Translations under genes and position numbers: made by a program
Notes under the pieces: model-generated
Told to the model about the DNA's origin: nothing
Databases searched by the model: none
Seen by the model: the letters and a program-made list of their open reading frames with translations, nothing else
Origin: Paracoccus shanxieyensis
GTDB lineage: Bacteria; Pseudomonadota; Alphaproteobacteria; Rhodobacterales; Rhodobacteraceae
Direction: 5' to 3'
NCBI RefSeq assembly: GCF_009711265.1
Contig: NZ_WMII01000015.1
Location: forward strand, 1 to 64,000
DNA: 64,000 nucleotides
Shown here: in pieces, positions 1 through 64,000 of the stretch
Numbering within the stretch: position 1 is the stretch's first letter
Layout: every line of letters starts with the position of its first letter

Positions 1-649
1 ATTCAGCGGCGCGGTAAACGGTGCGGCCGCGCCATGACCAGCTCCAGTCGCTGAGCCGGGCTGCGGTCAGCACGGGCGCGGTCAGCGCGTCACCGGCGGC
101 GGTTACGCCTTCGCCCCGGCGCTGCACCACCAGCGCGCCCCCGGCAGGCTTGCAGGTCGCATCCAGATCGGCGGCCAGCCGCGTCAGGAAATGCAGATTG
201 CTTTCGGCGGTCTGTGCCAGCCAGTCCCAGCCGATGTCGCGCAGGCTGGCCGCGACCACGGGCCGCAGACCGGCCTCCGAGGCGATGGCGCTGACGATCT
301 GACCCAGCGTCGGCTTGGGCCAGCCCCGCGTGCGCGGCGCGCGGATATCGCCTTTCAGATCGGCGGCGGTGGCGGTGATGCTGATGCTGCGCGCAGGCCC
401 GCGCCCGGAAACGCCATCGACCCGATAGACGCCCATCAGCGACAGGGTCTGACCCGCAAAACCCAGCGAAACTTCCAGCTGCGCCTCGACCTCGGGGAAG
501 GCCACGCGGCCGTCGCGATTGTCCAGCTCGATCTCGACGCGGTCGGACTTGGTGCCGTCCTCGTCATTCACCACAAGGCTGATCAGCCGGTCTGCGATGA
601 TGGCGCTGCGGTCCTGCCCGTCCACCACGATGCGGAAAGCGGGCGTCAT
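1..649 (-). CDS. Phage late control protein D (tail hub, gpD-like), 3' end off the window
   Basis: This gene is cut by the left edge, so only its first 216 codons are present. It starts with MTPAFRIVVDGQDRS and continues with a hub-type beta-rich protein of the P2 gpD/Mu gp44 kind, including a typical segment reading LKGDIRAPRTRGWPKPTLGQ. In contractile tails this protein forms the hub that joins the tube to the spike. Its ATG overlaps the TGA of the upstream gpX gene by four bases, as in P2-like tail operons. Gene order (tape measure, gpU, gpX, gpD) agrees with the call. The family assignment is by recognition of order and sequence style, not by search. Confidence 0.85.
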   Translation of the reverse strand, partial: MTPAFRIVVDGQDRSAIIADRLISLVVNDEDGTKSDRVEIELDNRDGRVAFPEVEAQLEVSLGFAGQTLSLMGVYRVDGVSGRGPARSISITATAADLKGDIRAPRTRGWPKPTLGQIVSAIASEAGLRPVVAASLRDIGWDWLAQTAESNLHFLTRLAADLDATCKPAGGALVVQRRGEGVTAAGDALTAPVLTAARLSDWSWSWRGRTVYRAAE

Positions 650-858
650 GTCCGCCCCCACAGCCGGATCTGTTCGGGCGCGACCGGGGCCGCGATGTCG
701 GGCAAGGTGATCAGGACGCCCGCCGGATAGACCGGCCCCAGCGCGGCAAGGCGCGGATTGGCGGCCAGCACCTCGGGCGCGTGCGTTTCCGATCCCAGCA
801 GCCGCTGGCAGATTGCGTCCAGCATGTCTCCGTCGATGGTGCGATACAGCCGGCTCAT
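646..858 (-). CDS. Phage tail protein X (gpX-like)
   Basis: This is a 70-residue protein with the LysM-like layout of P2 gpX: a start near YRTIDGDMLDAICQR, an ANPRLAALGPVYPAG centre and LITLPDI before the end. Proteins of this family help complete the contractile tail, possibly near the hub. The length is normal for the family. It overlaps both neighbours by four bases (gpU upstream, gpD downstream), so the genes are translationally coupled. Start choice follows from the ATGA overlap with gpU. Confidence 0.85.
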   Translation of the reverse strand: MSRLYRTIDGDMLDAICQRLLGSETHAPEVLAANPRLAALGPVYPAGVLITLPDIAAPVAPEQIRLWGRT

Positions 859-1280
859 GCGCGGTCCATCCCGTAGGCCAGCAGCGTCACGGTGAACTCG
901 ATCTTGCGCGGCGCGCCATCCGACACGAACAGGCTTTTGCGTTCCTCGACCCCGGTGATGGCCCAGCGGTCCCAGACCCAGCCCAGACCGTCGACAAGGA
1001 TCAGCGGCTGGCCCTGATCGGCGACCAGACGCATCATCTCGACCTGCCGCAGACCGCCTTTGAAATGCGGATAAATGACGCCTTCAAGGGTGATTTCATC
1101 GCTGCCACGGCCAAGGAATTGCAGCGCGGGCTGGCGGCCAAGGCGGGGCTGCGCCTCCCAGCGCCAGTTCGCGGCGCGGGTGAAGCTCTGGTAATTCGCC
1201 TGATTGACGCCGAAGCGGAAACCGCCAAGCGCCATCATCACAAGGCTGAGGCCAAGTTCAGGCATAATCGCCCCCGTCAT
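855..1280 (-). CDS. Phage tail protein U (gpU-like tail terminator)
   Basis: This 141-residue protein opens with MTGAIMPELGLSLVMMALGG and contains FEGVIYPHFKGG-like text (TLEGVIYPHFKGG, about residues 77-89) followed by LILVDGLGWVWDRWAITGVEE, which is characteristic of P2 gpU/phage tail protein U. The role is tail completion. It overlaps the tape-measure reading frame by 23 bases and gpX by four. A second in-frame ATG at residue 6 is a possible start. It is intact, unlike the upstream tape-measure gene. Confidence 0.82.
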   Translation of the reverse strand: MTGAIMPELGLSLVMMALGGFRFGVNQANYQSFTRAANWRWEAQPRLGRQPALQFLGRGSDEITLEGVIYPHFKGGLRQVEMMRLVADQGQPLILVDGLGWVWDRWAITGVEERKSLFVSDGAPRKIEFTVTLLAYGMDRA

Positions 1281-2022
1281 GCAGATCGAAGCGCGCCGAG
1301 CGGGCCAGCGTTTCCAGCTCGCGGCGCACGGCGCGGGCCACGTCAGCCGGGGTCATGCCGGGCGCTGCGTGGATGGTGATGCCGCCGATATCCATGCGCA
1401 GGCTGCGCGCGGACGCGGTGCGCGCGCCCGGCCCGGCCGAGGCGACGGGCTGGATGCGCAAGCCCCCGGGCGGCGCGGCCATGGCCTGCATGGCGCGCAG
1501 CTGGCGGTTGGAAATCACATTGCCATCGGTGCGCGGCATGAACAGCTCGCGCCCCTCTTCCTGCCAGCGATAGATCAGCCCGGCGCGAACCGGCCCGCCC
1601 AAGGCCCGCGCGCCATCGGGCACGGTCACGCCGGGAATGGCAGCGCCGGGAACGATCGGCCCCGTCGCACCGCCGGTATATGGCCCGCTGCTGATGGGCC
1701 CCTTGTTGCCGCCGGTGACGGAATTGATGGCGGCCGCGCCGTTGTCATTGACCCATTTCAGACCGTCCAGCACCGGCTTGATCGCGGTCATCACCGTGTT
1801 GAACTTGGCGCTGATCCAGTCCAGCACGACGCCAAGCCCTTCCTGCAGGGCGTTCCACGCGTTCAAGACGGGATCCAGCAGCCCCAGCTTGTCCAAAACC
1901 GGCGCGATGCCATTGTCCCATGCCCAGGTGAAGATGCCGATCACGCCGTCGAACAGCGTCTGGTAATAGCCAAGCACTCCGTCCCAGATCTGCTTGATGC
2001 CGTCCCAAGCCCGGCCAATCCA
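1258..2022 (-). pseudogene. Tail tape measure protein, C-terminal remnant
   Basis: The open frame runs for about 255 codons and carries AWDGIKQIWDG, then LGYYQTLFDGVIGIFTWAWD, the amphipathic repeat style of P2-like tape measure proteins. The C-terminus reads RRELETLARSARFDLHDGGDYA. Tape measures are normally 600-1000 residues, so most of the N-terminal part is missing. The frame closes at a TGA at 2023-2025 and nothing upstream resembles a tail gene. The first in-window start is a GTG at 1977. The simplest reading is a deletion that removed the rest of the prophage and left cas3 next to the tail end. Confidence 0.75.
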
Positions 2023-2025
2023 TCA

Positions 2026-2277
2026 CAACCGCGGTCGCCTTGAACCCGAGGCGCAGGAACAAACAAAAGGGCGGCGGCTACCCCCGGAATTATCTGCGCA
2101 GATTTGCCCAGCGTCGAACTCGGAGAACTTTCGCAAAAACGGCCGGCGTCACCGCCAGACTGCCAAAGATATCGATCATGGCTTTTGTTCGCTTTGAAGC
2201 GACTTGCGCTCGGCCCTTTGATCGCCAAGTTCTGAATGAAACAAATCTTTCAGAGCTAGCTAAGACGGGCGACACAA
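2026..2277. other. Junction between prophage remnant and cas3
   Basis: About 250 bases without a supportable gene. It must contain the cas operon promoter, but no clear -35/-10 pair stands out. TTGATC at about 2218 is a weak -35 candidate. No ribosome binding site precedes the cas3 ATG. Short overlapping open frames here show no family features. Confidence 0.5.
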
Positions 2278-4494
2278 ATGGCTCATTATGCGCATTCGGG
2301 ACTTCACGACGATCGAAGCGACTGGCAATTGCTGCCGGACCATCTGGACAACACCGCCGCCCTGGCCGCCTGCCGCGCCGGGCCGCTTGGCTTGCGGGCG
2401 GCGGCGCATATGGCGGGACTGTTCCATGACTTCGGCAAATATGACCCGGCCTTTGACCGTGTGCTGTCCGGTGCGAATGAACAGGTCGATCATTCGACGG
2501 CCGGCGCCGCGCTGCTTTGCGCGCGGGTGCCCGCCGGTCTGCGTCCCGTGGCCGAGATCATCGCCTACGCCATCTTGGGCCATCACGCCGGCCTGCCCGA
2601 CCGCCACGGCGCCGACAGCAGCATGGAGCGCCGGCTGGACGCGTTCTGCAACCCGATCGCGCCCGAGATCTGGGACGCTGCCGCCTTTGATTGGCGTCCC
2701 GTCGCCAAGGAACTGGCGGCGCTGGCAGGCCCGGCGTTTCCCCCGTTTGACCTGTCCGTCGCGGCGCGCATGGTGTTTTCCTGCCTAGTCGATGCGGATT
2801 TCCGCGATACCGAAGCGTTTTATGCCCGGCTGAACGGCACCACGCCGGATCGGGACTGGCCGTATCTGGCCGAACTGCTGCCGCATTGGACGCGGGTTTT
2901 CGATGCGCATATGGCGGGATTTCCCGGCGATGGCCCGATCAACCGTCTGCGTGCGGAAATCTTATCACATGTCCGGCAGGGCGCGGCGATGGCGCCTGGA
3001 CTTTTCACCCTGACCGTCCCCACCGGAGGCGGCAAGACCTTGGCCTCAATGGGTTTTGCGCTGGATCACGCGGAGCGCCATGGGCACCGCCGGATCATCT
3101 ACACGGTCCCTTACACCTCCATCATCGACCAGACCGCCGCCATTTTCCGCGGCCTTTTCGGCGATGCGGTGCTGGAACATCACTCGGCCATCGACGACCG
3201 AAGAACCGACCTGAAAGGCCGCGACAAGCTGCGCCTGGCGATGGAGGACTGGGCCGCGCCGTTGGTGGTCACGACCAATGTGCAGTTCTTTGAAAGCCTG
3301 TTCGCCGCGCGGCCCTCGCGCTGCCGCAAGCTGCACAATATCGCCGGCTCGGTGATTGTGCTGGACGAGGCGCAAGCCCTGCCGCGCAAGCTCTTGATGC
3401 CCGCGCTGCGGATGATCGAGACGCTTTGCGCGCATTACGGCTGCTCGGTGGTGCTGTGCACGGCCACGCAGCCGGCCTTTGACAGCCGGCAGTTGAAACA
3501 GGGCGGCCTGCCGCTGGAGGGCCGCGAACTGGCGCCCGACCCGGTGCGTCTGGCCCGTGAATTGCGCCGCGCCCGCATCATGCAGGGCGGCGACATGGAC
3601 GATCCCGCGCTGATCGAGGCGCTGCGCGGCACGCCGCAGGGCATGGTCATCGTCAACAGCCGCGCCCATGCGCTGGAACTGTTCAACGCCGCCAAGGCCG
3701 CCGGTCTGGACGGGCTGGTCCATCTGACCACGCGGCAATATCCGGTGCATCGGCGCGCCATCCTGGACGACATCCGCGCCCGCCTGAAATCCGGGGCGCC
3801 CTGCCGCCTGATCGCGACCAGCCTGATCGAGGCCGGCGTGGACCTGTCCTTTCCCAAAGGCTGGCGGGCCGAGGCGGGGCTGGACAGTTGCGTGCAGGCG
3901 GCCGGCCGCGTCAACCGCAATGGCGAATGGCCGGTCGAGGACAGCACGCTGACGGTGTTCTCGGCCCCCGGCCGTTCCATGCCTGCCGAGGTAAAGTCGC
4001 TGGCCGATGCCATGCGCAGCATCGCCCCCCGGCACGACGATCTGCTTGCCCCCGAGGCGATCCGCGACTGGTTCGAGCATGTCTATTGGAAGGCCGGGGC
4101 CAATCTGGGCCAAAAGATGGCTAGCCAGATGGTCTGCGGCCAAAGCGGCACGGATTTCCCCTTTCGCAGCATGGCGCAAGAGTTCCGCATGATCGACACC
4201 ACCATGGTCCCGGTCATCATTCCCGGCGACGCGGTGGCGGACGAGGCGATCCGGCAACTGGGTGTCGAGGATGTGCCCTCGGGCAAGCTGGCGCGGGTCT
4301 TGCAGGTTTATACCGTTCAGGTGCCCGCCAAGGCGCGCGATCTGCTGATTGCCAACGGCAAGGCCGGCTTTGATCACACAAAGCTGCGCGGCGACCAGTT
4401 CTGCGTTCTGTCCGATCGGTCGCTTTATCATGCCGACAGCGGCTTGCGGTGGGAACACGCGGACTATCTGTCGCAAGAATCGTGGCTGCTGTGA
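2278..4494 (+). CDS. cas3: Cas3 helicase-nuclease, type I-C (HD domain fused to SF2 helicase)
   Basis: Cas3 is recruited by Cascade and degrades target DNA. The N-terminal HD nuclease is visible as HYAHSG at the start, LFHDFGKYD with His50-Asp51, DHSTAG, and ILGHHAG. The helicase follows: Walker A in TVPTGGGKT (about residues 245-253), the Walker B box written DEAQ (about 362-365), the TATQPAF motif III, and motif VI in QAAGRVNRNG. The 738-residue length is normal for a fused I-C Cas3. The start MAHYAHSG fits the family N-terminus although no Shine-Dalgarno is seen. It is the first gene of the cas operon; 204 bases separate it from cas5c, a larger gap than between the following genes. Confidence 0.97.
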   Translation: MAHYAHSGLHDDRSDWQLLPDHLDNTAALAACRAGPLGLRAAAHMAGLFHDFGKYDPAFDRVLSGANEQVDHSTAGAALLCARVPAGLRPVAEIIAYAILGHHAGLPDRHGADSSMERRLDAFCNPIAPEIWDAAAFDWRPVAKELAALAGPAFPPFDLSVAARMVFSCLVDADFRDTEAFYARLNGTTPDRDWPYLAELLPHWTRVFDAHMAGFPGDGPINRLRAEILSHVRQGAAMAPGLFTLTVPTGGGKTLASMGFALDHAERHGHRRIIYTVPYTSIIDQTAAIFRGLFGDAVLEHHSAIDDRRTDLKGRDKLRLAMEDWAAPLVVTTNVQFFESLFAARPSRCRKLHNIAGSVIVLDEAQALPRKLLMPALRMIETLCAHYGCSVVLCTATQPAFDSRQLKQGGLPLEGRELAPDPVRLARELRRARIMQGGDMDDPALIEALRGTPQGMVIVNSRAHALELFNAAKAAGLDGLVHLTTRQYPVHRRAILDDIRARLKSGAPCRLIATSLIEAGVDLSFPKGWRAEAGLDSCVQAAGRVNRNGEWPVEDSTLTVFSAPGRSMPAEVKSLADAMRSIAPRHDDLLAPEAIRDWFEHVYWKAGANLGQKMASQMVCGQSGTDFPFRSMAQEFRMIDTTMVPVIIPGDAVADEAIRQLGVEDVPSGKLARVLQVYTVQVPAKARDLLIANGKAGFDHTKLRGDQFCVLSDRSLYHADSGLRWEHADYLSQESWLL

Positions 4495-4632
4495 TTGGCG
4501 CCTCTGGCCGTTTTTCAGTGATCGCCCGTCGGTCCCTATGTCGCGCCTGCTGGCGCTGGCACGCGGCACGACCCATAATCTCGCGACAGCCGGCCATCAC
4601 GCTGGTTCCGGCAGCCCATGATTTACGCAACT

Positions 4633-4652
4633 GCAAGCGGATTTCCGCTTGC
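4633..4652. other. Perfect inverted repeat in the cas3-cas5c gap
   Basis: GCAAGCGG (4633-4640) and CCGCTTGC (4645-4652) form an 8-bp perfect stem with an ATTT loop. It is 47 bases upstream of the cas5c ATG. There is no T-tract, so it is not a typical terminator. It may set the level of cas5c translation or mark processing of the operon mRNA. The rest of 4495-4698 shows nothing recognisable. Confidence 0.4.
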
Positions 4653-4698
4653 GCTCGTCCGGCGAAAAGATAGCCTTGGGAAAAATCGACGAGGGGCA

Positions 4699-5397
4699 AT
4701 GTCTTACGGTATCCGCCTGCATGTCTGGGGTCAGCACGGCCTGTTCACCCGACCCGAACTGAAGGTCGAACGCATGTCCTATGATGTCATGACGCCCTCG
4801 GCGGCGCGTGGCATTCTGGAGGCGATCCACTGGAAGCCTGCCATCCACTGGGTCATCGACCGCATCCATGTGCTGAAACCGATCCGCTTCCAGTCCATCC
4901 GCCGCAACGAGGTCGGCCACAAGGCCCCTGCCGGCAAGGTCAAGCAGGCGATGAATCGCGGCGATCTGGCGGATTTGCAACTCCTGGTTGACGAAGACCG
5001 CCAGCAGCGCGCCTCGACCGTGCTTGTCTCGCCGCGCTATGTCATCGAGGCGCATTTCCAGATGACGGCAAAGGCCGGTCCCGAAGACAATCAGGGCAAG
5101 CATCTGGACATGTTCAACCGACGCGCCGCCCGCGGCCAGTGTTTTCATCAGCCTTGCCTTGGCACCCGTGAATTCGCCGCAAATTTCGATCTGATCGCGC
5201 CGGACGCGCCATTGCCTGCGCGGAAACCCGAGGATGAGACCGCCGAACTGGGTTTCGACACGCCGCGCGATCTGGGTTTCATGCTGTGGGACATCGACCA
5301 TGCCCGCCCCGGCCGGCCGTCGCTGTTCTTTCGCGCCAGCTTGCGGGATGGGGTGATGGAGGTGCCGCCGCCCGGCAGCCCGGAGGTCAAGGGATGA
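4699..5397 (+). CDS. cas5c: Cas5c (Cas5d), type I-C crRNA-processing endonuclease
   Basis: In type I-C, Cas5 takes the place of Cas6: it cuts the pre-crRNA at the repeat hairpin and stays bound to the 5' handle in Cascade. The 232-residue protein starts MSYGIRLHVWGQHGLFTRPE, has the family phrase YDVMTPSAARGILEAIHWKP (about 27-46), and keeps the GKHLDMFNRR segment (about 138-147) whose Lys-His pair is part of the catalytic site known in this family. The start is supported by GAGGGG just ahead of the ATG. It overlaps cas8c by four bases (ATGA). Because it reads the repeat hairpin, it is also the likely processor of the diverged repeat at 8591. Confidence 0.96.
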   Translation: MSYGIRLHVWGQHGLFTRPELKVERMSYDVMTPSAARGILEAIHWKPAIHWVIDRIHVLKPIRFQSIRRNEVGHKAPAGKVKQAMNRGDLADLQLLVDEDRQQRASTVLVSPRYVIEAHFQMTAKAGPEDNQGKHLDMFNRRAARGQCFHQPCLGTREFAANFDLIAPDAPLPARKPEDETAELGFDTPRDLGFMLWDIDHARPGRPSLFFRASLRDGVMEVPPPGSPEVKG

Positions 5398-7148
5398 GCA
5401 TGCTTGCCTCTCTGGTGCGAGCCTATGACCGCCTGCCCGACGCCCCGCCCTTTGGCTTTTCGACCGAGAAGATCGGCTTTTGTGTGCTGCTGAACGCCGA
5501 TGGATCGGTCGCCAGTGTCGAGGATTTGCGCGGTGATGACAGGAAGCGCAGCCCGCGGATGCTGCTGGTGCCGCAGGCCGTCAAGCGGACCGCAGGCATT
5601 TCCCCGAACTTCCTGTGGGACAAATCGGCCTATGTGCTTGGTGTGACCGCGGGCGACGGCAAACGAACTGCCGAGGAACATGCCGCCTTCCGCGCGCGTC
5701 ACGCGGAATGGCTTGCCCAGACCGACGATCCCGGCCTGCTGGCTTTTCTGCGCTTCCTGGACGGCTGGACACCGGACGCCTTCGCCGCCCCTGTCTGGCA
5801 TGACGAGATGCGAGACCAGAACATCGTCTTTGCGCTGGCCGATGAATATCGCCAAGGATACCTGCATGACCGCCCGGCCGCCCGCGAATTCTGGCGGCAG
5901 ATCGGCGCCGAGGGCGCATCGGACCCGCAGATCTGTCTGGTCACCGGCGACTCCGGTCCGGTGACGCGGCTGCACCCGTCGATCAAGGGCGTCTGGGGGG
6001 CGCAGTCTTCGGGTGCCAGTCTGGTATCCTTCAACCTTGACGCCTTTACCTCCTACGGTCACGAACAGGGCGACAACGCCCCTGTGTCCGAGGCGGCAGC
6101 CTTTGCCTATGGCGCCGTGCTGAACCGCTATCTCGACAAGGACAGCGGCCATCGCATCCAGATCGGCGATGCCTCGACCGTGTTCTGGGCCGATTGCCAA
6201 GACATGAAGTTGGCAGAGGAGGCGGAATGGTGCTTCGCGGCCTTGCTAGATCCCGCGTCCGAGAATGCCCAGGCGGTCGATGAGGAGAGGCTGAATGTCG
6301 CCAAGCTCCACTCGCGACTTGAGGCGATCCGCAATGGCCAGCGCCTGTCACAGGTCACGCCGGAGCTGGCCGAAGGTGTGCGCTTTCATGTCCTGGGGCT
6401 GGCCCCGAATGCCGCCCGGCTTTCGGTCCGCTTCTATTGGCAGGACGATTTTGGCCGGCTGACCGAGAATTTTCAGCGTTACCTTGACGATACGGCGATA
6501 GATCCGCCGCCGCGCGACGGCTGGCCGGCGCTCTGGCGCTATCTTTTGGAACTGGCGTCGCAGGGCAAGCGCGAGAACGTGCCGCCCCTGATCGCTGGCG
6601 AATGGCTGCGCGCGATCCTGGCCGGCGCGCCCTATCCGCTGACCTTGCTGTCCACTGCGCTGATGCGCATCCGCGCCGACGGCGAAATCAACGCTCTGCG
6701 TTGCGCTATGCTTAAATCCGTACTGATCCGTAACCTGAAGATGGAGGCCCCCGTGGCGCTTGATCCCGCCAACACGAACAAGGGTTATGTCCTTGGGCGG
6801 CTGTTCGCTGTCTATGAAGAAGTGCAGCGTGCCGCGCTTGGCGGCATCAATGCCAGCATCAAGGACAAGTTCTATGGCGCTGCCTCGGCCAGCCCGCAAA
6901 AGGTGTTCCGCACGCTGGATTCCGGCTCGGCCAACCATTTTGGCAAGCTGCGCAAGATCAGCCCCGGACGGGCGGTGAACCTTGAAAAGTTGCTGACTTC
7001 GATCACCGATCTGATGGACCCGGCCGGGGATCCGATCCCCGCCTCGCTGAATGCCGCCGAGCAGGCGCTGTTTGGTATCGGCTATTACCACCAGCGCTCT
7101 GATTTCTTTCGCAAGCAAGATGACAAGACCACCGAGGGATCCAAATGA
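5394..7148 (+). CDS. cas8c: Cas8c (Csd1), large subunit of type I-C Cascade
   Basis: Cas8c recognises the PAM and anchors Cascade on target DNA. The 584-residue protein has the typical N-terminus SMLASLVRAYDRLPDAPPFG, the KRTAGISPNFLWDKSAYVLG segment (about residues 64-83) and ARLSVRFYWQDDFG (about 341-354), all diagnostic of Csd1. The start ATG overlaps the cas5c stop. The C-terminal 131 codons can be translated separately as Cas11c (see separate entry). The stop overlaps the cas7c start by four bases, so the core Cascade genes are translationally coupled. Confidence 0.96.
   Translation: MSMLASLVRAYDRLPDAPPFGFSTEKIGFCVLLNADGSVASVEDLRGDDRKRSPRMLLVPQAVKRTAGISPNFLWDKSAYVLGVTAGDGKRTAEEHAAFRARHAEWLAQTDDPGLLAFLRFLDGWTPDAFAAPVWHDEMRDQNIVFALADEYRQGYLHDRPAAREFWRQIGAEGASDPQICLVTGDSGPVTRLHPSIKGVWGAQSSGASLVSFNLDAFTSYGHEQGDNAPVSEAAAFAYGAVLNRYLDKDSGHRIQIGDASTVFWADCQDMKLAEEAEWCFAALLDPASENAQAVDEERLNVAKLHSRLEAIRNGQRLSQVTPELAEGVRFHVLGLAPNAARLSVRFYWQDDFGRLTENFQRYLDDTAIDPPPRDGWPALWRYLLELASQGKRENVPPLIAGEWLRAILAGAPYPLTLLSTALMRIRADGEINALRCAMLKSVLIRNLKMEAPVALDPANTNKGYVLGRLFAVYEEVQRAALGGINASIKDKFYGAASASPQKVFRTLDSGSANHFGKLRKISPGRAVNLEKLLTSITDLMDPAGDPIPASLNAAEQALFGIGYYHQRSDFFRKQDDKTTEGSK
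6753..7148 (+). CDS. cas11c: Cas11c small subunit from an internal start within cas8c
   Basis: Type I-C systems are known to make the Cas11 small subunit from an internal start inside cas8c. Here a GTG at 6753, in frame with cas8c, is preceded by a perfect GGAGG at 6743-6747 with five bases between. It would give 131 residues beginning ALDPANTNKGYVLGRLFAVY after the start residue, the same region known as Cas11c in other I-C loci. An ATG at 6741 is an alternative but has no ribosome binding site. The product would line the belly of Cascade. Evidence is the sequence signal plus family precedent. Confidence 0.75.
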   Translation: MALDPANTNKGYVLGRLFAVYEEVQRAALGGINASIKDKFYGAASASPQKVFRTLDSGSANHFGKLRKISPGRAVNLEKLLTSITDLMDPAGDPIPASLNAAEQALFGIGYYHQRSDFFRKQDDKTTEGSK

Positions 7149-8095
7149 CCACGCTTTCCCGCCGCCATGACTTCGTGCTGATCTTTGACGTGACCAATGG
7201 CAATCCCAATGGCGACCCCGATGCAGGCAACCTGCCGCGCCTTGACCCCGAGACGAACCACGGTCTGGTCACCGATGTCAGCCTGAAACGCAAGATCCGC
7301 AACTACGTCGATCTTGCGCGCGGGGGTGCCGATGGGCATCACATCTATGTTCAAGAAGGCGCGATCCTGAACGAGAAGCACCGGCAGGCCTATGTCGCGC
7401 TGCGGGGCGACGAAAAGTCAAAGAAAGATGCCAAGCTGAACCCCAAGGACGACGCCGAGGCGACCGCCCTGCGCGACTTCATGTGCGCCAACTTCTTTGA
7501 TGTGCGGACGTTCGGTGCCGTCATGTCGACCGGCATCAATTGCGGTCAGGTCAAGGGCCCGGTGCAGATGACCTTTGCCAATTCGGCCGAACCGGTTCTG
7601 CCCGTCGAGATCTCGATCACCCGCATGGCCGCGACCAACGAGGCCGAGCAGAAGAAGCGCGCCGAAGGGGACGACGGTGATGTGCGCACGGACAACCGCA
7701 CGATGGGGCGCAAACATATCGTGCCCTATGGCCTTTACGTCGCGCATGGCTTCATTTCTGCCAAGTTCGCGGAACGTACGGGCTTTTCCGAAGCCGACCT
7801 GGGCCTTTTGTTCGAGGCGCTGGCGAACATGTTCGAGCATGATCGTTCCGCTGCGCGCGGAGAGATGACCACCCGCAAGCTGATCGTCTTCCGCCATGAC
7901 AGCGCGCTTGGCAACGCCCCTGCGCACAAGCTGTTCGATCTGGTGAAAGTCGGTCGCGCCGTGGACGGAGAGTTCCGCGCTGTGGATGACAAGGGCCTTG
8001 GCAACCTGCCGCCGGCGCGGAAGTTTGCCGATTACAACGTCAGCGTCGACCGCGCCGGACTCCCCGAGGGTGTTGAGCTGCTCGAGTTGCTATAG
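7145..8095 (+). CDS. cas7c: Cas7c (Csd2), crRNA backbone subunit of type I-C Cascade
   Basis: Cas7 subunits polymerise along the crRNA spacer and flip out every sixth base. The 316-residue protein has the Csd2 start LSRRHDFVLIFDVTNGNPNG, TDVSLKRKIRNYV (about residues 40-52), and DVRTFGAVMSTG (about 120-131), diagnostic of the family. Its start overlaps the cas8c stop. It is followed by a GC-rich hairpin (8103-8125) and then 609 bases before cas4, instead of the usual tight junction. That insert holds a promoter, a small gene and a guide-like RNA described below. Confidence 0.97.
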   Translation: MTTLSRRHDFVLIFDVTNGNPNGDPDAGNLPRLDPETNHGLVTDVSLKRKIRNYVDLARGGADGHHIYVQEGAILNEKHRQAYVALRGDEKSKKDAKLNPKDDAEATALRDFMCANFFDVRTFGAVMSTGINCGQVKGPVQMTFANSAEPVLPVEISITRMAATNEAEQKKRAEGDDGDVRTDNRTMGRKHIVPYGLYVAHGFISAKFAERTGFSEADLGLLFEALANMFEHDRSAARGEMTTRKLIVFRHDSALGNAPAHKLFDLVKVGRAVDGEFRAVDDKGLGNLPPARKFADYNVSVDRAGLPEGVELLELL

Positions 8096-8102
8096 CCCAC
8101 TA

Positions 8103-8125
8103 CCCGGCGTCATCGCGATGCCGGG
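8103..8125 (+). terminator. Hairpin just after cas7c, possible weak terminator
   Basis: CCCGGC (8103-8108) pairs with GCCGGG (8120-8125), starting eight bases after the cas7c stop. No run of T follows (ACATTCTATA), so termination would be partial or Rho-dependent. It separates the interference genes from the downstream promoter. Confidence 0.4.
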
Positions 8126-8131
8126 ACATTC

Positions 8132-8145
8132 TATAATCAAACTTC
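8132..8145 (+). promoter_or_regulatory. Candidate promoter (-10 TATAAT) between cas7c and the small gene
   Basis: A perfect TATAAT lies at 8132-8137, so transcription would begin near 8144. The -35 at the usual distance (about 8109-8114) is poor, which suggests a weak or activator-aided promoter. It points toward the hairpin at 8151, the small gene at 8364 and cas4-cas1-cas2. The PAM and protospacer-like site described next cover the predicted start site. Confidence 0.6.
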
Positions 8146-8178
8146 TCTGTAAGTGAACGGTTTGGCTTGTCCAAACCG
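8143..8178 (+). promoter_or_regulatory. Cascade target site: TTC PAM plus protospacer matching the guide at 8630
   Basis: TTC at 8143-8145 is the type I-C PAM and sits directly before TCTGT (8146-8150). Aligned without gaps to the guide starting at 8630, positions 1-5, 8, 10, 11 and 13-18 match, so 14 of the first 18. Mismatches are at 6, 7, 9 and 12; 6 and 12 are bases that Cas7 flips out and Cascade does not read. Beyond position 18 only scattered bases match. Partial, seed-weighted pairing is what allows binding without cutting in known CreA/CreR guides. The site covers the start region of the TATAAT promoter. Confidence 0.8.
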
Positions 8179-8363
8179 TTCACTTAGCATTGTTGACAGC
8201 GCGAGTGAAGCGTGAGAGGGTAATTTCGCGAAACAGAAAGGCCGGGCGCACTGGAATGCACCCGGCCTCTGTCAGCAAGACATGTCTGGCCTGCTCACGT
8301 GGAACTTCAGCATAGCCGGACATGTAATTTCAATCAATCGGGCAAGGCCCGGAAGGAGATGAA
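8144..8363 (+). ncRNA. Structured 5' leader or toxin-RNA candidate upstream of the small gene
   Basis: Between the predicted start (about 8144) and the small gene there are three stem-loops: 8151-8185; GGCCGGG/CCCGGCC (arms 8240-8250 and 8257-8267); and ACATGTC/GACATGT (arms 8280-8290 and 8315-8325, one mismatch). Read on the minus strand, the middle one is followed by TTTCTGTTT and would work as a terminator for leftward transcription. No short frame here has a ribosome binding site. A GTG-started 36-codon frame at 8205 contains AGG, CGA and AGA codons but lacks one too. This may be a CreT-like RNA or simply a leader; the choice cannot be made from sequence. Confidence 0.35.
8151..8185. other. 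15-bp perfect inverted repeat within the Cascade target
   Basis: AAGTGAACGGTTTGG (8151-8165) and its exact complement at 8171-8185 are separated by the loop CTTGT. The sequence after it has no T-tract, so it is not a Rho-independent terminator. In RNA it would be a very stable 5' hairpin of the transcript from about 8144; in DNA it could be an operator. The left arm doubles as the protospacer bases 6-20. It is intact, so something maintains it. Confidence 0.75.
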
Positions 8364-8534
8364 ATGTACGAGATATACTACACCATGGGTAAGGGATACT
8401 GGTGGCGTCTGAAGGCCACCAATGGCGAGATTCTCTGCCATTCCGAGATGTTTACCGCCAAGCAATCTGCGCAAAGCGGAATCGCGGCTGTAAAGCGCAT
8501 TGCGCACGATGCGCTGGTTTACGACCGAACCTGA
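8364..8534 (+). CDS. Small DUF1508/YegP-like protein inside the cas operon
   Basis: This 56-residue gene begins MYEIYYTMGKGYWWRLKATN and continues GEILCHSEMFTAKQSAQSG, then IAAVKRIAHDALVYDRT. The WWRLKATNGEI block, the SE-x-F/Y-x-x-K turn and the GIxxVKR helix are the marks of the DUF1508 (YegP) fold, a short beta-sheet plus helix domain of unknown function. AAGGAG at 8353-8358 sits five bases before the ATG, the best ribosome binding site in the locus. It is a single domain; E. coli YegP has two. It lies behind a promoter targeted by the locus's own guide RNA and ahead of a hairpin at 8567. It could be a toxin, a Cas accessory factor or a passenger. I know of no described role for DUF1508 in type I-C loci. 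Confidence 0.8.
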   Translation: MYEIYYTMGKGYWWRLKATNGEILCHSEMFTAKQSAQSGIAAVKRIAHDALVYDRT

Positions 8535-8566
8535 CCGCCAAATTCTCCGGAGACCGAGAAAGTCTC

Positions 8567-8608
8567 GCCCGCGGCGCTGTCGCGGGCGGTGTCGCCTTTG
8601 TCTTTGTC
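8567..8608 (+). terminator. Probable terminator after the small gene
   Basis: GCCCGCG (8567-8573) and CGCGGGC (8581-8587) form a 7-bp perfect GC stem with a seven-base loop, followed within a few bases by the T-rich run CCTTTGTCTTTGTCT (8595-8609). It lies 33 bases after the small gene's stop. The T-rich part is also the left half of the diverged CRISPR repeat at 8591, so the two signals share bases. Confidence 0.5.
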
Positions 8609-8686
8609 TAAAAAGGCGTGGATAGAAACTCTGTTCGGGATCGGTTTTGGCTTTGGCCAGCGAGGTCAGCCTGTTAGGCTGGCCTC
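8591..8686 (+). ncRNA. CreA/CreR-like guide RNA: diverged CRISPR repeat, guide, closing hairpin
   Basis: GTCGCC (8591-8596) and GGCGTGGATAGAAAC (8615-8629) match the two ends of the array repeat; the second part is 14/15 identical. The repeat stem is kept as CGCCTTT (8593-8599) pairing with AAAGGCG (8612-8618), where the inner C-G pairs of the array repeat have become T-A pairs, and the loop is longer. This is replacement with pairing kept, which implies selection for Cas5c processing. The 32-nt guide (8630-8661) is followed by a 10-bp hairpin with loop TGTTA (8662-8686) at the place of the next repeat. The guide matches the site at 8146 behind a TTC PAM. It ends 18 bases before the cas4 ATG. 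Confidence 0.85.
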
Positions 8687-8704
8687 AATCCTCACTGGTG
8701 CCGT

Positions 8705-9340
8705 ATGTCCGCCCAAGATCGCGAACCCATTCCGCTCTCGGCGCTGCAACATGCGGTCTATTGCCTTCGTCAGGCAGCCCTTATCCATCTTGAGCGGCTC
8801 TGGGCCGAGAACCGCTTTACTGCCGAGGGTGACGTGCTGCATGCCGTCGCCGACAAGGGCGGAAGCCGCAAGGCGCGCGGGGCGCGGAGGGTCATGGCGC
8901 TGCCGCTTGCCTGCCGCCGGCTCAACCTTGCCGGCACCGCCGATCTGGTCGAGTTCATCCCCAGCCCGGATGGCAAAACCGCCTTTCCCATCGAATACAA
9001 GCGCGGCAAGCCCAAACTGCACCGCGCCGATGAGGTGCAGCTTTGCGCCCAAGCGCTGTGTCTGGAAGAGATGACCGGCCGCCCGGTGCCGCAGGGCGCG
9101 CTGTTCTATGCCCAGACCAAGCGCCGGGTCATCGTGCCTTTCGACGCCGAACTGCGCGCGCTGACCGAAAACACCGCTACCGAACTGGCCGAGGTTCTGG
9201 CCAGCCGGCAGACACCGCCCCCGACGCCGCATCGCAGCCGCTGCCGGGCCTGCTCGCTCATTGAGCTTTGTCGCCCCGAGGCGGTCGGCCGGTCCGTGCG
9301 GCAATGGCGCGACCGCATGTTGGCAAAGGCGCTGGAATGA
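8705..9340 (+). CDS. cas4: Cas4 exonuclease, PAM-directed adaptation factor
   Basis: Cas4 trims prespacer ends and makes Cas1-Cas2 insert spacers with the right PAM and orientation. The 211-residue protein has the RecB-type nuclease signature GTADLVEF (about residues 80-87) and FPIEYKRGK (about 98-106). The iron-sulfur cysteines are one in AVYCLRQ (Cys20) and three in CRACSLIELC (about 181-190). The stop overlaps the cas1 start by four bases. Its ATG is 18 bases after the closing hairpin of the guide RNA. If the TATAAT at 8132 serves cas4-cas1-cas2, the guide would also control adaptation. Confidence 0.95.
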   Translation: MSAQDREPIPLSALQHAVYCLRQAALIHLERLWAENRFTAEGDVLHAVADKGGSRKARGARRVMALPLACRRLNLAGTADLVEFIPSPDGKTAFPIEYKRGKPKLHRADEVQLCAQALCLEEMTGRPVPQGALFYAQTKRRVIVPFDAELRALTENTATELAEVLASRQTPPPTPHRSRCRACSLIELCRPEAVGRSVRQWRDRMLAKALE

Positions 9341-10371
9341 AGAAACTGCTGAATACCGTCTATGTCACGACCGAGGGCAGCGCGCTGAAAAAGGACGGCG
9401 AAAACCTGGTGGTCGAGGTCGAGGGCGCCGAAAAGGCCCGCGTTCCCCTGCACATGCTTGCCTCGATCGTAACATTTGGGCCGATCCTGCTGTCGCCGGC
9501 CTTGATCGGCACCTGTGCCGAGCGTGGCATCTCGGTCGTGCTTCTTGATCGGGCCAGCCGGTTCCAGGCCCGGGTCGAAGGCGCGGTTTCGGGCAATGTG
9601 CTGCTGCGTCGCGCGCAATATCGCATTGCCGACGACGCGACCGATGTAGTGCGCGGCATCGTCATGGGCAAGATCGCCAACCAGCGCGCTGTGATCCGGC
9701 GCGCCCTGCGCGATTATGGCAGCGAGATGCAGGCCGAGGCGCGCGACGGGCTTGAGCGGGCCACCGACCGCATGGCGATGATCCTGCGCCGCGTGCAGCT
9801 TTCCGACACCAGCGTGGATCTGTTGCGGGGTTCCGAAGGCGAGGCCGCGACGCTCTATTTCGGCGTGTTCTGCCACCTGATCCGCTCGCCCGATGCTGAG
9901 CTGCGCTGGACCGTCCGCTCGCGCCGGCCGCCGCTTGACCCCATGAACGCGCTGCTGTCCTTTCTTTACACTCTGCTGACGCATGACTGCCGTTCGGCCT
10001 GCGAGGCGGTCGGTCTGGACCCCGCCGTCGGCTTCCTGCACCGTGACCGCCCCGGTCGGCCCAGCCTGGCGCTGGACCTGATGGAGGAGCTGCGTGCGCC
10101 GCTCGCGGACCGTCTGGCGCTGTCGCTGGTCAACCGCCGACAGCTTCGCGCGGCCGATTTCCGCCGCATGGACGGCGGCGCGGTCCTGCTTGGCGACGAT
10201 GCCCGGCGCACCGTGTTGACCGCGTGGCAAGAGCGCAAGAAGGAAGAGCGTCTGCATCCCTTCTTGCAGGAAAAGGCGCCGTTCGGGCTGGTGCCCTATC
10301 TTCAGGCGCAGATGCTGGCGCGCCATCTGCGCGGCGATCTGGACGCCTATCCGCCCTGGTTCTGGAGTTGA
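9337..10371 (+). CDS. cas1: Cas1 spacer integrase, type I-C
   Basis: Cas1 is the catalytic subunit of the Cas1-Cas2 integrase. The 344-residue protein starts [20 protein letters not shown] and has the [18 protein letters not shown] segment (about residues 63-80) and [20 protein letters not shown] (about 94-113). The metal-binding Glu lies in the [18 protein letters not shown] region (about 162-179), and further acidic/His residues occur in [20 protein letters not shown]. The start follows from the ATGA overlap with cas4. One base separates it from cas2. Confidence 0.97.
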
Positions 10372-10372
10372 G

Positions 10373-10663
10373 ATGCTTGTGCTGGTCACCTATGATGTGA
10401 ACACGCTGGACGTGGGCGGCAAGAAGCGATTGCGCCAGGTCGCGCGGGCGTGCGAGGATTACGGTCAGCGGGTGCAGTTCTCGGTCTTCGAGATCGAGGT
10501 GGATCCGGCGCAATGGACCCGCCTGAAGGCGCGCTTTGAGGGGATCATCCGCGCAGAGGTCGACAGCCTTCGCTATTACTACCTCGGCTCCAACTGGTCG
10601 CGCCGGGTCGAGCATGTCGGGGCAAAGCCTGCGGTCGACCTGAATGGCCCGCTGATCCTGTGA
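10373..10663 (+). CDS. cas2: Cas2 integrase partner
   Basis: Cas2 is the small ferredoxin-fold dimer that bridges two Cas1 dimers. The 96-residue protein starts [20 protein letters not shown], the usual Cas2 beta-strand with the conserved Asp in TYDV, and has [20 protein letters not shown] (about 30-49). Length and sequence are standard for type I-C. It is the last gene of the operon and is followed by the array leader. Confidence 0.96.
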
Positions 10664-10850
10664 TTTTCCTGTCCCTGCGAACCTGAAGCGTGTCAACATC
10701 ACCCGCGAGGTTCGCATTCCTATTGTTTTTTGAAATCGTTGGCTTTTGTCTTTATTGCGGATTGAGCGCTTTGGCCCGAACCCAAACCTCGCTCTGTTCG
10801 CATTGCTTGCGAAGATTTTACTATTAAAGCAGTGCGATATAGTAGAGGCC
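10664..10850 (+). promoter_or_regulatory. CRISPR leader
   Basis: The 187 bases between cas2 and the first repeat are AT-rich compared with the surroundings, as leaders usually are. A TATAGT at 10838-10843 lies just before the first repeat and is a candidate -10 for the array transcript, with only a weak -35. The leader side is confirmed by the array itself: repeats near it are identical, while changed and truncated repeats collect at the far end. Confidence 0.75.
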
Positions 10851-13800
10851 GTCGCCCCTTCACGGGGGCGTGGATCGAAACCTGATCGCATCAGGAACAG
10901 ACCGCTTGACGTATCCGTCGCCCCTTCACGGGGGCGTGGATCGAAACATTTGGATGCTGGGCTTTATAGCCATTGCGTCCGTCGCCCCTTCACGGGGGCG
11001 TGGATCGAAACAATGGTCCGCCAGCGCCTTCTACGTCGATCACTGACGTCGCCCCTTCACGGGGGCGTGGATCGAAACCGGTTGCTCCGTCGATCACGAG
11101 TGCCGCGGCGATTGTCGCCCCTTCACGGGGGCGTGGATCGAAACTCCATGGTCTCGAATGCGAGCGACGATTACGCCGGTCGCCCCTTCACGGGGGCGTG
11201 GATCGAAACGCTCATATGATGTTCCGATTATGTTGATGTTTCGTCGCCCCTTCACGGGGGCGTGGATCGAAACTACCGGTCGTTGGGCGGCGAACAAGCG
11301 GATGCTGGTCGCCCCTTCACGGGGGCGTGGATCGAAACCCGGTTGGCGCGCCATCAGATCGCCGCCAGCCCACGTCGCCCCTTCACGGGGGCGTGGATCG
11401 AAACCCTTATATCATCGACATGGCCGGATCGGCGCTTGTCGCCCCTTCACGGGGGCGTGGATCGAAACACTCAAGACATCGGCTATGAGAAGTTCGCCGA
11501 CAGGTCGCCCCTTCACGGGGGCGTGGATCGAAACCAAGCATGGTGCGCCGAACAAGTCTTGCCGATCTTGTCGCCCCTTCACGGGGGCGTGGATCGAAAC
11601 GCCTCCAAACTTGCCGTCGATCCCACTGGTCACATGTCGCCCCTTCACGGGGGCGTGGATCGAAACTCCAAGAGTTTTGCCCACGTCGCGGGGCCTGCGG
11701 TCGCCCCTTCACGGGGGCGTGGATCGAAACACCGAGCGCGGCGAAGCGGCGCGCCAGCTTGATCGTCGCCCCTTCACGGGGGCGTGGATCGAAACCTCGA
11801 AATCGAAGCCGGATCGTCGGGCAAGCCGAAGTCGCCCCTTCACGGGGGCGTGGATCGAAACCCGTAATCTCTTGGACTGAACCGTCCCATTTGATGTCGC
11901 CCCTTCACGGGGGCGTGGATCGAAACGGCTTGGACCAAGCCCGGAAGATGACGACGCAGACGTCGCCCCTTCACGGGGGCGTGGATCGAAACGCATTCGG
12001 ATCTCTCGATTTCATCGCCGGTCAGAGTCGCCCCTTCACGGGGGCGTGGATCGAAACGGAGGATCAGCGAGCATGAATGACCATATTGACGGTCGCCCCT
12101 TCACGGGGGCGTGGATCGAAACCTCGGCGATCGCGAGGCCGACCAGCGCATCAGGTCGCCCCTTCACGGGGGCGTGGATCGAAACCCGAGATCCTGCGCG
12201 ATGTTGACGGTCACGCTCTGGTCGCCCCTTCACGGGGGCGTGGATCGAAACTCGGGGATCTGCACCGGAAAGGTCACCAGCATGAGTCGCCCCTTCACGG
12301 GGGCGTGGATCGAAACGGCAAAACCAGCCGCCAGTTGTTGCGGTCCCGCCAGGTCGCCCCTTCACGGGGGCGTGGATCGAAACTTCCCGGTCAGGGACTC
12401 GATCTTGGCTGTCGCCGCGTCGCCCCTTCACGGGGGCGTGGATCGAAACTTGGCCAGCACATGCTCGGGATAGGCGACGTAAGTCGCCCCTTCACGGGGG
12501 CGTGGATCGAAACTTAAAAGCGGGCCGCTGCATTACTCGGCCTCGCCCGTCGCCCCTTCACGGGGGCGTGGATCGAAACCGCGCACTCGCAGGAGAACGG
12601 GGATGAGCGACAAGTCGCCCCTTCACGGGGGCGTGGATCGAAACAGACCATCCCAGGCACGGGTCATATCGCCGGTGAAGTCGCCCCTTCACGGGGGCGT
12701 GGATCGAAACACTTGATCGCGCCGGATGGTCATTTCTCCGGGCAGGTCGCCCCTTCACGGGGGCGTGGATCGAAACTGCCTAGCCCCAGTCACCCCAATG
12801 GGAGTGACCTGTCGCCCCTTCACGGGGGCGTGGATCGAAACAAGTCAAGCATCTTGAAGAGATAGGTGGAGATAGTCGCCCCTTCACGGGGGCGTGGATC
12901 GAAACTCGTCTGCAGACAGCGAGCGATTGCCCCACAAACGAGTCGCCCCTTCACGGGGGCGTGGATCGAAACCAGCCCACCACGCCGTCGAAATACTTCA
13001 CCATGTGTCGCCCCTTCACGGGGGCGTGGATCGAAACCGGGCCATAGACCCGGACCGCGCCAAGCAGCGCCGTCGCCCCTTCACGGGGGCGTGGATCGAA
13101 ACAGCGGCAGCCCGACGCCCGCAGTCACGCGCACGCTGTCGCCCCTTCACGGGGGCGTGGATCGAAACTCCATGTTGCCCAAGAGGGATTTGGCCCACCC
13201 GGTCGTCGCCCCTTCACGGGGGCGTGGATCGAAACCCACCATCGCCACCGCCGAATGAGCCGTCGAGCTTGTCGCCCCTTCACGGGGGCGTGGATCGAAA
13301 CGCTCAATTTCCAGCGGTCGCGCTCAGCGTCGCGCTGTCGCCCCTTCACGGGGGCGTGGATCGAAACGCTCTACCGGCAGGTAGATGAGGCCGGGGTCCA
13401 GGTCGCCCCTTCACGGGGGCGTGGATCGAAACTCGAGGTCGACGCTGATCGAACCGGCCTTGCCGAAGTCGCCCCTTCACGGGGGCGTGGATCGAAACTC
13501 ATGAATACACCGCTTGAGCCGTCTCTGGCCAGGTCGCCCCTTCACGGGGGCGTGGATCGAAACGCTCAGGCCGGAGTGCTGGCGGAACACGTCGCTGGTC
13601 GCCCCTTCACGGGGGCGTGGATCGAAACCAGACTCCCTATGGCCTCTGGTGCCTCAAGAAGGGGTCGCCCCTTCACGGGGGCGTGGATCGAAACTCCCCG
13701 GTCACGCGCTTCAGCGTGGCGGCACGTCAAGTCGCCCCTTCACGGGGGCGTGGATCGAAACTCGCCCATCAGATCGCCGAAGGACCGAAGCGCGCCGTCG

Positions 13801-14751
13801 CCCCTTCACGGGGGCGTGGATCGAAACTTTTCGTTCTTGGTGACATTGTTGCGGGTCATCAGGTCGCCCCTTCACGGGGGCGTGGATCGAAACGGACCAT
13901 AAGCGCGCGCATACACATAGGGCGTCGTCGCCCCTTCACGGGGGCGTGGATCGAAACGAGACCCTTTGCGCCAAGTCGCGCGTTAGCGCAGGTCGCCCCT
14001 TCACGGGGGCGTGGATCGAAACCAGCTGATCATGGCAGATCCGCCGTGGCAGTTCGCGTCGCGCCTTCACGGGGGCGTGGATCGAAACCGTCCCACCTGC
14101 GGGATGGCGACGTGCGCGAAGACGTCGCGCCTTCACGGGGGCGTGGATCGAAACTTCCAAATGCGAAGCTGGTTGGCATCCTTCCCGTGGTCGCGCCTTC
14201 ACGGGGGCGTGGATCGAAACCGTGTGCGGCTTGATGTGTTCGCGAACGCCAAGACGTCGCGCCTTCACGGGGGCGTGGATCGAAACGGCGATGCCTCGCG
14301 AAGCCGCCGATAGAACGCCAGGTCGCGCCTTCACGGGGGCGTGGATCGAAACTCATGCACGGCCCCACAGGCGGTGCGGGGCAGACGGGTCGCCCCTTCA
14401 CGGGGGCGTGGATCGGAACATGGACCCGTTGACGCGCTAATAGCCGACAAGGGCAAGTCGCCCCTTCACGGGGGCGTGGATCGAAACGAACCAGACCCAA
14501 TATAACAACTGGGAGAAAGGGTCGTCGCCCCTTCACGGGGGCGTGGATCGAAACCAGCTGGCGCTGTCCGGAGACAGCACGCACCTCTCGTCGCCCCTTC
14601 ACGGGGGCGTGGATCGAAACTTGGTTTTCATCAGCGCCTTGGTCTGCCCGTAGACGGTCGCCCCTTCACGGGGGCGTGGATCGAAACGGCAAAACGCTGG
14701 AGGAAGATACCGGTCGTTATAGTCGCCCCCTCACGGGGCCTTGGATGAAAC
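10851..14751 (+). CRISPR. CRISPR array, type I-C: 60 repeats of 31 nt, 59 spacers
   Basis: The repeat begins GTCGCCCCTTCACG and ends GGCGTGGATCGAAAC, 31 nt in all; type I-C repeats are often 32. I count 60 repeats and 59 spacers of about 32-37 nt (repeat starts 63-67 bases apart). Repeat 1 is at 10851-10881. Repeats 50-54 (starting 14058, 14124, 14190, 14256, 14322) share a C-to-G change that makes GTCGCGCC. Repeat 55 (14389) ends GATCGGAAC. The last (14722-14751) is degenerate: CCTTGGATGAAAC. The changed repeats lie at the end away from cas2, so the leader is on the left. The hairpin CGCCCC/GGGGCG is the Cas5c site. Confidence 0.98.
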
Positions 14752-14928
14752 CTTTCGGCGATTGGCCTCAATGACGTCAACAAAATGGCTGATATCGAAG
14801 CTGTTGGCAGTGATCCGACAAAACATAGCTGATGGCGGCCCACCGTCTCTGTTGGCAATTAAAGGTTTCATGGCTGCCAATCGCAAGATCAGGGTCATCA
14901 TATCAAAGACATTTTGCGCATATATCCC

Positions 14929-17169
14929 TTAGGTGACGGGCGGGGGCACCTCAGCCAGCTCACGCGCGGGATCAAAGGCCAGCAAACGCAACGCATTCAG
15001 CGTCACCAGCACCGTGGCGCCGGTATCGGCCAGAATGGCGATCCACAGCCCGGTGATCCCCAGAACCGAGGTGACCAGAAACACCGCCTTCAGCCCCAAT
15101 GCCAGCGTGACGTTCTGGCGGATATTGCCCATCGTGGCGCGCGACAGCCGGATCAGCGCCGGCACGTCGGTCACGCGGTCGCGCAGGATCGCGGCATCGG
15201 CGGTTTCCAGCGCGACATCCGTGCCCGAGCCCATCGCCACGCCGACCCCCGCCTGTTTCAGCGCCGGGGCATCGTTGATGCCATCGCCGATCATCATGAC
15301 GCCGCCCGATGCGCCCAGTTCGCGGATACGGGCCAGCTTGTCTTCGGGCAGCATCTCGGCCTGAACCTCCATGCCAAGACCGTCCGCGATGGCGCGCGCG
15401 GTGCGGGGGTTGTCGCCGGTCAGCATGGTTGCGACCACGCCCATCGCGCGCAACTGCCGGATGGCGTCGGCGGCATCGTCGCGCGGCTCGTCGCGCATGG
15501 CGATCAGGCCAAGCGGCTGGCCTGCGCGAAAGACCGCCACGACCGTCTTGCCCTGGGCCTCCAGCGCCGTCGCCTGTGCGGCGGCGTCCTGCCCGATCCC
15601 GCCCTGCCCGGCCGCATGGCGGGGCGAGGTGATCCAGACCTCGGACCCGGCGATCAGCGCCACCACGCCCTTGCCCGGCAGGGCCTTTGCGCCGGTCGCG
15701 GCATCCGGCACCACCCCTTCATCGGCGGCACGGCGCAGGATGGATTGCGCCAGCGGATGGCTTGAGCCCGCCTCGACCCCGGCGGCAAGCGCCAGCAGCT
15801 GCGGCGCCGATATGCCGGTCGCAGGCACAATATCTGTCACCACCGGCCTGCCATGGGTCAGCGTGCCGGTCTTGTCAAAGGCGACATGGCGCAGCTTGGC
15901 CGTAGCCTCGATCACCGCACCGCCCTTCATCAGCAGGCCCCGCTTTGCCCCGGAAGACAGCGCCGAAGCGATCGAGGCCGGAACCGAAATCACCAGCGCA
16001 CAGGGACAGCCGATCAGCAAAAGCGCCAATCCGCGATAGATCCACGTCCCCCAGTCGCCGCCCAGCAGCAGCGGCGGCACAAGGATCACCAGCGCGGCGA
16101 CGGCGACGATGGCGGGCATGTAATAGCGGCTGAAGCGGTCGATGAACCGTTCGGTGGGTGCGCGGGCCTCTTCGGCTTCCTCGACCAGCCGGATGATGCG
16201 GGCGATGGTATTGTCGGCGGCACGGCGCGTCACGCGGATGCGCAGCGCGGCCTCGGCGTTGATCGAGCCGGCAAAGACCGCCTCATCGGGGCCTTTGCTG
16301 CGCGGCACGCTTTCGCCGGTGACCGGGCTTTCGTCGATGCCGCTGATGCCCTCGATGATCTCGCCATCGGCGGGGATGCGGTCGCCGGGGCGGACCAGCA
16401 CGGTCTGACCGATCTGCAGGCTTTCGGCCGGGACTTCGTGCGGGCCGGTTGCGGTTTCCAGCAGCGCGGTCTTGGGCACAAGCTGTCCCAGCGCGCGGAT
16501 GCCGTCGCGGGCCTTGTTGGCGGCCACGCCCTCCAGCACCTCGCCCACGGCGAACAGAAAGACGACCAGCGCGGCTTCCTCGGCGGCGCCGATGACCAGC
16601 GCCCCCAGCGCGGCAATCGTCATCAGGCTTTCGATTGTGAAGGGCGATCCGGCCCGCAAGGCCTGCCATGCGCGTCGCGCGACCGGAGCCACGCCGATCA
16701 GGCAGGCCAGAAAAAACGCCCAATAGCCTATGGTTGCCGAACTCAGCAGCTCAACCGCCCAAGCCACGGCCAGCAGCGCCCCGGTCAGGATCACCAGGCG
16801 GCCCTTAGCGGTCTGAAACCAGCGCTTGCCCCGGTCGGCGGGATCGTCATGGCTGTGACCATGGCCCGCATGGTCGTGATGATCCACCTTGCTGCCAGAC
16901 GGGGCGTCCGGCAGCACAAAAGCCTTGCGGCGCGGCGTGTCCTGCCCCTTCGGCGCGATGCCAAAGCCCAGCTTGCGCACCGCATCCTCGATCTGGGCGG
17001 CATCGGTGGTGTCGGGTGCCAGATCCAGCGACAGGCGTTCCGACATCAGCGCCACGCGGACATCGCTGACCCCCGGCAGACGGTCCAGCGCCCGCGTGAC
17101 CTTGGTGGTGCAGGCCGCACAATCCATGCCGGTGACGGTCCATTCCCGGCGGTTTGCCTGATCGCTCAT
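14929..17169 (-). CDS. Heavy-metal P1B-type ATPase (Zn/Cd/Pb exporter, ZntA/CadA-like)
   Basis: This inner-membrane pump exports soft divalent metals. Domains in order: an N-terminal HMA domain with MDCAACTTKV (about residues 15-24), a His-rich linker HDHAGHGHSHDD (about 98-109), transmembrane helices, the metal-site motif CPCALVIS, the phosphorylation motif DKTGTLTHG, and GDGINDAPAL near the C-terminus. Length 746 is normal. CPC plus the His-rich linker favours Zn/Cd/Pb over copper. It is divergent from a MerR-type regulator at 17259 with a classic 19-bp-spaced MerR promoter between them, so metal-induced expression is expected. Confidence 0.92.
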   Translation of the reverse strand: MSDQANRREWTVTGMDCAACTTKVTRALDRLPGVSDVRVALMSERLSLDLAPDTTDAAQIEDAVRKLGFGIAPKGQDTPRRKAFVLPDAPSGSKVDHHDHAGHGHSHDDPADRGKRWFQTAKGRLVILTGALLAVAWAVELLSSATIGYWAFFLACLIGVAPVARRAWQALRAGSPFTIESLMTIAALGALVIGAAEEAALVVFLFAVGEVLEGVAANKARDGIRALGQLVPKTALLETATGPHEVPAESLQIGQTVLVRPGDRIPADGEIIEGISGIDESPVTGESVPRSKGPDEAVFAGSINAEAALRIRVTRRAADNTIARIIRLVEEAEEARAPTERFIDRFSRYYMPAIVAVAALVILVPPLLLGGDWGTWIYRGLALLLIGCPCALVISVPASIASALSSGAKRGLLMKGGAVIEATAKLRHVAFDKTGTLTHGRPVVTDIVPATGISAPQLLALAAGVEAGSSHPLAQSILRRAADEGVVPDAATGAKALPGKGVVALIAGSEVWITSPRHAAGQGGIGQDAAAQATALEAQGKTVVAVFRAGQPLGLIAMRDEPRDDAADAIRQLRAMGVVATMLTGDNPRTARAIADGLGMEVQAEMLPEDKLARIRELGASGGVMMIGDGINDAPALKQAGVGVAMGSGTDVALETADAAILRDRVTDVPALIRLSRATMGNIRQNVTLALGLKAVFLVTSVLGITGLWIAILADTGATVLVTLNALRLLAFDPARELAEVPPPVT

Positions 17170-17215
17170 CTTGGTTTCCTCATCCTCCGGGGTGGCTTGA
17201 CCCCATCGATTCGGA

Positions 17216-17246
17216 TTCCTAACTCCTCTAGCAACTATAGAAGCAA
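17216..17246 (-). promoter_or_regulatory. MerR-type promoter/operator of the P-type ATPase
   Basis: Read leftward: a -35 TTGCTT (17241-17246), a 19-bp spacer containing the dyad CTATAG-TTG-CTAGAG (17226-17240, one mismatch between arms), and a -10 TAGGAA (17216-17221). The over-long 19-bp spacer with a dyad in it is the hallmark of MerR-family metal promoters, where the bound regulator untwists the DNA when metal is present. Confidence 0.8.
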
Positions 17247-17258
17247 GAGGGTTCTGCC

Positions 17259-17693
17259 ATGCTGACCATCGGACAGCTTTCGCAATCGACCGGCGTCAAG
17301 GTGCCGACGATCCGCTATTACGAACAGATCGGCCTGCTGCCCGAACCCGAACGCAGCGAAGCCAACCGCAGGCTTTACGGCAAGACATCGCTGGACCGGC
17401 TGACCTTCGTGCGCCATTCCCGCGACCTTGGCTTTTCCCTCGAGGCGATCCGTGAACTGCTGCATCTGTCGGACAATCCCGACCACCCCTGCGAGGCGGT
17501 CGATGCCATCGCCAAGCGCCAGCTGGATCAGGTGAATGCCCGCATCTCGCGCCTGCTGGCGCTGCGCGAGGAATTGCAGCGCATGATCGCGCAATGCTCA
17601 TGTGGCACAGTCGCGGATTGCCGGGTGATCGAAACGCTTGGCAATCATGCGTTGTGTCAGGGCGCACATGCCGCAGACAGCCATCCCGAATGA
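17259..17693 (+). CDS. MerR-family metal-responsive regulator (CadR/PbrR/ZntR group)
   Basis: The 144-residue protein starts MLTIGQLSQSTGVKVPTIRY with the MerR winged helix-turn-helix and the YYEQIGLLPEPERS phrase. A dimerisation helix follows. A cysteine in HPCEAVD (about residue 77) and the C-terminal CSCGTVADC loop (about 113-121) are the metal ligands expected in the Pb/Cd/Zn subgroup. It is divergent from the P-type ATPase it most likely controls. AGAGGG seven bases before the ATG supports the start. Confidence 0.9.
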   Translation: MLTIGQLSQSTGVKVPTIRYYEQIGLLPEPERSEANRRLYGKTSLDRLTFVRHSRDLGFSLEAIRELLHLSDNPDHPCEAVDAIAKRQLDQVNARISRLLALREELQRMIAQCSCGTVADCRVIETLGNHALCQGAHAADSHPE

Positions 17694-18043
17694 CACGAGG
17701 GCGCGGCGCGGCGTTCCTTAGCGAATCTGTCGGATTGCGCGTCAGGATCCGTTGATCCAGCGCCCGCCCATGCTTGGCGCCATGCCTTTCAGGCCCAGAA
17801 AGACGCAGTTTATGCATGGCTGCCTTGTCGTGACGGAAATGCAGAAAAGCAGGTCAAACAGCGGAACGCCAGCAAATGATGGGTTTTTCTGCGGCCACCC
17901 CCGTGAATGCCTGTCATGCCATCATTGATATACATTCGTATACGGTTATGGACTAAAATCCCGTTACGCGATACGCGCAGGCCGATCACATCCCGAAACC
18001 CGAGGATTTCTGCTCGGCTTCGGGCAGAATAAGGGGAAAATTC
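17694..18043. other. Non-coding stretch before gcd
   Basis: 350 bases without a supportable gene. It contains a small inverted repeat TATAC-ATTC-GTATA (17929-17942) in an AT-richer patch, which may be part of the gcd promoter or an operator. AGGGG lies eight bases before the gcd start. Nothing else is recognised. Confidence 0.4.
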
Positions 18044-20479
18044 ATGACAAGCGTGGACGGGTCGCCGGGTTTGGCGGCCAGGATCTGGCTGTGGGTGCTG
18101 GGGGCCGTTCTGGTCGCAGCCGGGCTGTTCTTCACAATCGGAGGCGGCAAGCTGATCCTGCTGGGGGGAAGCTGGTACTTCCTGATCGCGGGCATCGCCT
18201 TGCTGCTTTCGGCCATTCAGATCATTCGCGGCAAGCCCGCCGGTGTCTGGATTTTTCTGGCCGTCTTTGCCGCAACCATCCTGTGGTCGCTGTTCGATGT
18301 CGGCCTGAACTACTGGGGTCTGATCTCGCGTCTGCTGGCGATGACCTTTTGCGCTGCCGTCGTGCTGGCGACGCTGCCGCTGCTGCGGCGCGTGTCGGGC
18401 CACCCCGCCCGTGCGGCGCTGCCGGTGCTGGGCGCCGTGGTGCTGGCGGCTGCCGGGATCGGTGGCTTTGCCTCGATGTTCCGCATCCACCCCGAGGTCG
18501 TGGCCCAGACGCCTGCTGCGCAGCACGTCCCCGTCACCCCCGAAACCGAACAGACGGAATGGGCGCATTACGGCAACGGCCTGAACAATGACCGCTTCGC
18601 GGCGCTGGATCAGATCAATACCGGCAATGTCGACAAGCTGCAGGTCGCATGGACCTTCCACACCGGCGATATTCCGGTCTCGACCGGCGCGGGTGCAGAA
18701 GATCAGCTGACCCCGCTGCAGATCGGCGACAAGGTGTTCATCTGCACGCCCAAGAACAACGTCATCGCGCTGGACGCCGATACCGGCGAACAGCTGTGGC
18801 GCGCCGACATCAACGCCACCGTCGGCGGTGTCTGGGAACGCTGCCGGGGTCTGGCCTATTTCGATGCGACCCAGCCCGTCCAGCAGCCGCAGGCGCCTGA
18901 CGCCACCCCGGTTCCGGCGGCGGTTCTGCCCGCAGGCGCGAACTGTCAGCGCCGCATCCTGATGAATTCGATCGACGCACGCCTGTTCGCGATCGATGCC
19001 GATACCGGCGCGTTCTGCGAAGGCTTTGGCGAAAACGGCGCGGTCGACCTGAAACAGGGCATCGGCGACGTGGCGAACAAGGCGTATTACACGCTGACCT
19101 CGGCCCCGACCGTCGCGGGCACCACCCTTGTCATCGGCGGCCGCGTGGCCGACAACGTGCAGGTCGATATGCCGGGCGGCGTGATCCGTGGCTTCGACGT
19201 GATGACCGGCGCGCTGCGTTGGGCCTTCGACACCGGCTCGCCCACCCCCAACAAGGTGCTGGCCCCCGGCGAGACCTACAGCCGCTCGTCGGCCAACGTC
19301 TGGGCGGGTTCGACCTATGATGCGGCCACGAACACCGTGTTCCTGCCGCTGGGTTCGCCCTCGGTCGATCTGTGGGGCGTGCCGCGCACGGCCGAGGATC
19401 ACAAATACGGTGCCTCGCTTCTGGCGCTGGATGCGACCACGGGCCGCGAGAAATGGCACTATCAGACCGTCCATAACGACCTGTGGGACTTCGATTTGCC
19501 CATGGCGCCGACGCTGATCGACTTCCCCGCCGACAGCGGCCCGGTTCCGGCGCTGGTCTTCGGCACCAAGGCAGGCCAGATCTTCATTCTGGACCGTGCC
19601 ACGGGCCAGCCGCTGACCAAGGTCGAGGAAGTTCCGGTCAAGCCCGGCACGATCCCGAACGAGCCCTATTCCCCCACCCAGCCGGTGTCGGTCGGGATGC
19701 CGCAGATCGGCATCAAGACGCTGACCGAATCCGACATGTGGGGGGCCACGCCCTTCGATCAGCTGATCTGCCGCATCAGCTTCAAGTCGATGCGCTATGA
19801 CGGGCTGTTCACCGCACCCGATACCGACCTGTCGCTGAGCTTCCCCGGCTCGCTTGGCGGGATGAACTGGGGCGGTGTCTCGGTCGATCCGAACAACGGC
19901 CTGCTGTTCGTCAACGACATGCGTCTGGGCCTGTGGGTGCAGATGGTGCCGCAGAACCCCGATGACAGCCTGTCGGATGGCGGCGAGTCGCCCAATGTCG
20001 GCATGGGTCAGGTCCCGCTGGGCGGCACGCCCTATGCGGTGGTCAAGAACCGCTTCCTGTCGCCGCTGGGTGTGCCCTGTCAGGCTCCGCCCTTTGGCAC
20101 GCTGACGGCGGTCGATCTGAAGACCCAATCCGTCGCATGGCAGGTTCCGGTCGGCACGGTCAAGGAAACCGGCCCGCTGGGCATCAAGATGCGGATGCCG
20201 ATGCCGGTGGGTCTGCCCACGCTGGGCGGCACGCTGGCCACGCAGGGCGGTCTGGTCTTCATGGCAGGCACGCAGGACTTCTATCTGCGCGCATGGGATG
20301 CCGCGACCGGCAAGGAAATCTGGAAAGCCCCGCTGCCCGTCGGCAGCCAGGGTGGCCCGATGACCTACAAATCGCCCAAGACCGGCAAGCAATATGTGGT
20401 GATCTCGGCAGGCGGTGCCCGCCAGTCCCCCGAGCGCGGCGATTACGTCATCGCCTATGCTCTGCCTGACGGCGCATGA
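18044..20479 (+). CDS. gcd: Membrane-bound PQQ-dependent dehydrogenase (glucose/quinate/shikimate family)
   Basis: This enzyme oxidises aldose sugars or quinate-type polyols in the periplasm and passes electrons to ubiquinone. The 811-residue protein has five hydrophobic helices in residues about 10-145 and then the eight-bladed PQQ propeller, starting near TEWAHYGNGLNNDRFAALDQ. The repeats W-x-F-H-T-G-D, GREKWHYQTVHNDLWDFDLP and GSQGGPMTYKSPKTGKQY are typical of the family. The GGMNWGG segment is near the active site in this group. Glucose is the most common substrate, but sequence alone does not separate it from quinate. A strong terminator follows. Confidence 0.9.
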   Translation: MTSVDGSPGLAARIWLWVLGAVLVAAGLFFTIGGGKLILLGGSWYFLIAGIALLLSAIQIIRGKPAGVWIFLAVFAATILWSLFDVGLNYWGLISRLLAMTFCAAVVLATLPLLRRVSGHPARAALPVLGAVVLAAAGIGGFASMFRIHPEVVAQTPAAQHVPVTPETEQTEWAHYGNGLNNDRFAALDQINTGNVDKLQVAWTFHTGDIPVSTGAGAEDQLTPLQIGDKVFICTPKNNVIALDADTGEQLWRADINATVGGVWERCRGLAYFDATQPVQQPQAPDATPVPAAVLPAGANCQRRILMNSIDARLFAIDADTGAFCEGFGENGAVDLKQGIGDVANKAYYTLTSAPTVAGTTLVIGGRVADNVQVDMPGGVIRGFDVMTGALRWAFDTGSPTPNKVLAPGETYSRSSANVWAGSTYDAATNTVFLPLGSPSVDLWGVPRTAEDHKYGASLLALDATTGREKWHYQTVHNDLWDFDLPMAPTLIDFPADSGPVPALVFGTKAGQIFILDRATGQPLTKVEEVPVKPGTIPNEPYSPTQPVSVGMPQIGIKTLTESDMWGATPFDQLICRISFKSMRYDGLFTAPDTDLSLSFPGSLGGMNWGGVSVDPNNGLLFVNDMRLGLWVQMVPQNPDDSLSDGGESPNVGMGQVPLGGTPYAVVKNRFLSPLGVPCQAPPFGTLTAVDLKTQSVAWQVPVGTVKETGPLGIKMRMPMPVGLPTLGGTLATQGGLVFMAGTQDFYLRAWDAATGKEIWKAPLPVGSQGGPMTYKSPKTGKQYVVISAGGARQSPERGDYVIAYALPDGA

Positions 20480-20485
20480 TCCCCT

Positions 20486-20521
20486 GCCCCGGCGCGTCAC
20501 CCGCGCCGGGGCTTTTCCTTT
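20486..20521 (+). terminator. Rho-independent terminator of gcd
   Basis: An 11-bp perfect stem GCCCCGGCGCG (20486-20496) / CGCGCCGGGGC (20502-20512) is followed by TTTTCCTTT. It lies seven bases after the gcd stop. Confidence 0.9.
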
Positions 20522-20531
20522 GACGGATGCC

Positions 20532-21389
20532 ATGACGAAGCCCCGCACGCCCCTTGCCGACCTGCGCCGCGAAGCCGCCGATCTGTGGCGCGGCGTGACC
20601 GAGGCCGTGGGCTGGCTGGCACGCCGCCCGGCGCATCTGTGGCTGTCGCTGGCCGTGCTGGTCGGGCTTTATGCGCTGTGGGCCAGCCTTGCCGCGCACC
20701 TGCCCCGAGGCTTCTTTGCCACCCCTTCCGAAACCTTGCAGGCGCTGGCCGATCTGCTGAACGATCCGCGCCGCGATTACCTGCGCGCCCTTGGCGCGAC
20801 GCTGAAGGTTTATCTGGGCGGGCTGGCCCTGGCCGCGGTCGTGGGCATTCCTGCGGGCCTGCTGCTGGGCGCGGTCCCGCTGCTGGGCCGGGCCGCAAAC
20901 CCCTATCTGAACGCGCTGGCCGCCACGCCGCTGATCGCGCTGATGCCGCTGACCATCCTGTGGTTCGGGCTGGGCGATGACACCAAGATCCTGATCGTAG
21001 GGCTGGGCGCGGTGATGCCCGTCATCGTCGGCAGCTATACCGGCCTGCGCGCGACCAGCCCGGCACTGCGCGAGATGGCGCGCGCCTTTGGCTGGTCGCG
21101 CTGGCAAAGGCTGCGCCATGTGCTGCTGCCCTCGGCCTTTCATCCGATGATGGCCGGGCTGCGGCTGGGGGCGACGACCGGACTTGTCACCGCCGTCATC
21201 GCCGATATCTACATGGCGATGACCGGGCTGGGTGCGCTGCTGATCTCATATGGCAACAGCTTCCGCATGGGCCCCTATCTGGTCGTCGTGCTGACGCTGG
21301 CGCTGATCGGCGTCGCGACCACGGCGGCCTTGGCCCTGATTGAACGCCGCCTGACGCCGCCGCCGTCGCGCCGCCGCCTTTTTCCCTGA
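20532..21389 (+). CDS. ABC transporter permease (NitT/TauT, SsuC-like)
   Basis: The 285-residue protein has six predicted membrane helices, beginning LWLSLAVLVGLYALWASLAA, and the cytoplasmic EAA-type loop around REMARAFGWSRWQRLRHVLL, which contacts the ATPase. The family moves nitrate, taurine, sulfonates, pyrimidine precursors and related compounds. The start MTKPRTPLADL was chosen because it is the first one clear of the gcd terminator. The binding protein and ATPase follow in the same direction 12 bases and 1008 bases later, so the importer is complete. Confidence 0.88.
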   Translation: MTKPRTPLADLRREAADLWRGVTEAVGWLARRPAHLWLSLAVLVGLYALWASLAAHLPRGFFATPSETLQALADLLNDPRRDYLRALGATLKVYLGGLALAAVVGIPAGLLLGAVPLLGRAANPYLNALAATPLIALMPLTILWFGLGDDTKILIVGLGAVMPVIVGSYTGLRATSPALREMARAFGWSRWQRLRHVLLPSAFHPMMAGLRLGATTGLVTAVIADIYMAMTGLGALLISYGNSFRMGPYLVVVLTLALIGVATTAALALIERRLTPPPSRRRLFP

Positions 21390-21401
21390 AAGAACAAAAA
21401 G

Positions 21402-22409
21402 ATGACCCGCAATATCCTGATTGCCGCCCTGTCGGCGCTTTTCCTTGGCGGCGCGGCCGATGCCCAGCCCTTCCGCATCATCGTGACCGAGGCCGAAACG
21501 CCGCTGGTGCCGAACTCGGTCCTGATGCTGGCCGCCCAAGAGGGCTATTTCCAGCGCGAGGGCGTCGAGGTGCAGATCGTTCAGGTCAAGCAGACCCCGA
21601 TGGCCATTGCCGCCTTGCAGGCGGGCGATGGCGACATGGCCAATATCTCGCTTGAGGCGCTTCTGGCGCTGCACCGCGAAGGCGCGGATGATGTCGTGGC
21701 CGTGCATTCCTCGGACAAGTCGCTGCCCTATGTGATCGCGGCGCGCAAGGATGTGACGCTGGACGACATGGCGGGCAAGACCTTCGGCATCGGCCAGCCG
21801 GGCAGTCTGGACCAGACCCTGTCCACGGCGGTTCTGGCCGCCAAGGGCGTCAGCATCGAGGCGCAGCAACAGGTTCCGCTTGGCCAGCCGGCGCAACGCG
21901 GGCAGGCGCTGATGGCGGGGCGGGTCGATGCGACGACCGTGTCGATCGGCAGCTATCTGTCGCTGCCCGAACATGACGATCTGCACCTGCTGGTGGATGT
22001 TCGCGATTACTTTGCCGCCGCTCCGGTCGTGTCCAAGGTCGATGTGGTCAAGCGCGCGACGCTGACCGACCGCGCCGAGGATCTGGACCGCGTGCTGGCC
22101 GCGCTGACGCTGGCGGCGCGCGATTACGCGGCCAAGCCCGATCTGTGGATCGGCGCGATGGAAAAGGCCCGGCCCGATGTTGCCGCCCAGACCCTGCAGC
22201 AGCTTGCGGGCTATTACGCGCAGAACTGGACGGTGAATGGCGGCGTTCAGAAGGATGAGATGCTGTTTGCCCAGACATGGTATGGCCGCGGCCTTGAACA
22301 GAATTCGGCCTATCTGGTTGATCCGGCCAAGTGGCTGGACCTGCGGCCGATGGACCGCGTGCTGGCACGGATCGGCACCGATGCGGGGGGCGACAAGGTA
22401 TCGCGCTGA
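21402..22409 (+). CDS. ABC transporter substrate-binding protein (NitT/TauT, NMT1/SsuA-like)
   Basis: The 335-residue protein has a cleavable signal peptide (MTRNILIAALSALFLGGAAD, cleavage near ADA-QPF). The mature part has the NMT1-type fold with LMLAAQEGYFQREGVEVQIV (about residues 43-62), IAALQAGDGDMANISLEALL and TFGIGQPGSLDQTL. It captures a small ligand in the periplasm. The ligand cannot be read from sequence. The stop and the ATPase start overlap (TGATG). Confidence 0.86.
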   Translation: MTRNILIAALSALFLGGAADAQPFRIIVTEAETPLVPNSVLMLAAQEGYFQREGVEVQIVQVKQTPMAIAALQAGDGDMANISLEALLALHREGADDVVAVHSSDKSLPYVIAARKDVTLDDMAGKTFGIGQPGSLDQTLSTAVLAAKGVSIEAQQQVPLGQPAQRGQALMAGRVDATTVSIGSYLSLPEHDDLHLLVDVRDYFAAAPVVSKVDVVKRATLTDRAEDLDRVLAALTLAARDYAAKPDLWIGAMEKARPDVAAQTLQQLAGYYAQNWTVNGGVQKDEMLFAQTWYGRGLEQNSAYLVDPAKWLDLRPMDRVLARIGTDAGGDKVSR

Positions 22410-23134
22410 TGCTTGAGGTCCGCAGCCTGTCCCACAGCTATGCGCAAAAGCCGGTGCTGCGCGATGTGTCCGTGGCGCTGCGGCGCGGGCGCATCACCGT
22501 GCTGCTGGGGCCGTCGGGCTGCGGCAAGACCACGCTTTTGCGGCTGGTCGCGGGGCTTCTGCCGCTGCAAGCGGGACAGGTGATGATCGACGGCCAGCCG
22601 CCGGTGCCGGGCAGGAATACCGCGATGCTGTTTCAGGACAGCCGCCTGCTGCCATGGCGGCGGGTGTCCGAGAACCTGTCGATCCAGCTGCAATCCCTGC
22701 CCGCCCGGGACCGCCCTGCCCGTATCGCGGCGCTGTTGCAGCGGGTCGGCCTGTCGGACCATGCGCAATCATGGCCCGAGGAACTGTCCGGCGGCCAGCA
22801 GCAGCGGCTGGCCATGGCACGGCTGCTGGCGACAGACGCGCCGCTTTTGCTGATGGATGAACGCTTTGCCGCGCTGGACGGCTTTGCCCGTGAACGCCTG
22901 CAGGATGAAACCCGGCATCTGGCCTCCGAGGGCAGCGGGCGCGGCATCCTGTTTGTCACCCATTCCATCGACGAGGCCCTGTTGCTGGGCGATGAGGTGC
23001 TGGTCTTGGCAAATGGCAGCGCCCTGCCGCAGGATCTGCACGCCCTGACCGAACGCCGCAGCGATTTCGCCACGCTTGCGGCGGATCGCGCGGCCATTCT
23101 GGACCGGATGCGGATGCATCGATCAGGGGCCTGA
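22409..23134 (+). CDS. ABC transporter ATP-binding protein (NitT/TauT, SsuB-like)
   Basis: The 241-residue ATPase has Walker A GPSGCGKTTL (about residues 34-43), the Q-loop in MLFQDSRLLPW, the signature ELSGGQQQRLAMA (about 127-139), Walker B LLLMDERFAAL and the switch His in VTHSIDEA. It powers the importer formed with the two genes upstream. The start ATG is inside the stop of the binding-protein gene, so translation is coupled. It ends 14 bases from the convergent isomerase gene. Confidence 0.92.
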   Translation: MLEVRSLSHSYAQKPVLRDVSVALRRGRITVLLGPSGCGKTTLLRLVAGLLPLQAGQVMIDGQPPVPGRNTAMLFQDSRLLPWRRVSENLSIQLQSLPARDRPARIAALLQRVGLSDHAQSWPEELSGGQQQRLAMARLLATDAPLLLMDERFAALDGFARERLQDETRHLASEGSGRGILFVTHSIDEALLLGDEVLVLANGSALPQDLHALTERRSDFATLAADRAAILDRMRMHRSGA

Positions 23135-23148
23135 TGCGGGCGCATCGC

Positions 23149-23838
23149 TCAGGGGGCTGAGCGTCCCAGCCCGGCATAATCCGACACCAGCAGCCGCCAT
23201 GGCGCGCTGTCCTCCTCGATCTTGGGAAAGCGGCCGACGGGATTGGCGAAGACGTTATCCGTCAGATCGTTGTTCACGGTCGAGACCTCGCCCGCCAGCA
23301 CATCGCCGCCCTCGGCCCAGAAGCTGTGCCAGACACCCGGCAGCAGCGTCACGCTTTCGCCATGGCCAAGCCGCAGGTGATCGCCGGGCGTCACCTGCCG
23401 GGCAATCCCGTCCGTCGCCACCGTGGCCGTGCTGTCGGGATCGACCGTGCCATCGGGACGTGCGCCATGGATCGCCAGCACCAGATCGCCGCCACCCCGG
23501 TTGATGATGTCCTCGGCCTTGACGGTGTGGCGGTGCATCGGTGTCACCTGCCCCTCGCGCACGACCATGATCTTTTCGGCATAGCACATCCCCCGCCCGG
23601 CGCGCAGATCCGCCTCTTGCCCGTTGCGCAGGGTGAACAGCAGCAGCCCGGTTTCGTCGAAGCGGCCCTGCCCGAAATCGGTCAGATCCCAGCCCAGCCC
23701 CGGCGTCAGGATCGCATCCCCCGCGCGGCTGGCGAATTCCTCGGGCGTCCAATGGGCAAAGGGCGGTAGATGAAAGCCGAAGCTGCCGATGAAGTCGGCG
23801 CCGCGTTGCAGGATGTCGTTGATGTCCGAGCGTTTCAT
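23149..23838 (-). CDS. D-lyxose ketol-isomerase (cupin-type sugar isomerase)
   Basis: This family interconverts D-lyxose and D-xylulose; members also act on D-mannose and on L-ribose/L-ribulose. The 229-residue cupin starts MKRSDINDILQRGADFIGSF and has the metal site VTPMHRHTVKAEDIINRGGG (His102, His104, Glu109 area) and a second His in LLPGVWHSFWAE. GEVSTVNNDLTDNVF is typical of the family. Its start overlaps the stop of the AraB-like kinase by four bases. With a ribulokinase and an L-ribulose-5-phosphate epimerase beside it, L-ribose is as plausible a substrate as D-lyxose. Confidence 0.88.
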   Translation of the reverse strand: MKRSDINDILQRGADFIGSFGFHLPPFAHWTPEEFASRAGDAILTPGLGWDLTDFGQGRFDETGLLLFTLRNGQEADLRAGRGMCYAEKIMVVREGQVTPMHRHTVKAEDIINRGGGDLVLAIHGARPDGTVDPDSTATVATDGIARQVTPGDHLRLGHGESVTLLPGVWHSFWAEGGDVLAGEVSTVNNDLTDNVFANPVGRFPKIEEDSAPWRLLVSDYAGLGRSAP

Positions 23839-25433
23839 GCAGTGCCTCCGTGGATTGCAGTTGCCGCGCCCGCCATGCGGAAGGCGCGCAGTTGTGGCAG
23901 GACCGTGCCCAGATCGACGGCGCGGCCTTCGCCAAAGCCGAAGTAAAGCGCGCGATACAGCGCAAACAATTGCTCATAGCCGTCCGTGGCCTGCGGGCGC
24001 GGCTGGAAGATGCGCATCGGCGGACACAGCGCCTGCTGGGCGGCCTGAAAATCCGCAAAGGCCCCGGCCGCCACGGCCGCCGCCACGCAAGACCCGGTGC
24101 CGGTCGGCGAAAAGGCGGGCACATGCACCGGGCGACCCAGCACATCGGCATAGATCTGGTTCAGCAGGTCGTTTCGTTGCGGGATGCCGCCCGCATTGAC
24201 GATCCGCGCCGTCTGCAAGCCACCGCTTTCGATGCGCTGGGTGATGATGCGGACATGCATGGCCATGCCTTCGATGGCGGCGTGCATTTCGTCGCGGGCC
24301 GTGTGGTTCAGATCCCAGCCCAGCGTGACCGCGCCAAGGTCCGAACGCACCAGCACCGTCCGGTCGCCATTGTCCCAGTTCAGCCGCATCAGCCCGCTGC
24401 CGCCCGGGGGCAGCGCCTCAAGCCCCTGACACAGCGTGGCGACATCGTGGCCCGCGCGGCGGGCGATGGCCTCGAACACGTCGCCGGTGGCGGATTGCCC
24501 GGCCTCGATCCCGGTCCAGCCCGGCAGGACGCTGCCGGGCACCACGCCGCAAAGGCCCGGAACGGGCTGAAAGCCCGGCGCGGCCATTGCGATGATGCAG
24601 GTCGAGGTGCCGACGACATTGACGATATCGCCCGGTGCGCCGCCCGCGCCCAAGGCGTCCCAATGCGCATCGAACGCCCCGACCGGGACCGGAATGCCCG
24701 CGCGCAGGCCCAGCCGGTCGGCCCATTCCGCCGACAGATGCCCCGCCACCGCGTCCGAGGTCAGGTAGCGCCCGCGCAGCTTGTCGTTTATGCCGTCCAG
24801 CAGCGGATCGACGCGGCTCAGAAACTGCTGCGATGGCAGGCCGCCCCATGCCGCGCCATACATCCACTTATGCCCGGCGGCGCAGATGCTGCGCGGCAGA
24901 TCGTCCAGATCGCGGATGCCGCACAGCGTCGCCGCAACCATGTCGCAATGCTCCAGCGCGGTGGCAAAGCGCGGGCGCAGGTCGGGATTGTGGCGCAGGA
25001 AATGCAGCACCTTGGCATAGCCCCATTCATGCGAATAGGTGCCGCCGCACCAGTCCAGCGCGGGCAGGTTCATCTGGCGGGCGATCTCGGTGATGCGCGC
25101 GGCCTCGGCATGGGCGCGGTGGTCGCACCACAGGTAATAATCGGCCAGCGGCTGCAACCGGGCATCGACCATCACCACGCTGGAGCCGGTGGTATCGCAG
25201 GCCAGCGCCGCGACCTGATGGCCGTCGATCCCGGCCGAGGCCACGGCCTGCCGCATGGCCTGCACCAGCGCCTGCATCTGGTCGTCATGCGACTGCGTGC
25301 CCAGAAGCGGATCGGTGGCGCTGCGTTTCAGCGGATAGCCCGCCGTCCCGCCGCCCAAGGTCGCGCCATCCGTGGTCTGCATCAGCGTGACGCGCACCGA
25401 CAGCGTGCCGAAATCGACCCCGGCGACGATCAT
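23835..25433 (-). CDS. araB: Ribulokinase-like FGGY kinase (AraB type)
   Basis: It would phosphorylate a ketopentose, most likely L-ribulose, at C5. The 532-residue protein starts MIVAGVDFGTLSVRVTLMQ with the phosphate-binding DFGTLSVR, then ACDTTGSSVVMVD (about residues 73-85), WGGLPSQQFLSRVDPLL, and the ATP-side GGIPQRNDLLNQIYADVLG (about 419-437). These follow E. coli AraB rather than XylB. The start was moved to the VDFGT methionine because upstream codons read into the epimerase gene. It overlaps both neighbours by four bases. Confidence 0.88.
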   Translation of the reverse strand: MIVAGVDFGTLSVRVTLMQTTDGATLGGGTAGYPLKRSATDPLLGTQSHDDQMQALVQAMRQAVASAGIDGHQVAALACDTTGSSVVMVDARLQPLADYYLWCDHRAHAEAARITEIARQMNLPALDWCGGTYSHEWGYAKVLHFLRHNPDLRPRFATALEHCDMVAATLCGIRDLDDLPRSICAAGHKWMYGAAWGGLPSQQFLSRVDPLLDGINDKLRGRYLTSDAVAGHLSAEWADRLGLRAGIPVPVGAFDAHWDALGAGGAPGDIVNVVGTSTCIIAMAAPGFQPVPGLCGVVPGSVLPGWTGIEAGQSATGDVFEAIARRAGHDVATLCQGLEALPPGGSGLMRLNWDNGDRTVLVRSDLGAVTLGWDLNHTARDEMHAAIEGMAMHVRIITQRIESGGLQTARIVNAGGIPQRNDLLNQIYADVLGRPVHVPAFSPTGTGSCVAAAVAAGAFADFQAAQQALCPPMRIFQPRPQATDGYEQLFALYRALYFGFGEGRAVDLGTVLPQLRAFRMAGAATAIHGGTA

Positions 25434-26128
25434 GGCTGACCCTGCCCATAGGTCGCGCCCGCGCCGTGCTTGCGCAGGTAATGCCGGTCCAGCAGCGCCT
25501 GGGTGATCGGCTGCGGCGCCGGGTCCAGCACCATGCAATGCCACGCCATGCGGGCCACTTCCTCAAGGATCAAGGCGTTATGCGCGGCCTCGTCGGGGGT
25601 GCGGCCCCAGACAAAGGGGCCATGCCCCGCGACCAGCACGGCGGGAATGGCCAGCGGGTCAAGCGCGGCAAAGGTTTCGGCAATCACCTCTCCGGTCATC
25701 AGGACGTAATCGCGGGCGATTTCGTCCGGCGTCAGGTCGCGCGTGACGGGGATGGTGCCATGGAAATAATCGGCATGGGTCGTGCCCAGACAGGGGATCG
25801 GACGCCGCGCCTGCGCCATGATCGTGGCATAGGTCGAATGCGTATGCACCACGCCGCCGATGCCGGGAAAGGCACGATACAGCACCGCATGGGTCTGCAG
25901 GTCGGATGACGGGCGCAGCCGGTTGTCCAGCGCCCGCCCGTCCAGATCGCAAGCCACCATGTCACCCGCGCTCAGCCGGTCATAGGGCACCCCCGAGGGC
26001 TTGATCAGGATGCGCCCCGCCGCGCGGTCGATGCCGCTGGCATTGCCGAAGGTCGACACCACAAGACCGTGGTTCACGCAATCAAGGTTCGCCCGCAGCA
26101 CCGCATGGCGAAGGTCGTCATCTGACAT
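25430..26128 (-). CDS. araD: L-ribulose-5-phosphate 4-epimerase (AraD family)
   Basis: The reaction converts L-ribulose-5-phosphate to D-xylulose-5-phosphate by retro-aldol chemistry on a zinc ion. The 232-residue protein has LVVSTFGNASGID (about residues 22-34), IKPSGVPYD, and the zinc ligands in HTHSTYATIMAQ (about 93-104) plus the later VAGHGPFVWG. These are standard for AraD/class II aldolases. It is between the binding protein and the kinase in a seven-gene operon. Together with the isomerase and kinase it completes a route from an L-pentose to the pentose phosphate pathway. Confidence 0.9.
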   Translation of the reverse strand: MSDDDLRHAVLRANLDCVNHGLVVSTFGNASGIDRAAGRILIKPSGVPYDRLSAGDMVACDLDGRALDNRLRPSSDLQTHAVLYRAFPGIGGVVHTHSTYATIMAQARRPIPCLGTTHADYFHGTIPVTRDLTPDEIARDYVLMTGEVIAETFAALDPLAIPAVLVAGHGPFVWGRTPDEAAHNALILEEVARMAWHCMVLDPAPQPITQALLDRHYLRKHGAGATYGQGQP

Positions 26129-26183
26129 CGGTTCGGTCCCGTCCGGGGGGTAAGGGGCCGCGCGCGAACGCGGCCCGGTATCG

Positions 26184-27122
26184 TCAGCGTGCGGCGGTCC
26201 AGCCCTTGTAATCACCGATATTGTCATGGGTGATCAGCTCGGGCTCCAGCAGCACCGTGTCGGGATCGGGGGTTTCGCCCTGCAGCGCCTTATAGCCCAT
26301 GTCCAGCGCCTGCCCCGCCATCGTATAGGGATCCTGCGAGGCCGAGGCCTTGATCAGCCCCTCGCCGGATTTCAGCTCGCCCTCGATATCGGGGGCGCCG
26401 TCGACGGCGGTGATGATGAACTCGGTCCGGCCCGCCTGCTTGGCGGCCAGCGCAAAGCCGATCGCGGTCGGGTCGTTGATCGCGAAGACGCCGTCGATCT
26501 TGTCAAAGCGCGTCAGCAGCGTCTGGCCGACATTCAGACCGCCATCGCGCGAGCCCTGCGCGTTCTGGTCGTCCGACAGGATCTTGATGTCGGGCGATTT
26601 CGCCAGCGCGTCCTTGCAGCCCTTCACCCGGTCAAGGATCGAGGAACTGGCCGGGCCGTTGACGATGACCACATCGCCCTTGCCGCCCAGCTGATCGACG
26701 ATATACTGGCAGGCCTTTTCCCCGGCCTGCACGTTGTTCGTCATCACCGTCACATCCGCGCCGGGTGCCGACACGTCAAAGGCCGCGACGATGACGCCCG
26801 CATCGCGCGCGCGCTTCACTGCGGGTGCGATGGCCGCCGCATCCACCGCGTTCAGCATGATGATATCCGTGCCCGCCGCGATGAAGCTGTCGATCTGGCT
26901 GGATTGCTTGTTCAGGTCGTAATCGGCCGAAACCGAGGTGACCTTGACGTCGGGATTGATCTTCTTGGCGGCGTCCTCGATCCCCTTGATCGTGGCGACG
27001 AAGAAGGGGTTGCCCAGCAGCCCGACCGAAATGCCGACGCTGTTGAGATCCTTGGCGGCAACCGGAACCGCCGAGACTGCCGCAAGCGCAAGCGCCGAGG
27101 CGAGGGTTTTCGTGAAACGCAT
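26184..27122 (-). CDS. Sugar ABC transporter substrate-binding protein (RbsB-like)
   Basis: The 312-residue protein has a signal peptide (MRFTKTLASALALAAVSAVP, cleavage near VAA-KDL). The mature protein is a type I periplasmic binding fold: GLLGNPFFVATIKGIEDAAK (about residues 35-54), QIDSFIAAGTDIIMLNAVDA, and GVFAINDPTAIGFALAAKQA (about 212-231). This cluster usually binds ribose, xylose, galactose or similar sugars. Given the downstream enzymes, a pentose such as L-ribose, L-arabinose or D-lyxose is expected. Confidence 0.88.
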   Translation of the reverse strand: MRFTKTLASALALAAVSAVPVAAKDLNSVGISVGLLGNPFFVATIKGIEDAAKKINPDVKVTSVSADYDLNKQSSQIDSFIAAGTDIIMLNAVDAAAIAPAVKRARDAGVIVAAFDVSAPGADVTVMTNNVQAGEKACQYIVDQLGGKGDVVIVNGPASSSILDRVKGCKDALAKSPDIKILSDDQNAQGSRDGGLNVGQTLLTRFDKIDGVFAINDPTAIGFALAAKQAGRTEFIITAVDGAPDIEGELKSGEGLIKASASQDPYTMAGQALDMGYKALQGETPDPDTVLLEPELITHDNIGDYKGWTAAR

Positions 27123-27155
27123 GGTATCCTCCCATTGATGCGTCTGTTCAGGAAA

Positions 27156-28124
27156 TCAGGTGCGGGCGCCGCCTTTCTGGCGGTAACGGTCCAGCGCCAC
27201 GGCGGCGATGATGACCAGACCCTTGACGATATATTGCCAGATGTCGCTGACCCCGATCAGGATCAGGCCATTGGACAGAACCGCGATGATCAGCGCACCG
27301 ATCAGCGTGCCCCAGATCGAGCCGATGCCGCCGACGAAACTGGTGCCGCCCAGAATGACAGCGGCGATGGCGTCCAGTTCATAGGCCTGACCCAGTTGCA
27401 GCCCGTTCGCCGCATAAAGCCGCGCCGCCGCCATCGCGCCGCCCAGCCCGGCAAACAACCCCGAGATGCCATAGACGAACAGCAGCACCAGCGACACCTT
27501 GATGCCGGTCAGGCGCGCGGCCTCGGGGTTGCCGCCGGTGGCATAGATCCATGTGCCCAGCACCGTGCGCTTCAGGATGAACCATGACAGCACGATCACG
27601 GCGGCGGCGATGATCGCCAGCCACGGAATGCCGAACAGGCTGCCATTGCCGATCACGTCGAATGGCAGATCGGCGTTGAAGACCGTCGTGTCATTGCCCA
27701 GCAGCCGCGCGATGCCCCTGACCGCCGTCAGCGACCCCAGCGTCACGATGAAGGGTGGCAATCGCAAGGCCGATATCAGGATGCCGTTGGCCAGCCCGCA
27801 GGCCAGCCCGATGCCCATGGCGGCGGGCACGCCCAGCCAGCCCACCTCGGGGATCAGCGACACGATCACCGCCACCATGGCCGAGGCCGCAAGGATCGAG
27901 CCGACTGACAGGTCGATGCCCCCCGTCAGGATCACGAAGGTCATCCCCGAGGCCAGCACGATATTGATCGACGCCTGCTGCGCCACGTTCGAGATGTTGC
28001 TGACGCTCATGAAGCGCCCGCTCATTAGTTCAAAGACCACGGCCAGCAGGATCAGGACCGGCAACATGCCGACCACGCTGATCATCGTGCGCAGGCGCTG
28101 GCTGGCGGGGGTTTGGTCGGTCAT
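27156..28124 (-). CDS. Sugar ABC transporter permease (RbsC-like)
   Basis: The 322-residue permease has about eight to ten hydrophobic helices and the family phrases GMTFVILTGGIDLSVGSILA (about residues 60-79), GLANGILISALRLPPFIVTL (about 110-129) and GGTSFVGGIGSIWGTLIGAL (about 259-278). It forms the membrane channel for the binding protein next to it. Its start overlaps the stop of the ATPase gene. Confidence 0.92.
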   Translation of the reverse strand: MTDQTPASQRLRTMISVVGMLPVLILLAVVFELMSGRFMSVSNISNVAQQASINIVLASGMTFVILTGGIDLSVGSILAASAMVAVIVSLIPEVGWLGVPAAMGIGLACGLANGILISALRLPPFIVTLGSLTAVRGIARLLGNDTTVFNADLPFDVIGNGSLFGIPWLAIIAAAVIVLSWFILKRTVLGTWIYATGGNPEAARLTGIKVSLVLLFVYGISGLFAGLGGAMAAARLYAANGLQLGQAYELDAIAAVILGGTSFVGGIGSIWGTLIGALIIAVLSNGLILIGVSDIWQYIVKGLVIIAAVALDRYRQKGGART

Positions 28125-29626
28125 CAGATCGCTCCTTCCGGCTGCCGGGCCGTCCCGGTCGACAGTTCCATAATGGCTTCCTGACTGATCGGGGCCGTGA
28201 CCTCTCCGGCGATATGGCCCTCGCGCATGACCAGCACGCGGTCGGCCACGCCGATGATCTCGGCCAGCTCGCTCGAGATCATGACGACGCCCACGCCGTT
28301 GCGGGCCAGCTGGTCGATCAGCTTGTAGATTTCAGATTTCGCGCCGACATCCACGCCGCGCGTCGGCTCGTCCAGAATGACGACCTTGGGGCCGGTTTCC
28401 AGCAGCCGCGCGATCAGCACCTTCTGCTGGTTGCCGCCCGACAGACCGCCGACGGGCATGCGCGCATTCGGGGCCTTGACCGCCAGCGCCTTGATCGCCG
28501 CGCCCGCCCGCCGCGCCGCCGCGCGGAAATCCAGCAGCCCCGCGCCCGAGGCATCCTGCGCAATCACGCCGATATTCACATTGTCGGAAATCGACATGTC
28601 CAGAAACAGCCCCAGCTTGGCGCGGTCCTCGGTCAGATAGGCGATGCCCGCATCCAAGGCGGCGCGCGGGGTCGATATGTCGATGTCACGGCCCTGCAAC
28701 GCCACACGGCCCCCGTCGCGCGCATCCGCGCCATAGATCAGCCGCGCCAGTTCCGTGCGCCCCGACCCCACCAGCCCGGCAATGCCCAGAACCTCGCCGG
28801 GATACAGATCGAAGGAACAGCCCTTGACCGGGCCGCCCGCCATGTCGCGCACCGACAGCAGCGGCGGGCCGGAATGATCGGGCGAAGCGACGTGCTGCTT
28901 TTTGTAAAAGCTGTCCAGATCGCGGCCGACCATCATCTGCACCAGTCGCTGCGCGGACAGGTCCGCTCGGTCCAGCGTGCCGATATACACCCCGTCGCGC
29001 AGCACCGAACAGCGGTCGGCCAGCGCATAGATCTCTTCCATGCGGTGGCTGATATAGATGATGGCGATGCCGTCGGCCTTCAGCTTGGCGATGACATCGA
29101 ACAGCCGCTCGGTTTCGCGGGCCGACAGCGATGTCGTGGGTTCGTCCATCACGATCAGCCGCGCATCCGTGGTCAGCGCGCGGGCGATTTCCACCATCTG
29201 CCGTTCGCCCAGCGACAGGGTTTCGACGCGGGAACGGGCGTTGAAGCCGACGCCCAGCCGGTCAAGGATCGCCTGCGCCCGCTTGCGGGTGGCCGCGGCA
29301 TCGACGACGCCGCGCGTGGCGATCTCCCGGCCCAGAAACATGTTCTGCGCCACGGTCAGGTTCGGCGCCAGCGACAGTTCCTGATAGATCACGGCGACCG
29401 CGCCCGCAGCCTCGGCCTGCGGCTTGCCTTCGATGGTGATCTGGCCGCCGGGATCGGCCTTGTAGGCCCCGGACAGGATCTTCATCAGCGTCGATTTGCC
29501 CGCACCGTTTTCGCCCATCAGCGCGTGCAATTCGCCGGGCAGCACGGTCAGGCTGACATCGCGCAGCGCCTTGACCGGGCCGAAGGTCTTCGAGATGTTG
29601 CGCATTTCCAGAATTGGGGCGGTCAT
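28124..29626 (-). CDS. Sugar ABC transporter ATP-binding protein (RbsA-like, two ATPase domains)
   Basis: The 500-residue protein has two ABC cassettes. The first has Walker [13 protein letters not shown] (about residues 38-49), signature [15 protein letters not shown] and Walker [12 protein letters not shown]. The second has a degenerate P-loop [19 protein letters not shown], signature [15 protein letters not shown] and [14 protein letters not shown]. This double layout is standard for carbohydrate importers of the RbsA/XylG/MglA class. It overlaps the DeoR regulator gene upstream by four bases. Confidence 0.93.
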
Positions 29627-30396
29627 TGTTCCCTCTCGATCCGGGCGATGACGATTTCGACGCCCGCGCGTTCCAGCATGCGGGCATGGGCGTCCGACAG
29701 CCCGTGATCGGTCACCACGCGCGAGATGCGCGAAAACGGCAGCGACACGGTGGGCGGGCGGACGTTGAATTTCCGGCTGTCGGCCAGCAGGATCACTTCC
29801 GAGACCACGCTGCTCATCTCATCGGTCAGGCGCACCAGCAGCGGGTGCTGTTCAAGGATGCCGTGTTCGCTGATCCCCAGCGCGCCGACGAAGAACTGCG
29901 CCGCGAAAAAGCGGTCGCGGGGCGCGGTCGGGTCGTAAAGAATGCCCGGATCGCGGTGCAGATCGCCGCCACCCACCGTCAGTTGGCAGGTGCCGTTTTC
30001 CGCCAGCCACGCGGCCAGCGGCATGGAATGGGTAAAGACGCGCAGGTTGCGGTCGGCGATGCGGCAGCCGAAGTGAAAGCAGGTCGAGCCGCCGTGAATG
30101 ATGATCGAACTGCCGTCCTGCACCAGCTTTTCCGCCTCACGGGCGATGGCGCGCTTGGCATCTACGGCGATGTCGCGGTTCTCGACGAAGGGCAGCGACG
30201 CGGTGCGCCCGTTGCGTTCCACCGCCGCCACGCCGCCATAGACCTTGCGCGCCCGGCCCGCCTCGTTCAGCTTTTCGATGTCGCGCCGGATCGTTGCGCC
30301 CGATACGCCGATCAGATGCTGAAGATCGCGCACGGATGCGAAAGGTCGCGCATCCAGCAACGAGACAATCCTGTCCTGTCGGTCGGAATCGTTCAC
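29623..30396 (-). CDS. DeoR-family transcriptional regulator of the pentose operon
   Basis: The 257-residue protein has an N-terminal helix-turn-helix ([20 protein letters not shown], then [20 protein letters not shown], about residues 5-45) and a DeoR sensor domain with [14 protein letters not shown] and [16 protein letters not shown], which binds a phosphorylated sugar. The first in-frame ATG is far upstream; I chose the GTG at 30396 because GGGGAGGG lies five bases before it. It is the first gene of the operon and likely represses its own promoter until the sugar phosphate appears. Confidence 0.85.
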
Positions 30397-30689
30397 CACG
30401 CCCTCCCCTGCGCTTAGAACTGCAGTGAACTTGGCATGAGTCGCGACATTCTGTAAATACTTTTTCATTTGCTGCGCATGTTGCGTCGCAGCATGACAAA
30501 GTTCGCGCGCAGCATCGGATGATGGCGACGTCCCGCGATGACGGCATCGCTGCCGCCGGATCGGGCAGCGACGCGGCGTGACGCATGGCAAGGGTTGAAA
30601 TGATCCGGGCCACGGCCAATTCTGGGGATATGGACCTTCGCTGCGATGCCCCACCCCTGGCCGCCCCGCCGCCCCCGCCCGCGCAGGGG

Positions 30690-31364
30690 ATGAGCCTGAC
30701 CCCGGAACTGGTCGCCCTGACCATCCGGCCCGAGCCGGACCTTGGCCCGGAACCCGGCTGGACCGAACTGACACCCCCGCAGCTGGATGCGCTGGCCGCG
30801 CAATACGACGCGGAATGCGGCGATGATCCGCTGTGGGTCTTTGCCTATGGTTCGCTGATCTGGAAGCCGGATTTCGACGCCGAGGAACATCTGCGCGCCA
30901 GCGCCTGGGGCTGGCATCGCAGTTTCTGCCTGAAGATGCACCGCTGGCGCGGCTCGCCGCAGCAACTGGGGCTGAAGATGGCGCTGGAACGAGGCGGGCG
31001 CTGCGACGGGGTGATCTACCGCGTCCGCGCGCTGGACCGGCTGGCGCAGATCCGCCGGATGCTGGAGCGCGAGATCCGGTATCACGAAAACCGCGCCATG
31101 GTGCGCTGGATCACGGTGCGCACCGAACGCGGGCCGATCCGCGTGCTGGTCTTCTGGGCCGGGCCCAAGGGCGAACGGATCCTCAGCCGCCTGCCCCTGC
31201 GCGATGTGGCGCATATCCTTGCCCGCGCCTGTGGCCCTGCGGGATCCTGCGCGGAATATCTGTTCAACACTGTGCTGCACCTGCGGGATTTCGGCATTCA
31301 GGACCGCAACCTGTGGGCATTGCAGGACATGGTTGCTGAAGAAATCCGGGCGCTGAACGAATAG
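30690..31364 (+). CDS. Glutathione-specific gamma-glutamylcyclotransferase (ChaC-like)
   Basis: ChaC enzymes break down glutathione to 5-oxoproline and Cys-Gly. The signature VFAYGSLIWKPDF (substrate-binding YGSLIW) lies about 50 residues after the chosen start MSLTPELVALTIRPEPDLGP. The conserved EREIRYHENRAMVRWITV region contains the catalytic Glu area. The start at 30690 matches the usual family N-terminus; in-frame starts at 30585 and 30630 would add a proline-rich extension (PPLAAPPPPPAQG). A GC hairpin (about 31362-31387) lies between this gene and the convergent dioxygenase. Confidence 0.85.
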   Translation: MSLTPELVALTIRPEPDLGPEPGWTELTPPQLDALAAQYDAECGDDPLWVFAYGSLIWKPDFDAEEHLRASAWGWHRSFCLKMHRWRGSPQQLGLKMALERGGRCDGVIYRVRALDRLAQIRRMLEREIRYHENRAMVRWITVRTERGPIRVLVFWAGPKGERILSRLPLRDVAHILARACGPAGSCAEYLFNTVLHLRDFGIQDRNLWALQDMVAEEIRALNE

Positions 31365-31394
31365 GGCCGCCGTTCATCCCGGCGGCCCCATCTG

Positions 31395-32339
<945 letters not shown>

Positions 32340-32475
32340 GATGCGCCTCCTTTCGTTGCAGCCAATATCGCCCCCCGCCCGCGTTTTCGCCACCGGCGCG
32401 ACGACGAACCTTGTGTTCGGCACAGGCGAACGGCCAGCACTGGCGCGGACGGTTGGCAAAGCCTATCTTCTGCCC

Positions 32476-33402
32476 ATGCGATACGAACTGAACGACCTTG
32501 AAACCTTTCTGACCGTTCTGGAACTGGGCACGGTGACCGCCGCCGCCGCGCGGCTGAACCTGTCCAAATCCGTGGTCAGCAAGCGCATTTCCGATCTTGA
32601 GGCCACGCTGGGCGCGGCGCTGTTCCGGCGCAATGCCGGGCGCATCATCCCGACCGAGGCGGCCCAGCATCTGGCCGAACGCCTGCGCCCGGCGCTGGCG
32701 GAACTGGTCGCGGCCACCGAAAGCACCGCCTGGGACATGGACGGGCTTCAGCCCTTGCGCGGCGCGCTGTCGATCTCGGCCCCGATGAGCTTTGGCATCA
32801 TGCATCTGGGCCCGATCATCGCGCGGTTTGCCGCCCAGAACCCGGAACTGGACATCAGCGTCGATTATGACGACCGCACCCGCGATCTGGCCCGCGAAGG
32901 CTTCGACATCGGTATCCGCATCGGTAAGCCCCGCGACAAGGCCCTGATGCAGCGCAAGCTGTGCGAGGATGAGGGCGTGCCCTGCGCCAGCCCCGCCTAT
33001 CTGGCCGCCCACGGTCAGCCGCACAGCATGACCGACCTGCGCGATCATCACGTCATCAGCTACAGCCATGTCCCGAACAATCAGGTCTGGCAGTTTCAGG
33101 ACCATGAGCGGTTCGTATCGCCCATGGTCAACAGCCGCATCTCGCTGAACAATGGCGAGGCGATCCGCGAAATGGCCCTGCAGGGGCTGGGTCTGGCCAT
33201 GCTGCCGGGCTTCATCGTCGCGGCTGAAATCGCCTCGGGGCGGCTGGTGCGGGTGCTGACCGATTATCCCACCCGGCGGCTGCCCATCGTGGCGGTCTGG
33301 CCGCCCGTTTCGCCGATGCCCGCAAAGCTGCGACGTTTCGTCGACCATGTGGCATCCGAACTGAAGAACCCGCCTTGGCAGGTGGGCAAGGAGACATCAT
33401 GA
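32476..33402 (+). CDS. LysR-family transcriptional regulator
   Basis: The 308-residue protein starts MRYELNDLETFLTVLELGTV with the LysR winged helix (AAARLNLSKSVVSKRISDLE, about residues 22-41) and a periplasmic-binding-like effector domain. The stop overlaps the start of the LLM oxidoreductase, so the two are co-transcribed, and the VOC dioxygenase gene is divergent. It probably controls both; the effector is likely an aromatic or quinone compound, which is inference. Confidence 0.9.
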   Translation: MRYELNDLETFLTVLELGTVTAAAARLNLSKSVVSKRISDLEATLGAALFRRNAGRIIPTEAAQHLAERLRPALAELVAATESTAWDMDGLQPLRGALSISAPMSFGIMHLGPIIARFAAQNPELDISVDYDDRTRDLAREGFDIGIRIGKPRDKALMQRKLCEDEGVPCASPAYLAAHGQPHSMTDLRDHHVISYSHVPNNQVWQFQDHERFVSPMVNSRISLNNGEAIREMALQGLGLAMLPGFIVAAEIASGRLVRVLTDYPTRRLPIVAVWPPVSPMPAKLRRFVDHVASELKNPPWQVGKETS

Positions 33403-34418
33403 AAAACATCGGCTTTCTGTCCTTTGGCCATTGGTCGAACGATCCCGGATCGGCCACGCGCAGCGCGCAGGACGTGCTGCAGCAATCCATCGAGCTTGCC
33501 ATCGCCGCCGAAGAACTGGGCGCGGATGGCGCCTATTTCCGCGTGCATCACTTCGCCCGCCAGCTTGGCTCGCCCTTCCCGCTGCTGGCGGCGGTCGGCA
33601 CCCGCACCAGCCGGATCGAGATCGGCACCGCCGTCATCGACATGCGCTATGAAAACCCGCTTTACATGGCCGAGGATGCCGGCGCCGCCGATCTGATCGC
33701 GAACGGGCGGCTGCAGCTTGGCATCTCGCGCGGGTCACCCGAACAGGTGATCGACGGCTGGCGCTATTTCGGCTATCAACCGGCCGAAGGCGAAAGCGAT
33801 GCCGACATGGCGCGTCGCCATGCCGAGGTGTTTCTGAACGTGATCGAAGGCAAGGGCTTTGCAGAACCGAACCCCCGCCCGATGTTTCCCAATCCGCCCG
33901 GCCTGTTGCGGCTGGAACCGCATGCGCCGGGTCTGCGTCAGCGCATCTGGTGGGGCGCGTCCTCGAACGCCACGGCGAAATGGGCGGCCAGTCAGGGGAT
34001 GAACCTGCAAAGCTCGACCCTCAAGGACGACGAGAACGGCAAGCCGTTCCACGTCCAGCAGGCCGAACAGATCCGCATCTATCGTCAGGCATGGGCCGAA
34101 CACGGCCACCCGCACACGCCCCGCGTCTCGGTCAGCCGCTCGATCTTTCCGATCGTCAGCGATACCGACCGGCAGTATTTCGGACGCGGCGGCAAGGAAC
34201 AGGATCAGGTCGGCGTCATCGACAAGACCCGCGCCATCTTCGGCCGCGGCTTCACCGGCGAACCTGACCAGCTTATCAAGGAATTGCAGGCCGATGAGGC
34301 GATTGCCGAAGCCGATACCCTGCTGCTGACCGTGCCGAACCAGCTGGGCGTGGATTACAATGCCCATCTGATCGGCTCTATCCTGAAACATGTCGCCCCC
34401 GGACTGGGCTGGCGCTGA
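33399..34418 (+). CDS. LLM-class flavin-dependent oxidoreductase
   Basis: The 339-residue protein has the bacterial-luciferase-like (beta/alpha)8 fold: MKNIGFLSFGHWSNDPGSAT at the start, GADGAYFRVHHFARQLGSPF (about residues 42-61), IEIGTAVIDMRYENPLYMAE and LQLGISRGSPEQVI. It would use FMNH2 for a monooxygenase or reductase reaction. AGGAGA-type sequence (AAGGAGAC) precedes the ATG, which lies inside the LysR stop. The substrate is not readable from sequence. Confidence 0.88.
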   Translation: MKNIGFLSFGHWSNDPGSATRSAQDVLQQSIELAIAAEELGADGAYFRVHHFARQLGSPFPLLAAVGTRTSRIEIGTAVIDMRYENPLYMAEDAGAADLIANGRLQLGISRGSPEQVIDGWRYFGYQPAEGESDADMARRHAEVFLNVIEGKGFAEPNPRPMFPNPPGLLRLEPHAPGLRQRIWWGASSNATAKWAASQGMNLQSSTLKDDENGKPFHVQQAEQIRIYRQAWAEHGHPHTPRVSVSRSIFPIVSDTDRQYFGRGGKEQDQVGVIDKTRAIFGRGFTGEPDQLIKELQADEAIAEADTLLLTVPNQLGVDYNAHLIGSILKHVAPGLGWR

Positions 34419-34436
34419 CACCAAGAAAGGGCGGCC

Positions 34437-36209
34437 ATGGCTGTAACAGAAGCGGCCGAGGCCGCCCATCAGGGCGGCGCAAGCATCGAAAGCGCGGTGA
34501 TCCTGCTGGCAGCAGCGGTGATTTTCGTGCCGCTGTTCCGGCGGCTGGGCCTTGGCTCGGTGCTGGGCTATCTGGCGGGCGGGCTGGCCATCGGCCCCTT
34601 CGGCCTTGGGCTGTTCGGCGACCCGCAGGCGATCATCCATTTCGCCGAACTGGGCGTGGTGCTGTTCCTGTTCGTCATCGGGCTGGAAATGCAGCCCTCG
34701 CGTCTGTGGTCCATGCGCGGCGAGATCTTCGGCCTTGGCCTTGCGCAGGTGGCGCTGGCCATTGGCGTCTTAACCTGCGTCGGGCTGGCGCTTGGCTTTC
34801 CCGTCGCCTCCAGCTTCGTCGCGGGTACGGGCTTCGTGCTGACCTCGACCGCGATCGTGATGCAGATGCTGGATGAACGCCGGCAGATGGCACTGCCCAA
34901 GGGTCGCCGCATCATCGCGATCCTGCTGCTGGAAGACCTCGCCATCGTGCCCTTGCTGGCGCTGGTGGTGTTTCTCGCCCCCGGCGGCCCCGAGGTGACG
35001 CTGCCCGAACGCCTGACCAGCGTGGCGATCGGCCTTGGCGCCATTGCGGCACTGGTCGTGGCGGGCCGCTATCTGCTGAACCCGATGTTCGGCCTGCTGG
35101 CCCGCTTCGGCGGACGCGAGATGATGACGGCCGCCGCCCTTCTGGTCGTGCTGGGTGCTGCGATCCTGATGCAGGCGGGCGGGCTCTCCATGGCCATGGG
35201 CGCTTTCCTTGCCGGTGTGCTTCTCTCGGAATCGACCTTCCGCCACCAGCTCGAGGCCGATATCGAACCCTTCCGCGGCCTGCTGCTGGGCCTGTTCTTC
35301 CTTGGCGTCGGCATGGCGGTGGATCTGGACATCATCGCGCAGAACTGGGCGCTGATCGCCATCTGCGTGCCCGCCTACATGATCCTGAAAATGGGCGTCA
35401 TCTACATCGTCGCGCGCCTCTTCCGCGCCAGCGGGTCCGAGGCGCTGGAACGCGCCGTCCTCATGGCACAGGGCGGCGAATTCGCCTTCGTGCTTTATGC
35501 GGCGGCAATGGGCGTGGGCATCATCTCGGAACAGGAAAACGCCGTGCTGACGGCCATCGTCATCGTCTCGATGGTGCTGACGCCGCTGATGATCATCCTG
35601 CATGACCGGCTGGCGCCCAAGCCCAAGGTCTCGCTCGACGGGGTCGAGGCGGCCCATGACCTCAACGCCCGCGTGCTGATGATCGGATTTGGCCGCATGG
35701 GCCAGATCATCAGCCAGCCGCTGATCGCCCGCGGCCATTCGCTGTCCATCATCGAAAAAGACCCGCAAACCATCCGCGATGCCGATGAATTCGGCTTCAA
35801 GGTCTGGTATGGCGACGGCGCAAGGCTTGATGTGCTGCACGCGGCGGGCGCGGCCAATGCCAGCCTGATCGTGGCCGTGGCGGGCGACAAGGACGCGGTG
35901 ACGCGCATCGTCGAACTGGCCAAGCACGAATTCCCGCTGGTCCCGGTCATCGCCCGCGCCTTCGACCGCGAACACGCGCTGGAACTGGTCAAGGCCGGGG
36001 CCGATTTCCAGCTGCGCGAGGTGCTGGAAAGCGCCTTCGCCCTGGGCCGCGAGGCGCTGGAACGTCTGGGCGACAGCCCCGAAGACATCGACGACGTCAT
36101 GGATGCGATCCGCGACCGCGACATGGAACGCTTCCAGATGGAATGCGTGGGCGGCATCTTTGCGGGCCGCGACCTGCTGCTCAGCAACCGCCAATCGACC
36201 GGGCACTGA
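34437..36209 (+). CDS. Monovalent cation:proton antiporter-2 (KefB/KefC-type)
   Basis: The 590-residue protein has about 12-13 hydrophobic helices, with the CPA2 signatures LGSVLGYLAGGLAIGPFGLG (about residues 40-59), ELGVVLFLFVIGLEMQPSRL and LEDLAIVPLLALVVFL, then a C-terminal TrkA-N (RCK) domain starting RVLMIGFGRMGQIISQPLIA (about 413-432), whose GFGRMG binds NAD(H). It exchanges K+ (or Na+) for protons. The location next to kdpED-like regulators and kup makes this a small potassium-handling cluster. Confidence 0.9.
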   Translation: MAVTEAAEAAHQGGASIESAVILLAAAVIFVPLFRRLGLGSVLGYLAGGLAIGPFGLGLFGDPQAIIHFAELGVVLFLFVIGLEMQPSRLWSMRGEIFGLGLAQVALAIGVLTCVGLALGFPVASSFVAGTGFVLTSTAIVMQMLDERRQMALPKGRRIIAILLLEDLAIVPLLALVVFLAPGGPEVTLPERLTSVAIGLGAIAALVVAGRYLLNPMFGLLARFGGREMMTAAALLVVLGAAILMQAGGLSMAMGAFLAGVLLSESTFRHQLEADIEPFRGLLLGLFFLGVGMAVDLDIIAQNWALIAICVPAYMILKMGVIYIVARLFRASGSEALERAVLMAQGGEFAFVLYAAAMGVGIISEQENAVLTAIVIVSMVLTPLMIILHDRLAPKPKVSLDGVEAAHDLNARVLMIGFGRMGQIISQPLIARGHSLSIIEKDPQTIRDADEFGFKVWYGDGARLDVLHAAGAANASLIVAVAGDKDAVTRIVELAKHEFPLVPVIARAFDREHALELVKAGADFQLREVLESAFALGREALERLGDSPEDIDDVMDAIRDRDMERFQMECVGGIFAGRDLLLSNRQSTGH

Positions 36210-36253
36210 CGCGACCGCGCATCGGTTTCTCTGTTCTGCAAATACTCAGAAAG

Positions 36254-36275
36254 CCGCGCCCGAACCGGCGCGGCC
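36254..36275. terminator. Hairpin between convergent antiporter and kdpE genes
   Basis: GCCGCGCC and GGCGCGGC form an 8-bp stem with a six-base loop. Rightward it is followed by CTCTCAT and leftward by TTTCTGAG, so it could end leftward transcription of kdpED better than rightward transcription of the antiporter. Confidence 0.5.
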
Positions 36276-36277
36276 TC

Positions 36278-36967
36278 TCATCCCTCGACCGGCTGCGCCC
36301 AGCGATAGCCGATGCCCGGCTCGGTCAGGATCAGCGCGGGACGGGCCGGATCGGCCTCCAGCTTCTGGCGCAACTGCCCGACAAAGACCCGCAGATAGGG
36401 CACGTCATCGACATGCGCCGGACCCCAGACCTGCTGCAACAGCTTGCGATGCGTCATCACCCGGCCGGGATTCGAGGCCAGCGCCGCCAGCAGGTCGAAC
36501 TCCTTGGGCGTCAGGCGCAGCGCCTCGCCGTCGCGGCTGACCTGATGGGCGGCAAGGTCGATGGTCACGCCATCCTGCGCGATCACCTCTGCCCGCGCCG
36601 GGCGGCGCAGGCGCAGGCTGACGCGCAGCCGTGCCAGCAACTCGCCGATGCCAAAGGGCTTGGCCACGAAATCATCCGCCCCCAGATCCAGCGCCATGAT
36701 CTTTTCCATCTCCTGATCATGCGCCGACAGCACGATCACCGGCAGATCGTGGCGCTGGCGCAGCCGCTCGATCACCTCCTTGCCGTTCATGTCGGGCAGG
36801 CCCAGATCAAGGATCATCAGATCGGGCCGATGCGCGGCCAGACGCTCCAGCGCCTCATGCCCATTGGCGGCCAGCAGCGTGTCATAGCCCGCAGCAGTCA
36901 GCGCATGACCCAGAAAGCGCTGGATCTGCGGCTCGTCATCGACGATCAGGATGGTCTGACGGCTCAT
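36278..36967 (-). CDS. kdpE: Response regulator, OmpR/KdpE type
   Basis: The 229-residue protein has a receiver domain (ILIVDDEPQIQRFLGHALTA at the start, phospho-acceptor Asp in LMILDLGLPDMNG about residues 51-63) and a winged-helix domain ending near YLRVFVGQLRQKLEADPARP and GIGYRWAQP. It is nearest to KdpE in style. It overlaps the histidine kinase gene by four bases. No kdpFABC genes are nearby; kup is divergent from kdpD and is the obvious candidate target. Confidence 0.88.
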   Translation of the reverse strand: MSRQTILIVDDEPQIQRFLGHALTAAGYDTLLAANGHEALERLAAHRPDLMILDLGLPDMNGKEVIERLRQRHDLPVIVLSAHDQEMEKIMALDLGADDFVAKPFGIGELLARLRVSLRLRRPARAEVIAQDGVTIDLAAHQVSRDGEALRLTPKEFDLLAALASNPGRVMTHRKLLQQVWGPAHVDDVPYLRVFVGQLRQKLEADPARPALILTEPGIGYRWAQPVEG

Positions 36968-38490
36968 GCCGCCCGGCTTTCGGCGGGAATGGGCAGGCGG
37001 ATCTCCATCATCGCCCCGCCCTCGGGCGCGGTCACGGCGGCGATGCTGCCGCCAAGCGCGGTGGCGATGCCCTTGCTGATCGGCAGCCCCAGCCCCGCCC
37101 CCTGCGGCGGTCGCGCCATTTCATCCGATGTCAGCCATGCCGCGATGGCCGCGGGCAGGCCCGGACCGCGATCCGCGACCGACAGGACCAGTTCCCGCCC
37201 CCGCACCTCGCCCATGACGCGGATCGGGCCGGGCGCGTATTTCACCGCGTTCTCGATCAGGTTGAACACCGCCTGTTCCAGCAGCCCCGCCTCGGCGCGG
37301 ATCATCGGCAAGGGCGGCAGATGCGCCTCGATCCGGGCATTGGGCCATGACCGCCGCGCCCGGTCGACCGAGGCCATGGCGGCATCACCCGCATCCACCC
37401 ATGCCATATGCACCTCCATGCCCGCCTGCAGACGCGTCAGTTGCAGCAGCTTTTCGACATAGCGGCCAAGGCGCTCGGTCTCTTCCTCGATGGCGGCCAG
37501 CAGATCGCCCTGCGCCTCCGAGGACAGCGTGGCGCGCAATTCGCGCAGCGTCGTGACGGATCCAAGGATCGTCGCCAAAGGCGTGCGCAGATCATGCGAC
37601 AATGAGGCCAGCAGCGCCGCGCGCATCTCCTCGCTGGTGGCGCGGCGGCGCTCGGCCTCGGCTTCTTCGGTCAGGGCCAGCCGCTCCAGCGCCTGCCCGG
37701 CCTGCCGCAGCATCACCTCGATCGCCTGTTCGCGCCAGCCGTGATCGCGCCGGTCGGTCGGCAGGCGCAGATGGCCCACGACCGGCGGCAGCGTGCCGTC
37801 GCGCTTGGCCCCCAGCGGATAGAAGGTCAGGCGCGACCCGCTCCATCCCTGCGCCGAGGCGAACTCGACACGCCCCCGGCGCATGGCGACATCGGCGGCC
37901 TCAAGCTCGCTGGCATTGGGCACATAGCCCTGCGGCTGGGCAGCCAGCACCTGCAGATCGCCGCCGGTCATGCCAAGCGCGATGGCCGGACCATCGGCCA
38001 GCGCGTGCAGATGCCGCACGGTGATCTGCGCCACATCGGTCTGCGACCGGGCCAGCGACAGATCCGTGGACAGCTGCGACAGCACCTCAAGCGCCGCCGC
38101 CCGCCCGTTCGCCGCATCGGCCTGTTCGCGCAGCCGCCCCGAGATGAAGCCGGTGATCGCCGCCGCCAGCAGGAACACCGCCAGCTTGATGATGTCGCCG
38201 GGCCGGGCGATATGCAGGGTGAAATGCGGCTCGACATACATGAAGTTGAAGCCCGCCAGCGCGCCGAAGGCACTGGCAATGCCCACCCAGAAGCCAAATC
38301 CCGCAGCCGAGATCAGCACGGCGGTCAGAAACAGCAGGATCGCCACCGATTCCGGCATGACATGGCGCGCCGATCCGACACCCACCGCCACGACGATCAG
38401 AATGGCCGCAGCCCCGGCGAACCCGCCAAGCGTGGGCGACGACAACCAACGACGGTCATCACTGAGACGGGGGGGATCGGCACGGTTCAT
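36964..38490 (-). CDS. KdpD-like sensor histidine kinase lacking the N-terminal KdpD/USP domains
   Basis: The protein of about 508 residues begins with four DUF4118-type membrane helices (GFAGAAAILIVVAVGVGSAR through IIKLAVFLLAAAITGFISG), then a GAF-like region, the HisKA box SLSHDLRTPLATILGSVTTL, and HATPase with ENAVKYAPG and GAGLGLPISKG. E. coli KdpD has about 890 residues; the first roughly 370 (the KdpD and universal-stress domains that read cytoplasmic K+) are absent here. GTG at 38565 and ATG at 38538 are alternative starts; none has a good ribosome site. It is divergent from kup. Confidence 0.82.
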   Translation of the reverse strand: MNRADPPRLSDDRRWLSSPTLGGFAGAAAILIVVAVGVGSARHVMPESVAILLFLTAVLISAAGFGFWVGIASAFGALAGFNFMYVEPHFTLHIARPGDIIKLAVFLLAAAITGFISGRLREQADAANGRAAALEVLSQLSTDLSLARSQTDVAQITVRHLHALADGPAIALGMTGGDLQVLAAQPQGYVPNASELEAADVAMRRGRVEFASAQGWSGSRLTFYPLGAKRDGTLPPVVGHLRLPTDRRDHGWREQAIEVMLRQAGQALERLALTEEAEAERRRATSEEMRAALLASLSHDLRTPLATILGSVTTLRELRATLSSEAQGDLLAAIEEETERLGRYVEKLLQLTRLQAGMEVHMAWVDAGDAAMASVDRARRSWPNARIEAHLPPLPMIRAEAGLLEQAVFNLIENAVKYAPGPIRVMGEVRGRELVLSVADRGPGLPAAIAAWLTSDEMARPPQGAGLGLPISKGIATALGGSIAAVTAPEGGAMMEIRLPIPAESRAA

Positions 38491-38640
38491 AGGCGGATCT
38501 GGCGGAAAGCCTTGGCCCTTGTCCACAGTATTTATCATTTCCTTATGCCGCCGCCGCAAATCCACATCGAAGTTTTATGCTGTCCTGCGGCAGATTGCGT
38601 GTTCTTCATGGGATCAGTTTCCCCGTCAGGTAAGGACAAC

Positions 38641-40542
38641 ATGGCCAGTCTGGATACCGAGCTGACCGAAGCCCCGGCAAAACGCGCGGGCCTTTGGTCG
38701 CTGTCTCTGGCAGCGATCGGCGTGGTTTACGGCGACATCGGCACCTCGCCGCTTTATGCCTTCCGCGAGGCGATGCACGCCGCGGGTGCCACCCATGGCG
38801 GCGTTTTGCGCGAAGACGTGCTGGGGGTGCTGTCGCTGATCGTCTGGGCGCTGGTTCTGGTCGTGACGGTGAAATACGTCCTGATCCTGCTGCGGGCCGA
38901 CAACGAAGGCGAAGGCGGCACGCTGTCGCTTCTGGCTTTGGCGCAGCGTGCCATGGGCCGGCAGAACCGCGTGATCCTGTTTCTGGGGATGCTGGGGGCG
39001 GCGCTGTTTTACGGCGACGCGGCAATCACCCCCGCCGTCTCGGTGCTGTCGGCGGTCGAGGGGCTGAAGCTGGTCGCCGATGGCGTCGATCCCTTCATCC
39101 TGCCCATTGCCATCACCATCATCATCGGCCTGTTTCTGGTGCAGAACCGCGGCACCGAGGCCGTGGCCCGCTTCTTCGGCCCGGTCACGCTGGTCTGGTT
39201 CTGCGTCATGGCGGCGGGGGGCATCCACTGGATGCTGCAGGCGCCCGAGGTGCTGGCCGCGCTGAACCCGGTCCATGCCGTGCGCTTTGTCGCCAGCAAC
39301 GGCCAGCTTGGCCTGATCGTGCTGGGCGCGGTGTTTCTGGCCGTCACCGGGGCCGAGGCGCTTTACGCCGATATGGGCCATTTCGGCAAGAAACCCATCC
39401 AGCTGGCATGGATCTTCGTGGCCTTCCCGGCTTTGCTGCTGACCTATTTCGGGCAGGGCGCGCTGGTGCTGTCGCGCCCCGAGGCGCTGGAAAACCCCTT
39501 CTATCTGCTGTTTCCCAGCTGGGCGCTGCTGCCCGTGGTGCTGCTGGCCACGCTGGCCACGATCATCGCCAGTCAGGCCGTCATCACCGGAGCGTTTTCG
39601 CTGACCCAGCAGGCGGTGCAGCTTCACATGCTGCCGCGCCTGAAGATCCGCCACACATCCGAAGAACATCACGGCCAGATCTATCTGCCCAGCATCAACC
39701 GCTGGCTGATGGTCGCCGTGCTGACGCTGGTGGTGACCTTCGGGTCGTCCTCAAGTCTGGCGGCCGCCTACGGCATCAGCGTGACCGGCACGATGGTCGT
39801 GACCGCGACGCTGGCGATGATCGTGGCGCATAAGCACTGGAAGCTGCCGCTGTGGCTGTCAGTGGCGATGATGCTGCCGTTTCTGCTGCTGGATCTGACC
39901 TTTCTGGGCGCGAACCTGATGAAGATCGCCGATGGCGGCTATGTGCCGCTGGGCATCGCCGCCGTCATGCTGATCGTCATGGCCAGCTGGATGCGCGGCA
40001 GCGCCATCGTCGCAATCAAGGACCGCGATGCCGAACTGCCGCTGGACACGCTGCTGGCGCAGATCGCGAAATCGGGATCCATTGCCACGGTGTCGGGGAC
40101 GGCGGTGTTTCTGACCTCGACCCCCGATCTGGCCCCGGCGGCGCTGCTGCACAGCCTCAAGCACTTCAAGTCGCTGCATGAACAGAACGTCATCCTGACC
40201 ATCACCACCGCCGAGGTGCCGCGCGTGTCGCCCGCCGACCGCGTGCGGATGGAGGAAATCAACGACCGCTTTCGCCGCATCGAGCTGCTTTACGGCTATA
40301 CCGAGGATCCCGACGTGCCGCAGGCGCTGCTGCTCTGCCGCAGACAGGGCTGGAAATTCGACATCATGGCGACCTCGTTCATCCTGTCGCGCCGGCGGAT
40401 CCGCATCTCGACCCGCTCGCGCGTGCCAAGCTGGCAGGGCAAGCTGTTCATCGCTCTGGCCCGCAATGCCGCGGGCGCGTCGGATTACTTCCGCATTCCC
40501 GCAGGCCGCGTGGTCGAGATCGGCACGCAGATGAACATCTAA
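38641..40542 (+). CDS. kup: Kup/TrkD-type low-affinity potassium uptake protein
   Basis: Kup brings in K+ together with protons. The 633-residue protein starts with a short tail and then SLSLAAIGVVYGDIGTSPLY (about residues 18-37), the signature of the family, with YGDIGTSPLYA containing the conserved acidic and Tyr residues. About 12 helices follow, for example LFYGDAAITPAVSVLSAVEG. A C-terminal soluble part begins near residue 460. AAGGA upstream of the ATG at 38641 supports the start; an in-frame ATG at 38608 is less likely. Four bases overlap with the convergent AbrB-type gene. Confidence 0.93.
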   Translation: MASLDTELTEAPAKRAGLWSLSLAAIGVVYGDIGTSPLYAFREAMHAAGATHGGVLREDVLGVLSLIVWALVLVVTVKYVLILLRADNEGEGGTLSLLALAQRAMGRQNRVILFLGMLGAALFYGDAAITPAVSVLSAVEGLKLVADGVDPFILPIAITIIIGLFLVQNRGTEAVARFFGPVTLVWFCVMAAGGIHWMLQAPEVLAALNPVHAVRFVASNGQLGLIVLGAVFLAVTGAEALYADMGHFGKKPIQLAWIFVAFPALLLTYFGQGALVLSRPEALENPFYLLFPSWALLPVVLLATLATIIASQAVITGAFSLTQQAVQLHMLPRLKIRHTSEEHHGQIYLPSINRWLMVAVLTLVVTFGSSSSLAAAYGISVTGTMVVTATLAMIVAHKHWKLPLWLSVAMMLPFLLLDLTFLGANLMKIADGGYVPLGIAAVMLIVMASWMRGSAIVAIKDRDAELPLDTLLAQIAKSGSIATVSGTAVFLTSTPDLAPAALLHSLKHFKSLHEQNVILTITTAEVPRVSPADRVRMEEINDRFRRIELLYGYTEDPDVPQALLLCRRQGWKFDIMATSFILSRRRIRISTRSRVPSWQGKLFIALARNAAGASDYFRIPAGRVVEIGTQMNI

Positions 40543-41570
40543 CCCCCGCGCCGCATCAGCCGCGACACGATGGGGGCCAGCAGGATGACCAGCACGATCC
40601 GCAGCAGGTGCAGGCTGACGATATAGGCCAGATCCGCGCCTGCGATGATGGCGATGACGATCATTTCGGCCTGCCCGCCCGGCAGGAAGCCCAGAAAGGC
40701 GTCCAGCGCGGGCGCAAGGCCAAGCTGGAAGATGATCTCGATAAAGACCAGACTGATCGCCGCAAGGATCAGCGAATAGACCAGCCCCGCCGTGACATGC
40801 AGCCGCAATTCGCGCGCGGTGATGCCCGCGTATTTCGCCCCAACCGCGATGCCGATGAAGAATTGCGCGGCCTGGATCATCTCGGCCGGGGGGCGGTGCG
40901 TGATCAGGCCCGACAGCGACAGCGCCGCCGTCAGGATCATCGGCCCAAGGATCGAGGCGCCGAACAGCCCGACCCGCTGGGCGATTTTCCAGCCCGCGAT
41001 GCCACAGATGGCCATCAGCAGCAGTTCCCGCGGTGCAATGGTGCCGATGGGCTGGCCGGGGGGCTGCGACAGATCCGTGCCCCAGTAAAACGTCATGATC
41101 AGCGGCGCGACGGTGACGATGACCAGCACCCGGGTCGCATGGATCAGCGACAGCGCCCGCACGTCGCCGCCGGCTTCCTCGCCAAAGACCAGCATGTCCT
41201 GCAACCCGCCCGGCATCGCGCCATACCATGCCGTCGCGTGGTCAAAGCCAAAGACCCGGCGCAGCAGCGGATAGCCCACGCAGGCGATCACCGCGATGAA
41301 CACCGGCACCAGCGCCAATGACCCTGCCATGGCAGGCAGCCCCGCCAGCACCTGCGGCGTGATCGAGGCCCCCACGGCCACGCCAAGGATCGTGCGCATC
41401 AGCGTGCCGAACTGGCCCGCCCCCTCCAGCGGCGCGCCGCACAGCGCGGCGATCAGGCATAACAGCATCGGCCCCAGCAGGAACGGCAGGGGCAGGCCCA
41501 GCATCACGAACAGCGCAGCGCCGATGGCTGCAAGGGCAAAGGTCAGGCTGCGGCGTCCTGTCAGGCTCAT
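40539..41570 (-). CDS. AbrB-family membrane protein (ammonia-monooxygenase-like/AbrB duplication)
   Basis: The 343-residue protein has about 10-11 hydrophobic helices in two similar halves, with the family landmarks LPFLLGPMLLCLIAALCGAP (about residues 30-49), GAMPGGLQDMLVFGEEAGGD (about 120-139) and FLPGGQAEMIVIAIIAGADL near the C-terminus. The PGG motif in each half is typical of the TIGR03082/AbrB duplication. Function is unknown in the family; the historical ammonia monooxygenase label is not supported. It follows tauR, 84 bases away. Confidence 0.8.
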   Translation of the reverse strand: MSLTGRRSLTFALAAIGAALFVMLGLPLPFLLGPMLLCLIAALCGAPLEGAGQFGTLMRTILGVAVGASITPQVLAGLPAMAGSLALVPVFIAVIACVGYPLLRRVFGFDHATAWYGAMPGGLQDMLVFGEEAGGDVRALSLIHATRVLVIVTVAPLIMTFYWGTDLSQPPGQPIGTIAPRELLLMAICGIAGWKIAQRVGLFGASILGPMILTAALSLSGLITHRPPAEMIQAAQFFIGIAVGAKYAGITARELRLHVTAGLVYSLILAAISLVFIEIIFQLGLAPALDAFLGFLPGGQAEMIVIAIIAGADLAYIVSLHLLRIVLVILLAPIVSRLMRRGG

Positions 41571-41654
41571 GTCGGTCCAGTGCTTGCTTGGCCCCCTTCT
41601 CGGGCCAGCCACGGGGGATGTCAAACGGGCGCCGGGGCCGCGCGGCGGGCAACC

Positions 41655-43112
41655 TTATGCCAAGGCCCGGCAGGTCGCGGCAATGCGGCGGATGCCTTCG
41701 TCGATGCGCGGCGCGTCGATCGAGGAATAGGCCAGCCGGTAAAACCCCGCGCCCTGTTCGCGCTGGCGAAAGAACGGGCGTCCCGGCTCGATCAGCACGC
41801 CCTCGGGGCGCAGCGCGGCGGCCAGCACGTCGCTGTCGATGCCCGCAGGCGTCGGCAGCCAGAAGCTGGAACCGCCCGCCCTGCCCTGCGCCGCATCCAG
41901 CCCGTGCCGCGCCAGCGCATCCGCGGTGACATGGCGGCGTTCGGCAAAGGTCTGACGCATCCGGTTCAACTGGCGGTCGTAATGGCCCAGCGACAGGAAA
42001 TAGGCCATGGTGCGCTGCACATGCCCCGGCGGGTGGCGCAGCATCATGCCGCGCAGCGCCCGCGCCTCGGCCACGAAGGCAGGGTCGGCGACGATATAGC
42101 CCAGCCGCAAACCCGGAAAGACCGACTTCGAGAACGAGCCGATATAGATCACCGCCCCGCTGCGATCCATCGCCTTCAGCGCGGGCGAGGTCGCGCCGAC
42201 AAAGCTGATCTCGAATTCGTAATCGTCCTCGACCACGGCGAAACCGCGCTCGGCGGACAGCCGCAGCAGCGCCTCGCGCCGGGCACGCGGCATGGTGCGG
42301 CTGGTCGGGCATTGGTGGCTGGGCGAGGTGAAGACGACCGACACCCCCGCCGGGATCGCCTGCGGCGGCAGCCCGTCCGCGTCGATGGGCACGGCCAGCA
42401 CGCGCGCGTCATGCGTCGCCAGAATTTCATGCGCGCCGGGATAGAACGGCTCTTCCAGCGCGCAGGTCGCGCCGCGCGACAGCAGGATGTCGCAGATCAG
42501 CCACAGCGCATTCTGCGCGCCCAGCGTCAGCAGGATCTCCTCGGGGCGGGCATGGATGCCGCGGCGGGGCAGCAGGTGGCGGATGATGAAGTCGATCAGT
42601 TCCGGGTCGTCGCCGTCATACTGGTCGTCCGACAGCGCGCCGATATCACGCCGCCCCAGCGCCCGCACCGCGCATTGCCGCCATGCCGCGTGGTCGATCA
42701 GCCGGTCATCGGTCTGGCCGTAGATGAAGGGATAGGGATAGCTGCGCCAGCCCACGGGCCGATCCTTGCGCCGGGCCGCGCGAAAGCGCCCGTCCAGCTG
42801 CGTGCCCCAGTCGAAGCGCGGCGCAGGCGTCGGCGCCGTCACCTGCCCCAGCTCATCGACGCGGGCCGAGATGAAATAGCCCGACCGCCCGCGCGGCGTC
42901 AGATAATCCGTGGCCACCAGATCGCCATAGGACTGGCTGACGGTGATGCGTCCCACCCCCAGATGCGCCGCCAGCGCGCGGCTTGAGGGCATGCGTTCCC
43001 CCGGTCGCAGCCGCCCTTCATGCACCGCCAGAACGATCTGCCGCCGCAGTTGCACCTGCAGCGGCAAAGGGGATGCGCGGTCGATCAGAAAGGTTTCGGG
43101 CGGGATCTGCAT
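41655..43112 (-). CDS. tauR: MocR-type (GntR-aminotransferase) regulator, probable TauR
   Basis: The 485-residue protein has an N-terminal GntR helix-turn-helix (LPLQVQLRRQIVLAVHEGRL, then LAAHLGVGRITVSQSYGDL, about residues 17-65) and a type I aminotransferase-like domain that binds PLP, with the lysine in YIGSFSKSVFPGLRLGYIVA. MocR proteins sense an amine through PLP. Its position directly after the taurine aminotransferase gene matches TauR of Rhodobacterales, which needs taurine for activation. Tandem repeats upstream of tpa (44578-44616) are a likely binding site. Confidence 0.85.
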   Translation of the reverse strand: MQIPPETFLIDRASPLPLQVQLRRQIVLAVHEGRLRPGERMPSSRALAAHLGVGRITVSQSYGDLVATDYLTPRGRSGYFISARVDELGQVTAPTPAPRFDWGTQLDGRFRAARRKDRPVGWRSYPYPFIYGQTDDRLIDHAAWRQCAVRALGRRDIGALSDDQYDGDDPELIDFIIRHLLPRRGIHARPEEILLTLGAQNALWLICDILLSRGATCALEEPFYPGAHEILATHDARVLAVPIDADGLPPQAIPAGVSVVFTSPSHQCPTSRTMPRARREALLRLSAERGFAVVEDDYEFEISFVGATSPALKAMDRSGAVIYIGSFSKSVFPGLRLGYIVADPAFVAEARALRGMMLRHPPGHVQRTMAYFLSLGHYDRQLNRMRQTFAERRHVTADALARHGLDAAQGRAGGSSFWLPTPAGIDSDVLAAALRPEGVLIEPGRPFFRQREQGAGFYRLAYSSIDAPRIDEGIRRIAATCRALA

Positions 43113-43163
43113 CGTCGGATAACGGGGGTGGCGGCCCGGATCGGGTCAGGCCGCCATCCTGCC

Positions 43164-44525
43164 TTATCCAAAGACGCGTGTCAGCGCCCCGTCGATGGCC
43201 GTCGTCAGCGCGTCGATGTCATCGGCCGTCGAAATCAGCGCGGGCGACAGGCACAGCGTGTTGTTGTGACCGGGGATCGAGCGGTTGGTCGCCCCGATGA
43301 TGACACCCTGCGCCAGACAGTCGGCGACGACCGCCTGCACCATCTTTTCGTCCGCAGGCTCTTTCGTGGCGCGGTCTGCGACCAGTTCCGCGCCGCAAAA
43401 CAGCCCCTTGCCGCGCACATCGCCGATGACCCTGTGCTTGTCCATCAGCGCGTTCAGGTTGGCCAGCACCCGTTCACCCATGCGGGTGGTGTTGTCCAGC
43501 AGCCCCTCATCCTCGATGATGCGCATGTTTTCCAGCGCCGCCGCCGGCCCCGAAGTGCAGCCGCCAAAGGTCGAGATGTCGCGGAAAAAGCCCATCGGAT
43601 CGCTGGCATCGTCCTTGAACATCTCGAACACGCGCTCGGTGGTGACGGTGCAGGAAATCGCCGCATAGCCCGAGGCGACGCCCTTGGCCATGGTCACGAA
43701 ATCCGGCTGGATGCCGTATTGCTGATAGCCGAACCATGTGCCGGTGCGGCCGACGCCACAAACCACTTCATCAATATGCAGCAGGATGTTGTATTTCTTG
43801 CAGATCTCCTGCACGCGCTGCCAATACCCCTCGGGCGGGGTGATGACGCCGCCGCCTGCGGTCACCGGCTCCAGCACGATGGCACCCACGGTGTCGGGGC
43901 CTTCGCGCAGGATGACTTCCTCGATCGCATCCGCCGCGCGTTCGCCGTAATTTTCCACATCCCATTGCTTGCGGTATTCAAGGCAATGCGGGACGCGCAC
44001 GAAGCCGTCGGGATAGGGGCCGTATTGCAGCGCGCGCTGATCCTGACCCGAGGTCGCCAGCGTGCCGATGGTGGTGCCGTGATAATCGCGGTCGCGATAC
44101 AGGATCTTCCATTTGTTGCCGCCGTGGTGACGATGCGCGATCTGGCGCACCATCTTGTAGACCTTCTCATTCGCCTCGGAGCCCGAGTTGGAATAATAGA
44201 CCCGGGTCAGCCCCGGCATCTTTTCGATCAGGCGTTGGGCGAATTTCGCGCCCGGCACGGTGCCTGCCGCGCCAGCGTAATAGTTCAGCTTGACCAGCTG
44301 GTCGCGGATGGCATCGGCGATGGTTTCGCGGCCATAGCCGACATTGACCGTCCAGACGCCGCCGGACACGCCGTCCAGAAACTCGCGCCCCGTGGCATCC
44401 CACAGGCGCATTCCCTTGCCTTCGACAAAGACGCGCGGGTCGATCTGTTCATATTGCTTGTGCTGGCTGAGATGATGCCAGACATGGGCTTTGTCCGCTG
44501 CGATGACCGGGCTGAGGTCGTTCAT
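43164..44525 (-). CDS. tpa: Taurine-pyruvate aminotransferase (class III)
   Basis: Tpa converts taurine and pyruvate to sulfoacetaldehyde and alanine. The 453-residue class III aminotransferase has GREFLDGVSGGVWTVNVGYG (about residues 46-65), YYSNSGSEANEKVYKMVRQI (the PLP phosphate loop), HIDEVVCGVGRTGTWFGYQQ with the PLP-ring Asp, and DFVTMAKGVASGYAAISCTV with the Schiff-base lysine. The style and the adjacent MocR regulator match Tpa of Paracoccus/Rhodobacter. The expected next enzyme, sulfoacetaldehyde acetyltransferase (xsc), is not in this window. Another amine donor is possible. Confidence 0.78.
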   Translation of the reverse strand: MNDLSPVIAADKAHVWHHLSQHKQYEQIDPRVFVEGKGMRLWDATGREFLDGVSGGVWTVNVGYGRETIADAIRDQLVKLNYYAGAAGTVPGAKFAQRLIEKMPGLTRVYYSNSGSEANEKVYKMVRQIAHRHHGGNKWKILYRDRDYHGTTIGTLATSGQDQRALQYGPYPDGFVRVPHCLEYRKQWDVENYGERAADAIEEVILREGPDTVGAIVLEPVTAGGGVITPPEGYWQRVQEICKKYNILLHIDEVVCGVGRTGTWFGYQQYGIQPDFVTMAKGVASGYAAISCTVTTERVFEMFKDDASDPMGFFRDISTFGGCTSGPAAALENMRIIEDEGLLDNTTRMGERVLANLNALMDKHRVIGDVRGKGLFCGAELVADRATKEPADEKMVQAVVADCLAQGVIIGATNRSIPGHNNTLCLSPALISTADDIDALTTAIDGALTRVFG

Positions 44526-44577
44526 GTCGCGTCTCCGGGGCGATGGGTTGATCGTGTCACACTACGCAGGGACGCGG

Positions 44578-44616
44578 CGCTTCGATAGATCCAATCTGAT
44601 CGCTTCGATAGAACCA
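44578..44616 (-). promoter_or_regulatory. Tandem 16-bp repeats upstream of tpa, probable MocR/TauR operator
   Basis: Read leftward, TGGTTCTATCGAAGCG (44601-44616) is followed by TGGATCTATCGAAGCG (44578-44593), 15/16 identical with a 23-bp period, about two helical turns. MocR regulators are known to bind two direct repeats near their target promoter. The repeats lie 53-91 bases upstream of the tpa start and in the shared gap with the SorC-type regulator. Confidence 0.6.
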
Positions 44617-44684
44617 GATCAGCTTGCTGGACAGCGCCCCCGGAACGGCCATACATGACCTTATGGGTTAGGGAGAGAGCCTGC

Positions 44685-45611
44685 ATGTCGAACCAGAGCC
44701 GCAAGCTGGAACAGGCCGCGCGCGCCGCATGGCTGGCCCATGTCGCGGGCAAGACGCAGGATGAAATCGCCGGGCTGATGGGCATTTCGCGCCAGACCGC
44801 ACAGCGTTTGGTGGCGCAGGCGGCGGCCGACGGGCTGATCAAGATCCGCATCGACCACCCCTTTGCCGATTGCATGCAGCTTGCCGCCGATCTGCAGGCG
44901 CGCTGGGGTCTGCAATTCTGCGACATCGCCCCCGCCGACGCCCCCGAGGCAGGCGTCGCCCATCACACCGCCGCCACCATGGAGCGTTGGCTGCGCCGCG
45001 AGGCACCGCTGACGCTGGCCATCGGCACGGGGCGGACGCTGCGCGCCTCGGTCGGGCAATTGCCGCATATCGACTGCCCGCAGCACCGCATCGTGTCGCT
45101 GACCGGCAATATCGCCACCGACGGTTCAACTGCGTATTACAACGTGCTGTTTTCCATGTCGGATATCGTCACGGCGCGCAGCTATCCGCTGCCCTTGACC
45201 GTCATCGCGCCCACGGTTCAGGAATGTCGCGCGATGATGCAGCAACCGGGCATCCAGCGCGTGATCGAGATGTCGGCGCAGGCCGAGGTCGCCTTTGTCG
45301 GCATCGGCACGATGAACGACCGCGCCGCGCTGATGCTGGACGGGTTTCTGACCCAGCCCGACCTGCAGGCGATGATCGCGGCGGGCGCGGTCGGTGAAAT
45401 CACCGGCTGGGCCTATGACGCGCAGGGGCAGTTGATCTCGGGGCTGTCGAATGACCGCGTGGCCTCGGCCCCGATCCCGCCGCGCGAAACCACGCTGGTC
45501 ATCGGCACGGCGCATGGCGCGGAAAAGGTGCCCGCCCTGCGCGGTGCGCTGGAGGGCGGGCTGATCGGCGGGCTGATTACCGACGCGGCAACCGGCGCGG
45601 CGCTGCTGTAG
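44685..45611 (+). CDS. SorC/DeoR-type sugar-binding regulator (SmoC-like)
   Basis: The 308-residue protein has an N-terminal helix-turn-helix (AAWLAHVAGKTQDEIAGLMG, then ISRQTAQRLVAQAA, about residues 13-46) and a SorC sugar-binding domain with IGTGRTLRASVGQLP and VAFVGIGTMNDRAALMLDGF. SorC regulators answer to sugar phosphates. It is convergent with xylB, one base away, and the smo/mtlK operon that it probably controls runs toward it. The start MSNQSRKL was preferred over an ATG ten codons upstream (44655); the choice is uncertain. Confidence 0.85.
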   Translation: MSNQSRKLEQAARAAWLAHVAGKTQDEIAGLMGISRQTAQRLVAQAAADGLIKIRIDHPFADCMQLAADLQARWGLQFCDIAPADAPEAGVAHHTAATMERWLRREAPLTLAIGTGRTLRASVGQLPHIDCPQHRIVSLTGNIATDGSTAYYNVLFSMSDIVTARSYPLPLTVIAPTVQECRAMMQQPGIQRVIEMSAQAEVAFVGIGTMNDRAALMLDGFLTQPDLQAMIAAGAVGEITGWAYDAQGQLISGLSNDRVASAPIPPRETTLVIGTAHGAEKVPALRGALEGGLIGGLITDAATGAALL

Positions 45612-45612
45612 C

Positions 45613-47046
45613 CTAGCCCCGGCTGGCCGGGTAAAGCGCGCGGAAGCGGGCATGGCTTTCGGCAAAGGCTGGCACCAGCGCGGCATCGGGCAGGATCTCC
45701 TGCGCAATGCGCGGCATGGTGCAGATCTCGGCCGCAGATGCGCCGGTCGCGGCCATCATGCCCAGCCGCGCCGCGCCGAAGGCCGCGCCGTAATCGCCGC
45801 CCTCGGGCAGCAACACCGGCAGGTTCAGCGTGGTGGCGATCAGCCGCAGCCAGTAATCCGACCGCGCCCCGCCGCCCAAGGCCAGCAGCCCGTCCAGATC
45901 GGCCCCAGCCGCGCGCAGGGCGGTCAGGTTGTCGGCCAGGGCAAAGGTCACGCCCTCCAGCACGGCGCGGGTCAGCGCGGCACGGTCGGTGGTGGGCGTC
46001 AGCCCGGCCAGCAGCCCCTTGGCCAGCGCGTCGTTATGCGGCGTGCGTTCGCCCGACAGGTAGGGCAGGAACATCGCCGTGCCGGGGGCCTGCAACGCGC
46101 CAAGGCCCGCCGTCAGGTCGGCAGGCTTTGCCTGCAGAACGCCCGCAAGCCACTCCATCGCCGCCGAGGCCGACAGGATCACCCCCATCTGGTGCCATGT
46201 CTGGGGCAGCGCGTGGCAGAAGGCGTGAACCGCCGTTTCCGGCGCGGGCAGGAAGCGGTCCGAAGCGGCAAACACCACGCCCGAGGTGCCAAGGCTGACA
46301 AAGCCCTGCCCCGGCGCGACCGTCCCCGCGCCGATGGCGGTCGCGGCATTGTCGCCCGCGCCGCCCGCGACAACCGCCTGCCCCATGCCCCAACGCGCCG
46401 CCAGTTCGGCCCGCAGCCTGCCCGACGGCGCCGAGCCTTCGACCAGCGCGGGCATCTGGTCGCGCCTCATGCCGCCCGCCGCCAGCGCGGCGTCGGACCA
46501 GTCGCGGGCCGCCACGTCCAGCCAGCTTGTCCCCGAGGCATCCGACATCTCGCTGACACGCTCGCCGGTCAGCCACAGGCGCAGATAGTCCTTGGGCAGC
46601 AGGACCGTGGCCACGCGGCTGAACAGATCGGGCTCATGCCGTGCCATCCAGACCAGTTTCGGCGCGGTGAAGCCCGGAAACACGATATTGCCCGAGATGC
46701 GGCGCAGATCGGGCATGGCGTCCAGCTCGGCGGCCTCGGCATGGCTGCGGGTGTCGTTCCACAGGATCGCGGGGCGCAGCACAGCCCCGCTTGCATCCAG
46801 CGCGACCGCGCCGTGCATCTGGCCGGACAGGCCGATGCCCTGCACCGCCGCGAGGTCATGGGCGCGGGCCAGCGCGGCCAGCGCGGTCTCGGTCGCGCGG
46901 ATCCAGTCTGCCGGGTCCTGTTCCGACCAGTTGGGGTGCGGGCGCTGCACCGTCAGCCCCGCCGTTTCCGACCCCAGCACGCGCTGGCTGTCGTCGATCA
47001 GCGTGACTTTCACGCCCGAAGTGCCAAGGTCGATGCCCAGATACAT
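45613..47046 (-). CDS. xylB: Xylulokinase
   Basis: XylB phosphorylates D-xylulose to D-xylulose-5-phosphate. The 477-residue FGGY kinase has MYLGIDLGTSGVKVTLIDDS at the start, GIGLSGQMHGAVALDASGAV (about residues 71-90), ILWNDTRSHAEAAELD and GAGDNAATAIGAGTVAPGQG (about 229-248), all close to XylB. In the polyol pathway arabitol/xylitol oxidation gives D-xylulose, so it fits at the end of the smo-mtlK operon. It is three bases after the preceding FGGY gene. Confidence 0.92.
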   Translation of the reverse strand: MYLGIDLGTSGVKVTLIDDSQRVLGSETAGLTVQRPHPNWSEQDPADWIRATETALAALARAHDLAAVQGIGLSGQMHGAVALDASGAVLRPAILWNDTRSHAEAAELDAMPDLRRISGNIVFPGFTAPKLVWMARHEPDLFSRVATVLLPKDYLRLWLTGERVSEMSDASGTSWLDVAARDWSDAALAAGGMRRDQMPALVEGSAPSGRLRAELAARWGMGQAVVAGGAGDNAATAIGAGTVAPGQGFVSLGTSGVVFAASDRFLPAPETAVHAFCHALPQTWHQMGVILSASAAMEWLAGVLQAKPADLTAGLGALQAPGTAMFLPYLSGERTPHNDALAKGLLAGLTPTTDRAALTRAVLEGVTFALADNLTALRAAGADLDGLLALGGGARSDYWLRLIATTLNLPVLLPEGGDYGAAFGAARLGMMAATGASAAEICTMPRIAQEILPDAALVPAFAESHARFRALYPASRG

Positions 47047-47049
47047 GGC

Positions 47050-48504
47050 CTAGTCCTTTGTCATGTTTAGAATTTCATCGCGCTGCTGCTGCATGCGCAA
47101 AAACACCGCCCAATCGCGCGCCCGCCGCGCCCGGCCCTGCGCATCGGGCAGGGTCACGACCGCCGGACGCGCAAACCTGTCCCGCGCGGCGCGCACGCCA
47201 CCGGCCAGCGGCGCGGCCGCGGCAATCGCCGTGCCGCGCAGCACCGCATCCTCGGGCTGCCAATGAATTTCGGCGCCGGTCGCATCGGCGTAAAGCTGGC
47301 GCAGCAGCGCCGTGCGCGCCTGCCCGCCCGCCATGGCCAGCCGCGTGGGGGCCAGCCCCATATGGTCGATGACCTGACGCGTCCCCAGCGCGATCCCCAC
47401 GGCCGAGCGCCAGTACAGCGCATCCATCGCATCCTGCCCGCGATCCAGCGACTGGCCATGGATGACACCGCGCATCAGCGGATCGGCAAAGGGCGCGCGG
47501 TTGCCCTTGAAATCGGGCAGGATCTGCAGACCCGCGCCCGGTTCCACAGTCATCGCCGCGATGCGCTGGGTGATCTGGTCATGGCTTTGCGGCTGCGGAT
47601 ATTGCAGGCGCACCCATTCCAGCAGCGCGCCAGTGGCGGATTGCCCGCCTTCGGTCACGGCTTCGTCGGGCAGGATCGCGCCGGGATAGGGCCCCCACAA
47701 GGCAGGCGCGACCGGCAGATCCCGTGCCATGACGCAGTTCGATGTCCCGGCGATCAGCGCGGGCATGTCTGGTGCGGCCCCCAGCGCGCCCGCAAAGGCG
47801 TCGATCAGCCCGGCGGCGACAATGCAGTCGCGGGTCAGCCCCAGTTCAGCCGCGCCCTGCGCCGAAAGCGGGCCGATGGCCGCGCCGGTGGGCAGGACGG
47901 GTTCGGAATGCGGGAAATCGGCAATGTCCAGTTCGGCCAGCAGATCCGAGGCCCAGCCACCCTGATCGGGCAGCCATGGCCATTTCGCCGCCGCCGCGCA
48001 ATGCGCACGCGACGCGATGCCGGTGGCGCGAAAGGCCAGATGGTCGCCCAGATCGCGGATGCCGCGCAGACTGGCCCAGACATCCGGGCGGTGACGCTTC
48101 AGCCAGATCAGCTTGGGCGTCTGCATCTCGGGCGAGACGGCCCCGCCCGCGCGCGCCACCACCTGATGCGGGATGGCGGACAGGGCCGCGGCCTCGGCCA
48201 CGGCGCGGTGGTCGTGCCATGCGATCACATCGGGCGCAAAGCCGGGGGCATCGACGACCAGCGAACAGGTGGCATCGAAGGCCAGCGCGCGGATCGCCTC
48301 GGGCGGGGCACCGGCCATGGCGCGGGCTTCGGCCAGCGCATCGGCCGTGGCCTGCCAGATTTCCGCGAATGCGAACCCCGCCTGCCCGCCCCCCATGGTC
48401 AGCGTGGCAAAGCCGCGACTGGTCCGGGCGACAAGCTGCCCGTCCAGAGTGAACACACCCGCACGCGCGCGGGCGGACCCCACATCAACCGCAGCGATCA
48501 GCAA
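47050..48504 (-). CDS. Second FGGY carbohydrate kinase (D-ribulokinase-like)
   Basis: The 484-residue protein starts MLIAAVDVGSARARAGVFTL and has RALAFDATCSLVVDAPGF, IAWHDHRAVAEAAALSAI and LQILPDFKGNRAPFADPLMR, which resemble the YDR109C/FGGY D-ribulokinase branch more than XylB. The ATP side reads MAGGQARTALLRQLYADATG (about residues 387-406). The substrate is probably a ketopentose made by the polyol dehydrogenases upstream, such as D-ribulose from D-arabitol or ribitol; that is inference. Confidence 0.8.
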   Translation of the reverse strand: MLIAAVDVGSARARAGVFTLDGQLVARTSRGFATLTMGGGQAGFAFAEIWQATADALAEARAMAGAPPEAIRALAFDATCSLVVDAPGFAPDVIAWHDHRAVAEAAALSAIPHQVVARAGGAVSPEMQTPKLIWLKRHRPDVWASLRGIRDLGDHLAFRATGIASRAHCAAAAKWPWLPDQGGWASDLLAELDIADFPHSEPVLPTGAAIGPLSAQGAAELGLTRDCIVAAGLIDAFAGALGAAPDMPALIAGTSNCVMARDLPVAPALWGPYPGAILPDEAVTEGGQSATGALLEWVRLQYPQPQSHDQITQRIAAMTVEPGAGLQILPDFKGNRAPFADPLMRGVIHGQSLDRGQDAMDALYWRSAVGIALGTRQVIDHMGLAPTRLAMAGGQARTALLRQLYADATGAEIHWQPEDAVLRGTAIAAAAPLAGGVRAARDRFARPAVVTLPDAQGRARRARDWAVFLRMQQQRDEILNMTKD

Positions 48505-48516
48505 GACGTCTCCCCC

Positions 48517-49176
48517 TCAGGCCAGTTCGGCCAAAGTCTTGGGCAAAACGCCGGCATGTTCAATCAGCGCGTCGGGATTAAGCGCCGCCAGGCGCTGCGC
48601 CAGCCCCGCAGGTGCGGCATGACTGCCACCCAGAAAGCCCACGACGCGCATTCCGGCGGCCTTGGCGGCAAGGATGCCCGCCGGGCTGTCCTCGATCACC
48701 ACGCAATCGGCGGGGGCGATGCCCAGCCGTTCGGCGGCCAGCAGGAACAGGTCGGGCGCGGGCTTGCCATTCTGCACCATGGTCGCGGAATAGACATGCG
48801 CGCCGAAAAACGGCGCCAGCCCGGTCATGCCCAGCGAAAGCGCCAGCCGCTCGGGCGTCGAGGAGGAGGCGACCGCCCTTGGTCCAGTCAGCTGCGCCAG
48901 CACCTCGGCCATGCCGGGGATCGGGCGCAGGTCTTCCTGAAAGCGGCGGGCTAGGCTCTCGGCATAACCGGGCATGGCGGGGGCAAGGTCGATGGCCAGA
49001 TCGCGCGCCGCGGCCTCGACGACATAGCGGACCGAACGGCCCAGATATGCGTCATAGACCAGCGCCTCATCGACCGGGGCCCCAAGCCCCTGCATCATGC
49101 GGGCCAGTTCGGCGGCGGCCAAGGGTTCGCTGTCCACCAGCACCCCGTCGCAGTCGAAAATCAGCCCGCGTGACAC
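48517..49176 (-). CDS. HAD-superfamily sugar-phosphate phosphatase
   Basis: The 219-residue protein has the HAD motif I LIFDCDGVLVDSEPLAAAEL (nucleophile Asp8), motif II in VASSSTPERLALSLGMTG, the motif III lysine in QNGKPAPDLFLLAAERLGIA and motif IV CVVIEDSPAGILAAKAAG. It is a beta-phosphoglucomutase-like phosphatase. Located between mtlK and the FGGY kinases, it may remove a misplaced phosphate from a sugar or polyol. The exact substrate is unknown. Confidence 0.85.
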   Translation of the reverse strand: MSRGLIFDCDGVLVDSEPLAAAELARMMQGLGAPVDEALVYDAYLGRSVRYVVEAAARDLAIDLAPAMPGYAESLARRFQEDLRPIPGMAEVLAQLTGPRAVASSSTPERLALSLGMTGLAPFFGAHVYSATMVQNGKPAPDLFLLAAERLGIAPADCVVIEDSPAGILAAKAAGMRVVGFLGGSHAAPAGLAQRLAALNPDALIEHAGVLPKTLAELA

Positions 49177-49180
49177 TGAT

Positions 49181-50647
49181 TTACCCCTTCAGATAGGTGG
49201 TCAGCGTGGCCGCCGTGCCATCGCGCCACAGCATCGCCAGCCACCCCGCAAAGGGTTCGGCGAAACGCGGATCGCTGCCGGTCGCGCCATAGATGTCGGC
49301 CATGCCCAGCCATTGCGAGGCATCGTCCCTGGCCGCGTTCGCCACCTTGGTCAGCCGGTCCCAGTTCGGATCGTTCGGCTCGATGACCGCGCCGCTGTCG
49401 GTGACGCCCGCGCAATAACGACACCACAGCGCCGATTCCAGCGCCAGACCATCGACCGACAGCCCCTGCGCCAGCCGATCGTTGATCGTCGGCACGATGA
49501 ATTTCGGCTGCCGGTTCGAACCGTCAAGGCACAGCCGCCGGATCGTGTCGCCAATCTTGGGATTGGCGCAACGCTCGGCCACCTTGGCGTAATAGGCGTT
49601 CAGATCGGTGCCGGGCACGGGCGGGACGGCGGGGATGATCTCCTCGGCCTCCAGCTTGTCCAGAAAGGCGCGGACCAGCGGATTTTCCATGCCCTCATGT
49701 ACGAAATGAATGTCCATCAGCCCCGAGGGATAGGCGATGACCGCGTGCCCGCCGTTCAGGATGCGGATCTTCATCAGCTCCCACGGGGTGACATCGGCGA
49801 CGAATTCGACGCCGACTTCTTCCAAAGCGGGACGGCCTTGCGGGAAATTGTCCTCGAGCACCCATTGGATGAAATCCTCGGCAAAGACCGGGCAATCATC
49901 GGCAATGCCGAAATCGTCGCGGATCATCGCGCGCTCGCGGTCGCTGGTCGCGGGCGTGATGCGATCGACCATGCCGTTCGGGAAGGCCACATTGGCGGCG
50001 ATCCAACCGGCCAGTTCGGGATCGGACAAACGGGCGGTTTCCACCACCGCCTCGCGCGTGACCACGCCGTTATGCGGGATGTTGTCGCAGCACATGACGG
50101 TGAAGGCAGGCACGCCCGCCGCACGCCGCGCCTTCAGCCCCGCGACCAGCATCCCGAACACGGTTTTCGGCGCATCGGGGGTCGCGCCATCGGCGGCAAT
50201 CGCCGGATGGGCCGGGTCGAAATGGCCGGTATTGGCGTCGATGAAATAGCCGCCCTCGGTGATGGTCAGGCTGGCGATCTTCGTGGCCGGATCGGCCAGT
50301 TGCCCGACGATCGCGCCCGCATCGGCGGCGGGCAGATAGTCGATCATCGCGCCGATGACGCGGGCCTGCGACGCATCGGCCGACTGTTCGACGACGGTAT
50401 ACAGATTGTCCTGCCCCGCCAGCGCGTCGCGCATCTTCGCGTCCGAGGGCATCACACCCGCGCCGATGATCGCGAAATCATGGCCTTTGCCGGTGTTCAT
50501 CAGCCGGTCCAGATAGACCGCCTGATGCGCGCGGTGAAAGTTGCCAAGGCCGAAATGCACGATGCCGCCGGTCAGCGCCTGCCGGTCATAGGCGGGCTTT
50601 GCGGCATCGATGTCGGAAAGATTGGCGTCGTTCAATCGAATGGTCAT
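49181..50647 (-). CDS. mtlK: Mannitol 2-dehydrogenase family protein
   Basis: It oxidises mannitol to fructose, and arabitol or sorbitol to the ketoses, using NAD. The 488-residue protein has VHFGLGNFHRAHQAVYLDRL (about residues 30-49), a Rossmann region for NAD, then EDFIQWVLEDNFPQGRPALE and the catalytic segment KIRILNGGHAVIAYPSGLMD with the Lys-Asn-His set typical of polyol dehydrogenases. Order smoS-mtlK matches Rhodobacter. It follows smoS by one base and precedes the HAD gene by four. Confidence 0.93.
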   Translation of the reverse strand: MTIRLNDANLSDIDAAKPAYDRQALTGGIVHFGLGNFHRAHQAVYLDRLMNTGKGHDFAIIGAGVMPSDAKMRDALAGQDNLYTVVEQSADASQARVIGAMIDYLPAADAGAIVGQLADPATKIASLTITEGGYFIDANTGHFDPAHPAIAADGATPDAPKTVFGMLVAGLKARRAAGVPAFTVMCCDNIPHNGVVTREAVVETARLSDPELAGWIAANVAFPNGMVDRITPATSDRERAMIRDDFGIADDCPVFAEDFIQWVLEDNFPQGRPALEEVGVEFVADVTPWELMKIRILNGGHAVIAYPSGLMDIHFVHEGMENPLVRAFLDKLEAEEIIPAVPPVPGTDLNAYYAKVAERCANPKIGDTIRRLCLDGSNRQPKFIVPTINDRLAQGLSVDGLALESALWCRYCAGVTDSGAVIEPNDPNWDRLTKVANAARDDASQWLGMADIYGATGSDPRFAEPFAGWLAMLWRDGTAATLTTYLKG

Positions 50648-50648
50648 C

Positions 50649-51413
50649 TTAGTTCATCCAGTTTCCGCCATCGACGTTATACGTCTGGGCGACGATGTAT
50701 TCGGCATCATCCGAGGCAAGGAACACCGCCATGCCGGTCAGATCCTCGGCAGTGCCCATGCGGCCATAGGGCACGGCGGCCCCGACCTCGGCCTTTTTCT
50801 GGCCACGGGGTTTGTTCTCATAGGCGGCGAATTTCGCGTCCACGCCGTCCCAATGTTCGCCATCCACCACGCCCGGCGCGATGGCATTGACGTTGATCCC
50901 GTGCGAGATCAGGTTCAGCCCCGCCGATTGGGTCAGGCTGATGACAGCGGCCTTGGTGGCGCAATAGACGCCGACCAGCGCCTCGCCCCGGCGGCCCGCC
51001 TGACTGGCCATGTTGATGATGCGGCCCTTGCGGCTGGTGTCGATCATATGGCGCGCGACGGCCTGCATCGTGAACAGCGCCCCGCCCACATTGATCGCAA
51101 ACAGCGTATCATAGCTTTGGCGGGTGATTTCGGTGATCGGGGCCAGATCGAACAGCGCGGCATTATTGATAAGGATGTCGATGCCGCCCATCAGACGCAC
51201 CGCCTCGGCCACGCCCGCGTCGATGCTGTCCTGTTTCGTCACGTCCATGACGATGGCATGGGCGCCGATCTGGGCCGCGGTCGCGCGCACGGCCTCTTCG
51301 TTGATATCGGCAATCGCCACCGTCGCGCCCTCGGCGATGTAGCGTTCGGCGAAGGCGCGCCCGATGCCGCGCGCAGCCCCTGTGATGATTGCCGTCTTGC
51401 CTTGCAGCCTCAT
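50649..51413 (-). CDS. smoS: Sorbitol dehydrogenase, short-chain type (SmoS)
   Basis: SmoS oxidises D-sorbitol to fructose and galactitol to tagatose. The 254-residue SDR has the NAD motif TGAARGIG (about residues 11-18), the NNAALFD segment, catalytic Ser in [20 protein letters not shown] with Tyr-x-x-x-Lys (VYCATKAA), and C-terminal [16 protein letters not shown]. The ATG overlaps the stop of smoK by four bases. Confidence 0.93.
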
Positions 51414-52408
51414 ATGGCTAGTCCTTTGTCGTCAAAGCGATAGATGCGCCCGTCCTGCGGCGTCAGATAGATGCGGTCGCCGTGATCGGCGGGGAATTCC
51501 CCCGCGCCGCGCGCGATGACATGCGTGCCGTCATCCAGATCGACATGCAGGAACGTGTCCGAGCCCAGATGCTCGGCGACGCCGACCGTGCCCGCCAGCA
51601 GGCCCTCGGTCCGCGACATCTGGAAATGTTCGGGACGCACGCCGATGGCATGGGCCCCCATCGAGGCCGCGACCTGCCCCTCGATGAAATTCATGTTGGG
51701 GCTGCCGATAAAGCCCGCGACAAAGCGGTTGGCGGGCTTGCGGTAAAGCTCCAGCGGGCTGCCGACCTGTTCGACCAGACCGGCGCGCAGCACGACGATC
51801 TTGTCGGCCATGGTCATCGCCTCGACCTGATCGTGGGTCACATAGACCATGGTGGTCGCCAGCTTCTTGTGCAGCTCGCTGATTTCCACCCGCATGTTCA
51901 CGCGCAAGGCGGCATCAAGGTTCGACAGCGGCTCGTCGAACAGAAACGCGCTGGGTTCGCGCACGATGGCGCGGCCGATGGCCACACGCTGACGCTGGCC
52001 GCCCGAAAGCTGGCCGGGGCGGCGCTCCAGATAATCGGTCAGGTTCAGGATCCCCGCCGCATGACCCACGCGGCGGTCCTGTTCGGCCGCGTCCATCCCG
52101 GCCATCTTCAGCGGGAATGCGATATTCTTCCTGACCGACATATGCGGATAAAGCGCATAGCTTTGAAACACCATCGCCAGCTTGCGCCGCGCCGGGGCGG
52201 CCTGCGTCATGTCCTGCCCGTCGATGATGACCTGCCCCGAGGTCACATCCTCCAGCCCGGCGATCAGCCGCAGCAGCGTGGATTTGCCGCAGCCCGAGGG
52301 GCCGACGAAGACGACGAATTCGCCTTCCTTGATTTCCAGATCGACGCCCGGAATGACCTCGACATCGCCGAAGACCTTGCGGACCTGTTTGAGTGTAATG
52401 CTGCCCAT
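51410..52408 (-). CDS. smoK: Polyol ABC transporter ATP-binding protein (SmoK, UgpC/MalK-like)
   Basis: The 332-residue protein has Walker [13 protein letters not shown] (about residues 36-47), Q-loop [13 protein letters not shown], signature [15 protein letters not shown] and Walker [17 protein letters not shown], plus a C-terminal TOBE-like regulatory region ([15 protein letters not shown]). It is a CUT1-type sugar importer ATPase. It comes after smoG with a ten-base gap and overlaps smoS. Confidence 0.93.
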
Positions 52409-52418
52409 GTTTCCCCCC

Positions 52419-53249
52419 TTATTTCACAGCGCCGAAGGTCAGGCCGCGGACCAGTTGCTTTTGGCTGAACCAGCCAAGGATCAGGATCGGGGCAATGGCC
52501 ATGGTGCTTGCCGCCGACAGTTTTGCGTAAAACAGCCCTTCGGGCGATGAATAGCTGGCGATGAAGGTCGTCAGCGGCGCCGCCTGCGTCGTGGTCAGGT
52601 TCAGCGTCCAGAACGCCTCATTCCACGCCAGAATGACGTTCAGAAGCAGGGTCGAGGCGATGCCCGGCACCGCCATCGGCGTCAGCACATAGACGATTTC
52701 CTTGGACAGGCTGGCCCCGTCCATCCGCGACGCCTCAAGGATCTCGGCCGGGATTTCGCGGAAATAGGTATACAGCATCCAGACGATGATCGGCAGGTTG
52801 ATCAGCATCAGCACGAAGGTGATGCCAAAGCGGCTGTCCAGCAGACCCGCATTGTTGAACATCACATACATCGGGATCAGCACGCCCGCCGCCGGCATCA
52901 TCTTGGTGGACAGCATCCACATCAGCAGATCCTTGGTCCGCTTGCCGGGCTGGAACGCCATCGACCATGCCGCAGGCACGGCGATCAGCAGCCCCAGCAG
53001 CGTCGAGCCGATCGAGATGATGACCGAGTTCATGAAGTGCCGGAAATAGGGCGACCGCGCCTGCACCTCGGAGTAATTCGCCGTCGTCCAGTCGAAGAAC
53101 AGGAATTTCGGCGGCGAGGCGATGGCGTCGGCCTCGGTCTTGAAGCTGGTCAGGATCATCCACAGGATCGGGAAGAAGATCGCCAGCGCGACCAGCCATG
53201 CCAGCACGGTGAAGGTGATGCGGCGGGTTTGGGTGACTTTGCGGGCCAT
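52419..53249 (-). CDS. smoG: Polyol ABC transporter permease (SmoG, MalG-like)
   Basis: The 276-residue permease has six helices, beginning [20 protein letters not shown], and the EAA loop [20 protein letters not shown] (about residues 171-190) that meets the ATPase. CUT1 second permeases of sorbitol/mannitol importers look like this. Five bases separate it from smoF. Confidence 0.9.
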
Positions 53250-53253
53250 GGGA

Positions 53254-54123
53254 TCACTCCAGCGTCTTGCCGATCATCCGCATCAGGAAGATCGCAACGA
53301 TATTGGCCAGGATGACGGCGACGATGCCGCCTGCGGATGCGCCGCCCACGTCGAATTGCAGCAGAGCCTGCGAATAGACCAGATAGGTCAGGTTCGTGGA
53401 CTGATAGCCGGGACCGCCATTGGTGGTCACAAGGATTTCGGCAAAGACCGACAGCAGGAAGATCGTCTCGATCAGGATGACGACGGTGATGGCGCGCGAC
53501 AGGTGCGGCACGATCAGATGGGTGAACTTGGCCCATGCGCTGGCGCCGTCCATCTCGGCGGCTTCCATCTGCTCGCTGTCCAGCGATTGCAGGGCGGTCA
53601 GCAGGATCAGCGTGGCGAAAGGCAGCCATTGCCAGGACACGATGCCGATGATCGACAGCAGCGGATATTGCGCCAGAAAGTCGATGGGCTGCGCGCCGAC
53701 CGCCTTGGCGATCCATGCGAACAGACCATTGACCGGGTTCAGGAACATGTTCTTCCACACCAGCGCCGAAACCGTGGGCATGATGAAGAAGGGCGCAATC
53801 ACCAGAATGCGCACGATGCCCTGGCCGAACATCGGCTGATCCAGCAGCATGGCCAGCAGGATACCGCCGCCGACCGTGATGATCAGCACGCCGCCGACCA
53901 GCATCAGCGTATTGGCCATGGCCTGCCAGAAGGCCGGGTCGGACAGGAAATACTTGTAATTGGTGAAGCCGATGAACTGCTCCATCCCCGGCGACAGCAG
54001 GTTATAGCTTTGGAAGCTGAACCACAGCGTCATGCCAAGCGGAACGATCATCCAGCCCAGCAGCAGCAGGACCGAGGGCGCGACCATGAAGCGCGCAAGG
54101 GTTTTCTGGTGTCTTGTGGCCAT
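53254..54123 (-). CDS. smoF: Polyol ABC transporter permease (SmoF, MalF-like)
   Basis: The 289-residue permease has six helices (FMVAPSVLLLLGWMIVPLGM first) and the EAA loop LQSLDSEQMEAAEMDGASAW (about residues 187-206). The start at 54123 is chosen because GGAGG lies nine bases ahead; an upstream ATG at 54174 has no ribosome site. With smoE, smoG and smoK it forms the complete importer. Confidence 0.9.
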   Translation of the reverse strand: MATRHQKTLARFMVAPSVLLLLGWMIVPLGMTLWFSFQSYNLLSPGMEQFIGFTNYKYFLSDPAFWQAMANTLMLVGGVLIITVGGGILLAMLLDQPMFGQGIVRILVIAPFFIMPTVSALVWKNMFLNPVNGLFAWIAKAVGAQPIDFLAQYPLLSIIGIVSWQWLPFATLILLTALQSLDSEQMEAAEMDGASAWAKFTHLIVPHLSRAITVVILIETIFLLSVFAEILVTTNGGPGYQSTNLTYLVYSQALLQFDVGGASAGGIVAVILANIVAIFLMRMIGKTLE

Positions 54124-54226
54124 CGGGCCGCGCCTCCCTACGCGGGTCGCGATCAGGTAAGATATTTGCGACAAGGGGCGGCCATGCGCCCCTTGTCATG
54201 AACAAGGCCAAACAATCGGGACCGGA

Positions 54227-55534
54227 TTACTTGGGATAACCGGCCTTGGCCATTTCGCGTTCCGAGATCTGCTGCGCCATCTGCAGCGCCCGCTCGACCG
54301 TCGCCTGCCCGGCCAACGCGGCCGAGAATTGCTGGCCGACCGCCGTGCCAAGCGCCTGGAACTCGGGGATGCCGACCCATTGCGTGCCGATATAGGGCAC
54401 CTGCACCGTGGTCGGGTTCTTCAGATCCGCGGACATGATGCTGTCCAGCGTGGGCTTCGCGAAAGGCGCGGCCTGCTGATATTCCGGGTTTTCATAAAGC
54501 GAGGTGCGGGTGCCCGGCGGCACGTTGGCCCAGCCTTCGGCCTTGGCGACTTCTTCGGTATAGGCCTTCGAGGTCGCCCATGCGACGAACTTCTTGGCCG
54601 CTTCCGGCTGGTCGCTGCTGGAGGGGATGGCAAGCGTCCATGCCCACAGCCACATGGCGGGCTTTTCGCCCTGCGGGGCCAACGCGTAGCCGACCTTGTC
54701 GGCAACCGTCGATTCCTCGGGGTTGGACACGAAGCTGGCCGCGACCGTCGCATCCATCCACATGCCGCATTTGCCGGTCTGGAACAGCGCGAGGTTTTCG
54801 TTGAACCCGTTCGAGGACGCGCCGGGCGGGCCTGCCTCGGTCATGATGGTGACGTAATCGGTCAGCGCCTTCTTCCACGCTTCGGACCCGAATTGCGGCT
54901 TCCAGTCCATGTCGAACCACGGCGCGCCATAGCTGGCCGCCATCGAGGTCAGGAAGGCCATGTTTTCGCCCCAGCCCGCCTTGCCGCGCAGGCAGATGCC
55001 ATAGATCTCGTTCTGCTTGTCGGTCATCTTGCGGGCCGCGTCGAAGACGAAGTCCCAGGTCGGACGCTCGGGCATGGTCAGCCCGGCCTTTTCCATCAGA
55101 TCCTTGCGATACATCAGCATCGCCGATTCGCCATAGAACGGCGCGGCATACAGCTTGCCATCCAGCGACAGGCCGTCGCGGATCGGCGGCAGGATGTCAT
55201 CGGCGTCGTAATCGGCGCCCATGTCTTCCAGCGGCGTCAGCCAGCCCTGTTTCGCCCAGATCGGCACTTCGTAGTTGCCGACGGTCACGATGTCATACTG
55301 ACCGCCCTTGGTCGCGATATCCGTGGTGACGCGCTGACGCAGCACGTTTTCTTCCAACGTGACCCATTCCAGCTGGATGTCGGGATTGGCGTCGGTAAAG
55401 GGCTTGGTCATCTTCTGCATGCGGATCATGTCACCGTTGTTCACGGTGGCGATGGTCAGCGTCTCGGCCATGGCGGGCGCGGCAAGCGCCGTCAGGGCAC
55501 AGGCCCCCATCAGGCCGCGCAGCTTCATGTTCAT
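54227..55534 (-). CDS. smoE: Polyol ABC transporter substrate-binding protein (SmoE)
   Basis: The 435-residue protein has a signal peptide (MNMKLRGLMGACALTALAAP, cleavage near AMA-ETL) and a type 1 extracellular solute-binding fold: PDIQLEWVTLEENVLRQRVT (about residues 50-69), GQYDIVTVGNYEVPIWAKQG and QWVGIPEFQALGTAVGQQFS near the end. The family binds sorbitol, mannitol and related polyols. GGAGG nine bases before the ATG at 55534 supports the start. It heads the nine-gene smo operon. Confidence 0.92.
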   Translation of the reverse strand: MNMKLRGLMGACALTALAAPAMAETLTIATVNNGDMIRMQKMTKPFTDANPDIQLEWVTLEENVLRQRVTTDIATKGGQYDIVTVGNYEVPIWAKQGWLTPLEDMGADYDADDILPPIRDGLSLDGKLYAAPFYGESAMLMYRKDLMEKAGLTMPERPTWDFVFDAARKMTDKQNEIYGICLRGKAGWGENMAFLTSMAASYGAPWFDMDWKPQFGSEAWKKALTDYVTIMTEAGPPGASSNGFNENLALFQTGKCGMWMDATVAASFVSNPEESTVADKVGYALAPQGEKPAMWLWAWTLAIPSSSDQPEAAKKFVAWATSKAYTEEVAKAEGWANVPPGTRTSLYENPEYQQAAPFAKPTLDSIMSADLKNPTTVQVPYIGTQWVGIPEFQALGTAVGQQFSAALAGQATVERALQMAQQISEREMAKAGYPK

Positions 55535-55559
55535 CTTGGTCGTCCTCCCTAACGGATCA

Positions 55560-55586
55560 GCATTTGCCAATGCGGTGGGCAAATGC
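55560..55586 (-). promoter_or_regulatory. Inverted repeat in the smoE promoter region, probable operator
   Basis: GCATTTGCC (55560-55568) and GGCAAATGC (55578-55586) are perfect 9-bp arms nine bases apart, 26-52 bases ahead of the smoE start. Farther upstream GGGAAATGC occurs twice (55683-55691 and 55698-55706, 15-bp period), one base different from the arm. A likely binding site for the SorC-type regulator at 44685. Confidence 0.6.
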
Positions 55587-55743
55587 TCACACATCACGCG
55601 GTTTCTGTCAAGAGTATGACGTGGTGGGGGATCCGGGGATTGACAGGTCGTCCATTCCAAAAGCCGGCAGCCCCGGCGTTCGGGAAATGCACCTTTGGGA
55701 AATGCGCCGCGCAGGTCGTGCCGCGCGGCGCGGGAAAAGGCGA

Positions 55744-56334
55744 TCAGGCGGTCTTGGCGCGCTGCGCCATCGTTGCCTCGGCCCACCATGCCAGTTCGTC
55801 CAGCATGGCGGTCAGGGCGGGCTTCAGATTGGCCTCGATCTCTGCCATCTCACCATCCGCACCCAAGGGAGAGACCTTGAAGAAATCGCCGCCGCCGATA
55901 TGCACGGCATTGCGCAGCGGCACCATCATCAGTTCGACCGCGATGCCGCGCAGATGCTCAACGGCGCGGGCCGCCCCCACACCACCATAACCCAGCGCGG
56001 CGGCGGGTTTGCGGTTCCATTCCTTGTAGGCCTGATCCAGCGCGTTCTTCAGCGACCCGCTGACCGAGTGGTTATATTCCGCCGTCACGAAGATATAGCC
56101 GTCGAACTCGGCCAGCTTTTCCTGCCATTGCACGGCGCGCGGATCCTGCGAGGGCATCCACAGGTTCGACGCGGCCTCATTGAACAGCGGCAGGTCGTAA
56201 TCGCGCAGATCGACCAGTTCAAAGGTCATGTCGTCGCGGGTCCGGGCGTTTTCCAGCAACCATGCTGCGGGCTTGTCGGCAAAGCGCGTGTCGCGGGTCG
56301 AGCCGATGATGATGGCAATATTCGGTTTGGTCAT
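55744..56334 (-). CDS. NAD(P)H-dependent FMN reductase
   Basis: The 196-residue flavodoxin-fold protein has the FMN-phosphate loop IIIGSTRDTRFADKPA (about residues 8-23), YDLPLFNEAASNLWM, and the signature YIFVTAEYNHSVSGSLKNAL (about 80-99), diagnostic of the family. It reduces FMN or quinones. It may feed reduced flavin to an oxygenase; the VOC-type dioxygenases here do not need it, but the LLM enzyme at 33399 could. Confidence 0.9.
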   Translation of the reverse strand: MTKPNIAIIIGSTRDTRFADKPAAWLLENARTRDDMTFELVDLRDYDLPLFNEAASNLWMPSQDPRAVQWQEKLAEFDGYIFVTAEYNHSVSGSLKNALDQAYKEWNRKPAAALGYGGVGAARAVEHLRGIAVELMMVPLRNAVHIGGGDFFKVSPLGADGEMAEIEANLKPALTAMLDELAWWAEATMAQRAKTA

Positions 56335-56497
56335 TGCGATGGTCCTTGATCCTGTGCCGCAATGCGGCGGGAACTTCCACCGGCAGGCTGGACCTTCGGA
56401 CCCGTGCGGGCCAGACGTTCATTTCAGAAAGCGGCGTTCGGTTTTGGGAAACGTGTAGTGTCGGGAAACGGGGCAGATCGCTCTGCCCCGTCCGGTT

Positions 56498-58006
56498 TTA
56501 TGCCAGCCATGCCTGCGCCCGCGTCACATCCTCGGACGACAGTTCATGCCCCGCGGGCAAGGTCTGGCTTTCAAGATCGGCCCCGCCCTGCCGCAGCGCG
56601 TTTTCCAGCGCGGGGGCCATGCGGCCGAACATGTCCCTTGCGCCGTTCAGCATCAGCACGCGGTGGCCCGACAGCGCCCCCTCGGGCAGCGGCGGCGGTT
56701 CTTCCAGCACCTGAATGCCGCGCAACAGCACGGCGCGGCTGATCGCCTGCGGGTAAAGCTGCAGGATCGCGCCGATCAGGTTCGCGCCGTTGGAATAGCC
56801 CAGAACGCCAAGCCGCGTCCGGTCCAGACCATAGGCCTGCACGGCATCGTCGATGAAGGCCACGAAGGCCTCGGCCTCGGCCCGGATATCGGCCTGATCG
56901 TATGTCACCGCATCGAAGCGGCGGAACCAGCGGTTGATCCCTTCTTCCGAGGACCGGCCCCTGCCCCCCAGCAGCGTCGCATTCGGCGCGATGCGGCTGG
57001 CCAGCGGCATCAGGTCGTATTCATTGCCGCCCGTGCCGTGCAGCAGGATCAGACTGCTGCGATCCGGTTTCTGCGGCTGGTGAAAGCGGTGAATGAAATG
57101 CAGTTCGCGCATCGGTGTCCTTTCCTCGCCCGGCAGGGCGAATTGTGGCAGCATCACGCGCAGATCCTCGGCGCGGGAATTTTCCATGGGCGGCACGAAC
57201 AGCGTGCCGCCAAGATCCGTGGGGCTTTCGTCCAGCGTGAAGCCGGGCGCATCGGTGGCATATTCCAGCAGCGTGCCTGCCGGTTCGCGGACATAGAGCG
57301 ACAGGAAATAGTTCCGGTCATGCACATTCGTCGCATCGGTGTCTTTCAGCGCCAGCCGCATGGCCCGCAGCGCATCAGCATCCGCCGCGCGGAAGGCGAC
57401 GTGATCCAGGGTGCCGGTGCCCGGAATGCCCGGAAAGAACCCCGAGGCATCGCGGATATCCACCACATCGCGATCCGACACCATGCGCCCGCCCTGTTCG
57501 CGATAACCGAAGCGGGCGATGAAATCCCGCGTCTGCGCAGGCTGTTCCGAAAAGATCGTGACACCCCGCAGCCGGGTCGGCGCGATGGGATCGGGCAGCG
57601 GCGCGCTGGCGGGCAGATCGATCCCCACCAGCTTGACGATCACCCCATCGGGATCCTTCAGGCGCAGCAGGGTTTCGCCATGTTCCCGCAGCGGTCCCTC
57701 GACGGGAATGCGGGCGGTGATGGCACGGGTCAGCCATTCGCCGATGCTGGCAGGCGGCACGGCCAGCGCGATTTCCGCGACCTGACCATGGCCCACACGC
57801 CCCGGCGCGCCGTCTTCCCAGACCAGAAAACTGATCAGCGAACCGGGCGCGCCAAGCGCATCGCCGTAAAACAGATGCAACTGTTCGGCATCCTCGAACC
57901 CGCCCGTGCGCTTGACCAGCCGCAGGCCCAGAAAGCCTGCATAGAAATCGACATTGGCCTGCACCCGGCGGGTGATGCCGGTGACGTGATGGATGCCGGT
58001 GGGCAT
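56498..58006 (-). CDS. Fusion protein: VOC ring-cleaving dioxygenase plus alpha/beta hydrolase
   Basis: The 502-residue protein joins two functions. Residues about 1-305 are a two-module VOC dioxygenase (PTGIHHVTGITRRVQANVDF at the start; GTLDHVAFRAAD opening the second module; LLEYATDAPGFTLDES with the late acidic ligand). Residues about 320-502 are a phospholipase/carboxylesterase-type hydrolase with LILLHGTGGNEYDLMPLASR (oxyanion side), the nucleophile elbow LGYSNGAN, and a late LPAGHELSSEDV with the catalytic His. A ring-opening dioxygenase with its own hydrolase would cleave an aromatic diol and then hydrolyse the product. A GST follows. Confidence 0.88.
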   Translation of the reverse strand: MPTGIHHVTGITRRVQANVDFYAGFLGLRLVKRTGGFEDAEQLHLFYGDALGAPGSLISFLVWEDGAPGRVGHGQVAEIALAVPPASIGEWLTRAITARIPVEGPLREHGETLLRLKDPDGVIVKLVGIDLPASAPLPDPIAPTRLRGVTIFSEQPAQTRDFIARFGYREQGGRMVSDRDVVDIRDASGFFPGIPGTGTLDHVAFRAADADALRAMRLALKDTDATNVHDRNYFLSLYVREPAGTLLEYATDAPGFTLDESPTDLGGTLFVPPMENSRAEDLRVMLPQFALPGEERTPMRELHFIHRFHQPQKPDRSSLILLHGTGGNEYDLMPLASRIAPNATLLGGRGRSSEEGINRWFRRFDAVTYDQADIRAEAEAFVAFIDDAVQAYGLDRTRLGVLGYSNGANLIGAILQLYPQAISRAVLLRGIQVLEEPPPLPEGALSGHRVLMLNGARDMFGRMAPALENALRQGGADLESQTLPAGHELSSEDVTRAQAWLA

Positions 58007-58019
58007 GATAAGACCTCCG

Positions 58020-58628
58020 TTAGCTTTCTTCGCGCTCAAGCACGCGCTGCACCGCCGGATCGGCGGCCATGCGGTCGTGCAGAGCCAGAACATTCGGCCA
58101 TTTGGCCAGACCCTCGGGCAGCATCTTCGCCGCCCAACGCAACATCGGGAACGCATAGGCGTCCATGACCGAGCGTTTGCCAAGCACCCAGTCCTTGCCG
58201 TCCAGCTGCGCCTCCAGCAGCGTCAGACGCTTGCGCACCAGCTTGCGCCCGGCCTCTTGCACCGCCTCGCGGCCCTCGGTCTGCGTGGTGTAACGCTGGG
58301 GCATGAAGATCGGATAAAAGCTGGGATGCAGATCGCCGGTAAAGAAACCGGACCAGCGGTCAAGCTCGGCTGCGGCGCGCGGGCCGGTGCCGCCCGCCAG
58401 ATCCGCCTCGGGGTGTTGGGCGGCCAGATAATGCAGGATCGCGCCTGCCTGCGTCAGCACCCAGCCGTCATCCTCGATCAGCGCCGGGACCATGCCCGAA
58501 GGGTTGACCGCCAGCAGCTCGGCCGAGCCGAATTCGACCGGCTGCGCCTCATAGGGCGCGCCGATCCATTCCAGCACGATATGCGGCGCAAGCGAGCAGG
58601 CGCCGGTGTGATAAAGCAGCTTGGTCAT
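58020..58628 (-). CDS. Glutathione S-transferase
   Basis: The 202-residue protein has the thioredoxin-fold N-terminus MTKLLYHTGACSLAPHIVLE with the Ser/Cys-Ser start of the beta-class active site, NPSGMVPALIEDDGWVLTQA (about residues 43-62), and an all-helical C-domain containing WVLGKRSVMDAYAFPMLRWA with the conserved Asp. It would conjugate glutathione to, or isomerise, electrophiles. Just 13 bases separate it from the VOC-hydrolase fusion, so a joint aromatic detoxification role is likely. Confidence 0.9.
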   Translation of the reverse strand: MTKLLYHTGACSLAPHIVLEWIGAPYEAQPVEFGSAELLAVNPSGMVPALIEDDGWVLTQAGAILHYLAAQHPEADLAGGTGPRAAAELDRWSGFFTGDLHPSFYPIFMPQRYTTQTEGREAVQEAGRKLVRKRLTLLEAQLDGKDWVLGKRSVMDAYAFPMLRWAAKMLPEGLAKWPNVLALHDRMAADPAVQRVLEREES

Positions 58629-58724
58629 GGAATCCTCCGGGTTGTTCGATACCCGGAAGATAGCGCGGTCCGGCGTTTGCCCAAGGCGAAAATGCCCAAA
58701 CGCGGCGTTCTGCCAGACCGAACG

Positions 58725-59516
58725 TCAGCCGCGATGCGCGCCCGCAGCCAGATCGGCGACAAAGCCCAGCACCTCGGGGACCGGGCGGCCTTCGCCGATC
58801 AGCTTGACGATGGCCGAGCCGACCACCGCGCCATCCGCGACCCCGGCAATGGCCTCGGCCGCCTCGGGGGTGGAAATGCCGAAGCCCACGACGACGGGCA
58901 GATTCGCCGCGGCCCGGATGCGCGCCACCTCGGGGGCGACATCGGCGGCATTCGCGGCCAGCCCGCCGGTGATCCCGGTGACCGAGACGTAATAGACAAA
59001 GCCCGAGGTGTTGCGCACCACGGCAGGCAAGCGGCGGTCATCGGTCGTGGGCGTCGCCAGCCGGATGAAGTTCAGCCCCGCCGCCTGCGCGGGCAGGCAC
59101 AGTTCGGCGTCTTCCTCGGGCGGCAGATCGACGACGATCAGCCCGTCGATCCCCGCAGCCACCGCCTCGGACAGGAAGGCATCCACGCCGCGGGCATAGA
59201 TCGGGTTGTAATATCCCATCAGCACGATCGGCGTCGCCGTGTCGGTTTCACGGAAGGCCCGCACCATGTCGAAGACCCGCGCGATACTGCCGCCCGCCGC
59301 CAGCGCACGCTGGCCCGCCGCCTGAATCGTCGCCCCGTCCGCCATGGGATCGGTAAAGGGCATCCCAAGCTCGATGATGTCCACGCCCGCACCGGGCAGG
59401 CCGCGCATGATCTGCAGCGAGGTGTCGAAATCCGGATCGCACCCCATCATATAGGCGACGAAGGCCTTGCCCTTGGTGTCGGCCAGCCGCGCGAAGGTGT
59501 CGTCAATTCTGCTCAT
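58725..59516 (-). CDS. trpA: Tryptophan synthase alpha chain
   Basis: TrpA splits indole-3-glycerol phosphate to indole and glyceraldehyde-3-phosphate. The 263-residue TIM barrel has the family signature [20 protein letters not shown] (about residues 45-64, with the catalytic Glu in IELG and Asp in PFTDP), [17 protein letters not shown], and [11 protein letters not shown] (about 174-184). trpB is not adjacent on this side. It is a reliable core gene. Confidence 0.96.
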
Positions 59517-59643
59517 GCGCCCCAGATCCCCTTGATAACCGCCAAGCCCTATCCCGGCTTTGGGTCAAAGATCAACGCCCGCCACTGGACTTGGACGCGT
59601 GGCCCCCATAAAAGGCGCGAAAATCCGGACAAAGGGGTGCATC

Positions 59644-60741
59644 ATGGGCTTTCGTATGGGGATCGTCGGTCTGCCGAATGTGGGCAAATCGACGCTGTTC
59701 AACGCGCTGACGAAAACCGCCGCCGCGCAGGCCGCGAACTTCCCCTTTTGCACCATCGAGCCGAATGTCGGCGAGGTCGCCGTGCCCGATCCGCGTCTGG
59801 ACAATCTGGCCGCGATCGCCGGCAGCAAGCAGATCATCCCGACCCGCATCACCTTCGTCGACATCGCCGGTCTGGTAAAGGGCGCCAGCAAGGGCGAGGG
59901 TCTGGGCAACCAGTTCCTTGCCAATATCCGCGAGGTGGACGCCATCGCCCATGTCCTGCGCTGCTTTGAAGACGGCGACGTGACCCATGTCGAAGGCCGC
60001 GTCGATCCCATCGCGGATGCCGACACCATCGAGACCGAGCTGATGATCGCCGATCTGGAATCGGTCGAAAAGCGGCTGGCCAATATCGCCCGCAAGCTGA
60101 AGGGCGGCGACAAGGACGCCGTGGCGCAGGAAAAGCTGCTGAAAGCCGCGCAGGCCGCGCTGTCGGACGGCAAGCCCGCCCGCACCGTGCAGGTCGCCGA
60201 TGACGAACGCAAGGCATGGGACATGCTGCAACTGCTGACGGCCAAGCCCGTGCTGTTCGTCTGCAATGTCGAGGAAGACAAGGCCTCGACCGGCAACAGC
60301 CAATCCGACCGCGTGGCCGAAATGGCGCGGGCACAGGGCGCGGGCAATGTGGTGATCTCGGCCAAGATCGAAGAGGAAATCAGCCAGCTTCCCGCCGACG
60401 AGGCCCAGATGTTTCTGGATGAGATGGGTCTGTCCGAGGCCGGTCTGGATCGCCTGATCCGCGCGGGCTATGGCCTTCTGGGGCTGGAGACCTATTTCAC
60501 CGTGGGCCCGAAAGAGGCCCGCGCCTGGACCATCCACAAGGGCACGCTGGCGCCGCAGGCCGCAGGCGTGATCCACGGCGATTTCGAACGCGGCTTCATC
60601 CGCGCCGAGACCGTCGCCTATGACGATTACGTCACCTATAAGGGCGAATCCGGCGCGCGCGAGGCCGGCAAGTTCCGCGTCGAGGGCAAGTCCTATACCG
60701 TCAAGGACGGCGACGTGCTGCATTTCCTGTTCAACGCCTGA
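59644..60741 (+). CDS. ychF: YchF/Ola1 redox-regulated ATPase
   Basis: YchF is a ribosome-associated P-loop ATPase in the Obg group. The 365-residue protein starts [20 protein letters not shown] with the G1 loop, [20 protein letters not shown] (switch region), [20 protein letters not shown] (G3) and a C-terminal TGS domain near [21 protein letters not shown]4 reads FVCNVEED in place of NKxD, as expected for an ATP-preferring enzyme. The start at 59644 is where family homologues begin. A terminator follows. Confidence 0.97.
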
Positions 60742-60745
60742 CACG

Positions 60746-60774
60746 AAAAAGCCCCCGGCGACGGGGGCTTTTTT
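60746..60774. terminator. Bidirectional Rho-independent terminator of ychF
   Basis: AAAAA-GCCCCCG (60746-60757), loop GCGA, CGGGGGC-TTTTTT (60762-60774). The A-tract on one side and T-tract on the other serve both ychF and the convergent TetR gene. Confidence 0.92.
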
Positions 60775-60824
60775 GTTGGGTGGTGATGGCTGGCGCACCA
60801 TCCTTCATCCAACGACATTGCACC

Positions 60825-61493
60825 TCAGGATGTCGCGGAAAGATCGGCTGCGGTGTCGGCTGCCGCTCTCAGATAGGCCCGCGACAAAAGACGGCCTTCC
60901 CGATGCAGGCGGCGCAGGAACGCGGGATCCGAAACCGGTCTGGAAAAGCCCGCCCGGGCCACCCCGGCCAAGGCGGATAGCAGCGTGAATGCCGCGCGTT
61001 CGGGATCATGGAACGTTGCATCGGACGCATGTTTCAGCGCCTGCGTCACCGCCGTTTCCAGCCTTTTGAACACATCGGGCGGCAGTCTGACCTGATCAAT
61101 CGCCCCGGCAATGCGGTAAAGCGCCGTCGTCACCTCTGGACGTGCCAGCTTTACCGAGAAATAGGCATCGGCAAGCCCATCGGCCAGATCGGCAAGCGGT
61201 CGGGGCGCGCGGTCACGGCTGACCTTCTCGATCACCTCGGCCATTTCAACGAAATGCTGCAGCAGGATGGTGAACAGCAGTGCCTGCTTGTTCGGGAAAT
61301 ATTGATACAGCGTGCCGACCGACACCCCGGCCCGCTCGGCGACCCGGGTCGTTGTCAGACGGGCCAGCCCCTCGGTCAGCAAAACCTGAACCACCGCCTC
61401 ATGGATTGCCTCGACCGTCGCGCCGGATCGCGACTGGACTGGGGTTTTTCTGGGCTTCAGATGACCCGGCACGGGGGGAACGGCGCTCTCCAA
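60825..61493 (-). CDS. TetR-family transcriptional regulator
   Basis: The 222-residue protein has a TetR helix-turn-helix: TVEAIHEAVVQVLLTEGLAR, then LTTTRVAERAGVSVGTLYQY (about residues 27-66), with FPNKQALLFTILLQH after it, typical of the family. The C-terminal ligand domain is not assignable. It is divergent from the TRAP binding-protein gene 116 bases away and may control it. Confidence 0.9.
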   Translation of the reverse strand: MESAVPPVPGHLKPRKTPVQSRSGATVEAIHEAVVQVLLTEGLARLTTTRVAERAGVSVGTLYQYFPNKQALLFTILLQHFVEMAEVIEKVSRDRAPRPLADLADGLADAYFSVKLARPEVTTALYRIAGAIDQVRLPPDVFKRLETAVTQALKHASDATFHDPERAAFTLLSALAGVARAGFSRPVSDPAFLRRLHREGRLLSRAYLRAAADTAADLSATS

Positions 61494-61609
61494 GGATGCG
61501 AATACCTTTCTGAAGGAGTGTTCAGGTATAGTCGGGACATCACAATCCGATCAAGCGGGTCCACAGGCGCGGCGGCCCGCCAACCCCTCAGCCAGCAAAG
61601 AGCATTCAG

Positions 61610-62704
61610 ATGATCCATGACAGAAAAACGTCCGGCGGAAACGGCGTCAGCCGCAGATTGTTTCTGGCCTCGGCCACCGCCGCCGCATCTGCATCGCTGC
61701 TGCCGGGCACGGTCCCGCAGGCACAGGCGCGGGCAGCCCCCCGCGTCCTGGCCTTCAGCGATCATGAACCTTTGGGGGGAATGCGAACCCGGTTTCTGAA
61801 AGAGGTGGTCTTTCCCGCCATCGAGCGGGAATCGAACGGACGCCTGAAAATTCAGGACCATTGGGACGGGGACATCGCCGCAGCTTATGATGCGCTTGGC
61901 GCTGTCCGCTCGGGCACCACGGATATCGGCACGGTCGTGCCGGAATACACCGCCAAGGACCTGCCGCTGCACCAGATCTTCAAAAGCTTCGTCACAGGCC
62001 CGGTCGGCGGGCGGCAGATCGAGTTCTTCAACCGCGTCTATGCCGAAGCTGAGGCGTTCCCGGCCGAGTTGGATCGGAACAACATCGTACAGATCTATTT
62101 CGGCACCGGATATCCCGTGGCGTTCTTCCGCAATGCGCCCATGACCGGGCTGAACGATTTGAAGGGCGGCAAATGGCGCTCTGCCAGCTTCTGGCATCTG
62201 GATTTCCTGAAAAATGCCGGGGCCACCCCTGTCACCATGCGCTGGGGGCCGGAAATTCCACAGGCTTTGAAGGCAGGGCAACTGGACGGGCTGATGGTGA
62301 ATGTCGACAGCGGCTATCTGCTGAAGGTCCATAAGACCGCGCCGCATGTTCTGGTGTCCAAGGATCTGTGGCTGGGCCATGTCTATATTCTGGCGATGAA
62401 CAAGGATGTCTGGAACAGCCTTGCGCCCGAGGATAAAGCGGCCATCGGCCACGCCGCCGCGCAGTCCTATGCGACGCTGGGCGCCGAGATGGACCGAAGC
62501 TTCGACACGCAGTTGCAGGATCTGGCTAACGCCGGGGCGACGGTCCGGGTGCTCAGCAATCAGGAGGTCACGCAGTTCCAGACCGCCACGATGTACAAGG
62601 ATGTGCAAGCGGCTTGGGCAGAGGCCCAGCAGCGCGAGGGCGTCGCGAATGCCGGCCCCGTAATGGCGCAGGTCACGGCGATTATGGATAACATGATGGG
62701 ATAG
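61610..62704 (+). CDS. TRAP transporter substrate-binding protein (DctP family)
   Basis: The 364-residue protein begins with a twin-arginine-type signal (SRRLFLASATAAASASLLPG, cleavage near AQA-RAA). The mature DctP fold has VVFPAIERESNGRLKIQDHW (about residues 65-84), RSGTTDIGTVVPEYTAKDLP, GLNDLKGGKWRSASFWHLDF (about 181-200, with the arginine that pairs with a carboxylate) and GLMVNVDSGYLLKVHKTAPH. It captures a carboxylate in the periplasm. No DctQ or DctM membrane partner is next to it, which is unusual. The start fits the signal layout. Confidence 0.88.
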   Translation: MIHDRKTSGGNGVSRRLFLASATAAASASLLPGTVPQAQARAAPRVLAFSDHEPLGGMRTRFLKEVVFPAIERESNGRLKIQDHWDGDIAAAYDALGAVRSGTTDIGTVVPEYTAKDLPLHQIFKSFVTGPVGGRQIEFFNRVYAEAEAFPAELDRNNIVQIYFGTGYPVAFFRNAPMTGLNDLKGGKWRSASFWHLDFLKNAGATPVTMRWGPEIPQALKAGQLDGLMVNVDSGYLLKVHKTAPHVLVSKDLWLGHVYILAMNKDVWNSLAPEDKAAIGHAAAQSYATLGAEMDRSFDTQLQDLANAGATVRVLSNQEVTQFQTATMYKDVQAAWAEAQQREGVANAGPVMAQVTAIMDNMMG

Positions 62705-62816
62705 GATGCGGGTCGGAGTGGTCGCGAAAGGCTGCCCCAAGACCTGCCGCTCTGCCCGAGCAGCGGGGTGGCCGACAATGATCGTCTATTGTTTGGTCCG
62801 TTCGGCAAGTCGGGCC

Positions 62817-63335
62817 TTAAAGGCGCAGAGCCATCTCCAAGCGATCCAATCCGGGTCCGAAACCGCAAGGAACAGCTCTGATCACGGTAAATCCGAAAGC
62901 CTCGTAAAAGCCGCTTGTGTGCTGGCTTGTCGACAAATCGACTTGCATAATTCCGGGAATTGAGCGCGCGAGCGCCAATCTGGTTTCGGTCAACAACCTG
63001 CCCAAACCCTGACCCTGCAGTGATCGTTCAACCATGCCCCATGACAGAGCTGCCGTCTTGCGGCTTGCGTCTATGCTTAGTCCGCCACAAGCGACGATGC
63101 CGGTGACATCCTCCAATACAATGTAGGGCGCGGCCGCGCGATCGGCGCTTTCAAGATGCTTTTGGAACTCTGCCCGCTCATCTGCTGCAAAGAAGGCGGG
63201 GACATTTCCGTCAAATATTGCAAGGCAGGACGACAAATCCTTCTCATCGTACGGGCGTAAGATTGGCGTGCGCATATGGGCTTTATACCGTGCAATAATC
63301 GACTGATCCATGGCATCGACCGCAGGCCGCGACAT
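62817..63335 (-). CDS. GNAT-family N-acetyltransferase
   Basis: The 172-residue protein (or 152 from the ATG at 63275) has ILRPYDEKDLSSCLAIFDGN at the start of the fold, LSWGMVERSLQGQGLGRLLT with the acetyl-CoA loop QGQGLGRL (about residues 112-119), and LSTSQHTSGFYEAFGFTVIR (about 135-154), all typical of GNAT. The acceptor is unknown. The start is uncertain because neither candidate has a clear ribosome site. Confidence 0.82.
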   Translation of the reverse strand: MSRPAVDAMDQSIIARYKAHMRTPILRPYDEKDLSSCLAIFDGNVPAFFAADERAEFQKHLESADRAAAPYIVLEDVTGIVACGGLSIDASRKTAALSWGMVERSLQGQGLGRLLTETRLALARSIPGIMQVDLSTSQHTSGFYEAFGFTVIRAVPCGFGPGLDRLEMALRL

Positions 63336-63459
63336 GAGGCTTTAGCCCCCGCCAAACAAGAATACCCCGATGCAGCGCATGACGTTTTTGATTGCAGGGG
63401 AAGCGACGCTGGCAGCTCAACATCAAAACGGCTGCTGCAACATCCGAGGAGATCCCGCA

Positions 63460-64000
63460 TCATGGCTTGTCACTTGGCCAAATCCGCTCTCCCGGACCTG
63501 TCCCGCCCGGGAATTGCCACCCCATATGGGTAACTGTATCGATGACGCTGCACGAAAGTTCGACGACATGCGCATGGAGTTGCCGAAGATATGCAATGTC
63601 GATCGGCGTATCGAATACCTCTTTGCGTCGGTTCACAAAGAATGGCATCGACGCCCCGTTCCGATCTGGCGGCCGCCACGACCCATGGCACAGCACGTTC
63701 CGGATCGCGGCAGCCGTTTTGATGTGTTCGACAAGATCAGAAACGTTTTCGGTTGTTGTATCCGGATTTTCGCGTGCGGCCTTCCCATAGGCGTCCGCAA
63801 GGTTGCACAGCGGATCTGTCAATGCCCGCCCAAGCTTTTTTCAGCCAGGCCTCGTATTCAGCATGAATCTCTGCGCTGCTGTAGCGTCGCGTAGCCGTAA
63901 AGGCAAAGATTGCTTTTCCCAGCACCTCTTCAAGAAACCCGAATGACGCAATCACTCGGCCAAGCTGTTCCCAAAACTCTGCCGCATGCCGATGGGTAGG
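63460..64000 (-). pseudogene. Uncharacterised protein gene, frameshifted and cut by the window edge
   Basis: Two frames belong to one gene. The upstream part reads AAEFWEQLGRVIASFGFLEE to EAWLKK; the downstream part continues LGRALTDPLCNLADAYGKAA to the stop near 63460. They join if the run of six A's (minus strand; T's at 63836-63841) is read as five. So this is either a real one-base insertion or a sequencing error in a homopolymer. The conserved-looking IRNVLCHGSW segment recalls small proteins with an RNxLxHG/HEPN-like motif, but I do not recognise the family. The 5' end is beyond the window. Confidence 0.65.

Follow-up and report, generated by a model that had tools for sequence, protein, structure and literature searches.

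Why should a single CRISPR repeat, followed by one spacer-like guide, lie between cas7c and cas4 and away from the CRISPR array? The question is raised by a type I-C locus of Paracoccus shanxieyensis, which was analyzed within a stretch of 64,000 nucleotides (the window). The original prediction was that the repeat and its guide form a regulatory element. Judged from sequence, the most likely answer is that the lone altered repeat makes a guide RNA which directs Cascade to keep the neighbouring DUF1508 gene off. We put the probability that the element is a creA-like gene of the type I-C system, through which Cascade would repress DUF1508 in a manner resembling CreTA and CrePA, at roughly three in four.

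The gap between cas7c and cas4

The type I-C locus of the window comprises cas3 (2278), cas5c (4618), cas8c (5286), cas7c, cas4, cas1 and cas2 (to 10663), all of which are open frames with matches to their families, and its CRISPR array begins at 10851. The cas7c-cas4 gap measures 613 nt in the window versus 6 to 46 nt in loci L014 to L038 other than L031 (by tblastn ends). In L014 and L015, two close relatives without the cassette, the gap is 9 and 33 nt. The features of the gap and its neighbours are listed below.

7145 to 8095, plus strand: cas7c, the upstream neighbour (PADLOC Cas7c, E 8.6e-116); in most relatives cas4 lies almost directly 3' of it
8132 to 8137, plus strand: TATAAT, candidate -10 element just upstream of the target site (from the sequence)
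8143 to 8145, plus strand: TTC, the PAM of the predicted target (from the sequence; TTC is the I-C PAM)
8146 to 8179, plus strand: predicted protospacer of the guide; of positions 1 to 18, matches at 1-5, 8, 10, 11 and 13-18 and mismatches at 6, 7, 9 and 12
8151 to 8185, arms 8151-8165 and 8171-8185: perfect 15-bp inverted repeat overlapping the protospacer (sequence and self-match)
8193 to 8198, plus strand: TTGACA, candidate -35 element of the DUF1508 transcript (by eye)
8240 to 8325, plus strand: structured leader RNA with two hairpins (8240-8267; 8280-8290 with 8315-8325), from covariation over four loci and a fold z of -5.6
8364 to 8534, plus strand: gene for a 56-aa single-domain DUF1508 (YegP/UPF0339-like) protein (Pfam PF07411, E 1.9e-15)
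8567 to 8587, plus strand: terminator-like hairpin after DUF1508 (stem 8567-8572/8582-8587), with overlapping terminator-like predictions at 8571-8597
8591 to 8629, plus strand: psi-repeat, a diverged type I-C repeat (stem 8593-8599/8612-8618, 11-nt handle 8619-8629)
8630 to 8661, plus strand: guide (psi-spacer) of 32 nt, from target matching
8662 to 8686, plus strand: 3' hairpin GAGGTCAGCC/GGCTGGCCTC, from the fold
8705 to 9340, plus strand: cas4, the downstream neighbour (PADLOC Cas4c, E 6.2e-81)

TTC has been reported as the I-C PAM in Xanthomonas oryzae (PMC8406640). The consensus scan called no promoter on the plus strand, and an Rfam search of 8000 to 11200 returned mir-679, below threshold, as its sole match. 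The 15-bp inverted repeat at the protospacer is a candidate operator or, alternatively, a candidate cas7 terminator. The 3' hairpin could give the RNA a defined 3' end or, as we infer, could stand in for the 3' stem-loop of an I-C crRNA. At the other side of the locus, minus-strand frames at 855 to 1977 that resemble a phage tail protein (E 1.4e-51) and, more weakly, a tape-measure protein (E 1.7e-6) end just upstream of cas3, which suggests a prophage remnant at this border.

The solitary repeat and its fold

The handle of the repeat at 8591 to 8629 is TGGATAGAAAC, and 14 of the 15 bases of GGCGTGGATAGAAAC (8615 to 8629) agree with the array repeat. Matches with at most one mismatch numbered 60 in the 64 kb; 59 of them lie inside the array (10867 to 14687) and the other one is the psi-repeat, where 0.05 would be expected by chance. 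The proposal that the gap holds a diverged array repeat with a well-kept 3' part was thus borne out. As in CreA-type elements, an ectopic degenerate copy of the cognate CRISPR repeat lies near the cas genes. Within the array itself, a block of repeats at about 14058 to 14343 has the variant start GTCGCGCC, and the last repeat (at about 14722) is degenerate.

The psi-repeat stem pairs CGCCTTT (8593 to 8599) with AAAGGCG (8612 to 8618), giving 7 bp around a 12-nt loop. The stem is thus rebuilt with its pairing kept, as had been proposed. Since a stem of at least 7 bp was found at 62 of 4000 random positions in eight loci, the stem alone is modest evidence. Both the repeat stem and the 3' hairpin appear in the minimum-energy fold of 8591 to 8690 (z -3.8), in which the handle also pairs with the first guide bases. 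The predicted succession of a 32-nt guide and a hairpin at 8662 to 8686 is present, and the fold includes that hairpin.

The guide matches a site 5' of the DUF1508 gene

Among the TTC-flanked sites within 700 nt, the guide fits best at one that starts at 8146; the DUF1508 gene lies just 3' of this site, and the handle 474 nt downstream. The original prediction had not located a target. Since the predicted target is the region 5' of the adjacent DUF1508 gene and not a cas promoter, the element appears CreA-like rather than CreR-like. The guide matches the 8146 site with a seed score of 8/10 and at 5/5 of positions 13 to 17, a result that was equalled by none of 1000 shuffled guides on the same stretch, and the site is the best match also without the PAM requirement. 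The seed mismatches fall at positions 7 and 9, and positions 13 to 18 are fully paired. Despite these two mismatches, a PAM-flanked, partly complementary site lies beside the presumed regulated gene, as it does in CreA-type elements. In the single I-F CreA for which mutations were tested, positions 7 to 9 proved critical (PMC10097628).

When the whole 4.33-Mb genome was searched for the TTC-plus-guide pattern with at most three mismatches, the matches were the 8146 target and the guide itself, with no better target elsewhere; a backward control pattern also had one match, so this search alone proves nothing. No TTC site close to the start of cas3 or cas5 in the window reached the score of 8146. 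Guide matches in the 64 kb by uninterrupted seed alone (for example at 669 and 18554) had no TTC PAM and were rejected.

The cassette is found in four type I-C loci

The cassette is also present in the cas7-cas4 gap of Rhodobacter viridis (L031) and of genome G120, and between cas7 and cas1 in genome G025. Based on the identical DUF1508 proteins P0010 and P0058, we took G120 for Paracoccus yeei and G025 for P. contaminans. No cas4 was found near the P. contaminans cassette in 19 kb. The order is the same in all four cassettes: cas7 stop, TTC and protospacer, leader hairpins, DUF1508, psi-repeat, guide and hairpin.

Conservation of the handle and stem in related I-C loci had been named as a check on the prediction, and the prediction held: all four cassettes retain a handle, in two of them with a base changed, and a stem adjoins it in three. 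Beside the handle, the stem scan found an altered stem in R. viridis (CGTCTC/GAGACG) and in P. yeei (CGCCCTT/AGGGGCG) and none of at least 4 bp in P. contaminans. The minimum-energy folds of the window and P. yeei include the repeat stem; those of R. viridis and P. contaminans lack it. Hairpins of different sequence occupy the position of the 3' hairpin in the three other cassettes. The inverted repeat at the protospacer is clear in the window and in R. viridis, with other letters in the same layout, and is weaker by eye in the other two. By eye, TTGACA follows the protospacer start by 42 to 48 nt in three cassettes (47 in the window, 48 in R. viridis, 42 in P. yeei) and was not seen at that spacing in P. 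contaminans.

Scored against its own target, the guide reached a seed score of 8/10 in the window, 10/10 in R. viridis, 9/10 in P. yeei and 8/10 in P. contaminans, and the numbers of shuffled guides that matched these scores were 0, 0, 0 and 3 per 1000, respectively. Cross scores among the four cassettes ranged from 5 to 8. The R. viridis and P. yeei guides fit their own targets best. On the window target, the R. viridis guide scored 8, the same as the guide of the window itself; likewise, the P. contaminans guide reached 8 on the P. yeei target, as it did on its own. Co-variation of guide and target within the four cassettes, as read from the sequences, is not clean. Because of the tied cross scores, the stems missing in two folds and the match of the backward control, our confidence in the creA-like reading was slightly lowered and the weight given to decay (see below) slightly raised.

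In loci L112 and L113, cas4, cas1 and cas2 (where present) are 86 to 94% identical to those of the window and cas3 and cas5 69 to 79%, whereas cas7 is only about 60% and cas8 50 to 58% identical. The effector part of these loci thus looks swapped, with the cassette and the adaptation genes kept together.

The DUF1508 protein and the leader RNA

The product of the gene in the cassette has one DUF1508 domain only, and its sequence relates it to structures of the UPF0339 group, among them yegP 2K8E and 6Q2Z. Among the four cassettes, the proteins share 55 to 70% amino acid identity and codon changes are mostly at third positions (6, 13 and 32 differences at codon positions 1, 2 and 3 between the window and R. 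viridis), so the protein appears to be selected. A profile search found 6214 DUF1508 proteins among 7998 scored candidates. The 120 matches listed are for the most part about 56 aa long with this single domain, and wherever the organism is named it is an alphaproteobacterium; because such members are common, the family is not confined to CRISPR loci. A DUF1508 match was found in 4 of 125 Paracoccus genomes: three have it in this cassette beside cas7, and in the fourth (G121) a 249-aa frame contains a partial match. Of these 125 genomes, 18 gave a Cas7c match. A search of the phage collection for this DUF1508 found none. The plasmid collection gave two Leptospira records at 44%, and the viral contigs gave one at 46%.

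The leader RNA co-varies over the four loci. With the structure of the window as the reference, both partners differ in 11 of the 21 pairs, and 91.7% of cells were paired versus 80.2% when shuffled, a level reached by 0 of 500 shuffles; the count of further pair types was reached by 62 of 500. A model of the leader, applied with strict filters to overlapping draws of 394 and 390 genomes, found no further cassette. Weak matches of this model in G320, G499 and G134 were rejected, none having DUF1508 in its 3 kb, and the one in G320 lies between transporter genes and resembles a terminator hairpin by eye. A single handle-like string, at 483, was seen in G134 (L151).

Similar modules in other type I-C loci

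With Cas7c as the bait, the best 80 of 103 confirmed loci were taken, and these were combined with the window and four further stretches to give a set of 85. The 85 stretches were scanned for lone handles (GG[A/G]TNGAAAC) outside arrays. The scan gave 53 lone handles, of which 48 had a usable guide; the other five, with a cut or masked guide, were left out. A TTC target with a seed score of at least 8 was found within 700 nt for 23 of the 48, and the other 25 scored 5 to 7. The best PAM-free match was also at TTC in 22 of the 23. L070 (8/10), whose PAM-free best match was not at TTC, was dropped, and 22 modules were kept. As a control, 21 of 791 array spacers of the same loci scored at least 8. 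In a first target test of 18 hand-picked elements, 17 passed and one failed; the element at 7503 of L046 failed with a score of 6/10, which was matched by 171 of 1000 shuffles.

Guide and target agree at positions 1-5 and 7-11 in 19 to 22 of the 22 modules, which is partly by construction because the modules were chosen by seed score. At positions not used in the selection, matches number 18, 17, 17 and 15 at positions 13 to 16 and 10 at position 17. Positions 6, 12 and 18 match in 5, 6 and 5 modules, which is at chance level. Scoring without selection (18 positions, no PAM rule) brought 22 of the 48 guides to at least 13, with 16 of those at TTC. Among these 22, position 6 matched in 9 and position 12 in 6, versus 16 to 22 at the other positions up to 16; positions 17 and 18 matched in 13 and 10, so the dip at 18 is not clean in this set. 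The pairing of crRNA with DNA in Cascade leaves every sixth base unpaired and gives dips there, and the dips at 6, 12 and 18 thus fit a Cascade R-loop. Bases 6 and 12 are those named as unpaired in PMC8501985.

Among the 18 modules without DUF1508, 11 have a small ORF preceded by a Shine-Dalgarno sequence, and three more (L016, L017 and L080) have one by eye. The small ORFs of these 11 modules were taken for the regulated gene. The original reading of the element as a regulatory guide and not a stray spacer is supported in the sequence data by the PAM-flanked partial target nearby, by the occurrence of the cassette in three further I-C loci where each guide has a matching target of its own, and by the recurrence of the same logic in 18 further modules.

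The modules differ in what lies beside the guide. In the cas3-cas5 gaps of L018 (7446), L019 (7345), L022 (7435) and L026 (7363), a CreA-like guide accompanies a conserved 31-aa ORF with a PP...LE..LEC.A.ALR..LKL-like core; its product appears to be a small peptide, amphipathic or hydrophobic, under repression by Cascade, and in L018 and L026 a TTGACA abuts the target PAM. A second CreA-guarded peptide family, of about 26 to 32 aa and ending in PP, occurs on the minus strand of the cas3-cas5 gaps of L016, L017, L030 and L032, divergent from the cas genes, and in L113 (13747). Genome G025 carries two modules, a short-peptide one and the DUF1508 cassette. CreA-like guides lie beside other small ORFs in L037 (7539), L053 (7516), L065 (7382), L069 (7428) and L080; the small ORFs of L037, L053, L069 and L080 show a hydrophobic stretch by eye, and L069 is from Achromobacter, which is not alphaproteobacterial. 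In L054 (8161) and L055 (8180), both from the cas5-cas8 gap of Camelimonas, and in L046 and L090, a CreA-like guide and a TTC target are found without a convincing small protein, and an RNA toxin or a CreR is possible there.

The cas3-cas5 gaps of L025, L028, L031, L034, L035 and L046 hold a putative gene for a protein of about 100 aa that resembles a GIY-YIG nuclease by eye. The L034 protein had no Pfam match, and no lone handle with a good target was found beside such a gene, except for a separate module in L046. In eight loci (the window, L016, L019, L022, L026, L030, L031 and L053), the CreA handle is GGATAGAAAC versus GGATCGAAAC in the cognate array, as if the change from GGATCGAAAC to GGATAGAAAC were favoured or inherited.

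Proposed mechanism

We propose that Cas5c would cleave the transcript below the stem of the repeat, as crRNA processing in I-C is done by Cas5 (PMC10651486). The product would be a crRNA-like RNA consisting of the handle UGGAUAGAAAC, the 32-nt guide and the 3' hairpin. Cascade (Cas5c-Cas8c-Cas7c) carrying this guide would bind the TTC-flanked site at 8146 to 8179 by partial pairing (positions 1-5, 8, 10-11 and 13-18), and because the pairing is too short, cleavage by Cas3 would not be expected at 8146. The bound Cascade would presumably block transcription of DUF1508. In I-F CreTA, the start site is upstream of the CreA target (PMC10097628), and a road-block at 8146 thus has a precedent. Loss or saturation of Cascade, or its inhibition (by an anti-CRISPR, for instance), would release the small protein together with the structured leader RNA. 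The DUF1508 protein may then act as a toxin, an alarm or a second-line defence; the idea of a toxin comes by analogy, and the literature consulted does not describe DUF1508 proteins of this single-domain kind as toxic.

A broader proposal, to which we give somewhat less than an even chance, is that cassettes of small genes under repression by Cascade are frequent in the cas operon gaps of I-C systems, and that the DUF1508 cassette turns the loss or inhibition of Cascade into the release of DUF1508 and the leader RNA. If this is true, the uncharacterised DUF1508 family would gain a role in CRISPR backup defence, and a widespread small protein family of unknown function would be tied to CRISPR inhibition. 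RNA-guided repression by Cascade would extend to I-C, where Cas5c, not Cas6, must make the guide. Each of the 22 I-C modules, including the 18 with other or no small ORFs, comes with a named guide, PAM and target for a reporter assay, and the matching pattern over these natural guide-target pairs may be a record of the pairing that a Cascade repressor needs.

Alternative explanations

The regulated product could be an RNA toxin, as in CreTA, formed by the structured leader with the DUF1508 ORF incidental. The structure of the leader and its co-variation across the four loci are what a functional RNA would show, but a structured 5' UTR accounts for the leader equally well, and the identity and third-position changes of the ORF suggest that its protein is selected; we consider this explanation unlikely. 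The guide could also be an autoregulator of the CreR type, controlling the cas genes via transcription that runs from 8100-8200 on into cas4-cas1-cas2. CreRs have been reported for I-B, I-E and V-A (PMC13131331), the target lies directly after cas7c and upstream of cas4, cas1 and cas2, and read-through into these adaptation genes is possible because cas4 follows cas7 within about 6 to 46 nt in close relatives without the cassette. However, the nearest downstream gene is DUF1508, with hairpins before and after the guide; no TTC site near the cas3 or cas5 start or, within three mismatches, genome-wide scored as well; and P. contaminans keeps the cassette though no cas4 was found in 19 kb. Autoregulation of cas genes therefore seems rather improbable.

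The element might instead be a decayed remnant, either an ectopic repeat-spacer unit that recombination of the array left behind or a creA that is losing its function. The seed mismatches at 7 and 9 would agree with decay, as would the equal fit of the R. viridis guide and the window's own guide to the window target. The complete pairing at 13 to 18, the cassette with a matching pair in four loci, and the intact frames of all seven cas genes with matches to their families argue against it, and we regard decay as very improbable. Solitary I-C repeats also act in phages as decoys that jam Cascade, as with RacrIC1 (PMC10651486), but this element is inside the cas operon with a PAM-flanked target adjoining, and its DUF1508 is absent from the phage records; that it is a phage decoy of this kind is hardly credible. 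Repression of DUF1508 by a creA-like guide remains our preferred reading.

Relation to known systems

Shmakov et al. 2023 (NAR 51:8150) reportedly made a systematic prediction of regulatory crRNA-like guides from standalone repeats across type I, some aimed at cargo genes in CRISPR loci. The I-C elements described here may already be among those predictions. The literature searched, short of Shmakov et al. and the 2023 work on CreR, contained no report of an I-C CreA and no link between DUF1508 and CRISPR, and an earlier description may exist in print.

CreTA has been described for I-B (PMC8501985) and I-F (PMC10097628). The present element shares with it a degenerate repeat (PMC8501985, PMC10097628, PMC9458426), pairing like that of the I-B cases at 1-5 and 7-11 with a TTC PAM (PMC8501985), and, as in I-F, a place in a cas intergenic gap (PMC10097628). 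It differs in that CreT is an RNA toxin, whereas the presumed regulated gene here, DUF1508, codes for a protein; in that earlier creTA modules lie around cas6 (PMC10097628), whereas I-C processes with Cas5 (PMC10651486); and in that the two-repeat creA is commoner (PMC8501985), whereas one repeat and a hairpin are found here. With CreR, the element shares a crRNA-like guide and, as predicted here, Cascade as the repressor (PMC12737573, PMC13131331), but CreR targets cas promoters and the predicted target here is 5' of DUF1508. RacrIC1, from a prophage, is likewise a solitary I-C repeat; in contrast, it is viral and inhibits I-C interference, and its description in PMC10651486 concerns no guide-target pair.

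A close parallel is CrePA, in which a CRISPR-repressed protein toxin is paired with a CreA RNA (PMC12737573). Both have a crRNA-like RNA and a Cascade site by a neighbouring protein-coding gene (RNA and site both predicted here), and derepression would be expected on inhibition of Cascade (PMC12737573). As in CrePA, the gene encodes a small protein; the DUF1508 ORF is kept in the four cassettes, and its position suggests that it is the regulated gene. According to the review, CreP typically bears a KilA-N domain (PMC12737573), whereas Pfam finds DUF1508 only in the 56-aa protein here, and the subtype I-C and the conserved leader RNA are further differences. Relative to known CreA guides, the sequences point to two aspects that may be new, the subtype I-C and the DUF1508 cargo, within the already known principle of repression by Cascade.
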